From the NCBI RefSeq assembly GCF_000196895.1, contig NC_014297.1, positions 1,660,295-1,724,294 of the forward strand: a stretch of DNA of 64,000 nt, in the 5' to 3' direction. The first letter of the stretch is position 1. Every line of letters starts with the position of its first letter. The notes below the pieces were generated by a model that was not told the DNA's origin, did no database searches, and was given only the letters and a program-made list of their open reading frames with translations. The stretch is from Halalkalicoccus jeotgali B3. Lineage in GTDB: Archaea; Halobacteriota; Halobacteria; Halobacteriales; Halalkalicoccaceae. The translations under genes and the position numbers were made by a program. This document shows, piece by piece, positions 1 through 64,000 of the stretch.

Positions 1-950
1 GCCTCCGCGGGGACGTACGTCGCGAGGTGCCACTCGGGAAGCGAGCGTGACTCGTCGTCGAGTTCGAGGTAGGCCGCGAACCGACGGACGGGATCCGAGA
101 GCCGGGCGGACGCGATCCCCAGTGTCTCGGGGTCGGGGAGGCCGGCCAGCGTAGGACCGGCCTCCCGACAGCAACAATCGAGATAGAACGTCCGCCGGAG
201 CACCGAGGCGACTGCCTCGGGTAGGTCCCCGTCGAGACGGTGGGTCAGCCCTGGCGCCGTGATCGTCGGGGTGGCCCCCCGCTCGACCGAGACATGCGCC
301 TGGAGGTAGTACGCGAGCGGCGAGACCGTCAGGATCGTTTCGAGGTCGGCGGGCACACACAGTCCGATCCCCGTTTCGGCGGTCGCGTCCGCGACCGCAT
401 CGGGGATCTCGACGGCGTCTGCGAACTCGATGCGCGGCGGGTGACCTCGGAGCGCGGGGATCGATTTCGCGGCACGGGTCGTCTCGAAGCCGGCGTGAAG
501 GTGTGAGAGCGCACGCGCGAACCCGGCTGGAGTCGGCGGGATCCGGATCGTCGATTCGGGCCCGCGAAACTGGCTTCTGAATCCGAGCGTGACCGACTGT
601 CGCCCCCCGAAGGAGAGTTCGAGCGACCGATCCGGCGCGTGGATCGTCGCCGGTCCGTCGAATCGGACGGCGGTCTCGATGGGCGTCGGAACGTCCAGAA
701 GGTAGCTATCGGTGGGGAGGTCCGTCGACCCGTCGACGGCGGTGTAGGTATCGCCGCCAGTCAGGCTCGTGACCGTCGCCCGCGGCGTTCCGAACCCGAG
801 TTTCGAAACCTGACCGGAAACTGTCGTATCGACTGGACGTGGCAGCGACCCACCAGCGTAGAACTCCCCCCAGTCGGGGGCCGCTATCTCGACGGCGGCG
901 CGATGGTCCGATACCCTGAGCCCCGCTGTCGTAACCTCCCAGTCGATCAT
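1..950 (-). CDS. Conserved haloarchaeal protein, N-terminal part (runs off left edge)
   Basis: An open frame runs on the minus strand from an ATG at 950 to the window edge with no stop, giving at least 316 residues. It opens MIDWEVTTAGLRVSDHRAA and is soluble, without signal peptide or membrane segments. It carries short motifs such as RGHPPRIEFAD, LAYYLQAHVS and FYLDCCCREAG. This layout resembles the N-terminal half of large haloarchaeal proteins that end in a CHAT (caspase-like) protease domain. That assignment is from memory and the C-terminus lies outside the window, so function stays open. It is divergent from glyA, sharing a 146-bp intergenic region. Confidence 0.75.
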   Translation of the reverse strand, partial: MIDWEVTTAGLRVSDHRAAVEIAAPDWGEFYAGGSLPRPVDTTVSGQVSKLGFGTPRATVTSLTGGDTYTAVDGSTDLPTDSYLLDVPTPIETAVRFDGPATIHAPDRSLELSFGGRQSVTLGFRSQFRGPESTIRIPPTPAGFARALSHLHAGFETTRAAKSIPALRGHPPRIEFADAVEIPDAVADATAETGIGLCVPADLETILTVSPLAYYLQAHVSVERGATPTITAPGLTHRLDGDLPEAVASVLRRTFYLDCCCREAGPTLAGLPDPETLGIASARLSDPVRRFAAYLELDDESRSLPEWHLATYVPAE

Positions 951-1065
951 GTTGCGACATGAACCGATATCACCGACAGATAATAGGTCTGTCGGAGCGA
1001 GATACTGTTCGGAGAACCGAACACGTACCGAGCGGGTCGAACCACTTCGGAGGGATATGGGGTAC

Positions 1066-1072
1066 ACTTTAG
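1066..1072 (+). promoter_or_regulatory. TATA box of glyA
   Basis: A CTTTAG element is centred about 27 nt before the ATG at 1097. This is the haloarchaeal spacing for a leaderless transcript, and it supports the ATG at 1097 over the in-frame GTG at 1079. Confidence 0.55.
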
Positions 1073-1096
1073 CCTCCCGTGGTGAAACCCCATTCC

Positions 1097-2347
1097 ATGG
1101 AGTACGATACCGTTCGCGAGGTCGACCCGGAGATCGCAGACGCGCTCGAAGACGAAGTCACCCGTCAACAGGAGGGGCTGCAGATGATCGCGAGCGAGAA
1201 CCACGTCTCGCCCGCCGTCATGGAGGCCCAGAGCAGCGCCCTGACCAACAAGTACGCCGAGGGTTATCCCGGCAAGCGCTACTACGCCGGCTGTGAGCAC
1301 GCCGACACGGTCGAGAACCTCGCGATCGAGCGCGCCAAGGAGCTGTGGGGGGCCGAGCACGTCAACGTCCAACCACACAGCGGTTCGCAGGCGAACATGG
1401 GCGTCTACCTTGCGGTGCTCGACCCGGGCGATAAGATCCTCTCGCTGGACCTCACTCACGGCGGACACCTTTCGCATGGTCACCCCGCGAACTTCGCGGG
1501 CCAACTGTTCGACGTCGAGCAGTACGAGGTCGACGCCGAGGCGGGCTACATCGATTACGAGGGACTCGCAGAGCAGGCAGAAGCGTTCGAGCCGGATATG
1601 ATCGTCTCCGGGTATTCAGCGTACCCACGGGAGGTCGAGTGGGACCGGATCCAGTCGGTCGCCGACGAGGTCGGCGCCTACCACCTCGCCGACATCGCCC
1701 ACATCACCGGCCTCGTCGCTGCCGGGGTTCACTCCTCGCCCGTCGGGACCGCCGACTTCGTCACCGGCTCGACGCACAAGACGATCCGGGCGGGACGGGG
1801 CGGCATCATCATGTGCACCGAAGAGCACGCGAGCGACGTCGACTCGGCCGTCTTCCCCGGCGCGCAGGGCGGCCCGCTGATGCACAACGTCGCGGGCAAG
1901 GCCGTCGGGTTCAAGGAGGCCCTCGAACCCGAATTCGAGGAGTACGCCGAGCAGGTCGTCGAGAACGCACGGACACTCGGCGATACCCTCGCGGAGCACG
2001 GCTTTTCGCTGGTCTCGGGGGGGACCGACACCCACCTCGTACTCGTCGATCTCCGCGAGTCCCACCCCGACACCACTGGCGGCGACGCCGAGGATGCCCT
2101 CGAGGACGCGGGGATCGTCCTGAACGCCAACACCGTCCCCGGCGAGACCAGAAGCGCGTTCAACCCCAGCGGGATCCGGGCGGGGACGCCCGCACTCACC
2201 ACCCGTGGGTTCGAAAGCGAGGAGATGCAGGCGGTCGGCGACGCCATCGCCCGGGTCGTCGACGCACCCGGGGACGAGACGGTGCGCAACGAAGTCCGCG
2301 AGGACGTCCGCGCGCTCTGTCAGTCGAACCCCCTCTACGAGGAGTAG
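1097..2347 (+). CDS. glyA: Serine hydroxymethyltransferase
   Basis: This PLP enzyme of the cytoplasm interconverts serine and glycine while charging tetrahydrofolate with a one-carbon unit. The 416-aa product shows family blocks in order: IASENHVSPAVMEAQSS (about 31-47), NKYAEGYPGKRYYAGCE (51-67), the turn LTHGGHLSHG (119-128), and GSTHKTIRAGRGG, where Lys228 should bind PLP. The length is typical of archaeal and bacterial enzymes. An in-frame GTG lies 18 nt upstream, but the TATA box spacing and the usual N-terminus favour the ATG at 1097. folD lies 4 kb downstream and acts on the same folate pool. Confidence 0.96.
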   Translation: MEYDTVREVDPEIADALEDEVTRQQEGLQMIASENHVSPAVMEAQSSALTNKYAEGYPGKRYYAGCEHADTVENLAIERAKELWGAEHVNVQPHSGSQANMGVYLAVLDPGDKILSLDLTHGGHLSHGHPANFAGQLFDVEQYEVDAEAGYIDYEGLAEQAEAFEPDMIVSGYSAYPREVEWDRIQSVADEVGAYHLADIAHITGLVAAGVHSSPVGTADFVTGSTHKTIRAGRGGIIMCTEEHASDVDSAVFPGAQGGPLMHNVAGKAVGFKEALEPEFEEYAEQVVENARTLGDTLAEHGFSLVSGGTDTHLVLVDLRESHPDTTGGDAEDALEDAGIVLNANTVPGETRSAFNPSGIRAGTPALTTRGFESEEMQAVGDAIARVVDAPGDETVRNEVREDVRALCQSNPLYEE

Positions 2348-2391
2348 GCGACCTGCGCGCGCTTATTTCCCTCGGCGACGTATCGAGTGGT

Positions 2392-2835
2392 ATGGTAACA
2401 ACCAACAGTACTTCGGCGACAGACCGCGGATGGATCGTCGAAACCGTCTCGGAGTGGCCCGGCGTCGAGACGGGACCGCATCGGTTCGGGGCGACCGAGT
2501 TCACCATCGACGGTCGCGAGATCGGCCACATTCACGGCGGGCGGACGCTGGACATCAACTTCCCCAAACAGATGAAAGAACGCCTGATAGCGGACGAACG
2601 GACGGGCGAGCACCGCTTTGCCGGCGGCGGTTGGACGACCTACCGGATCGAATCGCTTGAGGACGTCGATCACGCTCTTCGACTGTGTCGCCTCTCGTAT
2701 CTCTACGCCCTCCTGACGAGGCGACGCAGGCCCACCGGGAGCACGATCCTCGCGGAACTCGACCTCGACGCGGAGTTGGACCGACTCGATCTCGATCCCG
2801 ACCTTCGCGCGATGTTCGAGCGAATGCGACGATAG
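2392..2835 (+). CDS. DUF5519 (luciferase-domain) family protein
   Basis: The 147-aa soluble protein has the conserved stretch GPHRFGATEFTIDGREIGHIHGG followed by LDINFPKQMKERLI and a GGWTTYRIES block, as in haloarchaeal members of the DUF5519 family that are often labelled luciferase-domain proteins. There is no evidence for light production, and the function is unknown. The start was set at ATG 2392 because a TTATTT element lies about 26 nt upstream. It is 44 nt after glyA, co-directional but with its own probable promoter. Confidence 0.75.
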   Translation: MVTTNSTSATDRGWIVETVSEWPGVETGPHRFGATEFTIDGREIGHIHGGRTLDINFPKQMKERLIADERTGEHRFAGGGWTTYRIESLEDVDHALRLCRLSYLYALLTRRRRPTGSTILAELDLDAELDRLDLDPDLRAMFERMRR

Positions 2836-2850
2836 ACACGGTGTAGCGGG

Positions 2851-3129
2851 TTACCCGGCGTAGGAGCTCTCCCCGACGACCCTGACGAACTCGCCGTAGC
2901 CCACCGAGTCGTCGGGACGGAACTCCTTGACGGCGACCCGAACGCGCCTTCCGACGTGGTCGGACTCCGCACCCGAGACGTACAGCCGGGTATCGCCCAC
3001 GAGCGCGAGGCCGGCCTCCTCGTCGGGATCGTACTCGGCGAGGAAGACGTTGACCTCGGTTCCGGGTGCGAGTGTTGGGTGTGTGGTCCGAAACGACCAG
3101 CCCTTGAAATACTTCGAGAGGAAGCTCAT
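2851..3129 (-). CDS. Small conserved haloarchaeal protein coupled to NhaC antiporter
   Basis: The 92-aa protein begins MSFLSKYFKGWSFRTTHPT and continues with short beta-rich stretches (LAPGTEVNVFLAEYD, RRVRVAVKEFRPDD). It looks like a small barrel, possibly TRAM- or OB-like, and matches a haloarchaeal unknown family that I recall as DUF7513. Its start overlaps the stop of the upstream antiporter gene as ATGA, so the two are probably translated together. That suggests a cytoplasmic accessory or unrelated housekeeping role; neither can be decided here. Confidence 0.75.
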   Translation of the reverse strand: MSFLSKYFKGWSFRTTHPTLAPGTEVNVFLAEYDPDEEAGLALVGDTRLYVSGAESDHVGRRVRVAVKEFRPDDSVGYGEFVRVVGESSYAG

Positions 3130-4682
3130 ACCCGAGCCACCTCCGCCGACTCGCGGTCGATCAGGTACTCCCGTCCGAAGCCGGTGATCGCCGCGAGGAC
3201 GAACACTGCGACCAGCAACCAGCCGTGGAAGACGAAGGGGACGACCTCGACAGGGTTGACGACGAGCGACTGGTCGAACCACTCGTACTGGGCAGGAAGT
3301 TCCTGCATCGCCGTGAACCCGACGAGCACGCCGCCCGACCACGGGAAGATGTAGCCGAGTGCGGCGGTCTGGGCGTCGAGGATGTTCGCGCGGCGATACC
3401 CGTTGAGGTTGAACCGCTCGCCGATCTTCGAGATGTAGGGCCCGATTGCGACCTCGGCGGCGGTGTTGATGGTGATGATCGCGTTGATGAGCGCGGCCGA
3501 ACCGACCATCGTGAGTTCGGCGTTTCTGACATTTGTCGCCACGTTTTCGAGCGACCAGTCCAGAATCGCCTGGAAGGCTCCTCCTCGAATCATGATCTGG
3601 GCGGCGGCGATAATGAGCAAGACGAGGATCGAGAGGGCGAAAAAGCCCGATGCACCGTCGATGATGCTGCCGCCGACGCTCACCGCCTCGGGATCGTCGA
3701 CGATCTGCAGGAACGGCAGAAAAGCGAGCGGTTCCGCGAGCGGCGCGTTCGCGGGCGCGTTGAACGAGACGATGTCGGCCACCGACGTCAGTCCCAACAG
3801 GAGGTTCGCCGCGACCGCGACGACGATCCCCCACGAGATCGCCTCGACGATGTGCCGGCCCGAGATCGCGAGCACGAGCAACACGCCCATCGACAGCAGG
3901 TGGATCAGCCCGACCGGGTCGCTCTGGGAAACCAGCAACTGCTGGGCGTCGGCGGCGATATCGACCCCCGAGAGCACCCCGCCGACGAGGACGTAGGCGA
4001 TCGCCGCCGGGATCGCCGCCGCGAGCGCGTACTTGAACCGGGAGGCGACGACGCCGCCGATGTCCGAGTCCTGCGTGACCGCGCTGACGATGGTAGTGTC
4101 GGAAACCGGTGCGAGGTTGTCCCCGAAGATCGCCCCCGAGAGGATCGCCCCGAACAGCAACACCGGGTTGGCACCCAGCAGGACGCCGGCCGGGAAAAAC
4201 AGGGTCACGAACGCGACCGTCGAGCCGTAGCCCGTCCCGATCCCGGTCGTAAACAGCGCCGCCAGCACGAACGTGGCTGCAGGGAACAACACCGCACCGA
4301 TACCCGCGACGTTCGCGAGCCAGACCAGCCCGTCGACGAACCCGCCGTCCTGGAGCAGTTGGGCGAACATCCCCGCCCAGATCCACGCGACGATGGCCGT
4401 CACCGCCACGGGCTGGGTCATGCCCTCGAAGATGGTGTCGGCGTAGGTCTTCCAGTCGCCTTTGACGAAGAACATTCCGACGATCAGCCCGATCAGCATG
4501 CCTGCAATCAGTCCCGCGGTGTCGGAGATGCGCCAGAGGGCGGTCTGGGCGATCGCCCAGACGATGAAAAACGCGATCGGGAACGCGCTCATGCCCCGGC
4601 CGCCGTAGAACTCGATTCGCGGGCCATCCCCCTCGCCACCGCCGAGCCCGGTCAGTACCTCCGGATCACCTGATTCGCTCAT
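3126..4682 (-). CDS. NhaC-family Na+/H+ antiporter
   Basis: The 518-aa protein is strongly hydrophobic, with about a dozen membrane segments after a short acidic N-terminus. NhaC-like blocks include GTGYGSTVAFVTLFFPAG, the loop GAIFGDNLAPVSDTTIVSA (about 195-215) and, near the end, ALINAIITINTAAEVAIGPY. The GDNLxPxSDTT loop is diagnostic for the NhaC/MleN-type ion transporter superfamily. The likely role is sodium-proton exchange for pH and sodium homeostasis; amino-acid or malate/lactate exchange cannot be excluded because relatives do that. It heads a two-gene operon with the 92-aa protein. Confidence 0.88.
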   Translation of the reverse strand: MSESGDPEVLTGLGGGEGDGPRIEFYGGRGMSAFPIAFFIVWAIAQTALWRISDTAGLIAGMLIGLIVGMFFVKGDWKTYADTIFEGMTQPVAVTAIVAWIWAGMFAQLLQDGGFVDGLVWLANVAGIGAVLFPAATFVLAALFTTGIGTGYGSTVAFVTLFFPAGVLLGANPVLLFGAILSGAIFGDNLAPVSDTTIVSAVTQDSDIGGVVASRFKYALAAAIPAAIAYVLVGGVLSGVDIAADAQQLLVSQSDPVGLIHLLSMGVLLVLAISGRHIVEAISWGIVVAVAANLLLGLTSVADIVSFNAPANAPLAEPLAFLPFLQIVDDPEAVSVGGSIIDGASGFFALSILVLLIIAAAQIMIRGGAFQAILDWSLENVATNVRNAELTMVGSAALINAIITINTAAEVAIGPYISKIGERFNLNGYRRANILDAQTAALGYIFPWSGGVLVGFTAMQELPAQYEWFDQSLVVNPVEVVPFVFHGWLLVAVFVLAAITGFGREYLIDRESAEVARV

Positions 4683-4824
4683 GTCGCACTCATCTCGGTC
4701 AGTTCATGGCTCAGAACCGGTCGAGATAAACCTGTCGTCTGCTCGCGTACCGATTGGGGTTTCGAACGGGAAACCGCCTTCCGCCACGACAAGGTACACC
4801 CGCGCCGAGGACGATCTCACGGGT

Positions 4825-5820
4825 ATGCAGGCACGAGTCATCGAGGAGTTCGGCGAGCCGGCTGTCTTCGAAACGCGCGAGATCGAGACGCCCGAACCCG
4901 GTCCGGGCGAGGTCCGGATCGCGGTCGCGGCCTCAAGCGTCAACCCGGTCGACTACAAGATCCGCCGTGGCGACCTGCCCCCCTTCGCCCCGGAGTTCCC
5001 CGCGGTGCTTGGCTGTGACGTCGCCGGCACAGTCGACGCCGTCGGCGACGGGGTCACGGCGTTCGAGCCCGGCGACGAGGTCTACGGTATGCCCGGCGGC
5101 GTGACGGGGAGCCCCGGCGCGCTCGCGGAGTACATGGTCGCCGACGCCGAGGCGATCGCGCCCGCCCCCGAGTCGCTCTCCCTGACTGAGGCCGCCGCGC
5201 TGCCGGTGGTGGCGCTCACCGCCTGGGAGATGTTGATCGATAGGGCAAGCGTCGACTCGGAGGACGACGTCCTCGTCTACGGCGGCTCGGGCGGCGTCGG
5301 CCACGTCGGCGTCCAGATCGTGAGCGCGGCGGGCGCGCGGGTCGTCGCGACGGGCTCGACCGAGGAGAAACGCGAGATCGCCAAAGAGCTAGGCGCGGAC
5401 GCCACCGTCGACTACACCGAGACATCGGTCGAGGAGTACGTCGAAAGCCACACCGACGGCGCGGGGTTCGACGTCGTCTTCGACCCGATCGGCGACGACC
5501 ACCTTCAGACGGCCTTCGAGGCGGTCCGTCCCTACGGCCGGGTCGTCACCACCGAATCGAGCTCGACACAGGAGTTGGAAGCGATGCATTTGAATGCCCT
5601 CTCGCTGGATGTCGTGCTCGTCATCTTGCCGATCCTTCGGGACGCGTGGCACGCCCGTCTGGGCGAGGAGCTACGCGAGATCGCCGACCTGGTCGACGAC
5701 GGCGACCTCGCGCCGCTGCTCGACGAGCGGCGCCACGGATTCAGCGAGGTCGAGGAAGCCCACCGCCGGCTCGAGGAGGGCGATGCTCTGGGCAAGATCG
5801 TGCTCGAAAACGATCTCTGA
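4825..5820 (+). CDS. MDR-family NAD(P)H quinone oxidoreductase
   Basis: The 331-aa medium-chain dehydrogenase/reductase begins MQARVIEEFGEPAVFE. It has the GroES-like half (SSVNPVDYKIRRGDLPPF, VLGCDVAGTVDAVGDGV), then a Rossmann fold with YGGSGGVGHVGVQI (about 165-178) and an NADP-type region. The zinc ligands of true alcohol dehydrogenases are absent, which fits zeta-crystallin or QOR-like reductases that pass hydride from NAD(P)H to quinones or enals. The frame is open 48 codons upstream, but that part looks unrelated, so the ATG at 4825 was taken. It is divergent from the antiporter. Confidence 0.88.
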   Translation: MQARVIEEFGEPAVFETREIETPEPGPGEVRIAVAASSVNPVDYKIRRGDLPPFAPEFPAVLGCDVAGTVDAVGDGVTAFEPGDEVYGMPGGVTGSPGALAEYMVADAEAIAPAPESLSLTEAAALPVVALTAWEMLIDRASVDSEDDVLVYGGSGGVGHVGVQIVSAAGARVVATGSTEEKREIAKELGADATVDYTETSVEEYVESHTDGAGFDVVFDPIGDDHLQTAFEAVRPYGRVVTTESSSTQELEAMHLNALSLDVVLVILPILRDAWHARLGEELREIADLVDDGDLAPLLDERRHGFSEVEEAHRRLEEGDALGKIVLENDL

Positions 5821-5830
5821 GGCGAGGACC

Positions 5831-6355
5831 CTACCGACCGTGCTCGTACTCCCCGTAAGACGACGTGGAATCGGCCCGAGAGCCGACCCACGTCCCGAGT
5901 GCGATGCCGTAGACGGCGTGACTCGCGTGAAAGACCGTCTCGGCGTCCGCGTCGAGGTCGATGTCGAGCAGCCGATTCATCATCACGCGCTCGCCGAAGA
6001 CCGAGAGCGCGAGGCCGAAGACGGTCCCCCAGACGACGCCCTCGGTCTCGGTGGCCGAACGCGGGAGGCGCAACCGAGGATACAGCAGGCCGAAGAGCGC
6101 GCCGAAGGAGATCCCGTAGAGGAAATGGAGGAAGATCCCCATTCCCGTGTACTCTTCGGGGTGGCCGTCACCGACGTACTTCGCCCAGAAGTTCGCAGAG
6201 GGCGGCAGCGACCGGAGGATCGGTAGCCGGAAGGCGGTCATCACGACCGTCGCGAACGCCCCGCCCTGAATGGCCCGGAGCAACGACCGCACGACTGACG
6301 TCGAGGACGGTCGTTCACTAGTGGCCCGGTCCGAACCGAACGGTGAGTCCCTCAT
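5831..6355 (-). CDS. Haloarchaeal multi-pass membrane protein of unknown function
   Basis: The 174-aa protein starts MRDSPFGSDRATSERP. After a polar N-terminus it has about four hydrophobic segments (GGAFATVVMTAF, GMGIFLHFLYGISFGALFGLL, GVVWGTVFGLALSVFG and a C-terminal VYGIALGTWVGS). The FHASHAVYGIALG region recalls small haloarchaeal and methanogen membrane proteins of unknown role. The ATG at 6355 was preferred over an open extension whose composition looks non-coding. It converges on the MDR oxidoreductase with 10 nt between stops. Confidence 0.72.
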   Translation of the reverse strand: MRDSPFGSDRATSERPSSTSVVRSLLRAIQGGAFATVVMTAFRLPILRSLPPSANFWAKYVGDGHPEEYTGMGIFLHFLYGISFGALFGLLYPRLRLPRSATETEGVVWGTVFGLALSVFGERVMMNRLLDIDLDADAETVFHASHAVYGIALGTWVGSRADSTSSYGEYEHGR

Positions 6356-6510
6356 CGTCGTGTAGTCTCTCCGTCCGTCTCCATAAGTCCGGACCCGGCT
6401 CCTCGACCGTCCGACGAATGTATCCACGTTACTGCATAGATTTCGGACAATATCACCAGATATACGCACGGATCCGAGCGTTGAAGGCGATGGACGGACC
6501 AGTCTCCCCC

Positions 6511-7404
6511 ATGGCGACTATCATCGACGGGAACGCAGTCGCGAGCGCGATTCGGGACGACCTCGGGGCGGCCATCGGGACGCTCGGCGACGAGGGCGTG
6601 ACGCCCGGACTGGCGACCGTCCTCGTCGGCGACGACCCCGCAAGCGAGACGTATGTAAACATGAAACAGCGCGACTGCGAGGAGGTCGGACTGAACGGGA
6701 TCCACGTCGACCTCCCGGGCGATGCCTCCCCCGAGGAACTGTACGACGCCATCGAGGACCTCAACGCCGACCCCGCGGTCCACGGCTATCTGGTTCAGGA
6801 CCCCGTCCCCGAGCAGATCGACTACCGGGAGGTGATCCGCCGGATCGACCCCGCGAAGGACGTCGACGGCTTTCATCCCGAGAACGTAGGCCGGTTGGTC
6901 GCCGGTGACGCCCGGTTCAAGCCCTGTACGCCCCATGGGATCCAGAAGCTGCTCGCCGCCTACGACGTCGAGACCGAGGGTGCGGACGTGACGATCGTCG
7001 GCCGGTCGGACATCGTCGGCAAGCCGATGGCGAACCTCCTGCTGCAGAAATCCCACGACGGCAACGCCACCGTCACCGTCTGTCACTCCCGAACCGAGGA
7101 CCTCGCGGCGAAGACCCGGCGTGCCGATATCGTCATCGCGGCCTGTGGCGTGACCGAACTGATCGACGGCTCGATGATCGGGGAGGGCGCGACGGTGATC
7201 GACGTCGGGATCAGCCGGGTCGAGGACGACTCCGAGAAGGGCTACGAACTCGTCGGGGACGTCGAGTTCGAGAGCGCGAAGGAAGTCGCGGGCGCGATCA
7301 CCCCCGTCCCCGGCGGCGTCGGGCCGATGACCCGCGCGATGTTGCTGTACAACACCGTCAGCGCCGCGAGCCTGCAGGAGTCGGTCCCCGTCGACCTACC
7401 CTAG
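6511..7404 (+). CDS. folD: Bifunctional methylenetetrahydrofolate dehydrogenase/cyclohydrolase FolD
   Basis: FolD oxidises 5,10-methylene-THF and hydrolyses the product to 10-formyl-THF, feeding purine synthesis. The 297-aa product has the active-site pair Tyr48 and Lys52 in ETYVNMKQRDCEEVG, the PCTPHGIQKLL motif, the Rossmann motif GRSDIVGKPMANLL, and the C-terminal GGVGPMTRAMLLYNT. The start is uncertain: ATATAC near 6463 would place transcription start near 6490, where an in-frame ATG would add seven residues. The 6511 start matches the common family N-terminus. Its 3' end overlaps the convergent zinc-ribbon gene by 9 nt. Confidence 0.95.
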   Translation: MATIIDGNAVASAIRDDLGAAIGTLGDEGVTPGLATVLVGDDPASETYVNMKQRDCEEVGLNGIHVDLPGDASPEELYDAIEDLNADPAVHGYLVQDPVPEQIDYREVIRRIDPAKDVDGFHPENVGRLVAGDARFKPCTPHGIQKLLAAYDVETEGADVTIVGRSDIVGKPMANLLLQKSHDGNATVTVCHSRTEDLAAKTRRADIVIAACGVTELIDGSMIGEGATVIDVGISRVEDDSEKGYELVGDVEFESAKEVAGAITPVPGGVGPMTRAMLLYNTVSAASLQESVPVDLP

Positions 7405-8121
7405 GGCGTCGAGGCGCTCCCTGGCGCGCGCGAGTGCGAGTTCGTCGTCGTCCCGGACGGCGCTCCCGAGGTCGCGCGCGGCCTCGACGAGGCGTTCTGG
7501 CGTTCGCGTCTCGACGCTTCCGTCGAGGGCCTCGACCCGTCGGACGTGATCGTCGAGCCGGCCCAGCGCACGCCTGACGGTCGGAGACGCCTCCTCCCGG
7601 GCGTCGAGAAAAGCGAGGAGGTCCTCTCGGTAGGTCGAGACTGCCTTCGCGTAGGCGAGCGCGCGGGCGGATACGAGCGAGTCGGGTACCTCCGCCGGCG
7701 GCGGCCGCTCGCCTCCCAGCAACGCGAGGAGATATAGCTGTTCGGCGTCGTCGGTTTCCGTCTCGAGCGCGCCCGAGGAGAGCGAGCGCTCGTAGCTCCC
7801 GATCGCGGTCCCGAGTTCGCTCGCGATCAGGTAGGTGTCGTCCAGATCGCGCAACTCGCCGCCGTCGACGAACCCCCGCTTTCGGCGGTAGCTCCGACAG
7901 CGCTCGGCGACCTCGCTTGCGACCTCGCTCAGCGGCCGCTCGTCGATCCCCTCGATGAGCGGGGCCAGATCGAGTTCCGCCGGGCCGTCGGTGTGGAGCT
8001 TTCGCTCCTCGTGGCCGACGCTCCGGAGGCTCCCACAGTCGGGACAGGCGACCTCGCCGGTCTCGTAGTACGACCAGCGCGTCCCACACGCCGTACATTC
8101 GCGCTCACCTCTGATCTCCAT
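7396..8121 (-). CDS. Zinc-ribbon haloarchaeal protein (DUF7117-like)
   Basis: The 241-aa protein starts with a rubredoxin/TFIIB-like zinc ribbon: Cys9 and Cys12 in ECTACGTRW, and Cys26 and Cys29 in ACPDCGSL. The rest is a helical, charged domain without membrane segments, with repeats of Arg/Glu-rich amphipathic helix to the end (ALARARERLDALG). I recall this arrangement as haloarchaeal family DUF7117. Binding to nucleic acid or a protein partner is plausible from the ribbon, but no function is established. It overlaps folD tail to tail. Confidence 0.8.
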   Translation of the reverse strand: MEIRGERECTACGTRWSYYETGEVACPDCGSLRSVGHEERKLHTDGPAELDLAPLIEGIDERPLSEVASEVAERCRSYRRKRGFVDGGELRDLDDTYLIASELGTAIGSYERSLSSGALETETDDAEQLYLLALLGGERPPPAEVPDSLVSARALAYAKAVSTYREDLLAFLDAREEASPTVRRALGRLDDHVRRVEALDGSVETRTPERLVEAARDLGSAVRDDDELALARARERLDALG

Positions 8122-8228
8122 GGCCGGGCGTTGGTACGCCGGGGTAAAAACCGATCCGACGGCCCCGGTGGTTCGACGAAGCGAAACCGGCGTGTAGTTT
8201 GATGTGGCGTGCGGTCGCAGATGGACGT

Positions 8229-8375
8229 ATGCGCACAGAAGAAGAAATCCGCGAGCAGTACGAGTTCCTCGCCGAACAGCTCGAAAGCGAGGAGATGCGC
8301 CACCAAGGAGTGAGAGAAATGTTTACATACTACAAGCGTGCGTTGGGCTGGGTGCTCGAAGAGGAGTACATATAA
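8229..8375 (+). CDS. Conserved 48-aa haloarchaeal small protein
   Basis: The frame from ATG 8229 to TAA 8375 encodes MRTEEEIREQYEFLAEQLE followed by a second helix ending KRALGWVLEEEYI. It is charged, helical and soluble, and has strong haloarchaeal codon bias despite its size. The same helix-turn pattern occurs in a small protein I recognise from other haloarchaea. Function is unknown; the two amphipathic helices suggest a protein-protein contact. It is divergent from the zinc-ribbon gene and lies just before the RNA candidate at 8428. Confidence 0.72.
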   Translation: MRTEEEIREQYEFLAEQLESEEMRHQGVREMFTYYKRALGWVLEEEYI

Positions 8376-8397
8376 CAAATCGGACTAGTGTCGGTAG

Positions 8398-8405
8398 GTT
8401 TAATA
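8398..8405 (+). promoter_or_regulatory. TATA-like box upstream of hairpin element
   Basis: GTTTAATA is centred near 8402, about 26 nt before the first base of the hairpin at 8428. No start codon in a good frame follows, so it may drive a non-coding transcript. Confidence 0.4.
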
Positions 8406-8427
8406 CGCAATGGCGTGATTAGTCGAG

Positions 8428-8523
8428 TGACGCTTCGCTTTGGAGGGCCGAAGCGTCAGCGGGGACCAATTCAGGGCGGCAAGCAGCCACGCGGGGATTT
8501 TTCCTCCCCGCGTGGATTGCTTC
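8428..8523 (+). ncRNA. Candidate small RNA with two stem-loops
   Basis: The first hairpin is a perfect 10-bp stem, TGACGCTTCG (8428-8437) with CGAAGCGTCA (8449-8458) around an 11-nt loop. The second has an 11-bp core, CCACGCGGGGA (8487-8497) with TCCCCGCGTGG (8505-8515), extended by AAGCA/TGCTT pairing (8481-8485 and 8518-8522) and a T-rich loop. A TATA-like box sits one promoter length upstream of the first stem. This could be a free small RNA or the structured end of a lost IS200/IS605-type element; no transposase remains. Confidence 0.35.
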
Positions 8524-8686
8524 CATGAAACCGAATCCGCGAGCGCCGCGGCCGGTCCGACTGCCGACGGTTCTGTCCTATCGTAGTAGATACCATACCT
8601 GTTCGACGTGATAGAATCGCCCGACGGAGCCGTTGTCCCCGACATGTTTATGCGTGCCGCCACTGATCTGTCAGTACAGTATAGAC

Positions 8687-8962
8687 ATGCACGACCTGAC
8701 GGGCTTTCAACGGGATCTACTCTACGTCATCGTGGGAGAGGAGGAACCGCACGGGCTGGCGATCAAGGAGGAACTGGAGGGGTACTACGAGAAGGAGATC
8801 CATCACGGCCGACTGTATCCGAATCTCGACACGCTCGTGGACAAGGGCCTCGTCGAGAAGGGGCAACGTGACCGACGGACCAACTACTACACGCTGACGC
8901 GACGCGGACGCCGCGAGATCGAGGCGCGACGGGAGTGGGAGTCGCGGTACGTCGATCTCTAA
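8687..8962 (+). CDS. PadR-family transcriptional regulator
   Basis: The 91-aa protein is a compact winged helix: MHDLTGFQRDLLYVIVGEE, then GLAIKEELEGYYEKEIHHGRLYPNL-like recognition region with the PadR signature HGRLYPNLDTLVDKGLVEKG, and the wing TNYYTLTRRGRREIEARREW. PadR regulators usually repress nearby transporter or stress genes. The gene immediately downstream, 39 nt away, is an MgtC/DUF4010 membrane protein, which is a reasonable but untested target. The start is the ATG at 8687, preceded by AT-rich promoter-like sequence. Confidence 0.87.
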   Translation: MHDLTGFQRDLLYVIVGEEEPHGLAIKEELEGYYEKEIHHGRLYPNLDTLVDKGLVEKGQRDRRTNYYTLTRRGRREIEARREWESRYVDL

Positions 8963-9001
8963 GCGGAGGCGTTAACCGGGTGCTCTCGGTAGAGGGGAGT
9001 C

Positions 9002-10258
9002 GTGAACAGCGTCGGCCTTATCGCAATCGAAGGGGACCTCCTCCGGATCGTTCTGGCCGGCGCGCTCGGACTCCTGTTGGGGCTCGAACGCGAGTGGTCA
9101 CACAAATCCGCCGGGATCCGCACCTTCTCGCTGATCGGCCTGCTCGGGGCCGTCTTCACCGTCCTCGACCGGCCGCTGTTGCTCGCGATCGGGGGACTGT
9201 TCGTCGCCGTACAGGGGCTCATCCTTGCGGTGCAGGGACTCCTGCGCGAGGAATCGGGTCTCTCGCTGACGACCAGCGTTTCGATGCTCGTCGCCTACGG
9301 CGTCGGCGTCCTCGTGGGTACGGGCCTGCTGCTCGAAGGCGTCACCGTCGCGGTGCTGTCCTCGCTGTTGCTCGTGTTGAAGCGCGAGCTCCACAGTTTC
9401 GCGTGGGGGCTCACCCGCGAGGAACTCCGATCGACGACCGAGTTCGCCGTGCTGGCGTTCGTCATCTATCCGCTCCTCCCAACGGGGGACGTCCCAATCG
9501 CCGCGGCGGGCTTCGAGGTCGCCGTCGAGCCCCGCGTCGTCTGGCTGATGGTCGTCACGGTCGCGGGGATCGGCATCGTGAACTACGCCATCGTCAGTTC
9601 GTACGGGGGCCGGGGGATCGCCGTTACGGGGTTTTTCGGTGGGCTCGCCTCCTCGACGGCAGTCGTCGGGACGATGCTCGATCACGTCCGTCAGCACCCG
9701 GCGGCCGCCTCGTATGCGGTGGCGGCGATCCTGCTCGCGGACGCCGCGATGGCCCTGCGCAACCTCGGTATCGCGCTCGCGTTTACCATCGACGCGCCGC
9801 TGGTCGGGGCGCTGGTTCCGCTGGGGACGGTGGTCGTCGGATCGTTCCTCATCGCCGCGGTCACCGCCGACTGGAACGAGGCCGTCGAGATGGAGTTGGA
9901 GAGCCCCTTCTCGCTTCGCAACGCGCTCGGTTTCGGCGCGATCTTCCTGTTGATCGTCGTCTCGGGCGGGTTCGCGGAGGCGTATCTGGGGACCGCCGGT
10001 TTCTACGCGACGGCGGTCCTCTCGGGGCTGGTCTCCAGTGCCGGGACGACGACCTCGGCGGTCGTCCTCTATCGCACGGGCTCGCTGGAGCACGACGTGG
10101 CCGTGATCGCCATCCTGCTTGCGACCGCCTCTAGCCTCGTCGTCAAGGCGCTGCTGGTCGCGACGAGCTCCGACCGGGCCTTTGCACGCCGGGTCGGCCT
10201 CTGGACCGCCGTCCTGCTCGCTATGGCCGGGATCGCGACGGCAGCCGTGCTGTTTTGA
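9002..10258 (+). CDS. MgtC/SapB-DUF4010 family membrane protein
   Basis: The 418-aa protein has an N-terminal MgtC-like domain (about 1-140) with LGLLLGLEREWSHKSAGIRTF, the family hallmark, followed by a C-terminal DUF4010 domain of about eight segments with SYGGRGIAVTGFFGGLASST. About twelve membrane segments are evident overall. MgtC proteins are linked to magnesium limitation and ATPase control in bacteria; the archaeal role is not established. The start is GTG 9002, chosen because it directly precedes the hydrophobic core. The PadR gene upstream may regulate it. Confidence 0.88.
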   Translation: MNSVGLIAIEGDLLRIVLAGALGLLLGLEREWSHKSAGIRTFSLIGLLGAVFTVLDRPLLLAIGGLFVAVQGLILAVQGLLREESGLSLTTSVSMLVAYGVGVLVGTGLLLEGVTVAVLSSLLLVLKRELHSFAWGLTREELRSTTEFAVLAFVIYPLLPTGDVPIAAAGFEVAVEPRVVWLMVVTVAGIGIVNYAIVSSYGGRGIAVTGFFGGLASSTAVVGTMLDHVRQHPAAASYAVAAILLADAAMALRNLGIALAFTIDAPLVGALVPLGTVVVGSFLIAAVTADWNEAVEMELESPFSLRNALGFGAIFLLIVVSGGFAEAYLGTAGFYATAVLSGLVSSAGTTTSAVVLYRTGSLEHDVAVIAILLATASSLVVKALLVATSSDRAFARRVGLWTAVLLAMAGIATAAVLF

Positions 10259-10322
10259 CGTCACGCAAATACTGTTGGGATCACAACGAACATTTTACAC
10301 CCCCGTCCCGTCAGTCCCTCGC

Positions 10323-11666
10323 ATGGACCGAGAGACGGCCGAACCACGCGTCGAGACGATGCCCGGCGAACGCGCCCGCGAGTGGGCCGCCCACCACCGC
10401 CGGACGGCCGCCAGAAGCACCTACGTCTACGATTTCGTCTGGGACATCACCGCCGAGGCCGTGGGCCCGTTCTGTACCGACGTCGACGGCAACGTCCTGC
10501 TCGATTTCACCAGTCACGTCGCCGCCGCGCCGCTCGGCTACAACAACCCGCTGATCACCGAGCGCTTCGACGAGTTCGACCTCCCCGACCCGACGAAGAT
10601 CGCCGGTCAGGACTTCTACGTCGGATCGCCAGGAACGCCCGAGGATCCCGACCTCCCGGGGCCGACACAGCTCCTGGATCGGCTGATCGAGATCACGAGC
10701 GAGTACGGAATGGACCGGGCCTTCCTCTCGAACTCGGGGGCCGAGGCCGTCGAGAACGCGATCAAGAGCTGTTATGATGCCACCGACGGGACCCGCGGGA
10801 TCACCTTCGAAGGGGGTTTTCACGGCCGGACGCTGGGGGCGCTCAGCCTCAACCGATCGAAGTCCGTCCAACGGGCGGGCTACCCGGAACTGGCGGGGAT
10901 CACGGACGTGCCCTACTGTACGGAGCGGAGCTGTACGCCCGAGAGCTGTGGCTGTGGCTTCTTCCGTGAGGACGGCTCGGCCCTCGCCACGAAACTCGAC
11001 CGCGAGACGGGCCACCTCCCGCCCGAGGACCTCGCATACCTCGTGCTCGAACCTGTTCAGGGGGAGGGGGGCTACCGGATCCCCAGCGAGGCGTTCATGC
11101 GCGAGGTCGCCGACGTGTGTACCGACCACGACGTCCTGTTGATCGCCGACGAGATCCAGACCGGACTCGGGCGCACCGGCGAGATGTGGGGGTCGGATCA
11201 CTACCCCATCGAACCGGACGTGATCACGTGTGCGAAGGGCTTGCGGGTGGGTGCGACGATCTCGCGTTCGGACGTCTTCCCCGAGGAGGGTGCGCGGATC
11301 TCCTCGACGTGGGGGGCCGGGGACCTCCTCGCCTCGATGCAGGGGGCTCTGACCGTCGATGCGATCCGCGAGGAGGGCCTGCTCGAAAACGCCCGACTAC
11401 GTGGCGAGCAGGCGAAGGAGCTGCTCCGGGACGCTGCCCCCGAGGGCGTCGTGGACGTACGCGGGCTGGGCCTGTTGCTCGCCGTCGAGTTCGACTCCAA
11501 AGAGCGACGAGAGGCCGTCATAGAGGCAGCGCTGAAGCGCGGGCTGCTCACGCTGGGGTGTGGTCACAGGACGCTCAGACTGCTGCCGCCGCTCGACGTC
11601 ACCGAACGCGAGATCGGGATCGGGATCGACCTGCTGTGTGAGGCGATCGCGGCCGTCGACGGATAG
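10323..11666 (+). CDS. Class III (GabT/ArgD-like) aminotransferase
   Basis: The 447-aa PLP enzyme has family blocks FLSNSGAEAVENAIK (134-148), TFEGGFHGRTLGALS (161-175), VLEPVQGEGGY (241-251) and LLIADEIQTGLGRTG (272-286). Lys305 in TCAKGLRVGATI is the expected PLP lysine. Class III enzymes transfer amino groups from omega-amino acids such as GABA or ornithine; the substrate cannot be fixed here. An unusual Cys-rich insert lies at 199-213 (Cys199, 204, 209 and 211), possibly a metal site. The start is ATG 10323; an open upstream extension overlaps the DUF4010 gene and was rejected. Confidence 0.9.
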   Translation: MDRETAEPRVETMPGERAREWAAHHRRTAARSTYVYDFVWDITAEAVGPFCTDVDGNVLLDFTSHVAAAPLGYNNPLITERFDEFDLPDPTKIAGQDFYVGSPGTPEDPDLPGPTQLLDRLIEITSEYGMDRAFLSNSGAEAVENAIKSCYDATDGTRGITFEGGFHGRTLGALSLNRSKSVQRAGYPELAGITDVPYCTERSCTPESCGCGFFREDGSALATKLDRETGHLPPEDLAYLVLEPVQGEGGYRIPSEAFMREVADVCTDHDVLLIADEIQTGLGRTGEMWGSDHYPIEPDVITCAKGLRVGATISRSDVFPEEGARISSTWGAGDLLASMQGALTVDAIREEGLLENARLRGEQAKELLRDAAPEGVVDVRGLGLLLAVEFDSKERREAVIEAALKRGLLTLGCGHRTLRLLPPLDVTEREIGIGIDLLCEAIAAVDG

Positions 11667-11906
11667 CTAATCGAAGCGGATGCGCTGGCCGGCGCGAGCG
11701 CGGGCGGCACTTTCGCCGCCCGCGTGAGCGGGACGGGGAAGGGCTGGCGTCCCCGGAAGCAGCGCGTCATCTTCTCGCGGCCAAAGGCCGCTCGAATGGT
11801 CCGCGGAGCCGAAGTCGCCGCTCAGCCCGAAAAGACCGCGAAGGGGTCTTTTCTTGGGAGATGAAAAGGGCGGGGCGGGTCTACCAAGGGCCGCCGAGGG
11901 CTTTCG
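11667..11906. repeat. Gene-free 240 bp with three inverted repeats
   Basis: Three hairpins lie between the convergent aminotransferase and the 109-aa gene: a 9-bp perfect stem at 11700-11723 (flanks pair further, imperfectly), GCGGCC-AAA-GGCCGC at 11777-11791, and AAAAGACC/GGTCTTTT at 11830-11852. They could act as terminators for either strand or be remnants of a repeat element. I see no coding frame. Confidence 0.5.
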
Positions 11907-12236
11907 CTAGAACTGGTACCGGCGCTCCTTCCCGTCGGACTGTTCGGCCGGGACCGTCCCGCCGCTCATCTCCTCGTAGGTCATTCCTGATAAGTATTCG
12001 TCGTAGGTTACGCCGTAGCCCTGTCGGAGGTGCATGTCGAGTTGGCCGGTATCGGTCGTCGACTGGAAGAGCAGGTGGACCGCCCGGCGGACGAGGTCGT
12101 CGGTGCTCTCGGGGCCCAGCGCCGCCGTCAGCACGGCGAGTTCGTTTTTCGTCTGCGTATCGAGCGCGATCGACAGCTCGTCGTCGAGACCGGCGTATGC
12201 CGATTCGACGTCACCGGTCAGTTCGTCGAGGCTCAT
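11907..12236 (-). CDS. Conserved haloarchaeal hypothetical protein (109 aa)
   Basis: I do not recognise a characterised family. The protein starts MSLDELTGDVESAYAGLDDEL and is soluble and acidic. A helical first part includes TKNELAVLTAALGPESTDDLVRRAVHLLFQ, followed by a Tyr-rich segment (HLRQGYGVTYDEYLSGMTYEEM) and a short basic tail (KERRYQF). The helical part recalls ribbon-helix-helix-like or dimerising domains, but no clear HTH is seen. It lies 49 nt downstream of the SDR gene on the same strand and may be co-transcribed with it. Confidence 0.7.
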   Translation of the reverse strand: MSLDELTGDVESAYAGLDDELSIALDTQTKNELAVLTAALGPESTDDLVRRAVHLLFQSTTDTGQLDMHLRQGYGVTYDEYLSGMTYEEMSGGTVPAEQSDGKERRYQF

Positions 12237-12285
12237 ACCGGCGGGAAGCCGCCCCTGTCGAATACGGGTTTCGACTTTTCGCGTC

Positions 12286-13038
12286 CTACAGCTCCTGGCG
12301 TGTCGGGCGGATCAACAGCTCGTTGATGTCGACGTGGCTGGGCTGGGTCACCGCAAAGCGGATCGAGCGGGCGATGTCCTCCGGTCGCAGCGGCTCCATC
12401 TCGTCCATCATCCCCTCGATCTGCTCCTTTTGGTCTTCATCGGGGATGTGCTCGGCGAGCTCGGTGTCGACCGCGCCGGGTTCGATGGTCGTGACCCGGA
12501 TGTCCGAATCGACGACCTCCTGACGCAGCGCCTCGGAAAAGGCCGTGACGCCGAACTTCGAGGCGTTGTAGCCGCCCGATCCCGCATACGCCTTCCGGCC
12601 GGCGACCGACGAGAGGTTGACGATGTCACCCGCGCCCTTCTCCTGCATATGTCCGAGGGCGGCCTGCGAGGCGACCATCAGTCCCTGGACGTTGAGATCG
12701 AGCATCTGCTGCCAATTGTCAGGATCGGCGTCCGCGATCGGTTCGAGCAGCATGACGCCCGCGTTGTTGACCAGTACATCGAGTCCGCCCAGTTGCTCGA
12801 CGGTCTCCTCGACCATCCCCCGGACTTGCGATTCGTCGGTGGCGTCGGTCGGGACGACGAGGGCCTCGCCGCCCGCCGATTCGATCTCCTCGGCGAGTTC
12901 CTCGAGGCGCTCCTCGCGGCGCGCGGCGAGCGCGACGGCCGCGCCCTCGTCGGCCAGCGAGCGTGCGGTCGCCGCGCCGATGCCCGAGGACGCTCCCGTG
13001 ACGAGTGCGACGTCGCCGTCGAGTGTATCGGATGTCAT
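12286..13038 (-). CDS. Short-chain dehydrogenase/reductase (SDR)
   Basis: The 250-aa classical SDR has the cofactor motif TGASSGIG (14-21), NNAG (91-94), catalytic Ser143 and the YxxxK pair Tyr157/Lys161, with Asn in the LNVQG region. The Arg40-Arg41 pair after the second beta strand (ALAARREER) points to NADP(H). The substrate is unknown; close relatives act on small aldehydes, ketones or hydroxy acids such as serine-type substrates. The start is ATG 13038. Confidence 0.9.
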   Translation of the reverse strand: MTSDTLDGDVALVTGASSGIGAATARSLADEGAAVALAARREERLEELAEEIESAGGEALVVPTDATDESQVRGMVEETVEQLGGLDVLVNNAGVMLLEPIADADPDNWQQMLDLNVQGLMVASQAALGHMQEKGAGDIVNLSSVAGRKAYAGSGGYNASKFGVTAFSEALRQEVVDSDIRVTTIEPGAVDTELAEHIPDEDQKEQIEGMMDEMEPLRPEDIARSIRFAVTQPSHVDINELLIRPTRQEL

Positions 13039-13110
13039 CGCTCGACTGGAGGGTCGTCACACGGAAAGGCTACCGGGAGACGACAACTCGCGCCGGATTC
13101 GACAGGGCGA

Positions 13111-14091
13111 TCAGAGGCGGTGGTAGTCGTTTTTGAACGTCGAGAGGGTCGCGCCCAGAACCCCAAGCGCGATCGGGCCGACGAACCCGAGCGAGTAGAT
13201 CCCGCCGAAGACGCCCACGAGGATCACGCCGGGGTTGAGCCGCGCCCGCGCGTCGATGATGATCGGCCGGACGTAGTTGTCGATCATGCTCACCACCACG
13301 ATCCCGTAGACGAGCAAGAACAGGCCGGCGTAGGGGTGGCCGATCAGAAGCAGGTAGACCCCGGCGGGCGCCCAGACGAGGAACGCCCCGATCAACGGGA
13401 GGAGCGCGAGTAGGATCATCACGGCCGTCCAGAAGACCGGATCGGGGACCCCCGCGAGGAGCAGCCCGATCCCGCCGGCCATCCCTTGGACGAACGCGAC
13501 GAAGACGTGGCCGACGATCACCGCCCAGGTGGTCGCGTCGATGCGACAGTAGAGGCGGTCGGTGACGTCCGGGGGAAGCGGCGTCGTCTCCTTCAGCCAC
13601 GCGACGAAACACGCCCCGTCTTTCAGTAGGTAATAAAGCAAAAAGAGCACGAGTGCGAGTCCGAACGACGCCTTGAGCGCGGCCCCGAACAGCTCCGCGA
13701 GGCCGCTGAACGAGACCTCGAAGATCGTCTCGGCTCCGACCCGGATCCAGCGTTCGAGGTCGACCGACCGACCGGTGTAGGTCGCGATCGTTCCCTCGAC
13801 CTCGGCGACCCGAAGCCCGCTTTCACCCGCCGCGATCGCCCGGAGGTCCCGGACCAGCGCGGCGAACACGTACGCGAACGGTGCCACGACGGCGACCAGC
13901 GAGAAGCCGATCAGCACGACCGGGGAGAGGCGCGGGCCGATTCGCGGGGCGAGTCGAACGTGCAACGGGTGAAGGACGTACGCCAGCAGGATCGCCGCCA
14001 GCACGTACTCGAGAAACGGGAGCAGAACGTACAAACCCAGCAGGAACGACAGACAGACGGCCAGAAGAAGGAACCCCCGTTGTTTGTTCAT
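13111..14091 (-). CDS. AI-2E family transporter-like membrane protein
   Basis: The 326-aa protein has about eight membrane segments and the AI-2E (UPF0118/PerM) layout: two N-terminal segments (LLLAVCLSFLLGLYVLLPFL), a soluble middle region, then segments with GVPDPVFWTAVMILLALLPLIGAFLVW and PIIIDARARLNPGVILVGVFGG near the end. Family members export small molecules or exchange ions such as Na+/H+; the quorum-signal role is specific to a few bacteria and should not be transferred. The start is ATG 14091, with TATA-like sequence about 27 nt upstream. Confidence 0.88.
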   Translation of the reverse strand: MNKQRGFLLLAVCLSFLLGLYVLLPFLEYVLAAILLAYVLHPLHVRLAPRIGPRLSPVVLIGFSLVAVVAPFAYVFAALVRDLRAIAAGESGLRVAEVEGTIATYTGRSVDLERWIRVGAETIFEVSFSGLAELFGAALKASFGLALVLFLLYYLLKDGACFVAWLKETTPLPPDVTDRLYCRIDATTWAVIVGHVFVAFVQGMAGGIGLLLAGVPDPVFWTAVMILLALLPLIGAFLVWAPAGVYLLLIGHPYAGLFLLVYGIVVVSMIDNYVRPIIIDARARLNPGVILVGVFGGIYSLGFVGPIALGVLGATLSTFKNDYHRL

Positions 14092-14189
14092 GATAACTAG
14101 TATATTTCAATAAGCATAAATTTTGTTATACTAATGGATTGGGAGCGGGATCGCGGGGCCTAAACCGCCGCCCGACGTACCGGAGGTGA
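14092..14189. promoter_or_regulatory. Divergent promoter region between AI-2E gene and mutY
   Basis: This 98-bp region is AT-rich near 14093-14140. On the minus strand a TTTATGC element is about 27 nt before the AI-2E start. For mutY a GGAGGTGA ribosome-binding-like sequence lies just before ATG 14190, and a weak TAAA element lies near 14162. Confidence 0.4.
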
Positions 14190-15086
14190 ATGAGCGGGTC
14201 GGAGTCGTTGCCGGGGGAGATAGACCGAGTTCGTGCGTCGCTGATCGAGTGGTACGAGCGGGACCATCGCGACTTCCCGTGGCGACGGACCGAGGATCCC
14301 TACGCCATCCTCGTCAGCGAAGTGATGAGCCAGCAGACCCAACTGGAACGCGTCGAGGAAGCGTGGGCGACGTTCCTCGAACGCTGGCCCGACCCCGAGA
14401 CGTTGGCGGCCGCGGACCGCTCGGCGGTCGTGGGTTTCTGGACCGACCACCGGTTGGGCTACAACAACCGCGCGAAGTACCTCCACGAGGCCGCCGGCCA
14501 GGTGATCAAGGAGTTCGACGGGGAGTTCCCCGAGGAGCCGGAAGGACTCCAAGAACTGCAGGGCGTGGGTCCGTATACCGCCAACGCGGTGGCGAGTTTC
14601 GCCTTCGACAACGGCGATGCGGTAGTCGATACGAACGTCAAGCGCGTGCTGTATCGGGCCTTCGACGTGCCCGACGACGATTCCGCCTTCGAGGACGTAG
14701 CGCGGGCGCTCATGCCCGCCGGGGAGTCGCGCGTTTGGAACAACGCCATCATGGAACTGGGCGGGGTGGCCTGTCAGAAAACGCCCCGTTGTGAGGAGGC
14801 GGGCTGTCCGTTCCGCGAGTGGTGTTCGGCGTACGCGACCGGCGACTTCACCGCGCCGGATGTCCCCACGCAACCGACGTTCGAGGGGTCACGCCGGCAG
14901 AAACGCGGGCGGGCGATTCGGATACTAAAGGAGTACGACGAACTCCCGCTCGACGAACTGGGGCCCCGCGTGCGGGTCGACTACGGCGGGGAGCATGGAA
15001 AAGAATGGCTCCGAGGGCTCGTCTCGGATCTCGCCGACGACGGACTGGTCGAGGTCGAAGGCGACCGGGTACGGCTCAGACGGTAG
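14190..15086 (+). CDS. mutY: A/G-specific adenine DNA glycosylase MutY
   Basis: MutY removes adenine mispaired with 8-oxoguanine. The 298-aa product has catalytic Glu44 in SEVMSQQTQ, the helix-hairpin-helix LQGVGPYTANAV (123-134), and Asp147 in VVDTNV. Iron-sulfur ligands are Cys195, 201, 206 and 212, spaced C-x5-C-x4-C-x5-C rather than the bacterial x6-x2-x5. A small C-terminal domain replaces the full 8-oxoG-recognition domain. It begins a co-directional run of genes reaching elp3. An OGG1-like glycosylase at 59.9 kb would complete an 8-oxoG repair pair. Confidence 0.93.
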   Translation: MSGSESLPGEIDRVRASLIEWYERDHRDFPWRRTEDPYAILVSEVMSQQTQLERVEEAWATFLERWPDPETLAAADRSAVVGFWTDHRLGYNNRAKYLHEAAGQVIKEFDGEFPEEPEGLQELQGVGPYTANAVASFAFDNGDAVVDTNVKRVLYRAFDVPDDDSAFEDVARALMPAGESRVWNNAIMELGGVACQKTPRCEEAGCPFREWCSAYATGDFTAPDVPTQPTFEGSRRQKRGRAIRILKEYDELPLDELGPRVRVDYGGEHGKEWLRGLVSDLADDGLVEVEGDRVRLRR

Positions 15087-15116
15087 TTTTTCCCCGCACT
15101 CGCCCCTCGTTTGGGT

Positions 15117-15704
15117 ATGGCCACGCCACCGCACGTCGCGGCGATCACCGGCAGCCTGCGCGAGGGCAGTCACACAAGAAGAGCGCTCCGCGGGGCCCTC
15201 ACGGGCGTCGAGGACGCCGGAGCCACCGGCGAGTTGCTCGATATCGTCGAGTACGACCTGCCCGTATTGAATACCGACGACGACTCTACCGAGGGCGTCG
15301 AGGCGTTCACCGCGGCCGTCCGGGAGGCCGACGCCGTGATCCTCGGGACGCCGATGTACCACGGCTCGTACTCGGGCGCCCTGAAGAACGCGCTTGATCA
15401 CTGCGGGTTCGACGAGTTCGAGAACAAGACTGTCGGATTGCTCGCCGTCTCGGGCGGGAGTTTCCCGATCACCGCACTCGACCATCTACGATCCGTCTGC
15501 CGGGCGCTGAACGCGTGGGTGTTGCCCTATCAGGCGGCCGTGCCCCGGTCACACAGCGCCTTCGAGGGCGGGGAGTTCGTCGAGGAGGACACCGCAGAAC
15601 GGGTCCGGACGCTCGGGCGGCGAACCGTCCAGTACGCCGACATCGAACCCGACCCGGCGTGTTTCGAGAGCGAGCAGAACGTCGGCGCGACAGGCGACGA
15701 CTGA
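15117..15704 (+). CDS. NAD(P)H-dependent FMN reductase-like flavodoxin-fold protein
   Basis: The 195-aa protein begins MATPPHVAAITGSLREGSHT, whose GSLREGSHT is the FMN-phosphate loop of the NADPH-dependent FMN reductase family. The motif ADAVILGTPMYHGSYSGALKNALDH (about 78-102) is the second signature. It likely transfers electrons from NAD(P)H to FMN, quinones or azo compounds. A TTG lies two codons upstream, but the ATG at 15117 is the better start. It is 30 nt after mutY; no functional link is established. Confidence 0.88.
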   Translation: MATPPHVAAITGSLREGSHTRRALRGALTGVEDAGATGELLDIVEYDLPVLNTDDDSTEGVEAFTAAVREADAVILGTPMYHGSYSGALKNALDHCGFDEFENKTVGLLAVSGGSFPITALDHLRSVCRALNAWVLPYQAAVPRSHSAFEGGEFVEEDTAERVRTLGRRTVQYADIEPDPACFESEQNVGATGDD

Positions 15705-15777
15705 CCCGGTCGTGAACCGAGCACACGCCTCGGCGGGATGAGTAACGGTTTTACTCGCCGGCCGAGCCCCTAGCGGC

Positions 15778-16365
15778 GTGCACGCGATAACCCGTAGTGG
15801 CTGGGTCGAGGTGATCGCCGGCTGCATGTTCGCCGGTAAGACCGAGGAGCTGTTGCGGCGGCTGCGTCGCGCGGAGATCGCCGGCCAGGAGGTCGCCGTC
15901 TTCAAACCCGCCACCGATGACCGCTACGGGAAGGCCACGGTCGGGACGCACAACGGCCGCCAGTGGGACGCCGACGTGATCGGGACCGACGCCGAGGCGG
16001 TTCGCGCGATCCCCGACCGGCTGAACGGCGAGCAGGTCGTCGCGATCGACGAGGCGAACTTCTTCTCGCCCGCGCTCGTGGACGTCTGTGAGGAGCTGGC
16101 GAACGACGGCCGCCGGGTGATCGTCTCGGGCACCGACCAGACGTTCCGCGGCGAGCCCTTCGAACCGCTGCCCCAGCTGCTGGCGATCGCCGAGTACGTC
16201 GAGAAGTTCCAGGCGATCTGTTCGGTCTGTGGCGAGCCCGCGAGCCGGAACCAGCGGCTGGTCGACGGCGAGCCCGCCCGCCGCGAGGATCCGACCGTCA
16301 TGGTCGGCGCCGAGGAGTCCTACGAGGCGCGATGTCGCAACTGTCATGTCCTGCGTGGCGAATAG
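15778..16365 (+). CDS. tdk: Thymidine kinase (type II)
   Basis: The 195-aa enzyme phosphorylates thymidine with ATP. It shows the P-loop GCMFAGKT (15-22), the Walker B-like VVAIDEANFF with Asp92/Glu93, and a zinc-binding lasso domain with Cys149, Cys152, Cys187 and Cys190. The lid motif appears as AEESYEARCRNCH. Length is typical for the prokaryotic class. The start is GTG 15778, matching the beginning of the first strand. The Yip1 gene begins only 7 nt after its stop, so the two are likely co-transcribed. Confidence 0.93.
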   Translation: MHAITRSGWVEVIAGCMFAGKTEELLRRLRRAEIAGQEVAVFKPATDDRYGKATVGTHNGRQWDADVIGTDAEAVRAIPDRLNGEQVVAIDEANFFSPALVDVCEELANDGRRVIVSGTDQTFRGEPFEPLPQLLAIAEYVEKFQAICSVCGEPASRNQRLVDGEPARREDPTVMVGAEESYEARCRNCHVLRGE

Positions 16366-16372
16366 TCGGGAC

Positions 16373-16993
16373 GTGACACAGTGGGTTGCGGATCCGAGGG
16401 GCGGGCGCGGTCGCGGCCCGCGGGCGATCGCCCGCGCGTGGGTCGAGGTACTGGTCCGCCCCCGTCGGTTCTTCCGGGTCGGCGTCGCCCCCGCCGACCA
16501 GGCGCCCGGACTCCTCTTCGCCGTGGGCGTGGTCTCGCTGGCCTCCCTGCTCCGGCTGGCGCTCGCCGGCGAGACGGTCGTCGGCGCCCCGTACCCGACG
16601 TTCGGCGGCCAGCGAGTCCTCTCGGTCGTCCTCGTCTTCTCGGTGATCGTCGCGCTGGTCGCCCCGCTCGTCCTCCACCTCACCGCGGCGCTCCAGACCC
16701 TCCTGCTCCTCCCCTTTGCCCCCGACCGCGCGGGGGTCAGCGAGACCGTTCAGGTGATCGCCTACGCCACCGCGCCCTGCGTGTTCGTCGGAGTTCCGCT
16801 TGCCCCCCTTCAGGCGCTCGCGGCGGGCTACGGGGCGGCGCTGTTCGTACTCGGGATCAGCGAAGTCCACGCCGTCTCGCTCCCGCGAGCGGCGGCGCTG
16901 TGTGCGCTGCCGGCGGCGGCCGTCTTCGGGATCGGGTTCGGCGGGTTCGACGCGACCGAAACCGCGTTTTTGATCCCGCTGTTCGGGCGGTGA
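16373..16993 (+). CDS. Yip1-family membrane protein
   Basis: The 206-aa protein starts MTQWVADPRGGRGRGPRAIARAW and has the N-terminal Yip1 signature VLVRPRRFFRVGVAPADQAPGLLFAVGV, followed by five hydrophobic segments (for example VLSVVLVFSVIVALVAPLVL and AALCALPAAAVFGIGFGGF). Haloarchaeal Yip1 proteins are of unknown role. The GTG start at 16373 is 7 nt after the thymidine kinase stop. An upstream open extension overlaps that gene and was rejected. Confidence 0.8.
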   Translation: MTQWVADPRGGRGRGPRAIARAWVEVLVRPRRFFRVGVAPADQAPGLLFAVGVVSLASLLRLALAGETVVGAPYPTFGGQRVLSVVLVFSVIVALVAPLVLHLTAALQTLLLLPFAPDRAGVSETVQVIAYATAPCVFVGVPLAPLQALAAGYGAALFVLGISEVHAVSLPRAAALCALPAAAVFGIGFGGFDATETAFLIPLFGR

Positions 16994-17024
16994 GGCCGTC
17001 CGCCGGAGCGACGTTTCGACAACC

Positions 17025-17031
17025 GTTTTAG
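17025..17031 (+). promoter_or_regulatory. TATA box of RecJ-like gene
   Basis: GTTTTAG is centred about 28 nt before the ATG at 17056, which fits a leaderless transcript. Confidence 0.5.
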
Positions 17032-17055
17032 TGCGGGACCTCTCTTGGCTGCTAA

Positions 17056-19110
17056 ATGGATCACTGTATCATCTGCGGCACCTCGGTCGATGGGGTCGTC
17101 TGCCGTTCACACCAGGAGGACGTCGCCTTCCGATTCACCGGTACCCGCCCGGACCAACTCACCCCCGGTCGGTTCTACCAAGGAACCGTCGACGGCTTTG
17201 CCGACTTCGGCGTTTTCGTCGACATCGGCGACTCCGTCACCGGCCTGTTGCACCGAAGCGAACTCGACCGGCGCCTCGAGAGCCTCGACTGGGACGAGGG
17301 CGACACCGTCTACGTCCAGGTCACGGGCGTTCAGGACAACGGCAACGTCGATCTCTCGTGGTCGATCCGCCAGTCCACCCGCGAGTTCCGCGGCGAGGTG
17401 ATCGACAGCCCCGACGGAGATACACTCCCCGAAAACGACGAACCGGTCGCTGACGAGGCCGAGCCCGAACCTGAAATCGAGACCGAGAGCGAGCCCGAAC
17501 CCGAACCTGAACCCACTGACGAGAGCGCCCCTCACGACGAGGAGCCCGAGGCCTCGACCAACGGCGGGAGCGCGAGCGTCGAGCCCAAAACGACCGCCGA
17601 GCCGATCGAATCGGGCCCGCCCGAACGCGTGACCGTCGAGACGCTCACCGAATCCGTCGGCGAACGCATCCGCATCGAAGGACGAGTCGTCGACGTCCGC
17701 CAGACCGGCGGGCCAACGATCTTCGAGGTGCGCGACGAGACCGGCATCGCCGAGTGTGCGGCGTTTAAGGAGGCCGGCGTCCGGGCCTACCCCGAGATCG
17801 AAGTCGGCGACTTGATCCGTCTCACCGGGGAAGTCGAGCGCCGTCGGGGCGACGTGCAGGTCGAAACCGAATCGCTCAAACCGCTCGCCGAGGCCGACGC
17901 CGAGGCGGTCGTCGAGCGGCTCGACGACGCGCTCGAATCGAAGGCCCACCCCGGCGAGGTCGAGCCACTCGTCGAAGACCCGGCCCTCGAAGAGCTCGGC
18001 GAGTCCATCGCCGACGCCGCCGGCGCGATCCGGCGGGCGATCATCGAATCCCGGCCCATCGTGCTGCGCCACACCGCGACCGCCGACGGCTACGTCGCCG
18101 GGGCGGCCATCGAACGCGCGGTCCTCCCGCTGGTCCGCGAGCAACACGACCGCGAGGACGCCCAGTACCACTACTTCGACCGCCAGCCCCTGGAAGGCGA
18201 GGACTACGACATGGCCGGGGCGACGAACGACGTCACCCGGATGCTCGACAACCGCGCGCGCCACGACGAGAAACTGCCGCTGGTGGTACTCGTCGACACC
18301 GGCAGCACCGCCGAATCGCGCGACGGCATCGAGCTGCTCGACGTCTACGACGTCGACCGACTCGTGATCGACGCCGATCCCGGCTTCGAGACGAGCGATC
18401 TGGTCGAGGGCGTCGTGCCCGACGAGGCGGGACTCACGACGACCGTGCTCGCCGCGACCGTCGCCTGCGGCGTCGGCGAGGTACGAGAGGAGATCGCTCA
18501 CCTGCCCGCCGTCAGCTACTGGGAGGAGGCCCCCGACCGATACGCCGACCTCGCACGCGACGCGGGCTACGACGCCGATACCGCCCGTGAACTCCGCGAG
18601 GCGGTCGCACTGGAGGCGTACTACCAGGCCTACGAGGACAAGCGCGAACTCGTCGCGGACCTGCTCTTTGCCGGCGACGAGGACGTCCGCAGCCTCGCTT
18701 CCCACGTCAGCGAACAGTTCCGCGCGAAACTCGACGACGAACTCGAGACGGTCCGCTCGCACGTCGAGACGCGCGAGGACGATGACGTTACGGTCGCGCT
18801 CCTCGATACGGACGCCTTCACCCATCGCTTCGACTTCCCACCGACGGCGCTGTTGCTCGACGCGCTGTTTCGCGACCTGCGCGAGGAACACGAGCGACTC
18901 GCCGTCGTCGGCCTCGACGAGGCCGACCTCCAGATCCGCACGACCGAATCCCTCGACGTCCGAGAACTCGGCGAGCGGGTCGCCGAACGCGTCCCCGAGG
19001 GTGGCGTGTTCACCTCCGGCGTCCGGCGCGGTCGCCTCTCCTATCTGATCGGCGAGCGCGAGGCGGTCCGCGAGGCGGCCATCGAGGAGGTCGCCACGCT
19101 CGCCGCGTAG
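17056..19110 (+). CDS. Zinc-finger/S1/OB/RecJ-like (DHH superfamily) protein
   Basis: The 684-aa protein has a short zinc finger (Cys4, Cys7, Cys16, His19), an S1 domain (about 37-104), an acidic Glu-Pro linker (about 130-190), an OB-fold (about 192-275) and a DHH-superfamily region from about 325. Motif I is HTATADGY (His339, Asp344) and motif II has Asp414. The expected DHH motif III reads DAD (439-441), so the diagnostic histidines are missing. It may be an inactive or altered RecJ-type nuclease, possibly Cdc45-like in replication, or an RNA/DNA-binding scaffold. Haloarchaea carry several RecJ paralogues. Confidence 0.85.
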   Translation: MDHCIICGTSVDGVVCRSHQEDVAFRFTGTRPDQLTPGRFYQGTVDGFADFGVFVDIGDSVTGLLHRSELDRRLESLDWDEGDTVYVQVTGVQDNGNVDLSWSIRQSTREFRGEVIDSPDGDTLPENDEPVADEAEPEPEIETESEPEPEPEPTDESAPHDEEPEASTNGGSASVEPKTTAEPIESGPPERVTVETLTESVGERIRIEGRVVDVRQTGGPTIFEVRDETGIAECAAFKEAGVRAYPEIEVGDLIRLTGEVERRRGDVQVETESLKPLAEADAEAVVERLDDALESKAHPGEVEPLVEDPALEELGESIADAAGAIRRAIIESRPIVLRHTATADGYVAGAAIERAVLPLVREQHDREDAQYHYFDRQPLEGEDYDMAGATNDVTRMLDNRARHDEKLPLVVLVDTGSTAESRDGIELLDVYDVDRLVIDADPGFETSDLVEGVVPDEAGLTTTVLAATVACGVGEVREEIAHLPAVSYWEEAPDRYADLARDAGYDADTARELREAVALEAYYQAYEDKRELVADLLFAGDEDVRSLASHVSEQFRAKLDDELETVRSHVETREDDDVTVALLDTDAFTHRFDFPPTALLLDALFRDLREEHERLAVVGLDEADLQIRTTESLDVRELGERVAERVPEGGVFTSGVRRGRLSYLIGEREAVREAAIEEVATLAA

Positions 19111-19155
19111 GCCGACATCCTTATTTCCCGGAGCCACAGACCACTCGATACTCGA

Positions 19156-20811
19156 ATGAGCACCGACGTCGAGCCAGCGGAATCCGAGGCCTTCGAGAAG
19201 GCCTGCGAGGAACTCGCCGAGCGCGTCCTCGCCGGCGAAATCGAGCGCGAAGACGTCGAATCCGCCAAACTCGAGGTCTGTTCGGAGTTCTCCTCGCCGA
19301 AGGTACCGACCAACGGTGACATCCTCGCGAAAGCACCCGACGACCGCCGCGAGCAAGCCGAGGCGGTGCTTCGCAGGAAGCCCGTGCGCACCGCCTCGGG
19401 GGTCTCGCCGGTGGCGATCATGACCTCGCCACATATGTGTCCCCACGGGAAGTGTCTCTACTGTCCCGGCGGCCCCGCTTCGGAGTTCGACAGCGCCCAG
19501 AGCTACACGGGCCACGAGCCCGCCGCGGCCCGCGGGGTCCAGAACGATTACGACCCCTACGGACAGGTCACGCTCCGGCTCGCCCAACTCAGGGAGATCG
19601 GTCACCCCGTCGATAAGGTCGAACTCATCCTGATGGGCGGGACGATGACCGCCCGGAGCCACGACTACCAGGAGCACTTCGTCAAGCGCGCACTGGAGGC
19701 GATGAACGACTTCGATCCGGAGAACCCGCCCGAGCCGACCGAAGGCGAGAGTTTCGCCCAGAGTCACGACGAGTACGACTTTTCGTATCTAGAGGACGTG
19801 ATCGCCGAGAACGAGACGAACGGCGTGCGAAACATCGGCACCACCTTCGAAACCAAGCCCGACTGGTGTGACCCCGAGCAGATCGACCGGATGTTGGATC
19901 TCGGGGGGACGAAAGTCGAGGTCGGCGTCCAGACCACCTACGAGCGCATCAACCGGGAGATGCACCGCGGGCACGGGGCACAAGCGAGCATCGACGCCAA
20001 CCGCCGGCTGCGCGACGCGGCGTTCAAGGTCGGCTTTCACATGATGCCCGGCCAGCCCGGCATGAGCCTCGATATGTGCCGGGAGGACTTCCAGCAGCTG
20101 TTCGAGGACGCGAACTGGCGACCCGACTACCTCAAGATCTACCCCAACCTCGTCGTCCGGGGGACCCGGACCTACGATATGTGGCGCCGCGAGGAGTTCG
20201 ACCCGTTGACCAACGAACAGGCCGCCGAACTGGTCGCGGAGATCAAGGCGATGCTCCCGAAATACGTCCGCCTTCAGCGCGTCCAGCGGGACATCCCCGC
20301 GGACTTCATCGACGCAGGCGTCTGGAAGTCGAACCTCCGGCAACTGGCCCGGAAACGGATGGCAGAACATGGCTGGACTTGTGACTGCATCCGGTGTCGG
20401 GAGGTCGGGATGAACGACGCCGAACCCCAAAACGTCGAACTCGATATCATGACCTACGAGGCGGTGGGGGGTATCGAGAAGTTCGTCAGTTTCGAGGACC
20501 CCGACAACGACCTGCTGGTCGGCTTCTGTCGCCTGCGATTCCCCGGCGAGACGGTGCGTCGGGAGCTCGAAAACGCCGCGTTGATCCGTGAGCTACACGT
20601 CTACGGCAACGAACTCGGCGTTGGCACGGCGAGCGACGCCGACTGGCAGCACAAGGGCTACGGCCGCCGACTGATGGCGACAGCCGAAGACCTCGCACGC
20701 GAGGCCGGCTTCGGGAAGCTAAGCGTCATCTCGGGAATCGGCGCCCGCGAGTACTACAAGAACAAACTCGGCTACCATCAGGACGGTCCGTACGTCTCGA
20801 AGCGCCTCTGA
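19156..20811 (+). CDS. elp3: tRNA uridine-34 modification radical SAM/acetyltransferase Elp3
   Basis: Elp3 adds the carboxymethyl group to wobble uridine 34 of tRNA using S-adenosylmethionine and acetyl-CoA. The 551-aa product has the radical SAM cluster motif Cys95-x4-Cys100-x2-Cys103 (CPHGKCLYC), a TIM-barrel region with LMGGTMTARSHDYQEHF and GVQTTYERINREMHRGH, and a C-terminal GNAT domain ending KGYGRRLMATAEDLAREAGF. Archaea lack other Elongator subunits, so it acts alone. The TATA-like TTATTT near 19123 supports the start. A hairpin follows the gene. Confidence 0.96.
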   Translation: MSTDVEPAESEAFEKACEELAERVLAGEIEREDVESAKLEVCSEFSSPKVPTNGDILAKAPDDRREQAEAVLRRKPVRTASGVSPVAIMTSPHMCPHGKCLYCPGGPASEFDSAQSYTGHEPAAARGVQNDYDPYGQVTLRLAQLREIGHPVDKVELILMGGTMTARSHDYQEHFVKRALEAMNDFDPENPPEPTEGESFAQSHDEYDFSYLEDVIAENETNGVRNIGTTFETKPDWCDPEQIDRMLDLGGTKVEVGVQTTYERINREMHRGHGAQASIDANRRLRDAAFKVGFHMMPGQPGMSLDMCREDFQQLFEDANWRPDYLKIYPNLVVRGTRTYDMWRREEFDPLTNEQAAELVAEIKAMLPKYVRLQRVQRDIPADFIDAGVWKSNLRQLARKRMAEHGWTCDCIRCREVGMNDAEPQNVELDIMTYEAVGGIEKFVSFEDPDNDLLVGFCRLRFPGETVRRELENAALIRELHVYGNELGVGTASDADWQHKGYGRRLMATAEDLAREAGFGKLSVISGIGAREYYKNKLGYHQDGPYVSKRL

Positions 20812-21118
20812 GTGGTCGCCTCGCACGCCGGAGGCGTGTGGTTTCGCTCGATAAACGCCTCAGAGACGCGTCGCGCGATTCGACGGGCCCCTCCTGGCAA
20901 ATGGCAAAGCCGACCGTAACTCCCGCAGAAAACCGGCCGGACATACGCTATTCGACATAATACTCCAAATATTTATCACAAACTACCAATCTAATTTAAT
21001 ATCTAGTCGGTCCTACTTGACTCACTGAACACTCACGCTGTGGGTACTCAGAGAGGGAAACGATGACCACCACGACGACGGAAACGACGTATCGCGGATC
21101 GAACGAAGGTGAGGACCG
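20812..21118. other. 307-bp gene-free region after elp3
   Basis: A CACGCC-GGA-GGCGTG hairpin (20824-20838) just after the elp3 stop may aid termination. From about 20953 to 21005 the sequence is strikingly AT-rich (AAATATTTATC, CTAATTTAATATC), which fits tandem promoters for the following DUF4013 operon. A 19-codon frame begins at 21063. Confidence 0.5.
20824..20838 (+). terminator. Possible terminator hairpin after elp3
   Basis: A 6-bp perfect stem CACGCC/GGCGTG with a 3-nt loop lies 13 nt after the elp3 stop. There is only a short TTT downstream, so termination is uncertain. Confidence 0.3.
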
Positions 21119-21122
21119 ATGA
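21063..21122 (+). CDS. Possible 19-aa Thr-rich leader peptide
   Basis: The frame encodes MTTTTTETTYRGSNEGEDR and its TGA overlaps the ATG of the DUF4013 gene (ATGA). The overlap and position in a 5' leader suggest translational coupling. It could equally be a chance frame; no family is known to me. Confidence 0.25.
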   Translation: MTTTTTETTYRGSNEGEDR

Positions 21123-21820
21123 TCGCGGAAGCGATCGGCTACTTACAGGAAGACGACGACGCCGCCACGACGGTGTTGCTGGGCGGGGTACTGACGCTGT
21201 TTGGCTTCCTGCTCGTGCCGCTGTTCGCGGTCGCGGGCTACCTCATTCGGGTACTGGACCGCACGGCTCGGGGCGACGACGAGCCGCCGGCCTTCGACGA
21301 GTGGGGAGCGCTGATCGTCGACGGTCTGAAGGCGAGCATCATCGCGTTCGTCTACGCGCTGGTCCCGACGGCCGTCCTGCTCGCGTTTCTCGTGAGCGGC
21401 GGTCTGCTCGGCGCGAGCGGCAGCGACGTGCTGGGCGCGATCGCCGGCATCGGGGTCCTGCTCGGTCTGCTCGTCTGGTTCGCGTTGACCCTGCTGGTCG
21501 CCTACGCGGTTCCCGCCGCGCTGGCGAACTTCGCCGAAACCCGACGCCTCGGCGCCGGCTTCGAATCCGCGACCATGCGGCGGGTGCTCGTCGATAAGAC
21601 CTACGCGACCGGCTGGCTGAGCGCCTTCGTGATCGTCGTCGCCGGCGGGGTCGTGACGAGTGTCCTGAGTATGGTTCCCGTCCTCGGGTTGGTCGCGGGT
21701 GCGTTCGTGGGGTTCTACACCGCCGTGGCGGCCTACTACGTCGTCGGGCACACCTGGGGCGAGATCCGGCATCCCCCCATGCGCCAACGCCCCGAGATCA
21801 GCGAGCAAGCCGGGATCTGA
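21119..21820 (+). CDS. DUF4013 membrane protein
   Basis: The 233-aa protein starts MIAEAIGYLQEDDDAATTVLLGG, the usual DUF4013 opening, with about five hydrophobic segments: LTLFGFLLVPLFAVAGYLI, ASIIAFVYALVPTAVLLAFL, GIGVLLGLLVWFALTLLVAY, AFVIVVAGGVVTSVLS and VLGLVAGAFVGFYTAVAAYY. Between the first two lies the cytoplasmic loop RTARGDDEPPAFDEWG, shared with the two paralogues near 25-26.6 kb. The function of the family is unknown. It may be coupled to the 19-codon frame upstream. Confidence 0.85.
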   Translation: MIAEAIGYLQEDDDAATTVLLGGVLTLFGFLLVPLFAVAGYLIRVLDRTARGDDEPPAFDEWGALIVDGLKASIIAFVYALVPTAVLLAFLVSGGLLGASGSDVLGAIAGIGVLLGLLVWFALTLLVAYAVPAALANFAETRRLGAGFESATMRRVLVDKTYATGWLSAFVIVVAGGVVTSVLSMVPVLGLVAGAFVGFYTAVAAYYVVGHTWGEIRHPPMRQRPEISEQAGI

Positions 21821-21825
21821 GCGCC

Positions 21826-21833
21826 TTTTTATA
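21826..21833 (+). promoter_or_regulatory. TATA box of amphi-Trp gene
   Basis: TTTTTATA lies about 26 nt before ATG 21855 and immediately after the DUF4013 stop, so this gene probably has its own leaderless transcript. Confidence 0.6.
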
Positions 21834-21854
21834 CGTACCCGTCGTATTTCAGTC

Positions 21855-22373
21855 ATGGGCGAGGAGACTCTCTTCGAATACGAAGCCGATCGGAGCCGGA
21901 GCGAAATCGCGGCCTATCTGCGGGCGTTGGCCGCCGAGATCGACGGTGACGGCCCCGTGGTGTTTCGCGACGGCGAGTACGCGGTGGCGGTAGGGCTCCC
22001 CGAACGGGCCGAACTGGACGTCGAAGTCGAGCGCGAGTACGAGGACGGGACCGACGAAAGCGAGTTCCAGATCGAACTCGAGATCGAGTTCGAGGAAGGG
22101 GATGAAGCGGGTGCCGAACGGATCGACGAGCCGGCCGAACCCGCCGTCGGGGTCCAGTTTTCGCCCGACGACGAGGAGCATCCGGAACCAAGCCAGGGTC
22201 GGTTCGAGGTCTACCGGGACCGTGCGGGCGAGTGGCGCTGGCGGCTCGTCCACCGCAACGGCAACATCATCGCCGACGGCGGCGAGGGCTATTCGAGCAA
22301 GCGAAACGCGATCAAGGGCCTGCGCAGCGTCCAGCACAACGCTCCCGGCGCGGGGGTCGAGGAGGTCGAGTGA
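21855..22373 (+). CDS. amphi-Trp/DUF1508 two-domain protein
   Basis: The 172-aa protein has an N-terminal amphi-Trp-type domain (about 1-75: ETLFEYEADRSRSEIAAYL then VVFRDGEYAVAVGLPERAEL) and a C-terminal DUF1508/UPF0339 domain (about 115-165) with GRFEVYRDRAGEWRWRLVH and NGNIIADGGEGYSSKRNAI. DUF1508 is the fold of the small haloarchaeal protein HVO_2922 and bacterial YegP. The linker is acidic. Both domains lack an established biochemical role. The start fits the TATA box spacing. Confidence 0.85.
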   Translation: MGEETLFEYEADRSRSEIAAYLRALAAEIDGDGPVVFRDGEYAVAVGLPERAELDVEVEREYEDGTDESEFQIELEIEFEEGDEAGAERIDEPAEPAVGVQFSPDDEEHPEPSQGRFEVYRDRAGEWRWRLVHRNGNIIADGGEGYSSKRNAIKGLRSVQHNAPGAGVEEVE

Positions 22374-22413
22374 CGCCGACGCGTTTTTGTCAGCGTGGTG
22401 AGTCACTGAAACC

Positions 22414-22890
22414 ATGAGCAGCGAGACGCCGGGCGATCGCCTACGTGAGAACGCCGTGTCGGTCGCGAGCATGCTGGTCGTCGGTGTTGGGCTCCTCTCG
22501 CTCTTTACCGGAATCGGCCCGTTCTGGCTCGTCTTCCTGCTTGGGTTCCTGGTTTTCGTTCCGCTGATCGCGTTGCTGTTCGGCAACGAACAGGAACGTG
22601 CGGAGTGGTGGGACGGCATGTGGGGAGATACCGACTGGGAGGACTGGGGCAAGTGGTGGGACGGGTCGACGGAGCGAAAGGACGACGCTCCGGGACCCGC
22701 CCGCCCCGAACCGCCTGCGGCCGGGTCGATGTCGAACCGCGACGCCCTCCAGACGCTACGCTATCGGTACGCACAGGGCGACCTCACCGACGAGCAGTTC
22801 GAGCGCAAACTCGAACGGCTGCTCGAAACCGACACCATCGAGAACGCCGAGGACAGACGACGAGCGCGCGAGCGCCTCTACGAACGATAG
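22414..22890 (+). CDS. SHOCT-domain membrane protein
   Basis: The 158-aa protein has two adjacent hydrophobic segments (SVASMLVVGVGLLSLFTGIG and FWLVFLLGFLVFVPLIALLF), a Trp-rich cytoplasmic stretch (EWWDGMWGDTDWEDWGKWW) and a C-terminal SHOCT domain, LRYRYAQGDLTDEQFERKLERLLETD (split here as YAQGDLTDEQFERK core). SHOCT domains are short oligomerisation modules on many haloarchaeal membrane proteins. It sits 39 nt before rqcH. Function is unknown. Confidence 0.82.
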   Translation: MSSETPGDRLRENAVSVASMLVVGVGLLSLFTGIGPFWLVFLLGFLVFVPLIALLFGNEQERAEWWDGMWGDTDWEDWGKWWDGSTERKDDAPGPARPEPPAAGSMSNRDALQTLRYRYAQGDLTDEQFERKLERLLETDTIENAEDRRRARERLYER

Positions 22891-22929
22891 AACGACAACG
22901 CCTTTTTTCCGGGGCCTGCGAGTATCGGC

Positions 22930-25014
22930 ATGGATCAGAAACGGGAGCTGACCAGCATCGATCTCGCGGCGCTGGTCGGCGAACTGAACGAGTACGCGGG
23001 TGCGAAGGTCGATAAGGCCTACCTCTACGGCGAGGACTTCCTTCGCCTGAAGCTGCGCGATTTCGACCGGGGACGAGTCGAGTTGCTGATCGAGGTCGGC
23101 GACGTCAAACGCGCCCACGTCGCCGCGCCCGAGCACGTCCCGGACGCGCCGGGTCGCCCGCCCGATTTCGCGAAGATGCTTCGCAACCGGCTGTCGGGCG
23201 CGGACTTCACCGGGGTCTCCCAGTACGAGTTCGACCGCATTCTCAGCTTCGAGTTCGAACGCGAGGACGGGAATACGACGATCATCGCCGAACTGTTCGG
23301 CGAGGGCAACGTCGCGGTCTGTGACGAAACGCGCCACGTCATCGATTCGCTCGAGACAGTGCGCCTGAAATCGAGGACCGTCGCGCCCGGCGCACGCTAT
23401 CAGTTCCCCGACTCGCGGGTCAATCCGCTGGAGGCGACCGAAGAGCAGTTCACGGCGCTCATGCGCGAGTCCGATACCGATCTCGTGCGGACGCTCGCGA
23501 CCCAGCTCAACCTCGGCGGGCTGTACGCAGAGGAGGTCTGCTCGCGCGCGGGCGTCGAAAAGACCGTCGCGATCGACGAGGCCGACGACGACCAGCTCGA
23601 ACGCCTGTACGGCGCCCTCTCGCGGCTGGCCGCACAAGTCACCGAGAAGCGCTTCGACCCACGGATCTACCGCGACGACGGCCAGATCGTCGACGTGACT
23701 CCCATCGCGCTAGACGAGCACGCCGCCCTCGAGGGCGATTCCTACGACCGGTTCAACGAGGCGCTCGACGACTACTTCTTCGAACTCGACACGAGCGAGG
23801 ACGAGGAGACCGATACGAGTCCGGAGTTCGACGAGGAGATCGAACGAAAGAAGCGGATCATCGACCAGCAGGAAGGTGCCATCGAGGGGTTCGAACAGGA
23901 GGCCACGGAGGAACGCGAGCGCGCCGAACTCGTCTACGCCAACTACGACACCGTCGACGAGGTGCTGACGACGGTTCGCGGTGCCCTCGAGGAGGGACGG
24001 GGCTGGGAGGAGATCGAGGCGACCTTCGAGCAGGGTGCCGAGCAGGGGATCGACGCCGCCGAGCGCGTCACGGGGTTCGACCCCGAAAACGGGATGGTGT
24101 CGGTCGATCTGGGTGAGGCGACCGTCTCGCTCGAGGTCCGTTCGGGCGTCGAGAAGAACGCGGACCGCATCTACACCGAGGCCAAACGGATCGAGGAGAA
24201 GAAGGCGGGCGCCGAGGAGGCCATCGCCGACACCCGCGAGGAACTCGACGCCCTCCGGGAGCGAAAACGCCAGTGGGAAACGCGCGACGAAACACAGGAC
24301 GACGGGGGCGAACCCGAGGAGATCGACTGGCTTTCGCGGGCATCGATCCCCGTCAGGAAGAGCGAGGAGTGGTACGAGGACTTCCGTTGGTTCCACACCA
24401 GCGACGGTTACCTCGTCATCGGCGGGCGGAACGCCGACGAGAACGAGGACCTCGTCAAGAAGTACCTCGACCGGGGCGATCGCTTCTTCCACACGCAGGC
24501 CCACGGCGGCCCGGTCACGGTCCTGAAAGCGACCGGTCCGAGCGAGCCCGCAAAGGACGTCGAATTCCCCGAATCGTCGATCCAGGAGGCCGCCCAGTTC
24601 GCGGTGTCGTACTCGTCGGTCTGGAAGGAAGGTCGCTTCGCCGACGACGCCTACTCCGTCAGCCCGGATCAGGTCTCGAAGACGCCCGAGAGCGGCGAGT
24701 ACATCGAGAAAGGCGGGTTCGTGATCCGCGGCGACCGGACCTACCACCGCGACACTGAGGTGGGCGTCGCCGTCGGGATCACCTGCGAGCCGAACACACG
24801 GGTGATCGGCGGGCCGCCCGCCGCGATCGTCCCGCGCGCGGAGACGGCCATCGAGGTCGAACCCGGTCGCTACGCCCAGAACGACATGGCGAAGATGCTC
24901 TACCGGGAGTTCCGCGATCGATTTACCGACACCGCGTTCGTCCGCAAGGTCGCGAGTCCCGACCTGATCCAGGAGTTCCTGCCCGCGGGCGGCAGCCGGA
25001 TGCTCGAGGAGTGA
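22930..25014 (+). CDS. rqcH: RqcH (NFACT family) ribosome-associated quality-control factor
   Basis: RqcH/NEMF binds the 50S subunit with stalled peptidyl-tRNA and adds C-terminal tails that mark the chain for degradation. The 694-aa product has NFACT-N (about 1-280) including the conserved Asp102-Arg103 in FDRILSFEF, a long charged coiled coil with a middle globular part (about 300-450), and NFACT-R (about 475-590) with WYEDFRWFHTSDGYLVIGGR and GDRFFHTQAHGG. The start is ATG 22930, with a TTTTTT-containing promoter element about 25 nt upstream. pelA, another stalled-ribosome factor, lies two genes downstream. Confidence 0.94.
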   Translation: MDQKRELTSIDLAALVGELNEYAGAKVDKAYLYGEDFLRLKLRDFDRGRVELLIEVGDVKRAHVAAPEHVPDAPGRPPDFAKMLRNRLSGADFTGVSQYEFDRILSFEFEREDGNTTIIAELFGEGNVAVCDETRHVIDSLETVRLKSRTVAPGARYQFPDSRVNPLEATEEQFTALMRESDTDLVRTLATQLNLGGLYAEEVCSRAGVEKTVAIDEADDDQLERLYGALSRLAAQVTEKRFDPRIYRDDGQIVDVTPIALDEHAALEGDSYDRFNEALDDYFFELDTSEDEETDTSPEFDEEIERKKRIIDQQEGAIEGFEQEATEERERAELVYANYDTVDEVLTTVRGALEEGRGWEEIEATFEQGAEQGIDAAERVTGFDPENGMVSVDLGEATVSLEVRSGVEKNADRIYTEAKRIEEKKAGAEEAIADTREELDALRERKRQWETRDETQDDGGEPEEIDWLSRASIPVRKSEEWYEDFRWFHTSDGYLVIGGRNADENEDLVKKYLDRGDRFFHTQAHGGPVTVLKATGPSEPAKDVEFPESSIQEAAQFAVSYSSVWKEGRFADDAYSVSPDQVSKTPESGEYIEKGGFVIRGDRTYHRDTEVGVAVGITCEPNTRVIGGPPAAIVPRAETAIEVEPGRYAQNDMAKMLYREFRDRFTDTAFVRKVASPDLIQEFLPAGGSRMLEE

Positions 25015-25051
25015 CCGTGATTTACACCCACCCGGCGAGAACGACGGGACG

Positions 25052-25969
25052 ATGCTAGGCGACGCGATCGAGTATCCCGCCCGCGGCGAGGACGCGCTCA
25101 CGACGGTGCTGGTCGGCGGGTTGTTGCCGGTGCTTTCGGCGATGGTCGGGTTCGTGGGTCTCGCGCTGTCGGTCGTTCTGATCGGGCTCGCGATACTCCC
25201 GTTCGCGGCGCTCCCGCTTCTCGCGCTGTGTGGCTACTACGTCGCCGTCCTCCGGCGGGTCGCCGCGGGCGATCCTGACCCGCCGCAGTTTCGAAACTGG
25301 GGGCGGCTGATCGTCGATGGCCTGCGCTTTCTCGCCGTCAGCATCGCCTACGCGATACCCTTCGCGCTCCTGTTGGGGCTCTTTTTCGCCGTGCTGGCCG
25401 CGAGCGAGGCCGCAGTGGGCAGTTCGGCGGCCGAGACGGTTGCCGCCATCGGTGCCGTGCTGACGGCGCTGCTCGCGGTCGGCTCGCTGGTGGCGTACGC
25501 CTACCTCCAGCCCCTCGCGCTCGCGAACCTCGCGCGCGAGGGACGACTGGGGGCGGCGTTCGACCTCGGGACGATCCGGAAGGCGGGCCTCTCGCGGGCT
25601 TACGCCACCGCGTGGGCGCTCGGGGCGCTGGTCTGGGCGGTCGGGGCCGCACTCGAAGGGGCGCTGTGGGTCGTGACGATCGGGCTGTTCGTCGGCTTCT
25701 ACGCCGACGTGGCCCGGTACTACCTCTACGGACGCGGACTCGGGCGGGCGCTCTCGGGGCCGCCCGCCCGGGAACCACCACGCGCCGAAGACCGCGAATT
25801 GCCGCCCCCGGTCGTGCCCGCGAGCGAGCGGGCGGCCTGCCCGGTCGACCCCGAGACGATACCCAGAATCGAGGACCCCGCGACCTTCGAGACTCGGACC
25901 GGCGGTCGCGATCGACGGCGGGGCTGGCCCGACTGGGAGTCCGAATCCGACCCCGACGAGCGCCCATGA
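25052..25969 (+). CDS. DUF4013 membrane protein between rqcH and pelA
   Basis: The 305-aa protein starts MLGDAIEYPARGEDALTTVL, the DUF4013 opening, and has about six hydrophobic segments. The conserved loop is RRVAAGDPDPPQFRNWGRLI. The last 75 residues are a polar, Pro/Arg-rich cytoplasmic tail with REPPRAEDRELPPP and DPETIPRIEDPATFETR. Its stop overlaps the start of the next DUF4013 gene as ATGA, so both are coupled. The function of DUF4013 is unknown; its place here raises a possible membrane role in ribosome rescue. Confidence 0.85.
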   Translation: MLGDAIEYPARGEDALTTVLVGGLLPVLSAMVGFVGLALSVVLIGLAILPFAALPLLALCGYYVAVLRRVAAGDPDPPQFRNWGRLIVDGLRFLAVSIAYAIPFALLLGLFFAVLAASEAAVGSSAAETVAAIGAVLTALLAVGSLVAYAYLQPLALANLAREGRLGAAFDLGTIRKAGLSRAYATAWALGALVWAVGAALEGALWVVTIGLFVGFYADVARYYLYGRGLGRALSGPPAREPPRAEDRELPPPVVPASERAACPVDPETIPRIEDPATFETRTGGRDRRRGWPDWESESDPDERP

Positions 25970-26595
25970 GCGAGCGGCTCGGCTTTCTCCGGGGACCCAA
26001 CGCCGAGGAGGCGCTGCTGGTCGGCTGGATCTGCCTGTCGGTCCACGCGCTGTTCGTCCCGGTCGTGGCGCTCGTGCCCGCCGCCGGTTACCTCGTCGTG
26101 GTCGCGAGGGCGGTCATCGACGGCGAGTCGGCGCTCCCGCGCGTCGCGTTCGGCCCGCTCGTCGGTGAGGGGCTCGTCGCGGGCGCGATCGCCCTTGCCT
26201 ACGGGGCCGTCCCGCTCGCGGTCGGGACGGTTACAGTCTCGCTGGCGACCGGTTCGGCCCGCGCGCTCGAGGGCGGGGCGTCGCCGTTTTTCCTCGTCGG
26301 GTCGACGCTGACACTGTTTTTCGTCCTCGCGGGGCTGTACGTCGTCCCGATCGCGCTGTGTGGGTACGCCCGCGACGGCCGCGAGGCTGTCACGGCCCCG
26401 TCGTTTCGCGTCGCGGGGCGGGCCGCGTACTTCGTCGGCTGGACGAGCGCGCTGGTCGTCCTCACGGCCGGCGCGCTCGCCGGTAGCGTCGCCGGGGCCG
26501 TCCCACTCGTCGGGCCGCTGCTCGCGTCGCTTTGCTGGTGGATCACGGCGCTCGCGGCGACCCGGCGGCTCGCGGCCGGCTACCGGGAGGCGTAG
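25966..26595 (+). CDS. DUF4013-like membrane protein
   Basis: The 209-aa protein starts MSERLGFLRGPNAEEALLVG and has about five hydrophobic segments (for example LFVPVVALVPAAGYLVVVAR, PFFLVGSTLTLFFVLAGLYVV and ALAGSVAGAVPLVGPLLAS). It keeps the DUF4013 layout but its loop (VIDGESALPRVAFG) is more divergent than in the two other copies. Translation is coupled to the upstream paralogue through ATGA. It is 45 nt before pelA. It may be a heteromeric partner of the larger paralogue. Confidence 0.82.
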   Translation: MSERLGFLRGPNAEEALLVGWICLSVHALFVPVVALVPAAGYLVVVARAVIDGESALPRVAFGPLVGEGLVAGAIALAYGAVPLAVGTVTVSLATGSARALEGGASPFFLVGSTLTLFFVLAGLYVVPIALCGYARDGREAVTAPSFRVAGRAAYFVGWTSALVVLTAGALAGSVAGAVPLVGPLLASLCWWITALAATRRLAAGYREA

Positions 26596-26640
26596 CGCAC
26601 GCTTCGGGAGGACTATGGCCCGCGAGCGCCGACGGCGGGT

Positions 26641-27708
26641 ATGCGAATCACGAGTCAACAGCACGTCGAGGGCGGCAAGGAGCGTCTCACGCTCGTGCCC
26701 GAGCACCTCGACGACCTCTGGCATCTCACGTACGTTCTCGAACCTGGCGATCTCGTTTCGGCCGACACCACCCGCCGGATCCAGCGAAACGACGACCAGA
26801 TGCGCGATACGGGCGGCGAGCGAGAACCCATGCGAGTCACCATCGCCGTCGAGGACGTCGAGTTCCACAAGTTCGCGAACCGCCTACGGGTGGGCGGCGA
26901 GATCACGTGGGCCTCCCGCGAGGACCAACTCGGCCACCACCACACCCTCAACGTCGAGGAGCACGACGAGATCGAGGTCGAGAAGGTCCTGAAGGCCGAC
27001 CAGCGCGAACGCTTGGAGGAGGCAGAGGAGTCGAGCGAGAACCCCGACGTGGCGATCGTCACCGTCGAGGAGGGCGAGGCCCACATTCATACTGTAGCGC
27101 AGTACGGCACCGAGGAGCGCGCGACCTTCACCGGCCCGACCGGCAAGGGCGAGTTCGCCCGCGCGCGCTCGGAGCTGTTCTCGCAGATCGCCGACGCCCT
27201 CTCGCGGATGGACGCCGACGCGATCATCCTCGCCGGACCGGGCTTTACCAAACAGGACGCCTACGAGTATATCGAGGAGAACACCCAGGACATCGCGGAA
27301 CTGATCACGGTCGTCGACACCTCGGGGGTCGGGGATCGCGGCGTCCACGAGGTCCTGAAACGGGGCGCGGTCGAGGACGTCCAGGCCGAAACACGCATTG
27401 CCCGCGAGGCCGAACTGATCGACGAGTTGACCCGGCGGATGGCCGAGGGCACAAAGGCCGCCTACGGGATCGAGGCCGTCGAGGAGGCTGCGGAGTTCGG
27501 CGCGATCGAGACGCTTCTGATCACCGACGAACGCCTGCGCGAGGAGCGGGCCGGGTCGGGCGACTGGGACATGGACGTCAACGACCTGATCACGACCGCG
27601 GAGCAGAAGGGCGGGGACGTCGTCGTCTTCTCCAGCGAGTTCGACCCCGCGAGGCAACTGAAGAACCTGGGGGGCGTGGCGGCGCTGTTGCGCTATCGTC
27701 TCCAGTGA
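26641..27708 (+). CDS. pelA: Pelota (archaeal mRNA surveillance protein)
   Basis: Pelota recognises ribosomes stalled with an empty A site and, with aEF1A or aABCE1, splits them. The 355-aa product has the N-terminal Sm-like domain (about 1-130: [25 protein letters not shown]), a central eRF1-like domain 2 (about 135-260, with [16 protein letters not shown]) and domain 3 (265-355, with LITDERLR and [25 protein letters not shown]). Length matches archaeal Pelota. It follows two DUF4013 genes and, before them, rqcH. Confidence 0.95.
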
Positions 27709-27748
27709 GTTCGCATCGCTTTTCGCGCTCCGGGACCGACCACGGGTG

Positions 27749-28120
27749 ATGGGAGAGACGACGTACAGCGTCGAGATCGTCGTGCCCGAGGACGCCGACT
27801 CCCAACGGGCCGGCGAGACCGTCGAGACACGGGTCGACGAGGACGACTACGTGCTGGCGTCCGCCCGGAGTCAGGACGTGTGGCTGGCCGCCGACTGTCA
27901 GCAGGGGTGGTGTACGACGTGTGCGGCCGAACTACTGGAGGGCGAGGTCGACCAGTCGGACGCGAAACGCTACTACGAGAGCGACGAGGCGGCGGGCATG
28001 ATCCTGCCCTGTACCGCGAAACCCCGCTCTGATCTGACGATCCGGGCCTTCCAGTACGAGGAGATGCTCGAACACCGCGCGGCGAACGACAACCCACCGG
28101 GGAACTCGAAGCTCGATTAG
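27749..28120 (+). CDS. Plant-type 2Fe-2S ferredoxin
   Basis: The 123-aa acidic protein has the cluster ligands Cys50, Cys55 and Cys58 (DCQQGWCTTCAAEL) and Cys88 (MILPCTAKP), the spacing of plant/halobacterial-type 2Fe-2S ferredoxins. It should be a cytoplasmic electron carrier. The start is ATG 27749; an adjacent GTG at 27746 would add one residue. Its TAG stop shares bases with the TAA stop of the convergent RNase Z-like gene. Confidence 0.92.
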   Translation: MGETTYSVEIVVPEDADSQRAGETVETRVDEDDYVLASARSQDVWLAADCQQGWCTTCAAELLEGEVDQSDAKRYYESDEAAGMILPCTAKPRSDLTIRAFQYEEMLEHRAANDNPPGNSKLD

Positions 28121-28896
28121 CTGATCGTCACACTGAGGCCGTCCTCCGCGAATCGGACGTCACCGTCGTACTGGGCGGCGATGGATTCGAGCATCTCCTC
28201 GTGGCGCCCGTCCGTGTGGGGATAGAGGTGTGAGAGGTAAATGCGGCCGATTTCGTGGCCCGAAAGCGCTTCGCCTAACTGTGCCGGCGTCGGGTGGCCC
28301 GAGACGTCGGTGTCGTCGGGGAACGAACAGTCGTGGACGAGCACCGCAGAGCCCTCCGCGAAGTTCGCGAGCCCCTCGAAGGCGTCGCTGTCGGCGCTGA
28401 ACGTGAACACGCCGCGAGACTTCGTCTCGCGAACTTCCGAGTCGGACTCGGAGACGCCGCCGAAGCGGTAGGCCAGACAGTACATCGAGTGGCGCGTCTC
28501 GTAGCCCTCGACCGAAAAGTCCGCGATCTCGAAGTCGTAGGGACCGACCTCCCGAACCGTGAGGTCGAGGCGACCCCGCATGTACTCGTGGACGTTGAGG
28601 AGGCCGTCGACAAGCGATTTCGTGCCCCGGGGGCCGGCGATCTCGAGGTGGTCTTCGCCCGCGAGCCAGCGGGCTTTCATCAACGGGAGGAGGTCCGCAA
28701 CGTGGTCGAGGTGGTGGTGGGTCAGAAGCACCGATGAGACGCCCTCGTAGCCGACACTCGTCCGGGCGAGACCGTGAAGTGCGCCGCTGCCACAGTCGAC
28801 GAGCAGCGTCCGGCCCTCCCGTTCGAGCAACAGTCCGGTCTGGAAGCGTTCGCCGGTCGGCATCGCGCTGCCAGTACCGAGAAACGTGATTCGCAT
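28117..28896 (-). CDS. RNase Z-like metallo-beta-lactamase-fold hydrolase
   Basis: The 259-aa protein has the metal motif H60-x-H62-x-D64-H65 in LLTHHHLDHVADL, an N-terminal strand MRITFLGTGSAMPTGERFQT as in RNase Z, and later metal ligands in VLVHDCSFPDDTD and YLSHLYPH. tRNase Z removes 3' trailers of pre-tRNA; a related arylsulfatase-like or other hydrolase activity is possible, because haloarchaea often have another longer RNase Z. The ATG at 28896 starts the first strand; the open upstream extension was rejected. Confidence 0.85.
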   Translation of the reverse strand: MRITFLGTGSAMPTGERFQTGLLLEREGRTLLVDCGSGALHGLARTSVGYEGVSSVLLTHHHLDHVADLLPLMKARWLAGEDHLEIAGPRGTKSLVDGLLNVHEYMRGRLDLTVREVGPYDFEIADFSVEGYETRHSMYCLAYRFGGVSESDSEVRETKSRGVFTFSADSDAFEGLANFAEGSAVLVHDCSFPDDTDVSGHPTPAQLGEALSGHEIGRIYLSHLYPHTDGRHEEMLESIAAQYDGDVRFAEDGLSVTIS

Positions 28897-28997
28897 ACCG
28901 GGAGAGGGTGCGCGAGCGACGAAACGCCTTCGGTCGTGGGGTTCACTTTCGGTGCGGTAGCCCAACGCACTTGGTAGTCCCATCCCAACTGTGGGCG

Positions 28998-31724
28998 ATG
29001 GGAACACGCGAGCGCCTCACCGCCCGAAACGTCGACCCGGATCGGGTAGCGGACCTCACAGTCCTCGATTCCCTGTCGCCGGTCGTCCAGGAGTGGTGGA
29101 TCGAGCGCTTCGGCGAGTACGTTCCCCAGAACGGCGGCGTCTTCACCCCGCCCCAGCGCGAGGCGATCCCGCTGGTGCGCGAGGGGGAAAACGCCTTGAT
29201 CTGTGCGCCGACGGGCAGCGGCAAGACGCTCGCCTCCTTCAGTGCGGTAATCGACGACCTGATCGAACGGGATCGCGAGGACGACCTGGAGAACTCCGTC
29301 TACTGTCTGTACGTTTCTCCCCTGAAATCGCTCGCGAACGACATCCATCGTAATCTCGACGTACCGCTCTCCGAGATCACCGACAGCCTTGCGGAACGTG
29401 GCGAGGACTGTGCGGTCCGCCACGCGATCCGCCACGGCGATACGCCCGACGCCGAGCGCCGGAGGATGCTCGAGGAGACGCCACATATCCTCAACACGAC
29501 CCCCGAAACGCTCGCGATCCTGCTCAACTCCCCGAAGTTCAAGGAGAAGCTCGCCACCGTGGAGTACGTCATCGTCGACGAGATCCACTCGCTTGCGGCG
29601 AACAAACGCGGTACGCACCTCTCGGTGAGCCTCGAACGCGTCGAGGAGATCGCCGAGAGTTCGCCGACGCGGATCGGCTGTTCGGCGACCGTCGAGCCGC
29701 TGGAGACGATCGCGGAGTTCTTGGTCGGATCTGAGGACGACTCTCCCCGCGAATACAAGATCGTCGACACCCGGTTCGTCCGGGAGTTCGACCTCGAACT
29801 CGCCTGTCCGGCCGACGACCTCATCAACACGCCCCCGGAGGTCGTCCAGAACCGGTTTTACGAGCAGCTTCACGACCTGATCGCCGACCACGAGAACACG
29901 CTCGTCTTTACGAACACCCGGTCGGGCGCCGAGCGCGTCCTCCAGAACCTCCGCGAGCGCTTTGGTTACGACGAAGCCGACTCGGGCTGCCATCACGGTA
30001 GCCTCTCGAAAGAGGTCCGCCAGTCGGTCGAGGAGGGGCTAAAAGCCGGCGAACTGGACGTGGTAACGACCTCTACCAGTCTGGAACTCGGGATCGATAT
30101 GCCCCACGTCGACCTCGTGGTGCAGGTGGGCTCGCCCAAATCCGTCGCCTCGTTGCTCCAGCGCGTCGGCCGGGCGGGCCACCGGCTGGGCCAGACGGTT
30201 ACGGGGCGGGTAATCGCGCTGGATCGCGACGAATTGGTCGAGTGTGCGGTGATGCTCGAAAAGGCCGAATCGGGCTTCGTCGACCGGGTGTTCGTCCCGG
30301 AGAAGGCGATGGACGTCGCCGCCCAGCACGTCTACGGGATGGCGATCAACGCCATCCGCCCCGAACGCGAGATACGGGCGATTCTCGAACGCGCCTACCC
30401 GTATCGGGAGTTCACGGATCGAGAGTGGGAGTCGCTCATGCGCTATCTCACCGCCGACTACGAGGGGATGGAGGAGAAAAACGTCTACGCGAAGGTCTGG
30501 CGGGATACGAACGACCCGCCCGACGGCGAGCACCACTACGACGACTACCCCGTCGGGACCCCGCTGATCGGCAAACGCGGTCGGCTCGCCCGCGTCATCT
30601 ACATGACCAACATCGGGACGATCCCCGATTCGTTTACCTGTAGCGTCTTCACTCGCGGCGACAACCAGCGCGTCGGCGACCTCGACGAGAACTACCTCGA
30701 CACGCTCGACCCGGGCGACGTGTTCGTCATCGGGGGCCAGCACTTCGAGTTCCGCTATCGACGAGGGTCGAAGGTGTACGTGGATCGAACGAACGCCCGG
30801 CCCACTGTGCCGACGTGGTTTTCCGAGCGCCTGCCGCTTTCCTACGACCTCGGACGGGAGATCCTCGCATTCAAACGCGAGCTGCTCGCGCGCTACGAGA
30901 CGGACGGGCCGGCAGGGGTCAGACGCTGGCTACGGGTGTTCCCGATCGACGAGAACAGCGTACGCGCGCTGGCGCGGATGTTCGACGAGCAGATCCGGTA
31001 TGCGGGAACCGGAAGCATCAGCACCGATTCCCGGCTGGCTATCGAGGAGGAGCGCGACCGCACCGAGTACAAACGCCGCTACTACGTGCGCTCGAACTAC
31101 GGTCGGCGGTTCAACGAGGGCTTTTCGCGCCTGCTTGCCTACCGCTGTGCCCAGGAAGCCAACGCCAACGTCACCGTCGCGGTCGCGGACAACGGCTTTA
31201 CCCTCGCCATGCCGCTCAACCGGAAGGTGGACCTCGCGGGAATGATCGACGGGACCGACCCGGAGGAGGCCCGCGACCTCCTGCGAGCGGCCCTCGACGG
31301 GACCGACCTCCTGCAGCGATATTTCAGAATCAACGCCACCAGATCGCTGATGATCCTCAAACGCTACAAGGGCTACGAGAAATCGGCGAGCGAACAACAG
31401 GTTTCGAGCGAGATGCTGCTCGGCTTTGCGGGCGACCTCGAGGAGTTCGCAGTGCTCGAGGAGACCTACCGCGAGATCCTCGAGGACACACTCGCGATCG
31501 GGGCAGTCGAGGACGTGCTTCGGGGGATCCGTGCAGGCGAGATCTCCCTCGCACTCGACCGGGTCGACTCGCCCTCGCCGCTGTCGTTCGGGCTGGCGAC
31601 GCTGTCGGCCAGCGACGTGGTGCTCGCAGAAGACGAGAGCGCGGTGCTCAAGGAGTTTCACGAGCGTGTGCTCGAATCTATCGGGGACGGCGACCGGGCT
31701 GACGCGCTCCCCGTAGAGGACTAG
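28998..31724 (+). CDS. Lhr-type superfamily 2 DNA/RNA helicase
   Basis: The 908-aa helicase has motif I APTGSGKT (70-77), DEIH (194-197), motif III SAT (SATVEP), and the C-terminal RecA domain ending with motif VI QRVGRAGHR. It then has the winged helix and long Lhr-specific C-terminal region (DUF1998/Lhr core-like), including VPTWFSERLPLSYDLG. Lhr enzymes unwind branched DNA and RNA/DNA duplexes in repair. This is probably one of the archaeal Lhr paralogues. The TAG stop shares the CTAG at 31721-31724 with the convergent Dna2-type gene. Confidence 0.92.
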   Translation: MGTRERLTARNVDPDRVADLTVLDSLSPVVQEWWIERFGEYVPQNGGVFTPPQREAIPLVREGENALICAPTGSGKTLASFSAVIDDLIERDREDDLENSVYCLYVSPLKSLANDIHRNLDVPLSEITDSLAERGEDCAVRHAIRHGDTPDAERRRMLEETPHILNTTPETLAILLNSPKFKEKLATVEYVIVDEIHSLAANKRGTHLSVSLERVEEIAESSPTRIGCSATVEPLETIAEFLVGSEDDSPREYKIVDTRFVREFDLELACPADDLINTPPEVVQNRFYEQLHDLIADHENTLVFTNTRSGAERVLQNLRERFGYDEADSGCHHGSLSKEVRQSVEEGLKAGELDVVTTSTSLELGIDMPHVDLVVQVGSPKSVASLLQRVGRAGHRLGQTVTGRVIALDRDELVECAVMLEKAESGFVDRVFVPEKAMDVAAQHVYGMAINAIRPEREIRAILERAYPYREFTDREWESLMRYLTADYEGMEEKNVYAKVWRDTNDPPDGEHHYDDYPVGTPLIGKRGRLARVIYMTNIGTIPDSFTCSVFTRGDNQRVGDLDENYLDTLDPGDVFVIGGQHFEFRYRRGSKVYVDRTNARPTVPTWFSERLPLSYDLGREILAFKRELLARYETDGPAGVRRWLRVFPIDENSVRALARMFDEQIRYAGTGSISTDSRLAIEEERDRTEYKRRYYVRSNYGRRFNEGFSRLLAYRCAQEANANVTVAVADNGFTLAMPLNRKVDLAGMIDGTDPEEARDLLRAALDGTDLLQRYFRINATRSLMILKRYKGYEKSASEQQVSSEMLLGFAGDLEEFAVLEETYREILEDTLAIGAVEDVLRGIRAGEISLALDRVDSPSPLSFGLATLSASDVVLAEDESAVLKEFHERVLESIGDGDRADALPVED

Positions 31725-34432
31725 CGACTCGCCCAGTCGGCCATTCGCCCATACAGCGGGTCAGCCGAAAGCGCCCCGCGCGTGCCGACGAGGCCCAGCG
31801 ATTTTTTCGCCCGCGTGAGCGCGACGTTCAGCCGGCGGTAGTCATCGAAGATCGGACCCTCCAAATCGGCGGGCGTGCTCGCGACGAACGAGACGAGGAT
31901 CACCTCCTTGCTCGAACCCTGGAACCGGTCGACGGTGTCGACCGCCACGCCCTCGCGGACCGTTTGGGTGATCGTCGCGACCTGTGCGCGAAACGGCGCG
32001 ATGACGCCGATCTCCTCGGGTGGAACCCCCGCTTCGACGTAGCGTTCGACTAACTCCGCGATCCGCGTGGCCTCCTCTGTGTCGGTGTGGGCCGCGTCGT
32101 CGCCCTTGACGTCGATGAAGGCAACGGGATCGCGAAGCTCCTCGGGGAGGGTGCCGGGAGAAACGCCCTCGAGGTCAGTGAGCCGCTGGGCGGCGACGGC
32201 TCCTGTGGCGGGTCTGAGCTTGCCGTCGTAGAACTCCTGAGAGGAGAACGCCTGGATGCGCTGGGCCATCCGGTACTGGCGTTCGAGCATGACGCCCGCG
32301 TCGGGATGCTCGCCGATCAGGCGCTCGAACAGCGAGCGCGAGAGGTCCGCGCCCTTCGCGTCGCCCGTGCTCTCGTCGGCTTCGGATTGGACGACCGGCG
32401 GGAGCTGGTGGTGGTCGCCCACGAGGACGAACCGTTCCGCTCTGTTTATCGCTGCGAGGGTTGCTGGCTCCGTCAGTTGCGACGCCTCATCCACGAGCGC
32501 CACGTCGAAGCTCTGCTCGCGCAGGACCCGTGAGCCACAGCTCGACGTGGTCGCCGCGACCACGGGGGCCTCCCGGAGGGTGCTCGCGAGCGTTCCGGGC
32601 TCGCCCCGGCCGTCCAGTCGGTAGGGTTGCATGTCCTCGCGCACGCCGTGTTCGGTGCCGACGCGGACGAAGTTCGTGAATCCCTGATCGGAGAGGGCCT
32701 CCAGTGCGTTGTCGACGGCGCGGTTCGTAAACGCCGAGAGGAGAACGCGCTCGCCGCGCTCGACCATCGTGCGGATCGCCCGTGCGATCGTGTAGGTCTT
32801 GCCGGTGCCCGGCGGGCCGTGGATCAGCGCGAAGTCCTTGGCCGCGATAGCTCTGGAAACCGCCTCGTTCTGGGCGGCGTTGTTCTCGATGAACGCCCCC
32901 TCGACCGTGCCGAACTCGGGGGTGGCGTTGCCAAAGAGCAGCTCCTTGCGCCGATCATCGCCCTTCAGTAAGGCATCGTGCAGCGCGGTGAGCATACCGT
33001 CGGCGCTCATATCCGAGGGGTAGACGTCGAGGCGCTTGAGGGCGACCGGCTCGTCGGTGCTCACGACGATCTCCTCGCCGAGTCGCTCGATGCGTGCGAG
33101 TTCGGCGTGACCCGAGATGGGATCGCCGTCGCTCGCAAGCGCCACGTCGCCCTCGCGGATCTTCGAAACCGCCCCCGTCGAGCGGGCGCGAAGCGCCCAC
33201 CGCCCGTCCTCGCGGAGCTCCTCGTCAAGCGGTTCGAGCCCGATCAGCGCCCGGTCGTCCTCGGCGCGTTCCTCCGGGGTCTGTTCCCAGAGCTTCGTGT
33301 ACTCGCGATGGGACGATCGACGCTCGCGCTCGACCGCCTCGTACATCCGATCGAAGTACTCCCGCTCGCGTTCGGGCAGCGGGCTTGCGATCTTGCCGGC
33401 TTTCGACTCCTGGTCGAGTCGGCCCGAAACCACCATACAGGTGTCCCGTTCGAAGCAGTACTCGCATTTGGCGTTGGCCTCGTAGCCCGTCGGCACGCTC
33501 GAATCGAACTCCATCGCCGCGATCTCGTTTCTCGTTCGGACGACGTATTCGAGGAGGCCCGAGCCGATCGAGAACTCCTTGGCCGGCGAGAGGTCGCCCG
33601 ACTCCTCGTTGCGATCGAGCGCGGTGTTTTTCGTATAGAGCAGGGTGCCGGTATCGGGGGCCCCGCCGTCCGCTTCCAGTTCGTCCCCAACGCCGCCCTG
33701 TTCGTCCAACAGGAGGGCGTAGCAGGCCGCCTGGATCTTGTCGGGAAAGCGCGGCTCGCGGTTGGTGTTCTTGCCCGTTTTGAGCTCGACGGGCATGCCC
33801 CGTCGCAGGGCGTCGGCCCGGCCTTTGATCCCGAAGCGCTCGCTGATCAGAGTGTACTCGCTTCGCCACGAGTCGTCCTCACTTAGGGTGCCCTGTGAGA
33901 GCCAGCCGTCGATCGCGCGGGCGTTCTGTCGGACCTCCTCGCGGACCGCCTCCGGATCGCGATCCAGCAGGCCGAGTTCCAGTCCGGCCTCCTCGATGCG
34001 GTCCGCGACGGCCGCCTCGAAGTCCGCACCCCGCAGGAGGTCGCCGAAGACCTCGTGGACGATCGTCCCCTTCACCACGGGGTAGTTCAGCGGCACGCCT
34101 GAGAGCTTGTTGAGGTAGTACATCCGGGGACACTGCACCCACGAGCGGATGTCCGTGACGTTCACCAGAAAGCCGGGCTCGACGATCACGTACGAGTCCC
34201 GCCCGGTCGCATAGCCCGTCTCACCCTGCCACTCGGTCTCCTCTGGGTCGGTGACGACGAGTTCCATACCGGGTTGGAGGTACTCGCCGGTTTCGGCCCA
34301 CTTGCCCCACAGCGTGACCGAGAACTCGCCGTCGTCGGTCCGGACCAACGCCTCGGCGAGGTCGCGCTCGCCGTGGCGGGTGCTGACGGTTCTCGTCTCG
34401 CCCGGATCGAGGACGGTACCGCGGATCTGCAC
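31721..34432 (-). CDS. Dna2-type nuclease-helicase (Cas4-like plus SF1B helicase)
   Basis: The 903-aa protein combines an OB-like N-terminus (about 1-85), a Cas4/RecB-type nuclease (about 95-345) and an SF1B helicase (about 515-900). Nuclease residues are Asp207, Glu216 and Lys218 with the QA-type helix DKIQAACYALLL. Iron-sulfur ligands are Cys101, Cys323, Cys326 and Cys332. The helicase has Walker A GPPGTGKT (539-546) and DEAS. Dna2 trims flaps and resects ends. It is convergent with the Lhr helicase. Archaeal Dna2 is best viewed as functional analogy rather than proven orthology. Confidence 0.92.
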   Translation of the reverse strand: MQIRGTVLDPGETRTVSTRHGERDLAEALVRTDDGEFSVTLWGKWAETGEYLQPGMELVVTDPEETEWQGETGYATGRDSYVIVEPGFLVNVTDIRSWVQCPRMYYLNKLSGVPLNYPVVKGTIVHEVFGDLLRGADFEAAVADRIEEAGLELGLLDRDPEAVREEVRQNARAIDGWLSQGTLSEDDSWRSEYTLISERFGIKGRADALRRGMPVELKTGKNTNREPRFPDKIQAACYALLLDEQGGVGDELEADGGAPDTGTLLYTKNTALDRNEESGDLSPAKEFSIGSGLLEYVVRTRNEIAAMEFDSSVPTGYEANAKCEYCFERDTCMVVSGRLDQESKAGKIASPLPEREREYFDRMYEAVERERRSSHREYTKLWEQTPEERAEDDRALIGLEPLDEELREDGRWALRARSTGAVSKIREGDVALASDGDPISGHAELARIERLGEEIVVSTDEPVALKRLDVYPSDMSADGMLTALHDALLKGDDRRKELLFGNATPEFGTVEGAFIENNAAQNEAVSRAIAAKDFALIHGPPGTGKTYTIARAIRTMVERGERVLLSAFTNRAVDNALEALSDQGFTNFVRVGTEHGVREDMQPYRLDGRGEPGTLASTLREAPVVAATTSSCGSRVLREQSFDVALVDEASQLTEPATLAAINRAERFVLVGDHHQLPPVVQSEADESTGDAKGADLSRSLFERLIGEHPDAGVMLERQYRMAQRIQAFSSQEFYDGKLRPATGAVAAQRLTDLEGVSPGTLPEELRDPVAFIDVKGDDAAHTDTEEATRIAELVERYVEAGVPPEEIGVIAPFRAQVATITQTVREGVAVDTVDRFQGSSKEVILVSFVASTPADLEGPIFDDYRRLNVALTRAKKSLGLVGTRGALSADPLYGRMADWASR

Positions 34433-34469
34433 GGTCGAACCACGCCTGCGTGGCGAAAAACGCTGTCGG

Positions 34470-34907
34470 TTACCTCTCGACCAGCGGGAGGTAGGCGTCC
34501 ATTCCGGCGGCGAGTCGATCCGGCAGCGGGAGGGGACGCCAAAAGAGGTCGTAGATCTGGCCGTCGTCCTCGCCGCCGCCGGTCACCTCGTGAGCCCACT
34601 CGTCGCGGGTTTCGTCGACCGGGAAGTGAAAGAAGTGCCGGGCGACCCGTTTTCCGTCGGCGCGACGATACCGATCCGAAGCGAGGTGATAGACCGGTCG
34701 GTCGTGGTCCAGCCCGGCCTCCTCCCTGAGTTCGCGCCTGACCGCGCAGTCGGGGGTCTCGTCGGCCTCGATCCCGCCTTTCGGGACCTGAACCCCGGCA
34801 TCGGGGTCCGCGCGCTCGCGAAAGACGAGCAGTTGGCGGCCGCTTCCGTTGGCCCTCGTCACGTACGCGTAGGCTTTCTGGCTGTAGCGTGCCCCAGGGC
34901 CGTACAT
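34470..34907 (-). CDS. Nudix hydrolase
   Basis: The 145-aa protein has the Nudix box GGIEADETPDCAVRRELREEAGL (residues about 44-66, given here split), with the catalytic REL-REEAG core. It hydrolyses a nucleoside diphosphate linked to another group, such as ADP-ribose, oxidised dNTPs or diadenosine polyphosphates; the AP4A-like feature PKGGIE suggests the last group but is weak. The ATG at 34907 was chosen over a GTG three codons upstream because the TATA element at 34931-34937 fits leaderless initiation there. Confidence 0.9.
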   Translation of the reverse strand: MYGPGARYSQKAYAYVTRANGSGRQLLVFRERADPDAGVQVPKGGIEADETPDCAVRRELREEAGLDHDRPVYHLASDRYRRADGKRVARHFFHFPVDETRDEWAHEVTGGGEDDGQIYDLFWRPLPLPDRLAAGMDAYLPLVER

Positions 34908-34930
34908 ATCGCCCACCTATTCGGGGCGGG

Positions 34931-34937
34931 ATATAAA
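34931..34937 (-). promoter_or_regulatory. TATA box of Nudix gene
   Basis: TTTATAT on the minus strand is centred 27 nt upstream of ATG 34907, supporting that start. Confidence 0.65.
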
Positions 34938-35006
34938 TTGTTTCGGCTATGTCACGTCTTCCCATGGGACCGATACGTTCTTTCACCCCGACCGAGGAGA
35001 TCCGGT

Positions 35007-35555
35007 ATGCGGATCCGCGAGTGGCAGGACATCCTGTACGATGTGATCGAGTCGGGGGCGGACCCGGAGGGGTGGCGGGCAGTCGCCGGCGATCGCTCAC
35101 AGGGGGTGGGCGAGGACCTCTATCTCGGCCATCCGGGGGCCGGCGTCTATCACCTGAAGACCTACGCGAAAAACCCGTTTTCCGTTCGGGGCGTCGGCAC
35201 GCGGGTCGCGCGCAACCTCGACGACGAGATCGGGTCGTATCTCCCCGAGGACGACCGGGGCCGATTTGCGCTTCGGTCGGCGCCCGAGAGCGACGAGACC
35301 GCGAGACGACAGGCGAAACACCTCGAGGAGACGATCAGGGCCCACGCCGACGCACCGACGACGCCAGACGCCCTGTTCGAGGACGTGATGGACGCCGTCG
35401 ACAGCCCCGCGTTCGGTCCGATGGAGTACGACTCCTACGGTCGCCCCGAGAACCTCGACCGCCTCGCGGAGGGCTTCGACGAGGCCGAAGCGCTGTTGAA
35501 CGCCGAACTCGACGAGCTGATCGACGCCGACGACGTCGGTCGGGGCTTCCAGTAG
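35007..35555 (+). CDS. Conserved haloarchaeal hypothetical protein (182 aa)
   Basis: I do not recognise a named family with certainty. The protein starts MRIREWQDILYDVIESGADPEGW and has GEDLYLGHPGAGVYHLKTYAKNPF, RNLDDEIGSYLPEDDRGRFAL, and a helical C-terminal half with MDAVDSPAFGPMEYDSYGRP. It is soluble and very acidic. The gene is divergent from the Nudix gene and co-directional with the NTF2-like gene. No catalytic motif is visible. Confidence 0.75.
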   Translation: MRIREWQDILYDVIESGADPEGWRAVAGDRSQGVGEDLYLGHPGAGVYHLKTYAKNPFSVRGVGTRVARNLDDEIGSYLPEDDRGRFALRSAPESDETARRQAKHLEETIRAHADAPTTPDALFEDVMDAVDSPAFGPMEYDSYGRPENLDRLAEGFDEAEALLNAELDELIDADDVGRGFQ

Positions 35556-35584
35556 GTTAAGGTCCCGTGGCCCAACGCCCAGAC

Positions 35585-35956
35585 ATGAACGCCGAGGACA
35601 CTGTCGAGGCGTACTACGACGCGCTGCGTTCGGGCGACGCGCTCGTTCCGTTCTTCGCCGAGGGCGAGACCGTCGTAAAAGTCGGGATCTCCGAGCGACT
35701 CGTCGGTTCCGAACGGGTAGCAGAAGGCCTACGCGAGCAGACCCGGACCACGAGCGACTGGGTCGTCGAGAGTCGCGACCTCCACGTTGACGGGCGCGAA
35801 TCGGTCGCGTGGTTCGCTGACACGGTCCGGATGTCGTGGACGACCGACGGGGGTGAGCGCCACGACTTCGAGACGCGCTGGAGCGGCACCCTCGAATACA
35901 GAGATGAGGACTGGCGGTTCGTCGGGATGCACGTCAGCGCGCCCCGGGAGTTCTGA
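35585..35956 (+). CDS. SnoaL/NTF2-like protein
   Basis: The 123-aa protein matches the cone-shaped SnoaL/NTF2-like fold: NAEDTVEAYYDALRSGDALVPFF with the leading helices, a beta-sheet, and a C-terminal motif WSGTLEYRDEDWRFVGMHVSAP. Such proteins act as isomerases, polyketide cyclases or binding domains; no catalytic residues are clear. The ATG at 35585 was chosen from the helix start; an upstream in-frame ATG at 35567 is less likely. It is translationally close to the next small membrane protein, whose ATG shares a base with its TGA. Confidence 0.8.
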   Translation: MNAEDTVEAYYDALRSGDALVPFFAEGETVVKVGISERLVGSERVAEGLREQTRTTSDWVVESRDLHVDGRESVAWFADTVRMSWTTDGGERHDFETRWSGTLEYRDEDWRFVGMHVSAPREF

Positions 35957-36153
35957 TGGTCGGGCCGATGACCGACGACGAGCGCCGCGCCGGCTCCCAG
36001 CGGCTGTACGCCGGGTTCGTCGTCCTCGTCGGGGCGTCGGCGGGCGTCATGGCGCTGTCGGGCGGGGCGACGCTCGTACAGGCCACACTCGTCGCGGGCG
36101 CGGGGGTCCTCCTCGGCGGGGCGTTGTTGTGGTGGCTCTTCCGGATCGTTTAG
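35956..36153 (+). CDS. Small two-segment membrane protein
   Basis: The 65-aa product has two hydrophobic segments (LYAGFVVLVGASAGVMALS and LVAGAGVLLGGALLWWLF) after a charged start. It overlaps the preceding gene by one base (TGATG); an internal ATG at 35968 is an alternative start. Small haloarchaeal proteins like this are common, but no function is known. Its TAG shares TTAG with the TAA of the convergent metalloprotease gene. Confidence 0.68.
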   Translation: MVGPMTDDERRAGSQRLYAGFVVLVGASAGVMALSGGATLVQATLVAGAGVLLGGALLWWLFRIV

Positions 36154-37103
36154 CCGACCCGCGCGAGCCACTTCTCGGGCGCGTCGAGTTCCTCGCCCGA
36201 CGGAAGCGTCTCGGGAGAGTCCCAGACGACGCTGGCGCCCTCGATCCCGCGGGCGTCGGCGACGGTCTCGAAGAAGGCCTTCCCGCGTTCGTACTGACGA
36301 CGTTTGAGCCCGAGCCCGAGCAGCCGACGCATCAACTGGGCGAGCGGACCGCCGCCGCGACGGCGTGCCTCGACTTTCTCGCGCAGGTCCGCGTATTCGT
36401 CGTCGAACGCCCGGTCCATGATCAGTTCCGCGTAGCCCTCGACGGCGGTCATCGCCGCGTCGAGCTCTCGGAAGGCCTCACGGTCGAACCGGCCGCTCGC
36501 GAGCCCGGCGATCCCGCGTTCCATCTCCCCTTCGAGATGTCCCGAAAGCCACGGTGCAGCCCCGAACTCGGCGGCGTGGGCGACCTCGTGGAAGGCGATC
36601 CACCGCCTGAAGCGCTCCTCCTCGACCTCGAGTTCCGTCGCAACCCGCCGGATGTTCGGGTGGACGAAGTACAGCGCGTGCTCGGCGTCGCCTTCGGCCA
36701 GCAGGAGGGGGTCGTACTGGCCGAGCACGTTCTTGCCGAGAAACGACAGCATGAGCGTCGTCGATCCGGTGTTCAACACCCGCGAGGCGTCCGGAAAGAA
36801 GACGTCGGTGTGGGTTTCGATCGGTGCCATCACCCGGCGGAACGTCTCGACGTTGGCGTCGATCCAGTGATGGCGGTTCTGGATCTCGATGGTATCGGGC
36901 AGGTCGAACGAGACCGCCGCGAGCTCGCGGATCGAGCGTCGGGCGGCCGTGACGTCCCCGCGATAGCCGTCGATCTCGTGCTGGGTGAGATCGACCGATC
37001 CGGGCGAGGTGACGTCCTTGGCGGCCGCGCCGACCGCGCCCCAGTCGACGGGCCCCTCGCCCGAGGCCTGCGAAATAGTGCGGAGACTACGAAGCGGATT
37101 CAC
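36150..37103 (-). CDS. DUF2342-type zinc-dependent metalloprotease
   Basis: The 317-aa protein has the zinc site HEVAH (His172, Glu173, His176) and the surrounding fold of the DUF2342/coenzyme-F420-linked hydrolase group (FVHPNIRRVATELE before, PWLSGHLEGEMERG after). Family members are often labelled zinc-dependent metalloproteases or F420 biosynthesis-associated; no substrate is established. The GTG start at 37103 was chosen because a CATTTTGT element lies about 28 nt upstream. A longer open extension reaches 37130 with a TTG. Confidence 0.83.
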   Translation of the reverse strand: MNPLRSLRTISQASGEGPVDWGAVGAAAKDVTSPGSVDLTQHEIDGYRGDVTAARRSIRELAAVSFDLPDTIEIQNRHHWIDANVETFRRVMAPIETHTDVFFPDASRVLNTGSTTLMLSFLGKNVLGQYDPLLLAEGDAEHALYFVHPNIRRVATELEVEEERFRRWIAFHEVAHAAEFGAAPWLSGHLEGEMERGIAGLASGRFDREAFRELDAAMTAVEGYAELIMDRAFDDEYADLREKVEARRRGGGPLAQLMRRLLGLGLKRRQYERGKAFFETVADARGIEGASVVWDSPETLPSGEELDAPEKWLARVG

Positions 37104-37142
37104 ACGACCGCGTAGGGGCCGCGCGGACAAAATGCTTCGGGA

Positions 37143-37589
37143 CTAGTTCTCGTACTCCGAGAGCTCGACTTCCTCGTAGGCCTCTCCATCTTCCGGGGCG
37201 ACGAACTTCTTTGCGACCGCCGCGACGACGAGCAGGAACAACAGCCCGATGAGGAGCCCGAGACCGCCACCGGATTCGTCCTCGACCGCGTCGGGATCTT
37301 CGACCTCGACTTCGGTCTCCTCCGTTTCCGGCGCCGGCTCTCCGTCGGCTTCCTCGCTCTCGGTCGACGTCCGCGAGAACAGCCCCGAACTCGTCTCTTG
37401 GTCCTCGTCGATTCCCTCGCCGTCCTCGTCGTCCTCCGAGACCCCTTTTGAGCCGAACAGGCCGAGTTTCGAACCCTTGCCGTCGATTCCTTCGACCGCC
37501 TTGGCGAGTTCGTCCCCGAAGCGCGGGCTGGGGCTGAACTCGAAGTTCTCGACGTTGATCTCGAACAGCGTCGTCTTCTTCTCTCCCAT
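37143..37589 (-). CDS. Acidic haloarchaeal protein with C-terminal membrane anchor
   Basis: The 148-aa protein starts MGEKKTTLFEINVENFEFSPSP. It has a short folded N-terminus, a long acidic linker (DEDGEGIDEDQETS, EADGEPAPETEETEVE) and one membrane segment (GGGLGLLIGLLFLLVVAAVA) followed by a short charged tail. A tail-anchored or single-pass protein with the N-terminus in the cytoplasm is likely. I recognise no named family. An ATG further upstream is in frame, but the added residues look non-coding. Confidence 0.7.
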   Translation of the reverse strand: MGEKKTTLFEINVENFEFSPSPRFGDELAKAVEGIDGKGSKLGLFGSKGVSEDDEDGEGIDEDQETSSGLFSRTSTESEEADGEPAPETEETEVEVEDPDAVEDESGGGLGLLIGLLFLLVVAAVAKKFVAPEDGEAYEEVELSEYEN

Positions 37590-37669
37590 GGTCCACAGTG
37601 CGCCGACGGGACACTTAGCCGTTTTGGACGGTCGCAACGTTGATGCGTGGGCACTCGACACCATCAGGT

Positions 37670-38725
37670 ATGGACGACCGTCAGCGCGAGTTACTCGAAG
37701 ACCTCCTCGCGACCCCCTCGCCATCCGGGTTCGAAACCGACGGCCAGCGCACCTGGATCGATGCCGTCAGTGAGGTCGCCGACGAGGTACGGACCGACGA
37801 CTACGGTAACGCCGTCGCGACCATAGAGGGCGGTCCGACCGAGATCGCGGTCGTCGGCCACGCCGACCAGATCGGCTACATCGTCCGCCGGATCGACGAC
37901 GACGGATTCCTCCACCTCGGGGCGATCGGCGGCGTCGATAAGACCGTCTCGCGGGGTCAGTACGTCACAGTCCACGCCGACTCGGGATCCATCCCGGGCG
38001 TGATCGGTCAGACCGCGATCCATCTGCGCGAGGGCGACGAGGAGTACGACGAGATCGCCGACCTGAAGGCCGACATCGGGGCCGAGGACGGCGAGTCTGC
38101 CCGCGAACTCGTTTCCGTAGGTGATCCCATCACCGTCGAGAGCCGACAACGGGATCTCCAGGGGAGCCGGCTGGCCGCGACCGGACTGGATAACCGCGTC
38201 GGGACGTGGACCGCCGCCGAAACCCTGCGGGCGGCCGCCGAGTCCGGGGTCGGCCCGACCGTCCACGCCGTGAGCACGGTCCAGGAGGAACTCGGGGTCC
38301 GGGGTGCGCGCATGGTCGGGTTCGACCTGGCGCCCGACGCCGCCATCGCGGTCGACGTGACCCACGCGAGCGACGGCGCGGACGCGCCCGCGAGCCGAGG
38401 GGGCGACCTCGATCTGGGCGCGGGCCCGGTGATCGGACGGGGGAGCGCGAACCACCCGGCGCTGGTCGACGCTCTGAGGGAGGCCGCAAGCGAGGCGGGG
38501 ATCGGGGTACAGCTAGAGGCTCTCGGGACCGCGACCGGTACCGATGCCGACGCCTTTTACACCGCCCGCGGTGGGATCCCCTCACTCAACCTCGGAATCC
38601 CGAACCGGTACATGCACACGCCGGTCGAAGTCGTGGACACCGAGGACCTGCGCGGGTCGGTCGCCCTGCTCGTGGCGTTCCTCGAGAACGCGGCCGGGGA
38701 CGAGCGCTTCGCCGTTGAACTCTAA
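37670..38725 (+). CDS. M42-family metallopeptidase
   Basis: The 351-aa protein has the M42 (glutamyl aminopeptidase/TET) motifs: VVGHADQIGY with His64 and Asp66, AATGLDNRVGTW with the bridging Asp, TVQEELGVRGA with the catalytic Glu pair, a later Asp in IAVDVTHASDG, and the C-terminal His in PNRYMHTPVEV. M42 enzymes form tetrahedral dodecamers that release N-terminal residues from short peptides. The ATG at 37670 begins the family N-terminus. Confidence 0.92.
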   Translation: MDDRQRELLEDLLATPSPSGFETDGQRTWIDAVSEVADEVRTDDYGNAVATIEGGPTEIAVVGHADQIGYIVRRIDDDGFLHLGAIGGVDKTVSRGQYVTVHADSGSIPGVIGQTAIHLREGDEEYDEIADLKADIGAEDGESARELVSVGDPITVESRQRDLQGSRLAATGLDNRVGTWTAAETLRAAAESGVGPTVHAVSTVQEELGVRGARMVGFDLAPDAAIAVDVTHASDGADAPASRGGDLDLGAGPVIGRGSANHPALVDALREAASEAGIGVQLEALGTATGTDADAFYTARGGIPSLNLGIPNRYMHTPVEVVDTEDLRGSVALLVAFLENAAGDERFAVEL

Positions 38726-38734
38726 ATTCCGGTA

Positions 38735-38743
38735 CGCTTAAGT
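38735..38743 (+). promoter_or_regulatory. TATA box of lsm-rpl37e operon
   Basis: CGCTTAAGT is centred 27-28 nt before ATG 38767, consistent with leaderless transcription. Confidence 0.55.
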
Positions 38744-38766
38744 GAGAATCGGGTGCGCGTAGGGGT

Positions 38767-38952
38767 ATGAGTGGACGCCCGCTTGACGTACTCGAGGCCG
38801 CGATCGGCGACATCGTCACCGTCCAGCTGAAGGACGGAGAGGAGTTCGTCGGCACCCTGACGGGCTACGATCAGCACATGAACGTCGTCGTCGAGGACGA
38901 TGACAACACAACGATTATACGCGGCGATAACGTCGTTTCGATAACTCCATGA
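38767..38952 (+). CDS. lsm: Lsm (Sm-like archaeal) RNA-binding protein
   Basis: The 61-aa protein has the Sm1 motif ([37 protein letters not shown], positions about 4-41) and the Sm2 motif [12 protein letters not shown]. It should form a heptameric ring that binds U-rich RNA. The length is typical of haloarchaeal Lsm. Its stop overlaps the L37e start (CCATGA), a conserved archaeal operon arrangement linking RNA processing and ribosomes. Confidence 0.94.
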
Positions 38953-39125
38953 CCGGTGCAGGTACCCCGACGCAGGGTAAGAAGAACATCACCACGCACG
39001 TCAAGTGCCGACGCTGTGGTGAGAAGGCGTATCACTCGAAGAAGAAGGTCTGTGCCTCCTGTGGCTTCGGCAAGTCGAAGAAACGCCGCGGCTACGAGTG
39101 GCAGGGCAAGACCGGCGACAACTGA
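38949..39125 (+). CDS. rpl37e: 50S ribosomal protein L37e
   Basis: The 58-aa product starts [20 protein letters not shown]. It has the zinc ligands Cys20, Cys23, Cys35 and Cys38 and a very basic C-terminus ([17 protein letters not shown]). It is a structural component of the large subunit. The ATG overlaps the lsm stop by 4 nt. It is unusually short and so easily missed. Confidence 0.95.
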
Positions 39126-39258
39126 TCCGCATCTCTCTTTCGACTTTTCACCCCCGTAGCCACGCGTCCCTCCAGCGGTACGGTTCGCGAAACCGTATGT
39201 ATCCACGAATGTGTATATAAAACTGCAGTCGAGTCGGTACTGATCCAGCTACGTGGGA

Positions 39259-39264
39259 TTTTTA
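39259..39264 (+). promoter_or_regulatory. TATA box of purF
   Basis: TTTTTA is centred 27-28 nt upstream of ATG 39289. Confidence 0.5.
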
Positions 39265-39288
39265 CTGCTGGGTGTGTATCCAACGGGT

Positions 39289-40740
39289 ATGGACACGGGG
39301 CAGGCGGTCGACGGGCCGACCGAGAAATGCGGCGTCGTCGGCGTCTCCTTCCGGGACCGGGACGCCGCGCGGCCGCTGTATTACTCGCTGTACGCGCTGC
39401 AACACCGCGGCCAGGAGTCGGCTGGGATCGTCACCCACGACGGCTTCCAGCAACACAGCCACGTCGGCATGGGGCTCGTGGGCGATGCCTTCTCCGAGAC
39501 GGACCTCGCCGAGCTCAACGGACAAACCGGGATCGGCCACGTCCGGTATCCCACTGCGGGCAGCGTCGATTCGTCCTGCGCCCAGCCCTTCTCGGTCTCC
39601 TTTAAGAGCGGGTCGCTCGGGCTCAGCCACAACGGTAATCTCGTCAACGCCGACGAGATCCGCGAGGAACTGGCCGGGATGGGTCACGCCTTCACGTCCG
39701 ACGGTGACACCGAGGTGATCGCCCACGATCTGGCGACGAACCTGCTGAACGAGGATCTGGTGCGGGCGGTCAAACACACGATGAACCGGATCCACGGCTC
39801 CTATTCGCTCGCGATCTCCCACGACGACACCGTCCTGGGGCTTCGCGACCCCGAAGGTAATCGGCCGCTGTGTATCGGGAAACTCGACGAGGGTTACATG
39901 ATCGCCTCCGAGTCGGCGGCGATCGATACGCTGGACGGTGAACTCGTCCGTGACGTCCGTCCCGGCGAGCTGGTCGTGCTCTCACCTGGCGGTTTCGACT
40001 CCTATCAGTTGGTCGAGCGCGAGCACACCGCCCACTGTTTCTTCGAACACGTCTACTTCGCGCGGCCCGACAGCGTGATCGACGACAACCTCGTCTACGA
40101 GGTGCGCCGCGAACTGGGGAGACAGCTCTGGGAGGAGAACGGGATCGACACCGACGTCGTAATGCCGGTGCCCGACTCCGGTCGAGCCTTCGCCTCGGGG
40201 TACGCTGAGGCCTCCGAGGGCGTGGAGTTCGCGGAGGGACTGATGAAGAACCGGTATGTCGGACGGACGTTCATCATGCCGACCCAAGACGAACGCGAGC
40301 GAGCGGTTCGGCTGAAGCTCAACCCGATCAGGTCGACCGTCGAGGGCAAGTCGGTCACGCTGATCGATGACAGCATCGTCCGGGGGACGACCTCGAACCA
40401 GCTGGTCTCCTTGCTCCGGGAGGCAGGGGCAACGGAGGTCCACATGCGGATCGGCGCGCCACCGATCACCGCCCCCTGTTATATGGGGATCAACATGGCG
40501 ACCCGCGAAGAACTCATCGCTGCCGGCCAGTCGGTCGAGGACGTCCGAGAGGAGATCGGGGCCGACAGCCTCGCCTATCTCTCGATCGACGCGATCGCCG
40601 CCGCTCTCGGCGAGAAACACGACGACCTCTGTCTGGGCTGTGTGACGGGAAACTACCCCTACGAGATCGACGGAGAGGACACGGATCGCGAGGTCGAACG
40701 TCCACAGATCGACGATCGGGGTCTCCCGGCCGACGACTGA
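39289..40740 (+). CDS. purF: Amidophosphoribosyltransferase
   Basis: PurF catalyses the first committed step of purine synthesis: PRPP plus glutamine to phosphoribosylamine. The 483-aa product has a 13-residue propeptide-like start before Cys14 (EKCGVVGVS), the glutaminase nucleophile that is normally exposed by self-cleavage. The PRTase motif VTLIDDSIVRGTTS is present. Four Cys (HCFFEHVYF, APCYMG, LCLGCVTGNYPYEI) match the 4Fe-4S-carrying B. subtilis-type enzymes. FolD at 6.5 kb supplies formyl-THF to the same pathway. Confidence 0.95.
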   Translation: MDTGQAVDGPTEKCGVVGVSFRDRDAARPLYYSLYALQHRGQESAGIVTHDGFQQHSHVGMGLVGDAFSETDLAELNGQTGIGHVRYPTAGSVDSSCAQPFSVSFKSGSLGLSHNGNLVNADEIREELAGMGHAFTSDGDTEVIAHDLATNLLNEDLVRAVKHTMNRIHGSYSLAISHDDTVLGLRDPEGNRPLCIGKLDEGYMIASESAAIDTLDGELVRDVRPGELVVLSPGGFDSYQLVEREHTAHCFFEHVYFARPDSVIDDNLVYEVRRELGRQLWEENGIDTDVVMPVPDSGRAFASGYAEASEGVEFAEGLMKNRYVGRTFIMPTQDERERAVRLKLNPIRSTVEGKSVTLIDDSIVRGTTSNQLVSLLREAGATEVHMRIGAPPITAPCYMGINMATREELIAAGQSVEDVREEIGADSLAYLSIDAIAAALGEKHDDLCLGCVTGNYPYEIDGEDTDREVERPQIDDRGLPADD

Positions 40741-40749
40741 TCGGCGTGA

Positions 40750-41313
40750 TCAGTAGACGACGTGCAACAGGGTGTAGACGACGATGCCGAGGCTAAAGGA
40801 GACGAGCCACAGCGAGGCGGCGATCCGACCGACGGTCGGGTGGCGCGTGCGCCCGAGTTCGCCCACCGGATACGAAACTGCAAGGAGGAGGGCGTAGTAG
40901 ACCAGCGGAATACAGACGACCGCCAACAGGATATGTATCCCCAAAAGCGGCAGGTAGACGAACTGATAGACCGTCTCGGGACCGGGAAACGGTTCGGGAC
41001 CGCCTAAGAGGACCAGTCGGTAGAGGTACAGGGCGAGAAAGCCGGCGAACAGCCCGGTCGAGGCGACCATGGCCAGGCGATGGGTTCGGACCCGCCCGCG
41101 ACGGATCCAGTACCACCCAAGCGAGATGGTCCCGATCGCGCTCAGGCTGATGAGGGCGTTCGCGTGGGGAATGGCGCGGACGACCCACTCGGGTGCGGCG
41201 GGAACGAGCGTCCGCGGGACGTACCCGAGGGCGGCGCTGAAAACGAGCGCGAGCGAGATCGCGGTCAACACGCCCGTCAGTGCGGGGACGTGCTCTCTGA
41301 CCTGCTGTTGCAT
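40750..41313 (-). CDS. DUF420 membrane protein
   Basis: The 187-aa protein has five hydrophobic segments and DUF420 features: VPAAPEWVVRAIPHANALISLSA with the His, RTHRLAMVASTGLFAGFLALYLYR with a His, and VYLPLLGIHILLAVVCIPLV with a further His. DUF420 proteins (YozB-like, sometimes called CtaM) are linked to cytochrome c oxidase assembly in Gram-positive bacteria; in haloarchaea that link is an inference. The ATG at 41313 (MQQQVREHVPAL) was chosen over a distant in-frame extension. Confidence 0.87.
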   Translation of the reverse strand: MQQQVREHVPALTGVLTAISLALVFSAALGYVPRTLVPAAPEWVVRAIPHANALISLSAIGTISLGWYWIRRGRVRTHRLAMVASTGLFAGFLALYLYRLVLLGGPEPFPGPETVYQFVYLPLLGIHILLAVVCIPLVYYALLLAVSYPVGELGRTRHPTVGRIAASLWLVSFSLGIVVYTLLHVVY

Positions 41314-41448
41314 ACTCCACCAATGGGTCGGCGCCTGTATAGCCGTTATCAACCCGCGTCCAAAACACATAATCAATCCGTTATGAAAAGGTTAATAGGA
41401 TTTAAGCACCGTATTAGAAAGAGGACGCGGTACGGAGAACACATCGAT

Positions 41449-42747
41449 ATGAGAAAATCACTATCCCGACGGACCTTTATCGGCACTGTTGGCGCCTCCT
41501 CCATCGCGCTGGCCGGCTGTATGGGTGATGGAAACGACACTAACGGAAACGACAATGACGACAACAATTCCGGGAACGGCTCCAACAACGACTCCGGGAC
41601 CGGAAACGGAGACGACAACAACAACGATGACGGGCCGAGCGAGGCCGCCCAGGCCGCCCAAACGGAGTACGGCGAGGTCCTCGACGACTTCGAGTCCGTC
41701 AACTGGTACGCCCTCCGGGACGAACAGGTCAACCCCGACGGACAGGCCGTCACCGGCAGCCAGTCGATGCTGGTCGAAACCGACAGCAACGTCTCGACTG
41801 TTGCGCTGGCCCCGTCCTCGCCGCTGGACCTCACCGATCAGTACCTCTCGGCGGCGGTGAAGGTCACCTCGCCCGTCGGCGGCCGGCTGTCGATGCACGT
41901 CCGTGCGCCCAACGGGGACAACTACGTCACCTCCGCGCGCACGCTGCCAAGCGGCGTCGACGAGTGGTTCCGGGTCGACTTCGGCTACACCGTCGGCTAC
42001 GGCGGGCCCGACTTCTCGGAGGTCCAAGAGATCCGCCTTGAGATGGTCGCCCCCGATGGCGAGTCCATCGAGTACCGGGTCGACGACCTGCGGACGACGC
42101 CCGCACAGGACGAGAGCAACGTCATCCTCGCCTTCTACGGCGGGTTGGAGGAGCACTACGAGACGGTCTTCCCGATGCTCGAAGAACGTGGCTGGGTTGG
42201 GACGCTCGGCATCTCGCAGGACTACCTCAACACCTCGGGCCGGCTCAATATCGAGCAGCTCCGGGAGATGCGCGACGCGGGCTGGGACGTCTGTTCGTAT
42301 CCCATGCACGCCGGCGACCTGACCCAGTACGGCGCCGAGGAGCAACGCCGGATCGTCGAGAACAACCGCGACTACCTCGCGAACCGCGGGTTCGAGGACG
42401 GCTCTCAGCACTTCTTCACACCGCGCAACCGGATGAACAACGACCTGCTGAACGTGCTGCGTGACACCCACGAGACCGCCTACGTCTTCGGCGGGTGTTC
42501 GAGCGGGATCCCGCCGACGGGCCGTCACACCATCTCGGCGATCAGCGGATCGAGCTACCAGAGCACCCGTAAGCCGATCCTGCGTGCCGACATCCACAAT
42601 CAGGTGGTCGTTCCGTACTTCGAGCACATCGGCGAGGAGGGAATGAGCGTCGAGGAGTTCGAGATGCAACTCGACCGCATCGAGGACAACAGCTACGGCG
42701 CCGGTCTCGAGCCCATCACGCCGACCCAACTGCTCGAGAACTACTGA
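41449..42747 (+). CDS. Tat lipoprotein with polysaccharide deacetylase-like domain
   Basis: The 432-aa protein starts with a Tat signal, SRRTFIGTVGASSIALAGC, whose LAGC is a lipobox; Cys24 would carry the lipid. A low-complexity Asn/Asp/Gly linker follows (about 26-62), then a beta-rich carbohydrate-binding-like region and a NodB-type deacetylase half with NVILAFYGGLEEHYETVF and MRDAGWDVCSYPMHAGD. The usual NodB metal DD pair is not clear, so it may be a non-canonical or binding-only member. It is exported, folded, and anchored outside the membrane. It is divergent from the DUF420 gene. Confidence 0.85.
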   Translation: MRKSLSRRTFIGTVGASSIALAGCMGDGNDTNGNDNDDNNSGNGSNNDSGTGNGDDNNNDDGPSEAAQAAQTEYGEVLDDFESVNWYALRDEQVNPDGQAVTGSQSMLVETDSNVSTVALAPSSPLDLTDQYLSAAVKVTSPVGGRLSMHVRAPNGDNYVTSARTLPSGVDEWFRVDFGYTVGYGGPDFSEVQEIRLEMVAPDGESIEYRVDDLRTTPAQDESNVILAFYGGLEEHYETVFPMLEERGWVGTLGISQDYLNTSGRLNIEQLREMRDAGWDVCSYPMHAGDLTQYGAEEQRRIVENNRDYLANRGFEDGSQHFFTPRNRMNNDLLNVLRDTHETAYVFGGCSSGIPPTGRHTISAISGSSYQSTRKPILRADIHNQVVVPYFEHIGEEGMSVEEFEMQLDRIEDNSYGAGLEPITPTQLLENY

Positions 42748-42994
42748 TACTACTGACCTAACCGACCTCGCGCGACCGGTTTTCGGCGATCCGTTTCGGC
42801 GACAGTACCTGTCCTGAGAAGCGAGGACACAGCGGAACGCCGCCCGTCGAGGACGAGTTGCGCCGCTGATCGGTATCGCGTCGGAAGGATTGTGCGTGGG
42901 TGATGTCCGCGAAGGGACCGGTCGTGTGTCGACCGGCCGCCGAGCGGTGCCCGGCGGAATCACCTGCATCTTCGGTGGATGTGCCACCGCACGA

Positions 42995-43079
<85 letters not shown>

Positions 43080-43210
43080 TCGTTGTGTCTTTGCACCCGT
43101 CTCTATTCCATCTCCCATAAAAGGGCTTTCGCTTCGCCGATCCCGTGGTTGGGCCTGTCACTGCCCGGGAGCGACAGTATATTCAAATGTTCGGGTTGCA
43201 TAACGGTCTC

Positions 43211-43705
43211 ATGGCAAAATACTCCACCGGCGGCTCCTCCGACGGGGGCGACGGCGGGTCCTGCGAACTCTGTGGGGAGTCGACGGGCTCGCTGAAGACG
43301 GCGACCATCGCCGGCGCGACCCTCCAGGTCTGTAGTGCGTGTGCGCCCCACGACGACGCCCCGAAGAAACGCGACGAGCGCTCGAAAGAACGCGACCGCA
43401 AACAGCGTGCGGCCCGAAAGATCGCCGAGATACAGGACTCACAGGGCGGCGATTCGAGTCGCTGGGAACGCGAAGGGACGAACTACGCCGACGACCCGCT
43501 TCCCTATCTCGTTTCGGGCTACGGCGACCGTCTCAAGGAGGCCAGACAGGACGCCGGACTCCAGGTCCACGAACTCGCCGAATCGCTCGACGTGCCCGAA
43601 GAACAGCTCATGGCAGTCGAACAGGGCCGGGCCGCCCGCGCGGGCGTCGGCGGCTCGTTGATCGCGGATCTCGAATCCGAACTCGACATCGAACTGGCCG
43701 AGTAG
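43211..43705 (+). CDS. Archaeal multiprotein bridging factor aMBF1
   Basis: The 164-aa protein has an N-terminal zinc ribbon (Cys18, Cys21, Cys41, Cys44), a charged Lys/Arg-rich linker and a C-terminal XRE-type helix-turn-helix (about 104-162: YGDRLKEARQDAGLQVHELAESL, MAVEQGRAAR). aMBF1 is found in all archaea and binds ribosomes as well as possibly transcription factors. The ATG at 43211 gives the family start MAKYSTGG. An upstream extension runs into the tRNA region and was rejected. Confidence 0.9.
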   Translation: MAKYSTGGSSDGGDGGSCELCGESTGSLKTATIAGATLQVCSACAPHDDAPKKRDERSKERDRKQRAARKIAEIQDSQGGDSSRWEREGTNYADDPLPYLVSGYGDRLKEARQDAGLQVHELAESLDVPEEQLMAVEQGRAARAGVGGSLIADLESELDIELAE

Positions 43706-43735
43706 ACTTTTAGCGCTCGGCGAACAGCCACCCGT

Positions 43736-44962
43736 ATGAACGCTTCGGCAGCCGCCGAGCCGTACGTGACCGAGTTCGAGGCCCGTATCGACCGCGTCGA
43801 CGGCCGCGAGGTCGTCCTGGACCGGACCTACTTCTACGCCGAGGGTGGTGGTCAGCCCGCGGACAGGGGCGAAATCGACGGGGTAGCGGTACGAGACGTC
43901 CAGACACGGGACGGAACGGTCGTCCACAGCCTCGCCGACGGAAGCGGAGTCGAAACCGGCCGGACCGTCGCCTGTGAGATCGATCCGGCGTTTCGGACCT
44001 ACTGTATGCGGACTCACACCGCGAGTCACGTCCTCTACGGGGCCGGTCGCAGGCTGCTGGATGACCTGGGCTACGGCGGGTTCGACATCGACGAGCGAAA
44101 GGCCCGGATCGACTTCGAGACGAGTACGGATATCGACGACGACGTACTGATCGAACTCGAGGTGCTCGCGAACCGCACGGTCTGGGAAGGACGACCCGTC
44201 ACTTGGGAGACCGTTCCGGTCGCGGACGCCCGTGCCCGCGAGGCGGTGGCGTTCAACACGCGGACCGAGGAGGGTGTCTTCGAGGAAGACAGGGGGGTCC
44301 GGATCGTGTCCATCGGCGCGGATCGAACCCCCACCTCTACCGCCGAATCGTGGGACGACGCCGCCTGCGGGGGCACGCACGTCTCGAACACCCGCGAGAT
44401 CGGCCCGATAAGCGTGCTCGGCCGCTCAAACCCCGGCGAAGGGCTGACCCGGGTCGAACTGGCGGTCGGTCCCGCCGCCATCGAACATCGCACGGAAACC
44501 CGGCGGGCGGCCGAACGCGCCGCTCGCGAACTCGGGGTCGGCGTCCCGGACCTGCCGGCGGAGATCCGGCGCCGACGGGAACGGATCACGGAACTGGAGG
44601 ACGAACGCGCCGCGTTGCTCGGGCGGATCGCGGACGCCCGGATCGACGCGCTGGGCGAGGACGTCCTCGAACGCGACGGCGAGCGCTGGCTCGTCGGGTC
44701 GGTTCCGCACGTCGACAGTGATACCCTTTTGGAGCGAGCGCGCGCCCTCGCCGGCGGGGACTGCGAGGTCGCCGCGCTCGTAAGTGACGAGCGCCCAACG
44801 ACGGCCGTCGTCGCGAGCGCGAACGGGACGGACGCGGGTGCGGTGATCGACGCCCTGACGAGCGAGTTCGGCGGCGGGGGAGGCGGCGGCGAGGAGTTCG
44901 CTCAGGGCGGCGGGATCGCGGCCGAGCCCGCCGAGGTCGTGTCGTTCCTGCGTGACCCATAG
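43736..44962 (+). CDS. AlaX-type alanyl-tRNA editing protein with DHHA1 domain
   Basis: The 408-aa protein matches AlaX-L: an N-terminal alanyl-tRNA synthetase editing domain with HTASH (94-98) and CGGTH (211-215), the zinc and editing motifs, followed by a coiled coil and a C-terminal DHHA1 domain (IDALTSEFGGGGGGGEEFAQG). It should remove Ser and Gly from mischarged tRNA-Ala. The DHHA1 domain binds the tRNA elbow. It follows aMBF1 by 30 nt. Confidence 0.92.
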   Translation: MNASAAAEPYVTEFEARIDRVDGREVVLDRTYFYAEGGGQPADRGEIDGVAVRDVQTRDGTVVHSLADGSGVETGRTVACEIDPAFRTYCMRTHTASHVLYGAGRRLLDDLGYGGFDIDERKARIDFETSTDIDDDVLIELEVLANRTVWEGRPVTWETVPVADARAREAVAFNTRTEEGVFEEDRGVRIVSIGADRTPTSTAESWDDAACGGTHVSNTREIGPISVLGRSNPGEGLTRVELAVGPAAIEHRTETRRAAERAARELGVGVPDLPAEIRRRRERITELEDERAALLGRIADARIDALGEDVLERDGERWLVGSVPHVDSDTLLERARALAGGDCEVAALVSDERPTTAVVASANGTDAGAVIDALTSEFGGGGGGGEEFAQGGGIAAEPAEVVSFLRDP

Positions 44963-45000
44963 AACGATCATCTTTTTTCGACCGCGATACAACGCGAGGC

Positions 45001-46119
45001 ATGGAACTCACCGCGGAACAGCGCGCGATCCGGGACGTTGTCCGGGAAGTCGCCGTTGAGGAACTCCGGCCCCGCGCGGCCGAGGCCGACCGCACTCAGA
45101 CGTTCCCCGAGGACGCTTGGGACGAGCTGGCGGACCTCGATCTGACGGGTCTCGCCGTCCCCGAGGCCTACGGCGGGTTCGACGCCGACCGGACGACCTA
45201 CAGTCTCGTCAACGAGGAACTGGCCTACGGCCACCTCTCGGTCGCGACCGCGCTTTCGGTACACTGTCTCGCGACCGCCTGTATCGCCCGGTTCGGGACC
45301 GACGGTCTGAAGGAGCGCTGGCTTCCCGAGATGGTTTCGGGCCGGCCCGTCGGGGCGTTTGCCCTCTCGGAACCCGAGGCTGGATCGAATCCCGCGGAGA
45401 TGTCGACCCGGGCCGAACGCGACGGCGAGGAGTACGTCATCGACGGGAAAAAGCAATGGATCACCAACGGCTCGCGGGCGGGCGTCGTGATCCTCTTTGC
45501 GAAGACCGGCGAGAACGAGATCACGCAGTTCCTCGTGCCCGCCGACAGCGACGGACTCGAGGTCGGCAAAAAGGAGGAGAAACTCGGGCTTCGCGCGAGC
45601 GACACGACCGCCCTGCTGTTCGACGGCGTGCGCGTTCCCGAGGAGAACCGTCTCACCGAGGAGGGACGCGGGCTGAGCGCCGCCCTCTCGATCCTGACCG
45701 GCGGGCGGATCGGGATCGCGAGCCAGTCGGTGGGCCTCGCACAGGCCGCGATGGACGACGCGCTCGCCTACGCCACCGAACGCGAGCAGTTCGGCGGCCC
45801 CATCTCGGAGATCCAGACGATCCGGCACAAACTCGCCGACATGGAGACGAAGCTACGAGCCGCCCGGCTGTTGACCCGCGAGGCCGCCCGCAGGGAGGAT
45901 GCGGGCGAGGACCCCCGTCTGGACGCAAGCATCGCCAAATACTTCGCGAGCGAGGCCGCGATGGAGATCACCAACGAGGCCGTCCAGATCCACGGCGGGG
46001 CGGGTTACACGACCGACTTCGACGTTGAGCGTTACTACCGGGACGCGCGGATCACGACCATCTACGAGGGGACGAGCCAGATCCAAAAGAACGTGATCGC
46101 CCGCGAACTGCTGGGGTGA
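45001..46119 (+). CDS. Acyl-CoA dehydrogenase
   Basis: The 372-aa flavoprotein has the family layout: an N-terminal helical domain (QRAIRDVVREVAVEELRPRA), a beta-barrel with FALSEPEAGSNPAEMST and KKQWITNGSRAGVVILFAK, and the C-terminal helical domain with ERYQFGGPI-like EREQFGGPISEIQTI and the tail QIHGGAGYTTDFDVERYYRDAR. Catalytic Glu is probably in YEGTSQIQKNVIAREL. It introduces a double bond into acyl-CoA during beta-oxidation or branched-chain amino-acid breakdown. Substrate length cannot be told from sequence alone. Confidence 0.93.
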   Translation: MELTAEQRAIRDVVREVAVEELRPRAAEADRTQTFPEDAWDELADLDLTGLAVPEAYGGFDADRTTYSLVNEELAYGHLSVATALSVHCLATACIARFGTDGLKERWLPEMVSGRPVGAFALSEPEAGSNPAEMSTRAERDGEEYVIDGKKQWITNGSRAGVVILFAKTGENEITQFLVPADSDGLEVGKKEEKLGLRASDTTALLFDGVRVPEENRLTEEGRGLSAALSILTGGRIGIASQSVGLAQAAMDDALAYATEREQFGGPISEIQTIRHKLADMETKLRAARLLTREAARREDAGEDPRLDASIAKYFASEAAMEITNEAVQIHGGAGYTTDFDVERYYRDARITTIYEGTSQIQKNVIARELLG

Positions 46120-46131
46120 CTCCCGAACGGT

Positions 46132-46362
46132 TCAGACGTACGCGCGGACGTCCCGCGTAATCTGATCGACGTCGTACGTGTCCTCGCTCTTCTCGAAGAC
46201 GATCTCGCCGTCGACCCGGACCTCGAAGATGCCGTGATCGCCCGATACGAGGACGAGTTCGTCGATCTCCTCGCCGAAGTTCGTGAGCAGGGCGTGCTGG
46301 ACGGCTTCGGCGCGTTCGAGGAAGCCACACGGGACGCAGTACTCGATCTCGACGGTGGTCAT
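46132..46362 (-). CDS. SelT/SelW/SelH-like (Rdx) thioredoxin-fold protein
   Basis: The 76-aa protein starts MTTVEIEYCVPCGFLERAEAV; Cys9 and Cys12 form the CxxC redox motif where animal SelW carries selenocysteine. The rest (GIFEVRVDGEIVFEK, YDVDQITRDVRAYV) matches the Rdx fold. It is probably a small cytoplasmic redox protein. It is convergent with the acyl-CoA dehydrogenase gene 12 nt away. Confidence 0.87.
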   Translation of the reverse strand: MTTVEIEYCVPCGFLERAEAVQHALLTNFGEEIDELVLVSGDHGIFEVRVDGEIVFEKSEDTYDVDQITRDVRAYV

Positions 46363-46479
46363 GCACGACGATACGGTCGGACTCGGGATAAAAACCCGCC
46401 TCGCTCACCGCGAGATCGGGTACTCCTCTCGGATGCCGGTGTCGCGATCGTCGTCGACTCGCTCGCCACGGGGCGTGGC

Positions 46480-47718
46480 TCACTCGAACTCCGAGAGCGA
46501 CGCCTGTCCCCGGCGAGCGGCCGAGTCGACGGGGTCCGAGTCGTCCTCACCGGATCCGCCCGCTACACCGTCTCCCCCGACCCAGCCGTCGAGACTCGAC
46601 TGTGCGGCCGCGCCGAACTCCAGATTCGAGACGCGCACGCCGATCTTTCGGATCCGCTCGCCCTCGAACTCGGAGAGGAGGTCCCGCACGATCCGATCGA
46701 CCAGATCGGGGTCGTCGACGGGACCGGAAAGCGAGCGCGCCCGCGTGTTCACGTCGAAGGGCGGTGTGACGACCTTGATTCCGACGGTGCGATAGAGCGC
46801 GTCCTTCCGGGTGGCACGCTCCGTAACCGCCGCAGCGAGCGCCAGCGCGCGCTCCTCGATGGCCTCGTAGTCGGCCGTCGGTTCGACGAACGCCGATTCA
46901 CGCGAGAGGCTCTTGGGGCGTCCCTTCGGGGTCACCTCGCGGTCGTCCTCGCCGCGGGCCCGATCGTAGAGGTCCCCGCCGCGCTCGCCGAACGCCGAGA
47001 GGAGCGCGTGGCGATCCGCGCCTGCCAGCTCCCCCGCCGTCCCGATCCCGCGCTCGCGGAGGGTCCGTGCGGTGACGGGCCCGACGCCGTGGAGCTCTTC
47101 GACCGGAACGGGCGCGAGAAAGTCGCGTACCTCCCCGGGCTGGACGACCACGAGTCCGTCCGGTTTCTCTGCGTCGCTCGCGATCTTTGCGGTGCTCATG
47201 TTCGGGGCGATCCCGACGCTTGCGACCACGCCGATCTCCTGTTCGATCCGGTCTTTGATCCGCCGGGCGAACGCCTCCGCGTCGTCCCACGTCGTCCGTT
47301 CGGTGACGTCGAGGTACGCCTCATCGATGCTCACCTCGCGGACGACTTCGGCGTTTTCGTGGAGTATCCCCCGGACCTCCTCGCTCACCGACTCGTAGAA
47401 CGGGATGTCGACGGGGCGGTAGAAGCCCGAGCGTTCGATATCGAGGTGCGCGTCGGTCGCGGCCGCCCGCTTTCGCGGAAGGTGTTCGAGGGCCGCCGAG
47501 ATCGCCTGTGCGCTCTCGACGCCGAAGGCGCGGGCCTCGTAGCTCGCGGTCGCGACTGCGCCGTTGTCGGTGCCGGGTTCGTATCCCATCCCAACGACGA
47601 GGGGCTCGCCCTCGAGAGCGGGTTCGCGAAGGCGCTCACAGGCGGCGTAAAAGCAGTCCATGTCGGCGTGGGCGACGATCCGTGCCTCCGATTCGGTACC
47701 CGGCAGCCGCGCTCCCAT
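46480..47718 (-). CDS. dinB: DNA polymerase IV (Y family)
   Basis: The 412-aa translesion polymerase has catalytic Asp19 and Asp21 in HADMDCFYAACE, the SIDEAYLD motif with Asp/Glu of the palm, and little-finger sequence ending in a Gly/Asp-rich linker. The final residues QASLSEFE fit a PCNA-interacting QxxLxxF box. It bypasses damaged bases at low fidelity. An ATG is taken at 47718; no closer promoter decides it. Confidence 0.94.
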   Translation of the reverse strand: MGARLPGTESEARIVAHADMDCFYAACERLREPALEGEPLVVGMGYEPGTDNGAVATASYEARAFGVESAQAISAALEHLPRKRAAATDAHLDIERSGFYRPVDIPFYESVSEEVRGILHENAEVVREVSIDEAYLDVTERTTWDDAEAFARRIKDRIEQEIGVVASVGIAPNMSTAKIASDAEKPDGLVVVQPGEVRDFLAPVPVEELHGVGPVTARTLRERGIGTAGELAGADRHALLSAFGERGGDLYDRARGEDDREVTPKGRPKSLSRESAFVEPTADYEAIEERALALAAAVTERATRKDALYRTVGIKVVTPPFDVNTRARSLSGPVDDPDLVDRIVRDLLSEFEGERIRKIGVRVSNLEFGAAAQSSLDGWVGGDGVAGGSGEDDSDPVDSAARRGQASLSEFE

Positions 47719-47817
47719 CGTCGACTATGCGTGGCGGCCGGTGTTAAGCGCCGCGGCTACGGGACCGACACCGACCGTCGAGGTTCGCAACGACACCTGG
47801 TATCGATTTGCATAGGC

Positions 47818-48099
47818 TCACGCCGGCGGACGACGATACCGCCAGCCGCTCGCTGCGACACTGATTATTACCAACGCGAAGAAGGCGACGGCGAGCCACC
47901 GTCCCGTTTGCGTCCCGACGAAGTCGGCGAGCGCTCCCAGCAGGTCGAGACCGAACGCCTGCCCGAGCGCAAACAACAACAGGACGGTTCCCAGGACGAC
48001 CAATCCCGTTCTGACGATCCCACGGGCCAGAAACGCGGTCGTCCGTTCTTTGGTCGGCCTCTCGTGGGCACTCTCCGAACGCGTCTCTCGTTCTGCCAT
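47818..48099 (-). CDS. Small two-segment haloarchaeal membrane protein
   Basis: The 93-aa protein has a polar, charged N-terminus (MAERETRSESAHERPTKERTT) and two membrane segments (GIVRTGLVVLGTVLLLFALGQ and RWLAVAFFALVIISVAASGW). No family is recognised. The ATG at 48099 is supported by a GTATTAATC element about 27 nt upstream, inside the 40-nt gap from the regulator gene. An alternative ATG at 48105 adds two residues. Confidence 0.72.
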   Translation of the reverse strand: MAERETRSESAHERPTKERTTAFLARGIVRTGLVVLGTVLLLFALGQAFGLDLLGALADFVGTQTGRWLAVAFFALVIISVAASGWRYRRPPA

Positions 48100-48121
48100 G
48101 ACCATTCATACCAGCTATCTG

Positions 48122-48130
48122 ATTAATACT
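48122..48130 (-). promoter_or_regulatory. TATA-like box for 93-aa membrane gene
   Basis: The minus-strand AGTATTAAT is centred about 27 nt before ATG 48099. Confidence 0.45.
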
Positions 48131-48139
48131 ATGGGGGCG

Positions 48140-49009
48140 CTAATCGGGACGGTCGTGGTCAGCGACCAGTTCGAGATGGGGTTCGAGCGCCTCGATCGCA
48201 GGGCAACCCGTGACGTGGGTCTCCCCGACCGAGATCAGGCCCGCGTCCTCGAGTTTCGGGAGGTGTGAATGGTGCATCGAGATCTCGATGCGATCCGCGT
48301 CAGCGTCGGGTTCGTGATGGGCGATCCGCTTGACGAGCGCCGAGAGGGGTACCGAACCGTCGCGTTCGTATATATATCGTAGCACGTGCTGACGACGGGA
48401 ATCACGCAGTACGTCGAAGGCCGTTTCGGGGGTGATCGTCGGGGTCGGGTCCTCCGGTTCATGGACGGAATCGAAGAGTGGTTCGAGCGTCCGGACGATC
48501 CGGTCGTCGGTGGCCGACGGATCGAGCGAGAACTGCGAGATCGCGTCGATCCCTGCGAGTCGTCGGGTCAGGACGTGCAGGAACCGGAACGCCGCTCGAG
48601 ACCCGACGCGGTCGATCAGACACTCCAGCGAGTGAAAACAGACGAGCGTCGTCCCCTCGGTCCAGTCGTCGAGAAACAGGCTGATCGTCGTCCCTAGTTC
48701 CGCTAGATCCGTCGGGTTCCGGACGGCAGCCGTGATGTCACACCCCGATCGGGAGATGGGCGCGGCGCCGCTCGAACTGTCGCTCCCGGTGCCGACCGAG
48801 ATCGCCCCGAAGGCGGCGGGTCTCTCCTCGATCCGGTCGTGCCACGTCTTCTTGAGACTCCGGTGATCCCACCCGTAGGCAACGACCAGTACGTTCCACT
48901 CCTCCGTGAATTCGCCCTGCACGAGGACTCGCTCGATGTCCTCGACCGGGCTCGTCTTCGGGGCGAGAACCAGGTCGTTTCGGGCTTCGTGCGTAGTCAT
49001 CTGTGACAT
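48140..49009 (-). CDS. Haloarchaeal regulator with DUF7504-like sensor and DUF7344-like HTH
   Basis: The 289-aa protein has an N-terminal ATP-grasp/RecA-like (DUF7504-type) sensory half (NVLVVAYGWDHRSLKKTWHDRI, LFLDDWTEGTTLVCFHSLECLI) and a C-terminal DUF7344-type winged helix (ETAFDVLRDSRRQHVLRYIYERDGSVPLSALV, given split). Proteins of this plan are common haloarchaeal transcriptional regulators of unknown signal. The ATG at 49009 fits an AAATAGATA element about 27 nt upstream. It is divergent from the MscS gene and could control it. Confidence 0.78.
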   Translation of the reverse strand: MSQMTTHEARNDLVLAPKTSPVEDIERVLVQGEFTEEWNVLVVAYGWDHRSLKKTWHDRIEERPAAFGAISVGTGSDSSSGAAPISRSGCDITAAVRNPTDLAELGTTISLFLDDWTEGTTLVCFHSLECLIDRVGSRAAFRFLHVLTRRLAGIDAISQFSLDPSATDDRIVRTLEPLFDSVHEPEDPTPTITPETAFDVLRDSRRQHVLRYIYERDGSVPLSALVKRIAHHEPDADADRIEISMHHSHLPKLEDAGLISVGETHVTGCPAIEALEPHLELVADHDRPD

Positions 49010-49147
49010 GGTAAGTACATCCTAATTACATATCTATTTGACTTGATGTATTATAAACATACTGTGCGACGACGGCCCACGACAGAGCGGTCGCCGCCCG
49101 TTCGGAGGCTACGGGTACGATCGCCCGCAGATGACGGGCGAACACTA

Positions 49148-49156
49148 AAACATATC
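49148..49156 (+). promoter_or_regulatory. TATA box of MscS gene
   Basis: AAACATATC lies about 34 nt before ATG 49186, giving a start a few bases upstream of the ATG. Confidence 0.45.
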
Positions 49157-49185
49157 ACCGTCGTGAGTGTAGGTAGCTAAACGAG

Positions 49186-50343
49186 ATGTCGGCTGACACC
49201 ACCGGAGGTCACCCCCCCGCAGCCCTCCGAACGGAGTGGATCATCGAGTTACAGCAGTCGTACTTCTCGGCGACGGGCGTGCAACTCCTCGCAACGGTGG
49301 TGATCGGTGTGCTAGTCATCCTCGCAATGAAGTTCGGCCGTCGCCTGGAAACCCTCGTCGATCACCGCTACGGCCGTAACGTCGGGGAAGCCAGTCGGGT
49401 CATCTGGCTGCTGGCGGTCGTCGCCACCGGTGTCTACTCGCTGAGCATCGTCTGGCACGTCACCTACTTCATCGATATCGTCTTCAGAACGCTCGCGATC
49501 GATCGTTGGACGGCGGTCCAGCAGTTCATGACGATCGCGATCGTGCTGGTCGCGTACCTGCTGATTCGCTTTGCCAACCGGTCGATCGACCAACTCCAGC
49601 GGACCTCGTCGCTGACCAAACACCAGAGTGAAGTCGCCTACCACGTCTCGGACATCGGAATCGCGCTGGGGACGATGACGCTCGTGCTCACGCTGTGGGG
49701 GGTCGACCTGACCAACATCTTCATCGGCGCGGGCGCGATCACCGCGATCGTCGGACTGGCCGCACGCGAGACGCTCGCGGCGGTGCTTGCGGGGTTCATC
49801 CTGCTGTTTTCCCGCCCCTTCCGTGTCGGCGACTGGATCGAAGTCAAGGACCACTCGGGGATCGTCAAGGACGTGACGATCTTCAACACGAAGATCCAGA
49901 CCTTCAGCGACGAACACGTGCTGGTGCCAAACGACATCATCACCGAGAGCGACCTCACGAACCTCTCGCGAAACGACCAGCTCCGCGTCGAAGTCGAGGT
50001 CGGAATCGACTACGAAACCGACGTTCACTACGCCCGCGAGGTCGTCGTCGAGGCCGTCGAGGATCTGGACTCGATCCGCTCCTCGCCCGACCCACACGTG
50101 ATCGCGAAGCGCTTTGCCGACTCCTCGATCCTGCTCGAGGTGCGTGTGTGGATCGGCGAGCCCACGATGCGCCGGCGCTGGAACGCGAGGACGGACGCGA
50201 TCGAGGCGATCAAGGACGCGTTCGACCGCGAGGGGATCACCATCCCGTACCCACAGCGCGTGCAGTCCGCACGTGGTGACGGGTTCGATGTCGGCGTCCC
50301 GTCGACGGACGAGACGACCGCCGTCTCGGTCGGGAACGAGTAA
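49186..50343 (+). CDS. MscS-family mechanosensitive ion channel
   Basis: The 385-aa protein has four to five N-terminal hydrophobic segments, then the MscS pore helix region IFIGAGAITAIVGLAARETLAAVLAGFILLFSRPFRVGDWI (given in pieces: GAGAITAIVGLAARETL and SRPFRVGDWIEVKDHSG) and a beta/alpha cytoplasmic vestibule (LVPNDIITESDLTNLSR). It should open on membrane tension after osmotic down-shock. A DUF7344-type regulator is divergent. Confidence 0.92.
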   Translation: MSADTTGGHPPAALRTEWIIELQQSYFSATGVQLLATVVIGVLVILAMKFGRRLETLVDHRYGRNVGEASRVIWLLAVVATGVYSLSIVWHVTYFIDIVFRTLAIDRWTAVQQFMTIAIVLVAYLLIRFANRSIDQLQRTSSLTKHQSEVAYHVSDIGIALGTMTLVLTLWGVDLTNIFIGAGAITAIVGLAARETLAAVLAGFILLFSRPFRVGDWIEVKDHSGIVKDVTIFNTKIQTFSDEHVLVPNDIITESDLTNLSRNDQLRVEVEVGIDYETDVHYAREVVVEAVEDLDSIRSSPDPHVIAKRFADSSILLEVRVWIGEPTMRRRWNARTDAIEAIKDAFDREGITIPYPQRVQSARGDGFDVGVPSTDETTAVSVGNE

Positions 50344-50353
50344 TACCACGCGG

Positions 50354-50360
50354 TTATATA
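50354..50360 (+). promoter_or_regulatory. TATA box of Nramp operon
   Basis: TTATATA is centred 26 nt before ATG 50383, supporting a leaderless start. Confidence 0.6.
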
Positions 50361-50382
50361 CTCGCGGGTAAAAGCGGAGACG

Positions 50383-51711
50383 ATGATGGAGACGGGACGA
50401 GAGTCCGGGAAACGACTGGGACCGACCTGGCTCGCGGGGGCGATCGCGGCGGGGCCGGCGACGATGGCGAGTTTGTTGAGTGCAGGTGCGGGCTACGGCT
50501 ATGCGCTTTTGTGGGTCGTGATCCTCTCTGCGCTTTTGGGTGCACTCGGGCAGTATCTGGCCGCCCGCCTCGCGCTCTTTACCGAACGGGGGATCGTCTC
50601 GACCGTCGAATCCCACCTCGGGGCGGGGTGGGCGTGGGTGCTCGTGATCGACGTGGTGCTCGCCGCCGGCCTCGCGCAGTTGGTGATCATGAAGACCGTC
50701 GCCGACGTGAGCAGCGTTCTCACCGGCGTCGACGCCCGGGTCTGGGGCGTCCTCTGGGCACTCGTCCTCGCGATCGGGCTGGCCGGCGGCGGCTACCGTA
50801 TCGCCGAGGTCGGCGCGAAACTCCTCGTCTCGCTCGTGGTGGTGCTGTTCGTCGCGACGGCGATCGTCGTCCCGATCGACCCCGGAGCCGCCGCGGGCGG
50901 GCTGGTACCGCGGATTCCAGCGGGCCTCTCGGGCGCGCTCGTCGCCGCGGGTGTGCTGGGCGGCGCCGTCCACGTCACCTTACTCGTGATGCAGAGCTAC
51001 ACCATGCGTGCACGTGGTTGGACGCGCGCGGACGGCGCGCTCGCCCGCTTCGACATCGGATCGTCGATGCTGCTCGCCTTCGGCGGGTACAGCCTCGCCA
51101 TCTTCCTCGTCGCGGCGAGCGTCCTCCATACCCCCGGGATCGACGCCGCCACGATCACCGCGATCGGGGCGGGACAAGCGCTCGAACCCGCCGTGGGCAC
51201 GGCTGCCACGTGGCTCTTCTTGCTCGGGCTGCTTGGTGCTGCGGTCTCCACGCTCGGGGGCAATACCGTCGTCCCGCCGTACGCGCTCGCCGACAAACTG
51301 GGGTGGGGTCAGTCGGTCGCTGACCCGCGATACCGTGCGCTCGTGGTCTGTGTCGCGCTCGCCTCCGCGCTCGGGGCCTTTCTGGAAGGGTCGTTTTTCT
51401 CGCTTCTGGTACTCGTCCTCGCGTTCGGGCTGGTCGGTACGCCCTTCGCGATCGTCGTGATCCTCCTGTTGCTCAACGACTCCGGCGTGGTCGAGGAGCC
51501 CCTTTCGTTGCCCGCGAACCTCGGCGGGCTCGTGTTGCTCGGTGTGGCGCTCGTCACCGCCGGCACGTTCGTCCGCGAGCAGGCCGCCGCGATCGCCGAT
51601 CCGCTCTCGGCGTTCGTCGTCGTCTTCGCCGCCGGGATCGGCCTCGCAACCGCACTCTTGCTCGTGCGGTTCGTCCGCACCGCGCAGCGATCCACTGCCG
51701 TCGAGGCATGA
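50383..51711 (+). CDS. Nramp-family divalent metal transporter
   Basis: The 442-aa protein has about eleven membrane segments and the Nramp features AGAIAAGPATMASLLSAGAGYGYALLW (first helix region with the DPGN-like turn replaced) and a broken helix VLGGAVHVTLLVMQSYTMRARGW. The canonical DPGN and MPH metal motifs are not obvious: the first helix reads GPATMASLL and helix 6 AVHVTLLVMQS. So metal choice is uncertain; it may be a divergent, haloarchaeal type (Mn, Fe or Mg). Its stop overlaps the next gene as ATGA. Confidence 0.78.
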   Translation: MMETGRESGKRLGPTWLAGAIAAGPATMASLLSAGAGYGYALLWVVILSALLGALGQYLAARLALFTERGIVSTVESHLGAGWAWVLVIDVVLAAGLAQLVIMKTVADVSSVLTGVDARVWGVLWALVLAIGLAGGGYRIAEVGAKLLVSLVVVLFVATAIVVPIDPGAAAGGLVPRIPAGLSGALVAAGVLGGAVHVTLLVMQSYTMRARGWTRADGALARFDIGSSMLLAFGGYSLAIFLVAASVLHTPGIDAATITAIGAGQALEPAVGTAATWLFLLGLLGAAVSTLGGNTVVPPYALADKLGWGQSVADPRYRALVVCVALASALGAFLEGSFFSLLVLVLAFGLVGTPFAIVVILLLLNDSGVVEEPLSLPANLGGLVLLGVALVTAGTFVREQAAAIADPLSAFVVVFAAGIGLATALLLVRFVRTAQRSTAVEA

Positions 51712-52247
51712 CGCTCCCGACGAGCGGACGGATTCTGCTGACCGGCCCCTCGAACGTCGGCAAGACCCGCCAGACCGCGCGGGCGCTCGCCGCGTGGGTC
51801 GAAGAACACGGGGCCGAGGGCGTCGCGATCCTCGAGTTCGCCCCCCAACTCGAACGCGAGGGGGTCCTGCTTGGCGGTCGACTCGACCGTTTCATCCACC
51901 TCCCTGAGCGGGCGTGGACCGGAATCCTCGACGCGCGTGCCCCGCGCGCCGAGGGCGATACGGAGGCGAAAGCGCTGGCGCTCGCCCGGGCGAACGCCCG
52001 CGAGGGGATACAACTTATCGAATCGATGCCGCCCTCCCGAGCCGTCTTCGTCAACGACGCGACGATCCCCTTCCAGCACGCTGGCGACGTCGAAGCCTTG
52101 CTCGTCGCCTGCGAGGGCGCCGAGTTCGTCGTGATGAACGCCTTCGCGGGCGAGGAGCTGGGGACCGACGACTTGATCTCGCGTCGCGAGCGGGAGGCGA
52201 GGAGGCGATTGGCCGACTGGGCCGACACGCACGAGGAGCTACGATGA
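51708..52247 (+). CDS. Unknown P-loop protein coupled to Nramp transporter
   Basis: The 179-aa soluble protein has a Walker A GPSNVGKT (13-20) after a short strand RILLTG, and possible Walker B-type strands VAILEFAPQL and SRAVFVNDATIPF. No family is recognised; a kinase-, GTPase- or NTP-dependent regulator role fits the P-loop. Translation is coupled to the upstream Nramp gene by ATGA, which suggests a joint function, such as nucleotide-dependent control of transport. No membrane segment. Confidence 0.75.
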   Translation: MTLPTSGRILLTGPSNVGKTRQTARALAAWVEEHGAEGVAILEFAPQLEREGVLLGGRLDRFIHLPERAWTGILDARAPRAEGDTEAKALALARANAREGIQLIESMPPSRAVFVNDATIPFQHAGDVEALLVACEGAEFVVMNAFAGEELGTDDLISRREREARRRLADWADTHEELR

Positions 52248-52572
52248 CCGTCTCAGGCTGCGATACGAGTGGCGGTGGGTTAGGACTCGCAGACGTGACA
52301 TGATCCACTCCGTTTCCGACTAGATCCGAAACCCGTCGGAGCGTGTCGATCGCTCGGGCCTCGATATAGCCGCCTGCTATAGCTTCTGGTTTCGAACTCA
52401 GTTGAGGTTCCCCGAGTTCGATAGGAGACGTAGTAACTACAGAGGCGGATTCCGGCAAATGACAGGTGTGCAAACGACTATCGTAGTTTGTGCCGTAGGT
52501 GATCTAGCGCTCTCTCTGGGAGGGGATGGAAACGACGAGGCATCGAGATGAGCGCGAAAGACGGGGGAGACA
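52248..52572. other. 325-bp gene-free region before FAD oxidoreductase
   Basis: No convincing frame or promoter was found. Base composition is lower in GC than in neighbouring genes. It may hold the control region of the frameshifted FAD gene. Confidence 0.45.
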
Positions 52573-52689
52573 ATGACAACGACAGTAGACGCTAACGGAA
52601 TCGAGGATTTCGAAGGGGTGTTACGGGGGGAACTGATCCGACCTGAAGACCCGAACTTCAACGAAGCGCGCGCGATATACAACCGATGA
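52573..52689 (+). pseudogene. N-terminal fragment of FAD oxidoreductase (frame 1)
   Basis: The 38 codons from ATG 52573 encode MTTTVDANGIEDFEGVLRG and end EARAIYNR, which is the usual N-terminus of this FAD enzyme family up to the residue before Met in YN-x-MIDKHPAV. The frame stops at TGA 52687-52689, which overlaps the ATG of the next frame (ATGA). A missing base at 52683-52685 would join the two. Confidence 0.6.
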
Positions 52690-53954
52690 TCGACAAGCAC
52701 CCGGCAGTGATCGCCAAGTGCGTCGATGTGGCGGACGTGATCGCGGCTGTGAATTTCGGCCGCGAATCCGACCTCGAGACCGCCATCCGTAGCGGTGGCC
52801 ACAATGGACCGGGGCTGGCACTGGTGGACGATGGACTGGTCATCGACCTTTCCGATATGAGGGGGATTCGCGTCGATCCCGACGAGCAGACGGTGCGCGT
52901 CGAGGCCGGGTGCACGTGGGGGGACGTCGACCACGCTACCCACGCTTTCGGGCTGGCGACGGTCAGCGGAGTCATCTCCACGACCGGTGTCGGGGGGCTA
53001 ACCCTCGGCGGCGGTCATGGCTATCTAACCCGCAAGTACGGCCTGACTATCGACAATCTCGTAAGCGCGGATGTCGTGCTGGCCGATGGACGGCTGGTTC
53101 ACGCGAGTGAGGACGAGCATCCGGACCTGTTCTGGGCGCTGCGCGGCGGTGGCGGCAACTTCGGTGTGGCCACTTCGTTCGAGTTCCAGGCACATCCAGT
53201 CGAGACGGTCGTCGCCGGACCGCTGTTCTGGCCGATCGAGGAACTCGAGACCACCATGCGCTGGTACCGTGAGTGGCTGCCCCAAGCGCCCGAGGACGTC
53301 TACGCCTTTTATTTGATCGCGGAGGTGCCCGGCGACCCCTTCCCGGAGGAACTCCATGGCGAGAACGTCTGTGGACTGATGTGGTGCTATTTAGGGCCGA
53401 ATGACCGGATCGATGATGTACTCGAACCAGCCCGCGACATCGCCGAACCGCTGTTCGAGCACATCGAGGAGATGCCCTATTCGACGGTCCAAGGGATGTT
53501 CGATCCGTTGTACCCACCTGGAGATCACTGGTACTGGAAAGGTGACTTCGTGCGCGACCTGACCGACGAGGCCATTGCAGAACATCAGCGCTTTAGGGAG
53601 GTACCGACGCCACAGTCAACGATGCACCTCTATCCCGTTAACGGGGCCGTCAACCACGTTGACGCGGACGAGACCGCTTGGCGTTATCGCGACGCGAACT
53701 GGTCGATGGTCATCGTAGGCGTTGATCCGGATTCGGCCAAGAGTGAAGAGATCACTACATGGGCCCAAGAGTACTGGGAAGCGCTACATCCATATTCGGC
53801 CGATGGCTCGTACATCAACTTCATGATGGAAGAGGGCCAGGACCGAATACGCGCGACGTATGGCGATAATTACGAGCGGTTACAGGAGGTCAAGGCCAGG
53901 TACGATCCCGACAACTTCTTCGACGTGAACCAGAACATCCAGCCGGCGGACTGA
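52686..53954 (+). CDS. BBE-like FAD-linked oxidoreductase (main frame)
   Basis: The 422-aa frame has the PCMH/FAD_binding_4 features IRSGGHNGPGLALVDDGLVIDLS with the His for covalent FAD, TTGVGGLTLGGGHGYLTRKYGL, ALRGGGGNFGVAT, and the C-terminal berberine-bridge motif YDPDNFFDVNQNI. Such enzymes oxidise sugars or alcohols with oxygen. The N-terminal 38 residues lie in another frame upstream, so either the protein is made from a frameshift or internal start, or the gene is broken. Third-position GC is lower than in the neighbours, suggesting transfer. Confidence 0.75.
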   Translation: MIDKHPAVIAKCVDVADVIAAVNFGRESDLETAIRSGGHNGPGLALVDDGLVIDLSDMRGIRVDPDEQTVRVEAGCTWGDVDHATHAFGLATVSGVISTTGVGGLTLGGGHGYLTRKYGLTIDNLVSADVVLADGRLVHASEDEHPDLFWALRGGGGNFGVATSFEFQAHPVETVVAGPLFWPIEELETTMRWYREWLPQAPEDVYAFYLIAEVPGDPFPEELHGENVCGLMWCYLGPNDRIDDVLEPARDIAEPLFEHIEEMPYSTVQGMFDPLYPPGDHWYWKGDFVRDLTDEAIAEHQRFREVPTPQSTMHLYPVNGAVNHVDADETAWRYRDANWSMVIVGVDPDSAKSEEITTWAQEYWEALHPYSADGSYINFMMEEGQDRIRATYGDNYERLQEVKARYDPDNFFDVNQNIQPAD

Positions 53955-54108
53955 GGCTGGAGCACTCGTTTCAGTCATCGATTGTGCCACGGCCGAGACG
54001 GACCTGCCACATTCGCGCCTGATATTCAGCACGAGGTTCGGAACGCCTCGGCCACGGATACGTCCGACAGGCCGGTTTCGATACGGGAGACGCGAGTCGA
54101 GGTTCCAG

Positions 54109-55425
54109 TCAGTCGTCGGACTGGGCCACCGCCGGCTCGGCGGCGGTGCTCGCACCGCGTTCCTCGTTTTCGAGAAATTCGTCGGCGTCGATTGCGGCCT
54201 TACAGCCCATCCCGGCCGCGGTGACCGCCTGCTGGTAGTGATAATCCACGACGTCGCCCGCACCGAAAATACCGGGAACGTCCGTTTTCGTCTGGCCGCC
54301 ACCCTTCTCGCCACGCGTTTGCAGGTAGCCCTCGGCGTCCATCTCTACCCCTGTGCCTTCGAGGTACTCGGTGTTGGGGGTGTGGCCGATGGCGATGAAG
54401 AAGGCCCCCACGTCCAGCTCGGAGGACTCCGTCTCGGGGTCGTCGAGTTTCGCCATCGGATGCCCCTCGGGGTGGGTCACGAGCGAGACCTCCTCGACGC
54501 CGTCCTCGGGCGTGCCGTGGATCTCGGTGACCTCGGTGTTCCGGAGGATCTCGACGTTCCCCTCCTCGACCTGTTCCTCGATCCGGTCGACCCAGTAGTC
54601 CTCGGCGCGGAACTCCTCGCGGCGGTGGATCAGATACACCTTCTCGGCGAACTTCGTGAGGAAGTTCGCCTCCTCCATGGCGGCGTCGCCGCCGCCGACG
54701 ACGACCATCTCCTCGCCCCGGAAGAACGCGCCGTCACAGGTCGCACACGTTGAGACGCCGTAGCCCATCATCTCGTCCTCGCCGGGGATCCCCAGCGTCC
54801 GGGCGCTCGCGCCGCTCGCGGCGATGACGGCGTCGGCGGTGTAGACGTCGCCGTTCTTCATGCGTACCTCGTAGGGCCGTCCCGAGTCGTCGACCGACTC
54901 GATGACGCCGTTGATGACGTCGGCGCCGAACTGCGTCGCCTGCTCTTTCATGTTGTTGATCAGCTCCGGGCCGCTGATCCCCTCCGGGAAGCCGGGGTAG
55001 TTCGCGACGTCGGTCGTAAGAGTGAGCTGGCCACCCGGCTCGGTCCCCTCGATGACGAGCGGCTCGTTGTTCGAGCGGGCGGCATAAATTGCCGCAGTCA
55101 GCCCGGCGATCCCGCTGCCGGCGACGACGAGGCGACGGTGTTCGACTTCCGCCTCGGACTCGATTCCCAACTTCTCGTCGAGCTCGCCAGTCTCGTCGAA
55201 GGCGCTGGTTTCGTCCCAGCCGCCGATCAGCTCGTCGTCGATGAAGACTTCGGGGGCGGTCTGGCGACCCTCGGCGCGCTCGACCATCTCCTCGAACAGT
55301 TCCTCGTCCTCCGAGACGTTGTACAGTTCGTACTCGACGCCTTTCGCGTCGAAGAGGTCCGTCGCCTTCTCGCAGTACGGACAGGCGTTTTTCGTGTAGA
55401 TCTCCACTCGTGGCTGGTCGCTCAT
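54109..55425 (-). CDS. Glutaredoxin-thioredoxin reductase fusion
   Basis: The 438-aa protein joins an N-terminal glutaredoxin domain (Cys15-Pro-Tyr-Cys18, TAPEVFIDDELIGGWDE at about 56-72) to a thioredoxin reductase of low-molecular-weight type. The reductase has GSGIAG (103-108), the redox pair Cys227-Ala-Thr-Cys230, VVVGGGDAAM (241-250), and the C-terminal FAD motif GIFGAGDVVDYHYQQAVTAAGMGC. It should pass electrons from NAD(P)H through FAD to the fused glutaredoxin as an internal partner. The C-terminus carries an Ala/Glu-rich tail. Confidence 0.93.
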   Translation of the reverse strand: MSDQPRVEIYTKNACPYCEKATDLFDAKGVEYELYNVSEDEELFEEMVERAEGRQTAPEVFIDDELIGGWDETSAFDETGELDEKLGIESEAEVEHRRLVVAGSGIAGLTAAIYAARSNNEPLVIEGTEPGGQLTLTTDVANYPGFPEGISGPELINNMKEQATQFGADVINGVIESVDDSGRPYEVRMKNGDVYTADAVIAASGASARTLGIPGEDEMMGYGVSTCATCDGAFFRGEEMVVVGGGDAAMEEANFLTKFAEKVYLIHRREEFRAEDYWVDRIEEQVEEGNVEILRNTEVTEIHGTPEDGVEEVSLVTHPEGHPMAKLDDPETESSELDVGAFFIAIGHTPNTEYLEGTGVEMDAEGYLQTRGEKGGGQTKTDVPGIFGAGDVVDYHYQQAVTAAGMGCKAAIDADEFLENEERGASTAAEPAVAQSDD

Positions 55426-55545
55426 GTGCCGACGTTATGTGCGCGCGGTATTTACTTTGCGTCCTCGATGCAGTGTCGGCCGCTACATGTGACGGCGGGA
55501 CGCTCTCCGAAGCCCTTAGGACCGACCTCGGCCGACAACGGGTAT

Positions 55546-55833
55546 ATGCCCGCCGATCTAATCGAGAAAACCGACCGATACGAGAGACTGCTTACGGAGG
55601 CGCTCGACGCTGCCGAACCCGCCGGCGACGAGGGAAGTCCGCTCGCCGATGCCGCCACCGAGTGTCTCGAAATGGCCCGATCGTATCTCGACGACGGACG
55701 GCATTTCCGGGAGAACGACGACCCCGTCAACGCGCTGGCGTCCTTTTCGTACGGCCACGGCTGGCTCGACGCCGGGGCGCGCATCGGCGTGCTGTCGGTC
55801 CCTCGGGACGGTCACCTGTTTACCGTTGACTGA
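55546..55833 (+). CDS. DUF357 family protein
   Basis: The 95-aa soluble protein is helical and matches DUF357: KTDRYERLLTEALDAAEPAG, then CLEMARSYLDDGRHFRENDD and ALASFSYGHGWLDAGARIG. The family occurs in archaea; function unknown. The ATG at 55546 follows a GGGTATATG context, giving a start just after the fused reductase's divergent promoter. Confidence 0.87.
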   Translation: MPADLIEKTDRYERLLTEALDAAEPAGDEGSPLADAATECLEMARSYLDDGRHFRENDDPVNALASFSYGHGWLDAGARIGVLSVPRDGHLFTVD

Positions 55834-56124
55834 TCTCGAACTCCGGACGAATTGTGGACTCGGTTCGAAAACCCTCTTTTGACCGTCAGGTGTCGGGATT
55901 ACTGCGGTCGACTTCGCTCGAACGCACCATCATGACGAGACGTAGTGACGATTCCCACTCCCCGTTGAACACGTCGTCGGGACCGCCGGGGATTCTTGAC
56001 CACCAAATCCGACGAGGGATCCAAATCGCTCAACGGGGATTTGGATACCGAAGCGGGCGCTCGTACTGTAAACGATCGGGATGAACCGCTATTCTTACAT
56101 CGGTAACCGGTCATAGTCCCGATA
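55834..56124. other. 291-bp mostly gene-free region with repeated motif
   Basis: At 55845-55858 lies GGACGAATTGTGGA and at 55862-55880 GGTTCGAAAACCCTCTTTT; related copies lie near 56403 and 56937-56998. A 50-codon frame from 55932 to 56084 has no recognisable product and may be chance. A short inverted repeat CCAAATCC/GGATTTGG is near 56003-56044. Confidence 0.5.
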
Positions 56125-56400
56125 ATGGAGGCCGTTCTCTGGTACGTGCTCACCGGAACCCGCGGGGGGCCGAACCGCGTCCGCCTCCTGCAGGCGATCG
56201 ACGAACGGCCACGCAACGCGAACCAACTCGCCGAGGCTCTCGACCTCGATTACACGACGATCCGCCACCACCTCGACGTGCTGATGGACAACGGGATGGT
56301 TCAGAAAAGCGGCGGCGACTACGGTGCAGTGTACCTGACCACCGATCAGGTCGAGCACCACTGGGAAACCGTCGAAACGATCACCGAACGGGTAGAATGA
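56125..56400 (+). CDS. ArsR-like winged-helix regulator
   Basis: The 91-aa protein is a compact winged helix: WYVLTGTRGGPNRVRLLQAIDE, the recognition helix NANQLAEALDLDYTTIRHHLDVLMDNGMVQ, and wing KSGGDYGAVYLTTDQVE. It resembles ArsR/DUF7347-like haloarchaeal regulators. The following gene encodes a membrane protein; a repeated motif sits at their junction, so local autoregulation is possible. No ligand is known. Confidence 0.83.
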   Translation: MEAVLWYVLTGTRGGPNRVRLLQAIDERPRNANQLAEALDLDYTTIRHHLDVLMDNGMVQKSGGDYGAVYLTTDQVEHHWETVETITERVE

Positions 56401-56402
56401 GT

Positions 56403-56422
56403 ATGGACGAATTTGGGAAAGT
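56403..56422 (+). promoter_or_regulatory. Repeated upstream motif (copy 2)
   Basis: ATGGACGAATTTGGGAAAGT lies between the wHTH stop and a TATATCC element before the membrane-protein gene. A copy at 56937-56956 differs at three of twenty positions. It may be an operator. Confidence 0.4.
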
Positions 56423-56456
56423 GTATATCCGAACGCGGCGGAAAGGGGGATCGTAG

Positions 56457-56858
56457 ATGGGTCCCTGGACAGCAGCCATCGCCACGACTATCGGAGCCCC
56501 CCCGATCCCGCCCTCCCTCGTAGCGACGGTGTGGGCACCGCTTCAGACCGACCCCGGTATCTGGCCGACGGTTGCCCGAATTTCGGTCAGTGCGAACGTC
56601 CTGTTGTTGGCCGTTCTGGGCGCCATTTGGGCGCGCAACTACTGGCAGTTCCGGTCGAAACACACCCTCGGGCTGCTCGTCTTCTCGATTCTCCTGCTCG
56701 CGGAGAACGCCCTCGCGCTTTATTACTACATGATCGATCCGATGCTCGCCGGGTGGTTCGCGACCGCCGTCCCCGCCATCGCCTGGCGCGCGATGATGCT
56801 GCTTCACGTCCTCGAAACGGTCGCCCTGCTCTTTCTCGCGTGGGTGACGTGGGACTGA
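56457..56858 (+). CDS. Four-segment haloarchaeal membrane protein
   Basis: The 133-aa protein has about four hydrophobic segments (for example VARISVSANVLLLAVLGAIWA, LGLLVFSILLLAENALALYYY and MMLLHVLETVALLFLAWVTW). No named family is recognised. It follows the winged-helix gene by 56 nt with a repeated motif and a TATA element between, so it is likely controlled by that regulator. A redox or stress membrane role is possible but unproven. Confidence 0.78.
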   Translation: MGPWTAAIATTIGAPPIPPSLVATVWAPLQTDPGIWPTVARISVSANVLLLAVLGAIWARNYWQFRSKHTLGLLVFSILLLAENALALYYYMIDPMLAGWFATAVPAIAWRAMMLLHVLETVALLFLAWVTWD

Positions 56859-56936
56859 ACCGACGCCCTCGAACGGCTCGCACCCCCCTCCGGTTTTCGA
56901 ACCCCAATACCGTTTGAACCCCGATCGACCGGGACG

Positions 56937-56956
56937 ATGGACGAAATTGGGAGAGT
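56937..56956 (+). promoter_or_regulatory. Repeated upstream motif (copy 3)
   Basis: ATGGACGAAATTGGGAGAGT shares 17 of 20 positions with the copy at 56403-56422. A second shared element GGTTCGGAAAACGCTCTTTTA follows at 56978-56998, with a TTTTA TATA-like part before the ferritin gene. Confidence 0.4.
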
Positions 56957-57040
56957 CTCCGGATGGAGTACGGACGTGGTTCGGAAAACGCTCTTTTAGC
57001 GATCCGTCGTCGTTCCAACCGCGCAAACGCGCACCCAACC

Positions 57041-57754
57041 ATGCGAGAGACCGACCCCACGAACGACGGAACGAACCGAAAGAAGACGAACAGCACATCA
57101 CGACGACGCTTCATGGCTGCCTCGGCGCTGGTCGGGGCCGGAGCGTTCGGCCTCGGCGGACCGGTCGGAGCGGTCGCGGCCGACGAACACGGCGGCGGGA
57201 TGGATGACAGTGGGATGAGCGGCGAGTTCGAGGACGACATTGCCATCCTGAACTACGCGCGGACCCTCGAATTCCTCGAGGCCGAGTTCTACCGTCGGGG
57301 CCTCGACACCCTCGGTTGTTCGGGTCTGCTGGATGCGTCGCTCCTCGCGGACTTCGGCCAGCCGATTCGTACGCGCGTCTTCGACGACCTCACGGTCATC
57401 CGCGACCACGAGTTCGCCCACGCCGAGGTGCTCGGGAAGACCATCGAAGACCTCGGCGGTGACCCGATCGAACAACCGGAGTTCGACTTCGGTACCGCGG
57501 TCGAGGACCCCGACGAGTTCCTCGTTACCGCCGCGATCCTCGAGGACACCGGCGTCGGCGCCTACGCCGGTGCGGCTCCGTCGATTCAGAACGCGGAACT
57601 CGTTCCCCCGGCCCTGAGCATCCACTCGGTCGAGGCCCGCCACGCATCGTTCCTGCGTGTCCTCGGTGGCGAAGTCGGCTTCCCGGCGGCGTTCGACGAG
57701 GCGCTGAGCCGCGAGGAGGTCCTCGAACGCGCCGCCCCCTTCATCGTCGAGTAA
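57041..57754 (+). CDS. Tat-exported ferritin-like protein
   Basis: The 237-aa protein has a Tat signal (SRRRFMAASALVGAGAFGLGG) without a lipobox, then a ferritin-like four-helix domain: AILNYARTLEFLEAEFYRRGL, TVIRDHEFAHAEVLGKTIEDL and SIHSVEARHASFLRVLGGE. Glu and His residues in these helices resemble a di-iron site (for example Glu in LEAEFYR, His in DHEFAHAE, Glu/His in VEARHAS). It may be exported to bind metal or handle oxidants. The ATG at 57041 starts the Tat leader; an upstream extension was rejected. Confidence 0.82.
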   Translation: MRETDPTNDGTNRKKTNSTSRRRFMAASALVGAGAFGLGGPVGAVAADEHGGGMDDSGMSGEFEDDIAILNYARTLEFLEAEFYRRGLDTLGCSGLLDASLLADFGQPIRTRVFDDLTVIRDHEFAHAEVLGKTIEDLGGDPIEQPEFDFGTAVEDPDEFLVTAAILEDTGVGAYAGAAPSIQNAELVPPALSIHSVEARHASFLRVLGGEVGFPAAFDEALSREEVLERAAPFIVE

Positions 57755-57803
57755 CCCCGTCTGACGCCTCCTTCCTCCAGTTCTTCACGATCGATCACCA
57801 AAG

Positions 57804-57823
57804 GTATATACGAAACATTTAAG
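57804..57823 (+). promoter_or_regulatory. Tandem TATA elements upstream of TFB gene
   Basis: GTATATA near 57806 and ATTTAAG near 57820 place possible starts near 57834 and 57847, about 80-93 nt before ATG 57927. This implies a leader, or use of an in-frame GTG at 57843. Confidence 0.4.
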
Positions 57824-57926
57824 TAGCTTTCGGTGTTACATAGTGTTAGGAAGCAACGAGGCCTCCGGGATTTCTTCAAGGGATACTCCCGCCGGAGCGC
57901 ACTCTCGCCGTCATACGATCATACCC

Positions 57927-58934
57927 ATGAAAGAACGAACATTCACTAACGAGTCGGTCGCCGAGACCGAACGAGAGGAGACCGAGGAGACGACCGAAAA
58001 CGAGACCGAACTCACCTGTCCCGAGTGTGGCGGCCGTCTCGAGACGGACACCGAACACGGCGAGACGGTCTGTTCAGCCTGTGGCCTCGTTGTCGAGGAG
58101 AACGAGATCGATCGCGGGCCCGAGTGGCGCGCCTTTGACTCCGCCGAGCGCGACCAGAAGTCGCGTGTCGGCGCGCCCACCACGACGATGATGCACGATA
58201 AGGGTCTCTCGACCAATATCGGCTGGCAGAACAAGGACGCCTACGGCAACACGCTTTCGAACCGCCAGCGCCAGAAGATGCAACGCCTCCGCACGTGGAA
58301 CGAGCGCTTTCGCACGCGAAACTCCAAGGAGCGAAACCTCAAGCAGGCACTCGGCGAGATCGACCGGATGGCGAGCGCATTGGGCCTCCCGAAGAACGTC
58401 CGGGAGACCGCGAGCGTGATCTACCGACGGGCGCTCGAGGAGGATCTCCTGCCCGGCCGGTCGATCGAGGGCGTCGCCACCGCGAGCCTCTATGCGGCCG
58501 CCCGCCAGGCCGGCACGCCGCGAAGCCTCGACGAGATCGTCCAGGTTTCGCGGATCGATCGGATGGAGCTCACCCGCACGTACCGGTACGTAATCCGGGA
58601 ACTCGATCTGGAGGTCCAGCCCGCAGACCCCGAGAGCTACGTTCCCCGGTTCGCTTCGGACCTCGAACTCTCGGACGAGGCCGAACACCGCGCGCGCGAA
58701 CTGCTCTCGAACGCGAAGCAGTCGGGCATCCACAGCGGGAAATCGCCCGTGGGACTCGCGGCCGCGGCGGTCTACGCCGCGGCCCTGTTGACAAACGAGA
58801 AGGTCACGCAGGCTGAAGTGAGCGAGGTCGCGAACATCTCCGAGGTGACGATCCGAAACCGGTACAAGGAGCTGCTTCAGGCCGATGATACGAGCCCCGC
58901 AGCGGGCGCAGCGAGCGCGGAAGTCGCGGACTGA
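57927..58934 (+). CDS. tfb: Transcription initiation factor TFB
   Basis: The 335-aa general factor has an N-terminal zinc ribbon (Cys31, Cys34, Cys49, Cys52), the B-reader/linker (RGPEWRAFDSAERDQKSRVG) and two cyclin repeats (about 130-220 and 225-315; NRQRQKMQRLRTWNERF, AAARQAGTPRSLDEIVQ, GLAAAAVYAAALLTNEKVTQ). It recruits RNA polymerase to TATA-bound TBP. Haloarchaea have several TFB paralogues, so this may serve a gene subset. An in-frame GTG at 57843 would add 28 residues; the family N-terminus supports ATG 57927. Confidence 0.95.
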   Translation: MKERTFTNESVAETEREETEETTENETELTCPECGGRLETDTEHGETVCSACGLVVEENEIDRGPEWRAFDSAERDQKSRVGAPTTTMMHDKGLSTNIGWQNKDAYGNTLSNRQRQKMQRLRTWNERFRTRNSKERNLKQALGEIDRMASALGLPKNVRETASVIYRRALEEDLLPGRSIEGVATASLYAAARQAGTPRSLDEIVQVSRIDRMELTRTYRYVIRELDLEVQPADPESYVPRFASDLELSDEAEHRARELLSNAKQSGIHSGKSPVGLAAAAVYAAALLTNEKVTQAEVSEVANISEVTIRNRYKELLQADDTSPAAGAASAEVAD

Positions 58935-59030
58935 ATCGAGCTTGAAGGTGTTAGGCAATGAATAAGTCCGCGTATCCGGCGCTTACCCGCCCTCTGTCAC
59001 TGATTCTACGTGTGTCAATGGAACTCAGGA

Positions 59031-59040
59031 TACTAATATA
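59031..59040 (+). promoter_or_regulatory. TATA box of UPF0058 gene
   Basis: TACTAATATA is centred about 30 nt before ATG 59069. Confidence 0.55.
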
Positions 59041-59068
59041 ACCCTGCAACTGTAACGGTTGAGTGCTC

Positions 59069-59302
59069 ATGAAAAAGCAGGAGCTCATCCACCTTCACGG
59101 CCTGCTGGCAGAGGTTTCGAACCACTACGAGCAACACGCTGGCACCCCCGATTTCGAGGAGTACGAGTCGCTGGGCGTACGGCCCACTTCGATTCACAAA
59201 TCGAAGACTGACCACAAAGCTGCCGTCTTCGCCATCGCGACCGGCATCACGTCCGACATCACCGAAGAGTCACAGGAAGCGGTCGCCGCACAGGCCGACT
59301 GA
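59069..59302 (+). CDS. UPF0058 family protein
   Basis: The 77-aa protein starts MKKQELIHLHGLLAEVSNHYE and ends HKAAVFAIATGITSDITEE, typical of UPF0058. It is soluble and helical, conserved in archaea, and uncharacterised. A GTG two codons upstream (59063) is close to the predicted transcript start, so initiation there is possible. Confidence 0.9.
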   Translation: MKKQELIHLHGLLAEVSNHYEQHAGTPDFEEYESLGVRPTSIHKSKTDHKAAVFAIATGITSDITEESQEAVAAQAD

Positions 59303-59413
59303 GCCTCAGACGTTCTTCGGACGTCCTATCGTCGACGAGCGCCGCCGCCGGCGTTTGGCGTCGATAACCGAATTAAGACTGTCGTTAATCGGAGAGGTGT
59401 CGCCGTTTCACCG

Positions 59414-59851
59414 CTACTCGAGTAGGTCGTCGAACTCCGGTAACATCTCCTCGCCGCCGTCTCCCCGTTCGTCCCCGTCTCCCTCCTCGTCGGCGTCGGC
59501 TTCCTCCTCGTCGTCCGATTCGATGATTTCGACCTCCAGAACGTCGAGCGGGATGTTGCGCAGGCGCTGGCCGATCTCCTTGCGGGCGATCCGCGAGGCG
59601 TGTTCCTCGCGCTCGACGTTGAAGACCGTCATCTCGAGTTCGAGGGCAACGAGTGCCTCGTCGGCGACGATGAAGACGGGTTCGAGTTCCTCGCCGCCCG
59701 GGGACGTACGCGAGCCCATCGAGATCTCGACGTAGTTCAGGTCGGGATTGAGCATCTCGCCGGTCTTCGAGATGGCGATCCGTACGGCCTCGTCGGCCGT
59801 GGAGACGTCGTACACCGGAACGGCCGCCTCAACGACAACTCGACAGTCCAT
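59414..59851 (-). CDS. DUF555 (UPF0212) family protein
   Basis: The 145-aa protein starts MDCRVVVEAAVPVYDVSTADEAV and has NPDLNYVEISMG and EIGQRLRNIPLDVLEVEIIE, then an acidic C-terminal tail (DDEEEADADEEGDGD) unusual in length. DUF555 is an archaeal family of unknown function. The ATG at 59851 matches its usual N-terminus. An upstream open extension was not accepted. Confidence 0.88.
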   Translation of the reverse strand: MDCRVVVEAAVPVYDVSTADEAVRIAISKTGEMLNPDLNYVEISMGSRTSPGGEELEPVFIVADEALVALELEMTVFNVEREEHASRIARKEIGQRLRNIPLDVLEVEIIESDDEEEADADEEGDGDERGDGGEEMLPEFDDLLE

Positions 59852-59936
59852 GGTCACTGTGAACATCACGAGCCAGGTGCATGAATGTTGCCTCGAAACC
59901 ACAACCCACAAGCGTTCACTCTCCCGAGAAAGAGCG

Positions 59937-60830
59937 ATGGAACGTGGGACGATCCCGCTTGAAACGTGTCCCGGCGGCCTCGATCTCCGAGCGACCCTCG
60001 AGAGCGGCCAGTCCTATCGCTGGCGACGCGAGGACGGTCTGCTGTACGAGGGCGTTCCGGGTGGGTGGTACCACACGGTCCTCGACGGGAATCTGATCCG
60101 GGTCCGCCAGACTGACCGCGCACTCGAGTGGGAGTCGACGACCGATGCGGTTCCGTACTTGCGTCGGCTCCTCAGGCTCGACGACGACCTAGACGCGATC
60201 GTCGGGACCGGCCCCGACGACCCGCTATTATGCGAGGCCTACGCCGCCCACAGGGGGCTACGGATCGTCAACGACCCCGTCTTCGCCTGCCTGATCTCGT
60301 TCATCTGTTCGGCACAGATGCGCGTCGGGCGAATACACGGAATGCAGACGACGCTTGCCGACCGGTTCGGGGCGAGCCTGGACGTCGATGGACGCACCTA
60401 CCACGCGTTTCCGACGCCCGACCAGCTGGCGAGCACGAGCGTCGAGGAACTGCGCGACTGTTCGTTGGGGTATCGCGCCCCCTACGTCAAGCGCACGGCG
60501 GAGATGGTCGCCGGTGGCGAAGCCCACCCCGCGGAGGCCCGGGGGCTGGATTACGAGACCGCCCGCGAGTTCCTCACGCGCTTTGTCGGCGTCGGAAACA
60601 AGGTCGCCGACTGCGTACTGCTGTTCTCGCTGGGCTACCTCGAGGCCGTGCCGCTGGATACGTGGATCCGGTCGGCCATCGAGGAGTACTATCCGGAGTG
60701 TGACCGGGACTCATACCGCGAGACCTCGCGGGCGATCCGCGAGCGCCTCGGGGGAGAGTACGCGGGCTACGCCCAGACGTACGTCTTTCATCACCTCCGG
60801 ACGGCCGGGACGGCCGAAGCCGGAGAATGA
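59937..60830 (+). CDS. OGG1-like DNA glycosylase
   Basis: The 297-aa protein has an OGG-type N-terminal domain (LETCPGGLDLRATLESGQSYRWR) and a helix-hairpin-helix domain (VGVGNKVADCVLLFSLG, 217-232) with catalytic Lys222 and Asp241 (VPLDTW). These match the OGG1 Lys249/Asp268 pair, so it should excise 8-oxoguanine and cut the AP site. With MutY at 14.2 kb it covers both faces of 8-oxoG damage. The ATG at 59937 begins the domain. Confidence 0.9.
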   Translation: MERGTIPLETCPGGLDLRATLESGQSYRWRREDGLLYEGVPGGWYHTVLDGNLIRVRQTDRALEWESTTDAVPYLRRLLRLDDDLDAIVGTGPDDPLLCEAYAAHRGLRIVNDPVFACLISFICSAQMRVGRIHGMQTTLADRFGASLDVDGRTYHAFPTPDQLASTSVEELRDCSLGYRAPYVKRTAEMVAGGEAHPAEARGLDYETAREFLTRFVGVGNKVADCVLLFSLGYLEAVPLDTWIRSAIEEYYPECDRDSYRETSRAIRERLGGEYAGYAQTYVFHHLRTAGTAEAGE

Positions 60831-60865
60831 AAGGCTATAGGCCCCGACCGTCCTAGCGAGAGGCA

Positions 60866-61468
60866 ATGGACTCGGCGCCGAATCGGTTGAACGCTGCCCG
60901 ACGGGCGATCAAGCCGCCGATCCACCGGCTGTTCGACTGGGCGTTCGGGGGCTATGCGATGACCGACAACACCGAGGAGGAGTACGTCGGGACCGTCCAG
61001 ATGTCCCAGCCGGAACTCGAAACGCTGCTCGCGAACGCGGGCTTCCGGCGAAACGTGGTCTCCTCGCTCAAAGTTCGCATCGATGGCAACATCTCCGATG
61101 GCTCGTGGGCCTGGCGCGAGTCTCCGCTCGCGGACTGGCAACTGCACGTCATTCTCCACGATGTCGGCGAGAGCGTCGAGGTCTACGCTCACTGGGAGTA
61201 CTCCTGGATCACCAACCCGATCAAACACTACGCCGCGACCGGCTGTAGCCCCGAGCGGGGCGTCGAGATGACCCGGACGTTCCTCGGGAACTACCACAGC
61301 GGGACGTATCCCGACGGGATCCCCTTCGAGATCGAGTCGTTCTACTGGCGAAAGCCGTGGTATCTCACCCGCCTGCACAACGTCAGCGAGCGGGTCAACG
61401 GCGGGGCGGAGCGCCTCGAGAAGTGGGCGAGCGGGGTCAAACGCAGCATCAGCGCCCGGCGGTCGTGA
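60866..61468 (+). CDS. Conserved haloarchaeal hypothetical protein (200 aa)
   Basis: The protein starts MDSAPNRLNAARRAIKPPIHRLF and has NTEEEYVGTVQMSQPELETLL, DGSWAWRESPLADWQLHVILH, WEYSWITNPIKHYAATGCSP and IESFYWRKPWYLTRLH. No named family is recognised. It is soluble and lies 36 nt after the glycosylase, in an apparent run with acylphosphatase. Two Trp-rich strands suggest a beta fold. Function is unknown. Confidence 0.78.
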   Translation: MDSAPNRLNAARRAIKPPIHRLFDWAFGGYAMTDNTEEEYVGTVQMSQPELETLLANAGFRRNVVSSLKVRIDGNISDGSWAWRESPLADWQLHVILHDVGESVEVYAHWEYSWITNPIKHYAATGCSPERGVEMTRTFLGNYHSGTYPDGIPFEIESFYWRKPWYLTRLHNVSERVNGGAERLEKWASGVKRSISARRS

Positions 61469-61508
61469 GACGGGGAGGAACTTTACCGCTGGGGGATGAC
61501 GTCGACCC

Positions 61509-61784
61509 ATGTCCCGCACACGCGCACACCTCTTCGCCTCGGGAACCGTACAGGGCGTCTACTACCGCGCAAGTACGCGCGATACCGCCCGCGAACACGG
61601 CGTCTCGGGCTGGGTGAGAAACGTCGATGACGGCCGGGTCGAGGCGGTCTTCGAGGGGACGAGGGAGGACGTCGAGGCGATGGTCGGCTGGTGTCACGAG
61701 GGGTCGCCGGCCGCACAGGTCGAGGACGTCGAAGTCGAGTACGGCGAGCCCGAGGGGATCGAGGGCTTCGAGATCCGTCGGTAG
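61509..61784 (+). CDS. Acylphosphatase
   Basis: The 91-aa protein matches acylphosphatase: RTRAHLFASGTVQGVYYRASTRDTA with the substrate Arg, and SGWVRNVDDGRVEAVFEG with the catalytic Asn. It hydrolyses acyl phosphates such as carbamoyl or 1,3-bisphosphoglycerate. It converges on the Pyr_excise-like gene, with stops adjacent (61784/61785). Confidence 0.94.
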   Translation: MSRTRAHLFASGTVQGVYYRASTRDTAREHGVSGWVRNVDDGRVEAVFEGTREDVEAMVGWCHEGSPAAQVEDVEVEYGEPEGIEGFEIRR

Positions 61785-62291
61785 CTACCGCTCACTCCGA
61801 CGGCCGTCGGGTGCGTACGCCGCGAGCCACGGCGGTTCGTCGGTGTGGTTCCACTCGGCCCACGCGGCCTTTTCGCCGGCGTAGTACGCCCGGTAGGCCT
61901 CGACGGGATCCTCGCGTTTGTACTCCTCGGGCATCGCCTGCGGGCGAGGCGTCGGCTCCGCCGTGGGAAAGGCTATCCCTCCGGAGTCGATCCGCTCGAT
62001 GACGTCCCAACTGGCGTGGTTCTCCTCCTTGCCGTAGCGCTCTGTGAACTCGGTGTTGAGTGCACGGGCGTGCTCGCGAAGCCGGAGCCAGTTCGCCCGC
62101 GACTCGCCAGCCCACTTCGTCACGGGGTGGCCGGTATGGGTCGACTTGTAGAGAAAGTCGGCCTCGTAGCCGTTCTCCCTGGCCGCGGTACAGAGGACCT
62201 GTGCCGCCTCCAGCAGCATCTTGTTGACGTGCTGATCGCAGTGATAGCGAGCGGCCAGTCGCGGGTCCTCGTCGAGCCAGAAGACGTTCAT
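61785..62291 (-). CDS. Pyrimidine-dimer glycosylase/endonuclease V-like (Pyr_excise) protein
   Basis: The 168-aa protein begins MNVFWLDEDPRLAARYHCDQH and continues VNKMLLEAAQVLCTAAREN, as in archaeal and phage proteins annotated as pyrimidine dimer glycosylase or endonuclease V-like. The Asp/His-rich N-terminus and THTGHPVTKWAG are conserved in that group. Catalysis is inferred from the family and not proven here. The ATG at 62291 gives the family start; an upstream extension was rejected. Confidence 0.78.
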   Translation of the reverse strand: MNVFWLDEDPRLAARYHCDQHVNKMLLEAAQVLCTAARENGYEADFLYKSTHTGHPVTKWAGESRANWLRLREHARALNTEFTERYGKEENHASWDVIERIDSGGIAFPTAEPTPRPQAMPEEYKREDPVEAYRAYYAGEKAAWAEWNHTDEPPWLAAYAPDGRRSER

Positions 62292-62389
62292 ACGTAGGGG
62301 AGAGATCGGAGCGAAATGAGAGCGTCGTCCGGCCACTGTCCTATTCCGACGTCCGCAATCTTCAACGACCGTCCCCTCGAAGCCCGCGT

Positions 62390-63808
62390 ATGATCACGGC
62401 AGCACGGATGGGTGCGGTCGACCGCAACGCCGAAGCGCTCGGCGTCTCACAGAAGCAACTCATGGAGTCGAGCGGCAACGCCGTCGCCCGCGCCGTCCGC
62501 GAGGAGGCAAGTGAGGGCGATACCGTTACGGTGGTCGCCGGCCGGGGAAACAACGGCGGGGACGCACTGGTCGCCGCCCGGTTTCTCGACGCCTTCGATC
62601 TCTCGGTTCACCTGCTTGGCAAGCCCGAGACGATCACGACCGAGATCGCCCGCGAGAACTGGGCGGCACTCGAGGCGGCGAACTATCCCTGCGAAACCGT
62701 CGCCGACTCGGCGGACTTGGAGGTGGGCGATCCCGAGGTGATCGTCGACGCCATGCTCGGGACTGGGATCAGCGGCGATCTGCGAGAGCCCGAGGCGACG
62801 GCCGCCCGCGAGATCAACGCATCCGACGCGACCGTGATCTCGGTCGACGTCCCCTCGGGTGTGGACGCCGACTCCGGCGAGGTCCCCGAAAACGCCGTTT
62901 CCGCCGACCGCGTGATCACCTTCCACGACGGGAAGCCGGGACTGGCGGATCTCGACTGCGAGGTTCGGGTGGCCGACATCGGCATCCCGGGCGCCGCCGA
63001 GCGCTACGTTGGACCGGGCGACCTCGAACTGGGATCGCCGGCACCCGACGCCGAAACCCGGGTGTTCGTCATCGGCGGGGGCCCCTACACGGGCGCGCCG
63101 GCCCTCTCGGCGCAGGCGGCGCTTCGATCGGGTGCGGACCTGTCCTTTCTGGCCTGTCCCGAATCCATCGAAGACGTGCTCGCGGGCTACACGGAGGACC
63201 TGATCGTTCAGGCCTACGAGAGCGAGCGCCTGAGCACCGAGGAGGTAGACGGCCTGATCGAGACGGCGACGAAACACGACGACGTGGTCGTACTCGGTCC
63301 GGGCCTCGGTACCGCAGAGGAGACCCTCGAAGCGGCCCGTACGTTCCTCGAGGAGTTCGAGGGACCGATGGTCGTCGACGCCGACGCGCTCTCGGTCGTC
63401 CCCGAGGTCGAGACCGAGGCGACGCTGATCTGCACCCCGAACCGCAAGGAGTTGGCGGGAATGGGCGGGCCCGAACTCGACGATCTAGAGGCGGGAGCCG
63501 ACGATATCGAACGGTTTGCCGCCGAGTTGGGCCACGTCGTCATGGCGAAAGGCGAGGCCGACGTGGTCTCGGACGGCGAGCGAACCCGGATCTCGACGCG
63601 GGGCACCCCCGGGATGACCGTCGGGGGCACCGGCGATACGCTCGCGGGGATCACCGCCGCGTTCATGAAGGACAACGATCCCCTGAACGCCGCCGCCGCG
63701 GCCGCCTACGCCAACGGTCGGGCCGCAGAACGCCTCGATAGGGGCGGCGGTCTGCTCGCGTCCGACCTGCTCGACGAGGTGCCCGAGGTCGTCTGGGGGG
63801 AGCGATGA
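62390..63808 (+). CDS. nnr: Bifunctional NAD(P)HX epimerase/dehydratase
   Basis: The 472-aa protein fuses an N-terminal NAD(P)HX epimerase (YjeF_N; GRGNNGGDALVAARFL, VDAMLGTGISGDLR, VISVDVPSGVDADSG) to a C-terminal ADP-dependent dehydratase of ribokinase-like fold (VFVIGGGPYTGAPALSAQAA, and GTPGMTVGGTGDTLAGI). Together they repair hydrated NAD(P)H. The stop overlaps moaC (ATGA), so the two are probably co-translated. Length fits the fused form. Confidence 0.93.
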   Translation: MITAARMGAVDRNAEALGVSQKQLMESSGNAVARAVREEASEGDTVTVVAGRGNNGGDALVAARFLDAFDLSVHLLGKPETITTEIARENWAALEAANYPCETVADSADLEVGDPEVIVDAMLGTGISGDLREPEATAAREINASDATVISVDVPSGVDADSGEVPENAVSADRVITFHDGKPGLADLDCEVRVADIGIPGAAERYVGPGDLELGSPAPDAETRVFVIGGGPYTGAPALSAQAALRSGADLSFLACPESIEDVLAGYTEDLIVQAYESERLSTEEVDGLIETATKHDDVVVLGPGLGTAEETLEAARTFLEEFEGPMVVDADALSVVPEVETEATLICTPNRKELAGMGGPELDDLEAGADDIERFAAELGHVVMAKGEADVVSDGERTRISTRGTPGMTVGGTGDTLAGITAAFMKDNDPLNAAAAAAYANGRAAERLDRGGGLLASDLLDEVPEVVWGER

Positions 63809-64000
63809 GCGACCCCGGTGACGACCACGACCTGACGCACGTCGACGAGTCGGGCGAGGCCCGAATGGTCGACGTCGGGGAGAAGTCCGACACCGCCCGG
63901 CGGGCGGTCGCCACCGGGGAGATCCACCTCCGGGAGTCGACGATCCGGGCGATCCGCGAAAACAGCACCAAAAAGGGTGACGTCCTCGCGACGGCTCGGA
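63805..64000 (+). CDS. moaC: Cyclic pyranopterin monophosphate synthase MoaC (5' end)
   Basis: The first 65 codons are present and the gene runs off the right edge. The sequence MSDPGDDHDLTHVDESGEAR and then MVDVGEKSDTARRAVATGEI (given split) is the MoaC start, the enzyme of molybdenum cofactor synthesis that converts 3',8-cyclo-GTP product to cyclic pyranopterin. It overlaps nnr by 4 nt (ATGA). Confidence 0.9.
   Translation, partial: MSDPGDDHDLTHVDESGEARMVDVGEKSDTARRAVATGEIHLRESTIRAIRENSTKKGDVLATAR

Follow-up and report, generated by a model that had tools for sequence, protein, structure and literature searches.

A probable noncoding RNA gene with a conserved hairpin and its own predicted promoter in haloarchaea

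In the window, a 64,000-nt stretch of DNA from Halalkalicoccus jeotgali B3 (contig NC_014297.1), a TATA-like box stands ahead of two stem-loops, which raises the question of what this locus encodes and how its product might act. A first-pass annotation, made from the sequence alone, had suggested an independent small RNA driven by a promoter of its own or, alternatively, a relic of a mobile element. Our comparison indicates that the locus is most likely an independently transcribed noncoding RNA gene of ~95-110 nt with a haloarchaea-wide core, and from its sequence and relatives we put the probability that a real, ancient noncoding RNA gene exists here at roughly 0.95.

Predicted promoter and RNA fold

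All elements of the locus lie on the forward strand. Direct reading of the sequence gives a BRE-like CGGTAG (8392-8397) followed by the TATA box GTTTAATA (8398-8405), both also defined by per-position counts over 172 loci. Transcription is predicted to start at 8425-8427 (±3 nt), ~25 nt 3′ of the TATA centre and at a C-A-G-G consensus. Stem-loop 1 (8428-8458), delimited by sequence reading, fold and model alignment, is formed by TGACGCTTCG (8428-8437), which pairs perfectly over 10 bp with CGAAGCGTCA (8449-8458) and encloses the 11-nt loop CTTTGGAGGGC with its invariant TGGAGGG. The single-stranded linker GCGGGGACCAATT (8459-8471), assigned by comparison of copy types, leads to hairpin 2 (8478-8524, i.e., 8481-8522 plus GG/CC at the base), which was assigned by an arm-swap test and folds. 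In this hairpin, CCACGCGGGGA (8487-8497) pairs with TCCCCGCGTGG (8505-8515) over 11 bp, and an outward AAGC/GCTT extension carries the stem to 8481-8522. The TATA-like box, the perfect 10-bp stem-loop at 8428 and the extended second stem thus lie exactly where the first-pass annotation had placed them. The region 8420-8535 folds with an energy of -54.4 kcal/mol compared with -40.6 ± 3.7 kcal/mol for 200 dinucleotide shuffles (z -3.7), and 1 of the 200 shuffles folded equally well.

The promoter elements are shared by the relatives of this locus. Relative to the T of TGACG, the BRE occupies -36 to -31 and TTTAAG or TTTAAT occupies -29 to -24 in the 172 loci compared, with C at -36 in 160, G at -35 in 152, T at -28 in 170, T at -27 in 166 and A at -26 in 163, and C-A-G-G is preferred at -4 to -1, directly before TGACG. 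BRE and TATA box therefore hold one fixed position relative to stem 1, as expected of a promoter belonging to the RNA itself, and from this spacing transcription should begin at the foot of hairpin 1, in agreement with the earlier placement of the start on the first stem from the TATA spacing. The gap between the upstream open reading frame (stop codon 8373-8375) and the BRE is 16 nt in the window, which leaves little room for an upstream activator and suggests that the promoter is mainly basal and that the RNA is likely to be made constitutively.

The two hairpins differ in how they are conserved. Among 144 distinct hairpin 2 tails, 142 form at least 7 bp, and these 142 usable tails contain 122 distinct 5′ arms. 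The mean duplex energy of an arm with its own partner is -28.7 kcal/mol, against -14.3 kcal/mol with partners from other loci; as own-arm duplexes are far stronger than swapped ones while the sequence turns over, this comparison is strong evidence that the pairing of hairpin 2 is under selection. The mean fold z score over 44 sampled loci is -5.0, TTTT lies within the hairpin 2 loop in 108/142 tails, and folds show that the base of the hairpin often reaches into the linker, with changed yet complementary sequences in single loci (e.g., L178 and L058). Hairpin 2 is probably a stabiliser or terminator of the transcript. Stem 1, on the other hand, is paired in 99.6% of cells in an alignment of 25 deliberately diverse sequences, varies only from A-U to G-U, and has 7/9 pairs that never vary. 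Covariation, which had been proposed as a check on both stems, thus argues strongly for stem 2 through the arm-swap test and is neutral for stem 1, since an almost invariant stem offers covariation neither for nor against it. The loop of stem-loop 1 varies in length ahead of the invariant TGGAGGG, where 87 of 173 loci have CT, 45 have CTT, 36 have TC and 5 have other sequences.

Distribution, copies and gene neighbourhood

A BLAST search with positions 8376-8560 found matches in 50 of 59 related genomes. For wider searches we used a 57-nt covariance model (R1) built from 25 hand-trimmed cores picked for diversity, most of them from a set selected by an exact 27-mer. At E ≤ 0.01 the model matches 387/391 genomes of the class, and 375/377 among the best genomes of the class. 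In a draw of 294 genomes from the phylum, 52 of the 53 genomes of the same order carry 67 matches of 68.8-83 bits; below this range lie one degenerate copy at 43.5 bits and other matches of at most 25.6 bits. Outside the order, 40/241 genomes gave any match up to E 0.5 and none exceeded 24.8 bits, against at least 68.8 bits for strong matches, and we rejected homologues beyond the order among these 241 genomes. Within the 391 class genomes, model R1 found the RNA absent from families f10 and f12 (G018, G033, G044 and G020), and BLAST among the 59 relatives also found it absent from G054 and four reduced, incomplete f2 genomes.

The 22-mer GGAGGGCCGAAGCGTCAGCGGG is unchanged in 55/55 full copies from 50 genomes in a pattern search that allowed up to 3 mismatches. 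The core common to all copy types consists of hairpin 1 and AGCGGGGACC; the linker GCGGGGACC is present in every copy type, and the main type retains the later linker segment AATTCAGGGCGG, for which Halorubrum-type copies have other sequence. The 173 loci compared here comprise L001-L030, L039-L063 and L098-L216, in which some genomes are counted twice (hence 144 distinct tails), L191 is missing, presumably because its match lies too close to the end of its stretch, and L031 was omitted as a duplicate. As L098-L216 were selected by an exact 27-mer among the matches listed, the invariance of this 27-mer there is by construction, and the less biased evidence of conservation comes from the BLAST of relatives, the comparison of copy types, the 22-mer pattern search and the genome searches with model R1.

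The gene is a single-copy chromosomal locus in conserved order, and the genome of the window holds one full copy plus fragments. In the phylum draw, 15/17 genomes of family f5 have two copies and 35/35 other member genomes have one; relatives in Haloferax and Halorubrum carry second copies at other loci. Two plasmids, pHLAC01 of Halorubrum lacusprofundi and one of Haloarcula sp. GH36, also bear copies (L248 2995-3105 and L249 2995-3105), which keep hairpin 1 and GCGGGGACC and differ in their 3′ parts; neither coincides with a feature of the PLSDB gene table, in which RNA genes are not listed at all. As second and plasmid copies retain hairpin 1 and GCGGGGACC while flanks and 3′ part change, the RNA core appears to be the selected unit.

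Stray pieces of the core also occur. Two exact 22-mers stand alone as fragments (L065 ~1540 in G003 and L066 ~1501 in G038), which by our estimate is unlikely to be due to chance, and a near match (L067 ~3435, minus strand) lies on G000:C7, a small contig of 6,951 bases from the same assembly as the window. These pieces are without the 5′ stem strand and sit in otherwise unrelated places, and no common context was found for them or for further near matches. The degenerate second copy of 43.5 bits (L064 ~1480-1530) adjoins a transposase-like open reading frame in G056.

The usual place of the RNA is between a 48-aa open reading frame and a RosR/PadR-like gene. The former (8229-8375, forward strand) has a tblastn match at 111/173 RNA loci and matched no Pfam family; it is 70-100% identical at many of these loci and also occurs in two f10 genomes without the RNA (G018 and G044), which keep it at 83-88% identity with other sequence downstream. 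The latter (8687-8962, forward strand) encodes a PadR-family winged-helix regulator (PF03551, 6.5e-18) related to hsRosR (E 1.1e-25 to the chains of PDB 6qfd and others), which from its sequence we infer to be a paralogue of RosR and not the characterised RosR itself; a genome may hold up to 16 relatives of this regulator. A tblastn match to it was found at 112/173 loci, 108 of these downstream on the same strand, and both neighbour counts are lower bounds because the flanks differ in length. In Haloferax and some relatives (12 loci) the RNA has a second context close to a TrkA-N gene, and in Halorubrum it has another near a flavin monooxygenase-like gene (labelled by eye). A DUF7117 protein with a full-length Pfam match is encoded on the minus strand at 7396-8121 and is also found near many RNA loci. 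The fixed promoter in 172 loci, the intact RNA in several contexts and in second copies, and the noncoding character considered below all favour the originally suggested independent small RNA.

Candidate modes of action and rival readings

We consider it somewhat better than an even bet, from sequence comparison, that the locus produces a constitutively expressed, trans-acting noncoding RNA, with the ribosome or mRNA as favoured partner. Its architecture (a hairpin with a G-rich loop, a G-rich linker and a 3′ hairpin) and its persistence in different contexts suggest action in trans. In the proposed mechanism, a bare basal promoter would drive constitutive synthesis of the RNA, its 3′ hairpin would stabilise and end the transcript, and two G-rich surfaces, the loop UGGAGGG and the linker AGCGGGGACC, would be presented in trans to a universal partner, for which the ribosome/mRNA machinery is the favoured hypothesis. 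It is favoured because UGGAGG can pair 6/6 with the 3′ end of 16S rRNA (ACCUCCA); this end reads GGATCACCTCCA and contains ACCTCCA, complementary to the loop. Over a stretch of 5.9 kb comprising the 16S gene and the sequence that follows it, where 23S is expected, the complementarity of the RNA to rRNA was at chance level, with a longest Watson-Crick run of 9 against a mean of 8.9 for 60 shuffles. The 6-nt anti-SD match therefore carries no statistical weight, and an rRNA guide or rRNA pairing was rejected over this stretch. The 22-mer pattern search found no genome with a second match of at least 19/22 nt beyond scattered fragments, which makes long antisense targets unlikely. A two-site complement search returned the RNA itself and scattered matches with no evident common target gene; apart from the RNA itself, the matches have dissimilar sequences with a few seemingly orthologous pairs, and they number about twice those of a reversed-pattern control.

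A simple seed model does not account for the invariance of the paired stem 1. It is possible, and we hold this tentatively, that the molecule is a housekeeping RNA that scaffolds or sequesters a protein, with hairpin 1 and the linker as a sequence-specific protein-binding site, in the manner of 6S, 7SK and CsrB. Stem 1 hardly varies on either strand (7/9 pairs fixed), which fits reading by a protein better than a seed, and the lack of a long antisense target in our searches points the same way, whereas no Rfam family of such a kind was matched. More doubtful is a universal, abundant and constitutive haloarchaeal core RNA whose UGGAGGG loop would dock at the 30S anti-SD and whose invariant linker would serve to act on translation globally; a protein-reading hairpin accounts for the stem invariance better than such docking. 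If true, a ribosome-docking RNA would play the part in archaea that global regulatory RNAs such as 6S or 7SK play elsewhere.

The inverted repeat might instead act as DNA. A perfect 10-bp repeat at the start site beside a RosR-like gene could be an operator bound by the neighbouring winged-helix dimer and not an RNA hairpin, which we regard as improbable: the 1-2 nt differences in the spacer among relatives shift the helical phase, the invariant block continues beyond the repeat into the linker, and hairpin 2 behaves as an RNA structure in the arm-swap test.

A leader or attenuator acting in cis on the PadR/RosR-like gene that follows it would explain the same-strand downstream regulator at 108/173 loci, and the two tend to be found together: the best regulator relatives are 48-56% identical in 5 genomes without the RNA against 82% in the RNA-bearing G019, so that where the RNA is missing (f10 and f12) a close regulator is missing too and both occur within one clade. 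The association is not absolute, as G023 (76% completeness) has the RNA and no regulator match. A leader is very unlikely. The RNA does not keep a constant position and strand upstream of one gene, given that the regulator of Halarchaeum (L162 and L163) is upstream and divergent, on the opposite strand, that in G011 it is ~100 kb away and that second copies stand beside unrelated genes; the regulator also has a TATA box of its own in the window and in the two neighbours that were read. Pairing with the regulator mRNA was rejected, as it gave no signal over controls, with mean energies of -9.9 vs -11.5 kcal/mol for the loop, -12.7 vs -10.8 and -11.9 vs -10.8 kcal/mol for the linker halves, and -17.9 vs -19.0 kcal/mol for the whole linker.

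Haloarchaeal mRNAs are often leaderless, and the earlier statement that no good coding frame follows the promoter needs amending, as there is a frame of 33 codons from a GTG at 8427, the predicted start, to a TGA at 8526-8528. If position 1 is taken to be preceded by G, at least 30 codons are open in 145/173 loci, and the actual base at -1 is G in 115/172. That this frame is a leaderless mRNA for a 33-codon peptide is hardly credible, and we rejected a coding gene: the frame of the invariant nucleotides changes with loop length modulo 3 (125, 47 and 1 of the 173 loci), so that loop indels put the same invariant bases in different frames and argue that the RNA is not coding, and C at position 1 in 15 of 173 loci destroys the start codon. 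The earlier statement thus holds in that the frame is not conserved.

The first-pass suggestion of an IS200/IS605 relic or omega-RNA has next to no chance of being correct: TnpB genes are common in these genomes (19/21), but the element is missing from all 30 TnpB loci compared (best match by blastn 18 nt, 89%, E 0.14), no TnpB gene neighbours the RNA in the window, the sot0042 and sot2652 families of Rfam are not matched, viral contigs and phages gave zero matches, and the RNA keeps a conserved, single-copy chromosomal position.

Comparison with known RNAs

The noncoding RNA gene matches no Rfam 15 family and is unclassified there: the window gave 0 matches over the gathering threshold, and a permissive scan of 8200-8700 (501 bases) returned only FinP on the minus strand at chance level (15.9 bits, E 2.1). 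Known guide classes were also rejected, as the C box RUGAUGA of C/D guides occurs in 0/173 loci and, for H/ACA guides, stem 1 is unbroken and ACA falls within the first 57 nt in only 14/173. With the covariance model, annotators could put a name to a locus that escapes current RNA family libraries, and the function of the RNA is directly testable in genetically tractable haloarchaea.

In architecture, the RNA resembles bacterial Hfq-type sRNAs, which have a 5′ hairpin, a short conserved single-stranded stretch and a 3′ terminator-like hairpin, but it has an archaeal promoter and its U-tract often lies inside the hairpin 2 loop (TTTT in 108/142). The sot0042 and sot2652 RNAs (RF02656 and RF02657), described in parts of PMC8303175 as sense-overlapping IS1341-type RNAs that overlap TnpB genes, are likewise structured haloarchaeal noncoding RNAs; the present RNA neither overlaps TnpB genes nor matches RF02656 or RF02657.

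Several Haloferax volcanii sRNAs can be compared by description. Passages of PMC12482152 describe sRNA_61 as a 111-nt chromosomal RNA of 4,496 TPM with high ribosome occupancy and a 32-aa frame without a stop, for which no protein was seen, and STRG.2577.4 appears in sections of PMC5892119 as a 111-nt intergenic sRNA that is the most expressed (905,191 TPM). Both are like the present RNA in size and chromosomal or intergenic origin as far as these descriptions go. The open frame of sRNA_61 is also matched by the second Haloferax copy, in which a 111-nt transcript starting at -2 to 0 would have exactly 32 codons without a stop in 5/6 species, compared with 4.2% of random 111-nt windows giving such a frame. 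The second Haloferax copy may be sRNA_61, a circumstantial lead from description. A text search within open-licence literature did not find the RNA sequence printed in H. volcanii papers. Excerpts of PMC6104027 present rancRNA_s194 as an independently transcribed intergenic RNA of H. volcanii with a TATA box; it shares with the present RNA its intergenic origin and own TATA, and association with the ribosome is the mode proposed here. Portions of PMC10927574 mention HVO_2908s and H3.2, intergenic sRNAs of H. volcanii vesicles with close relatives in Hbt. salinarum vesicles.

In the sections consulted of PMC3956466, haloarchaeal sRNAs are described as poorly conserved: 22/27 deleted sRNA genes occur only in H. 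volcanii, while H225.2R, whose deletion strain is pleiotropic, hts10 and htsf_359 show conservation across 19, 18 and 12 genomes, respectively. Compared by description, this is far narrower than the distribution of the present RNA, whose occurrence in 387/391 genomes with an unchanged 22-nt block points to a core function.
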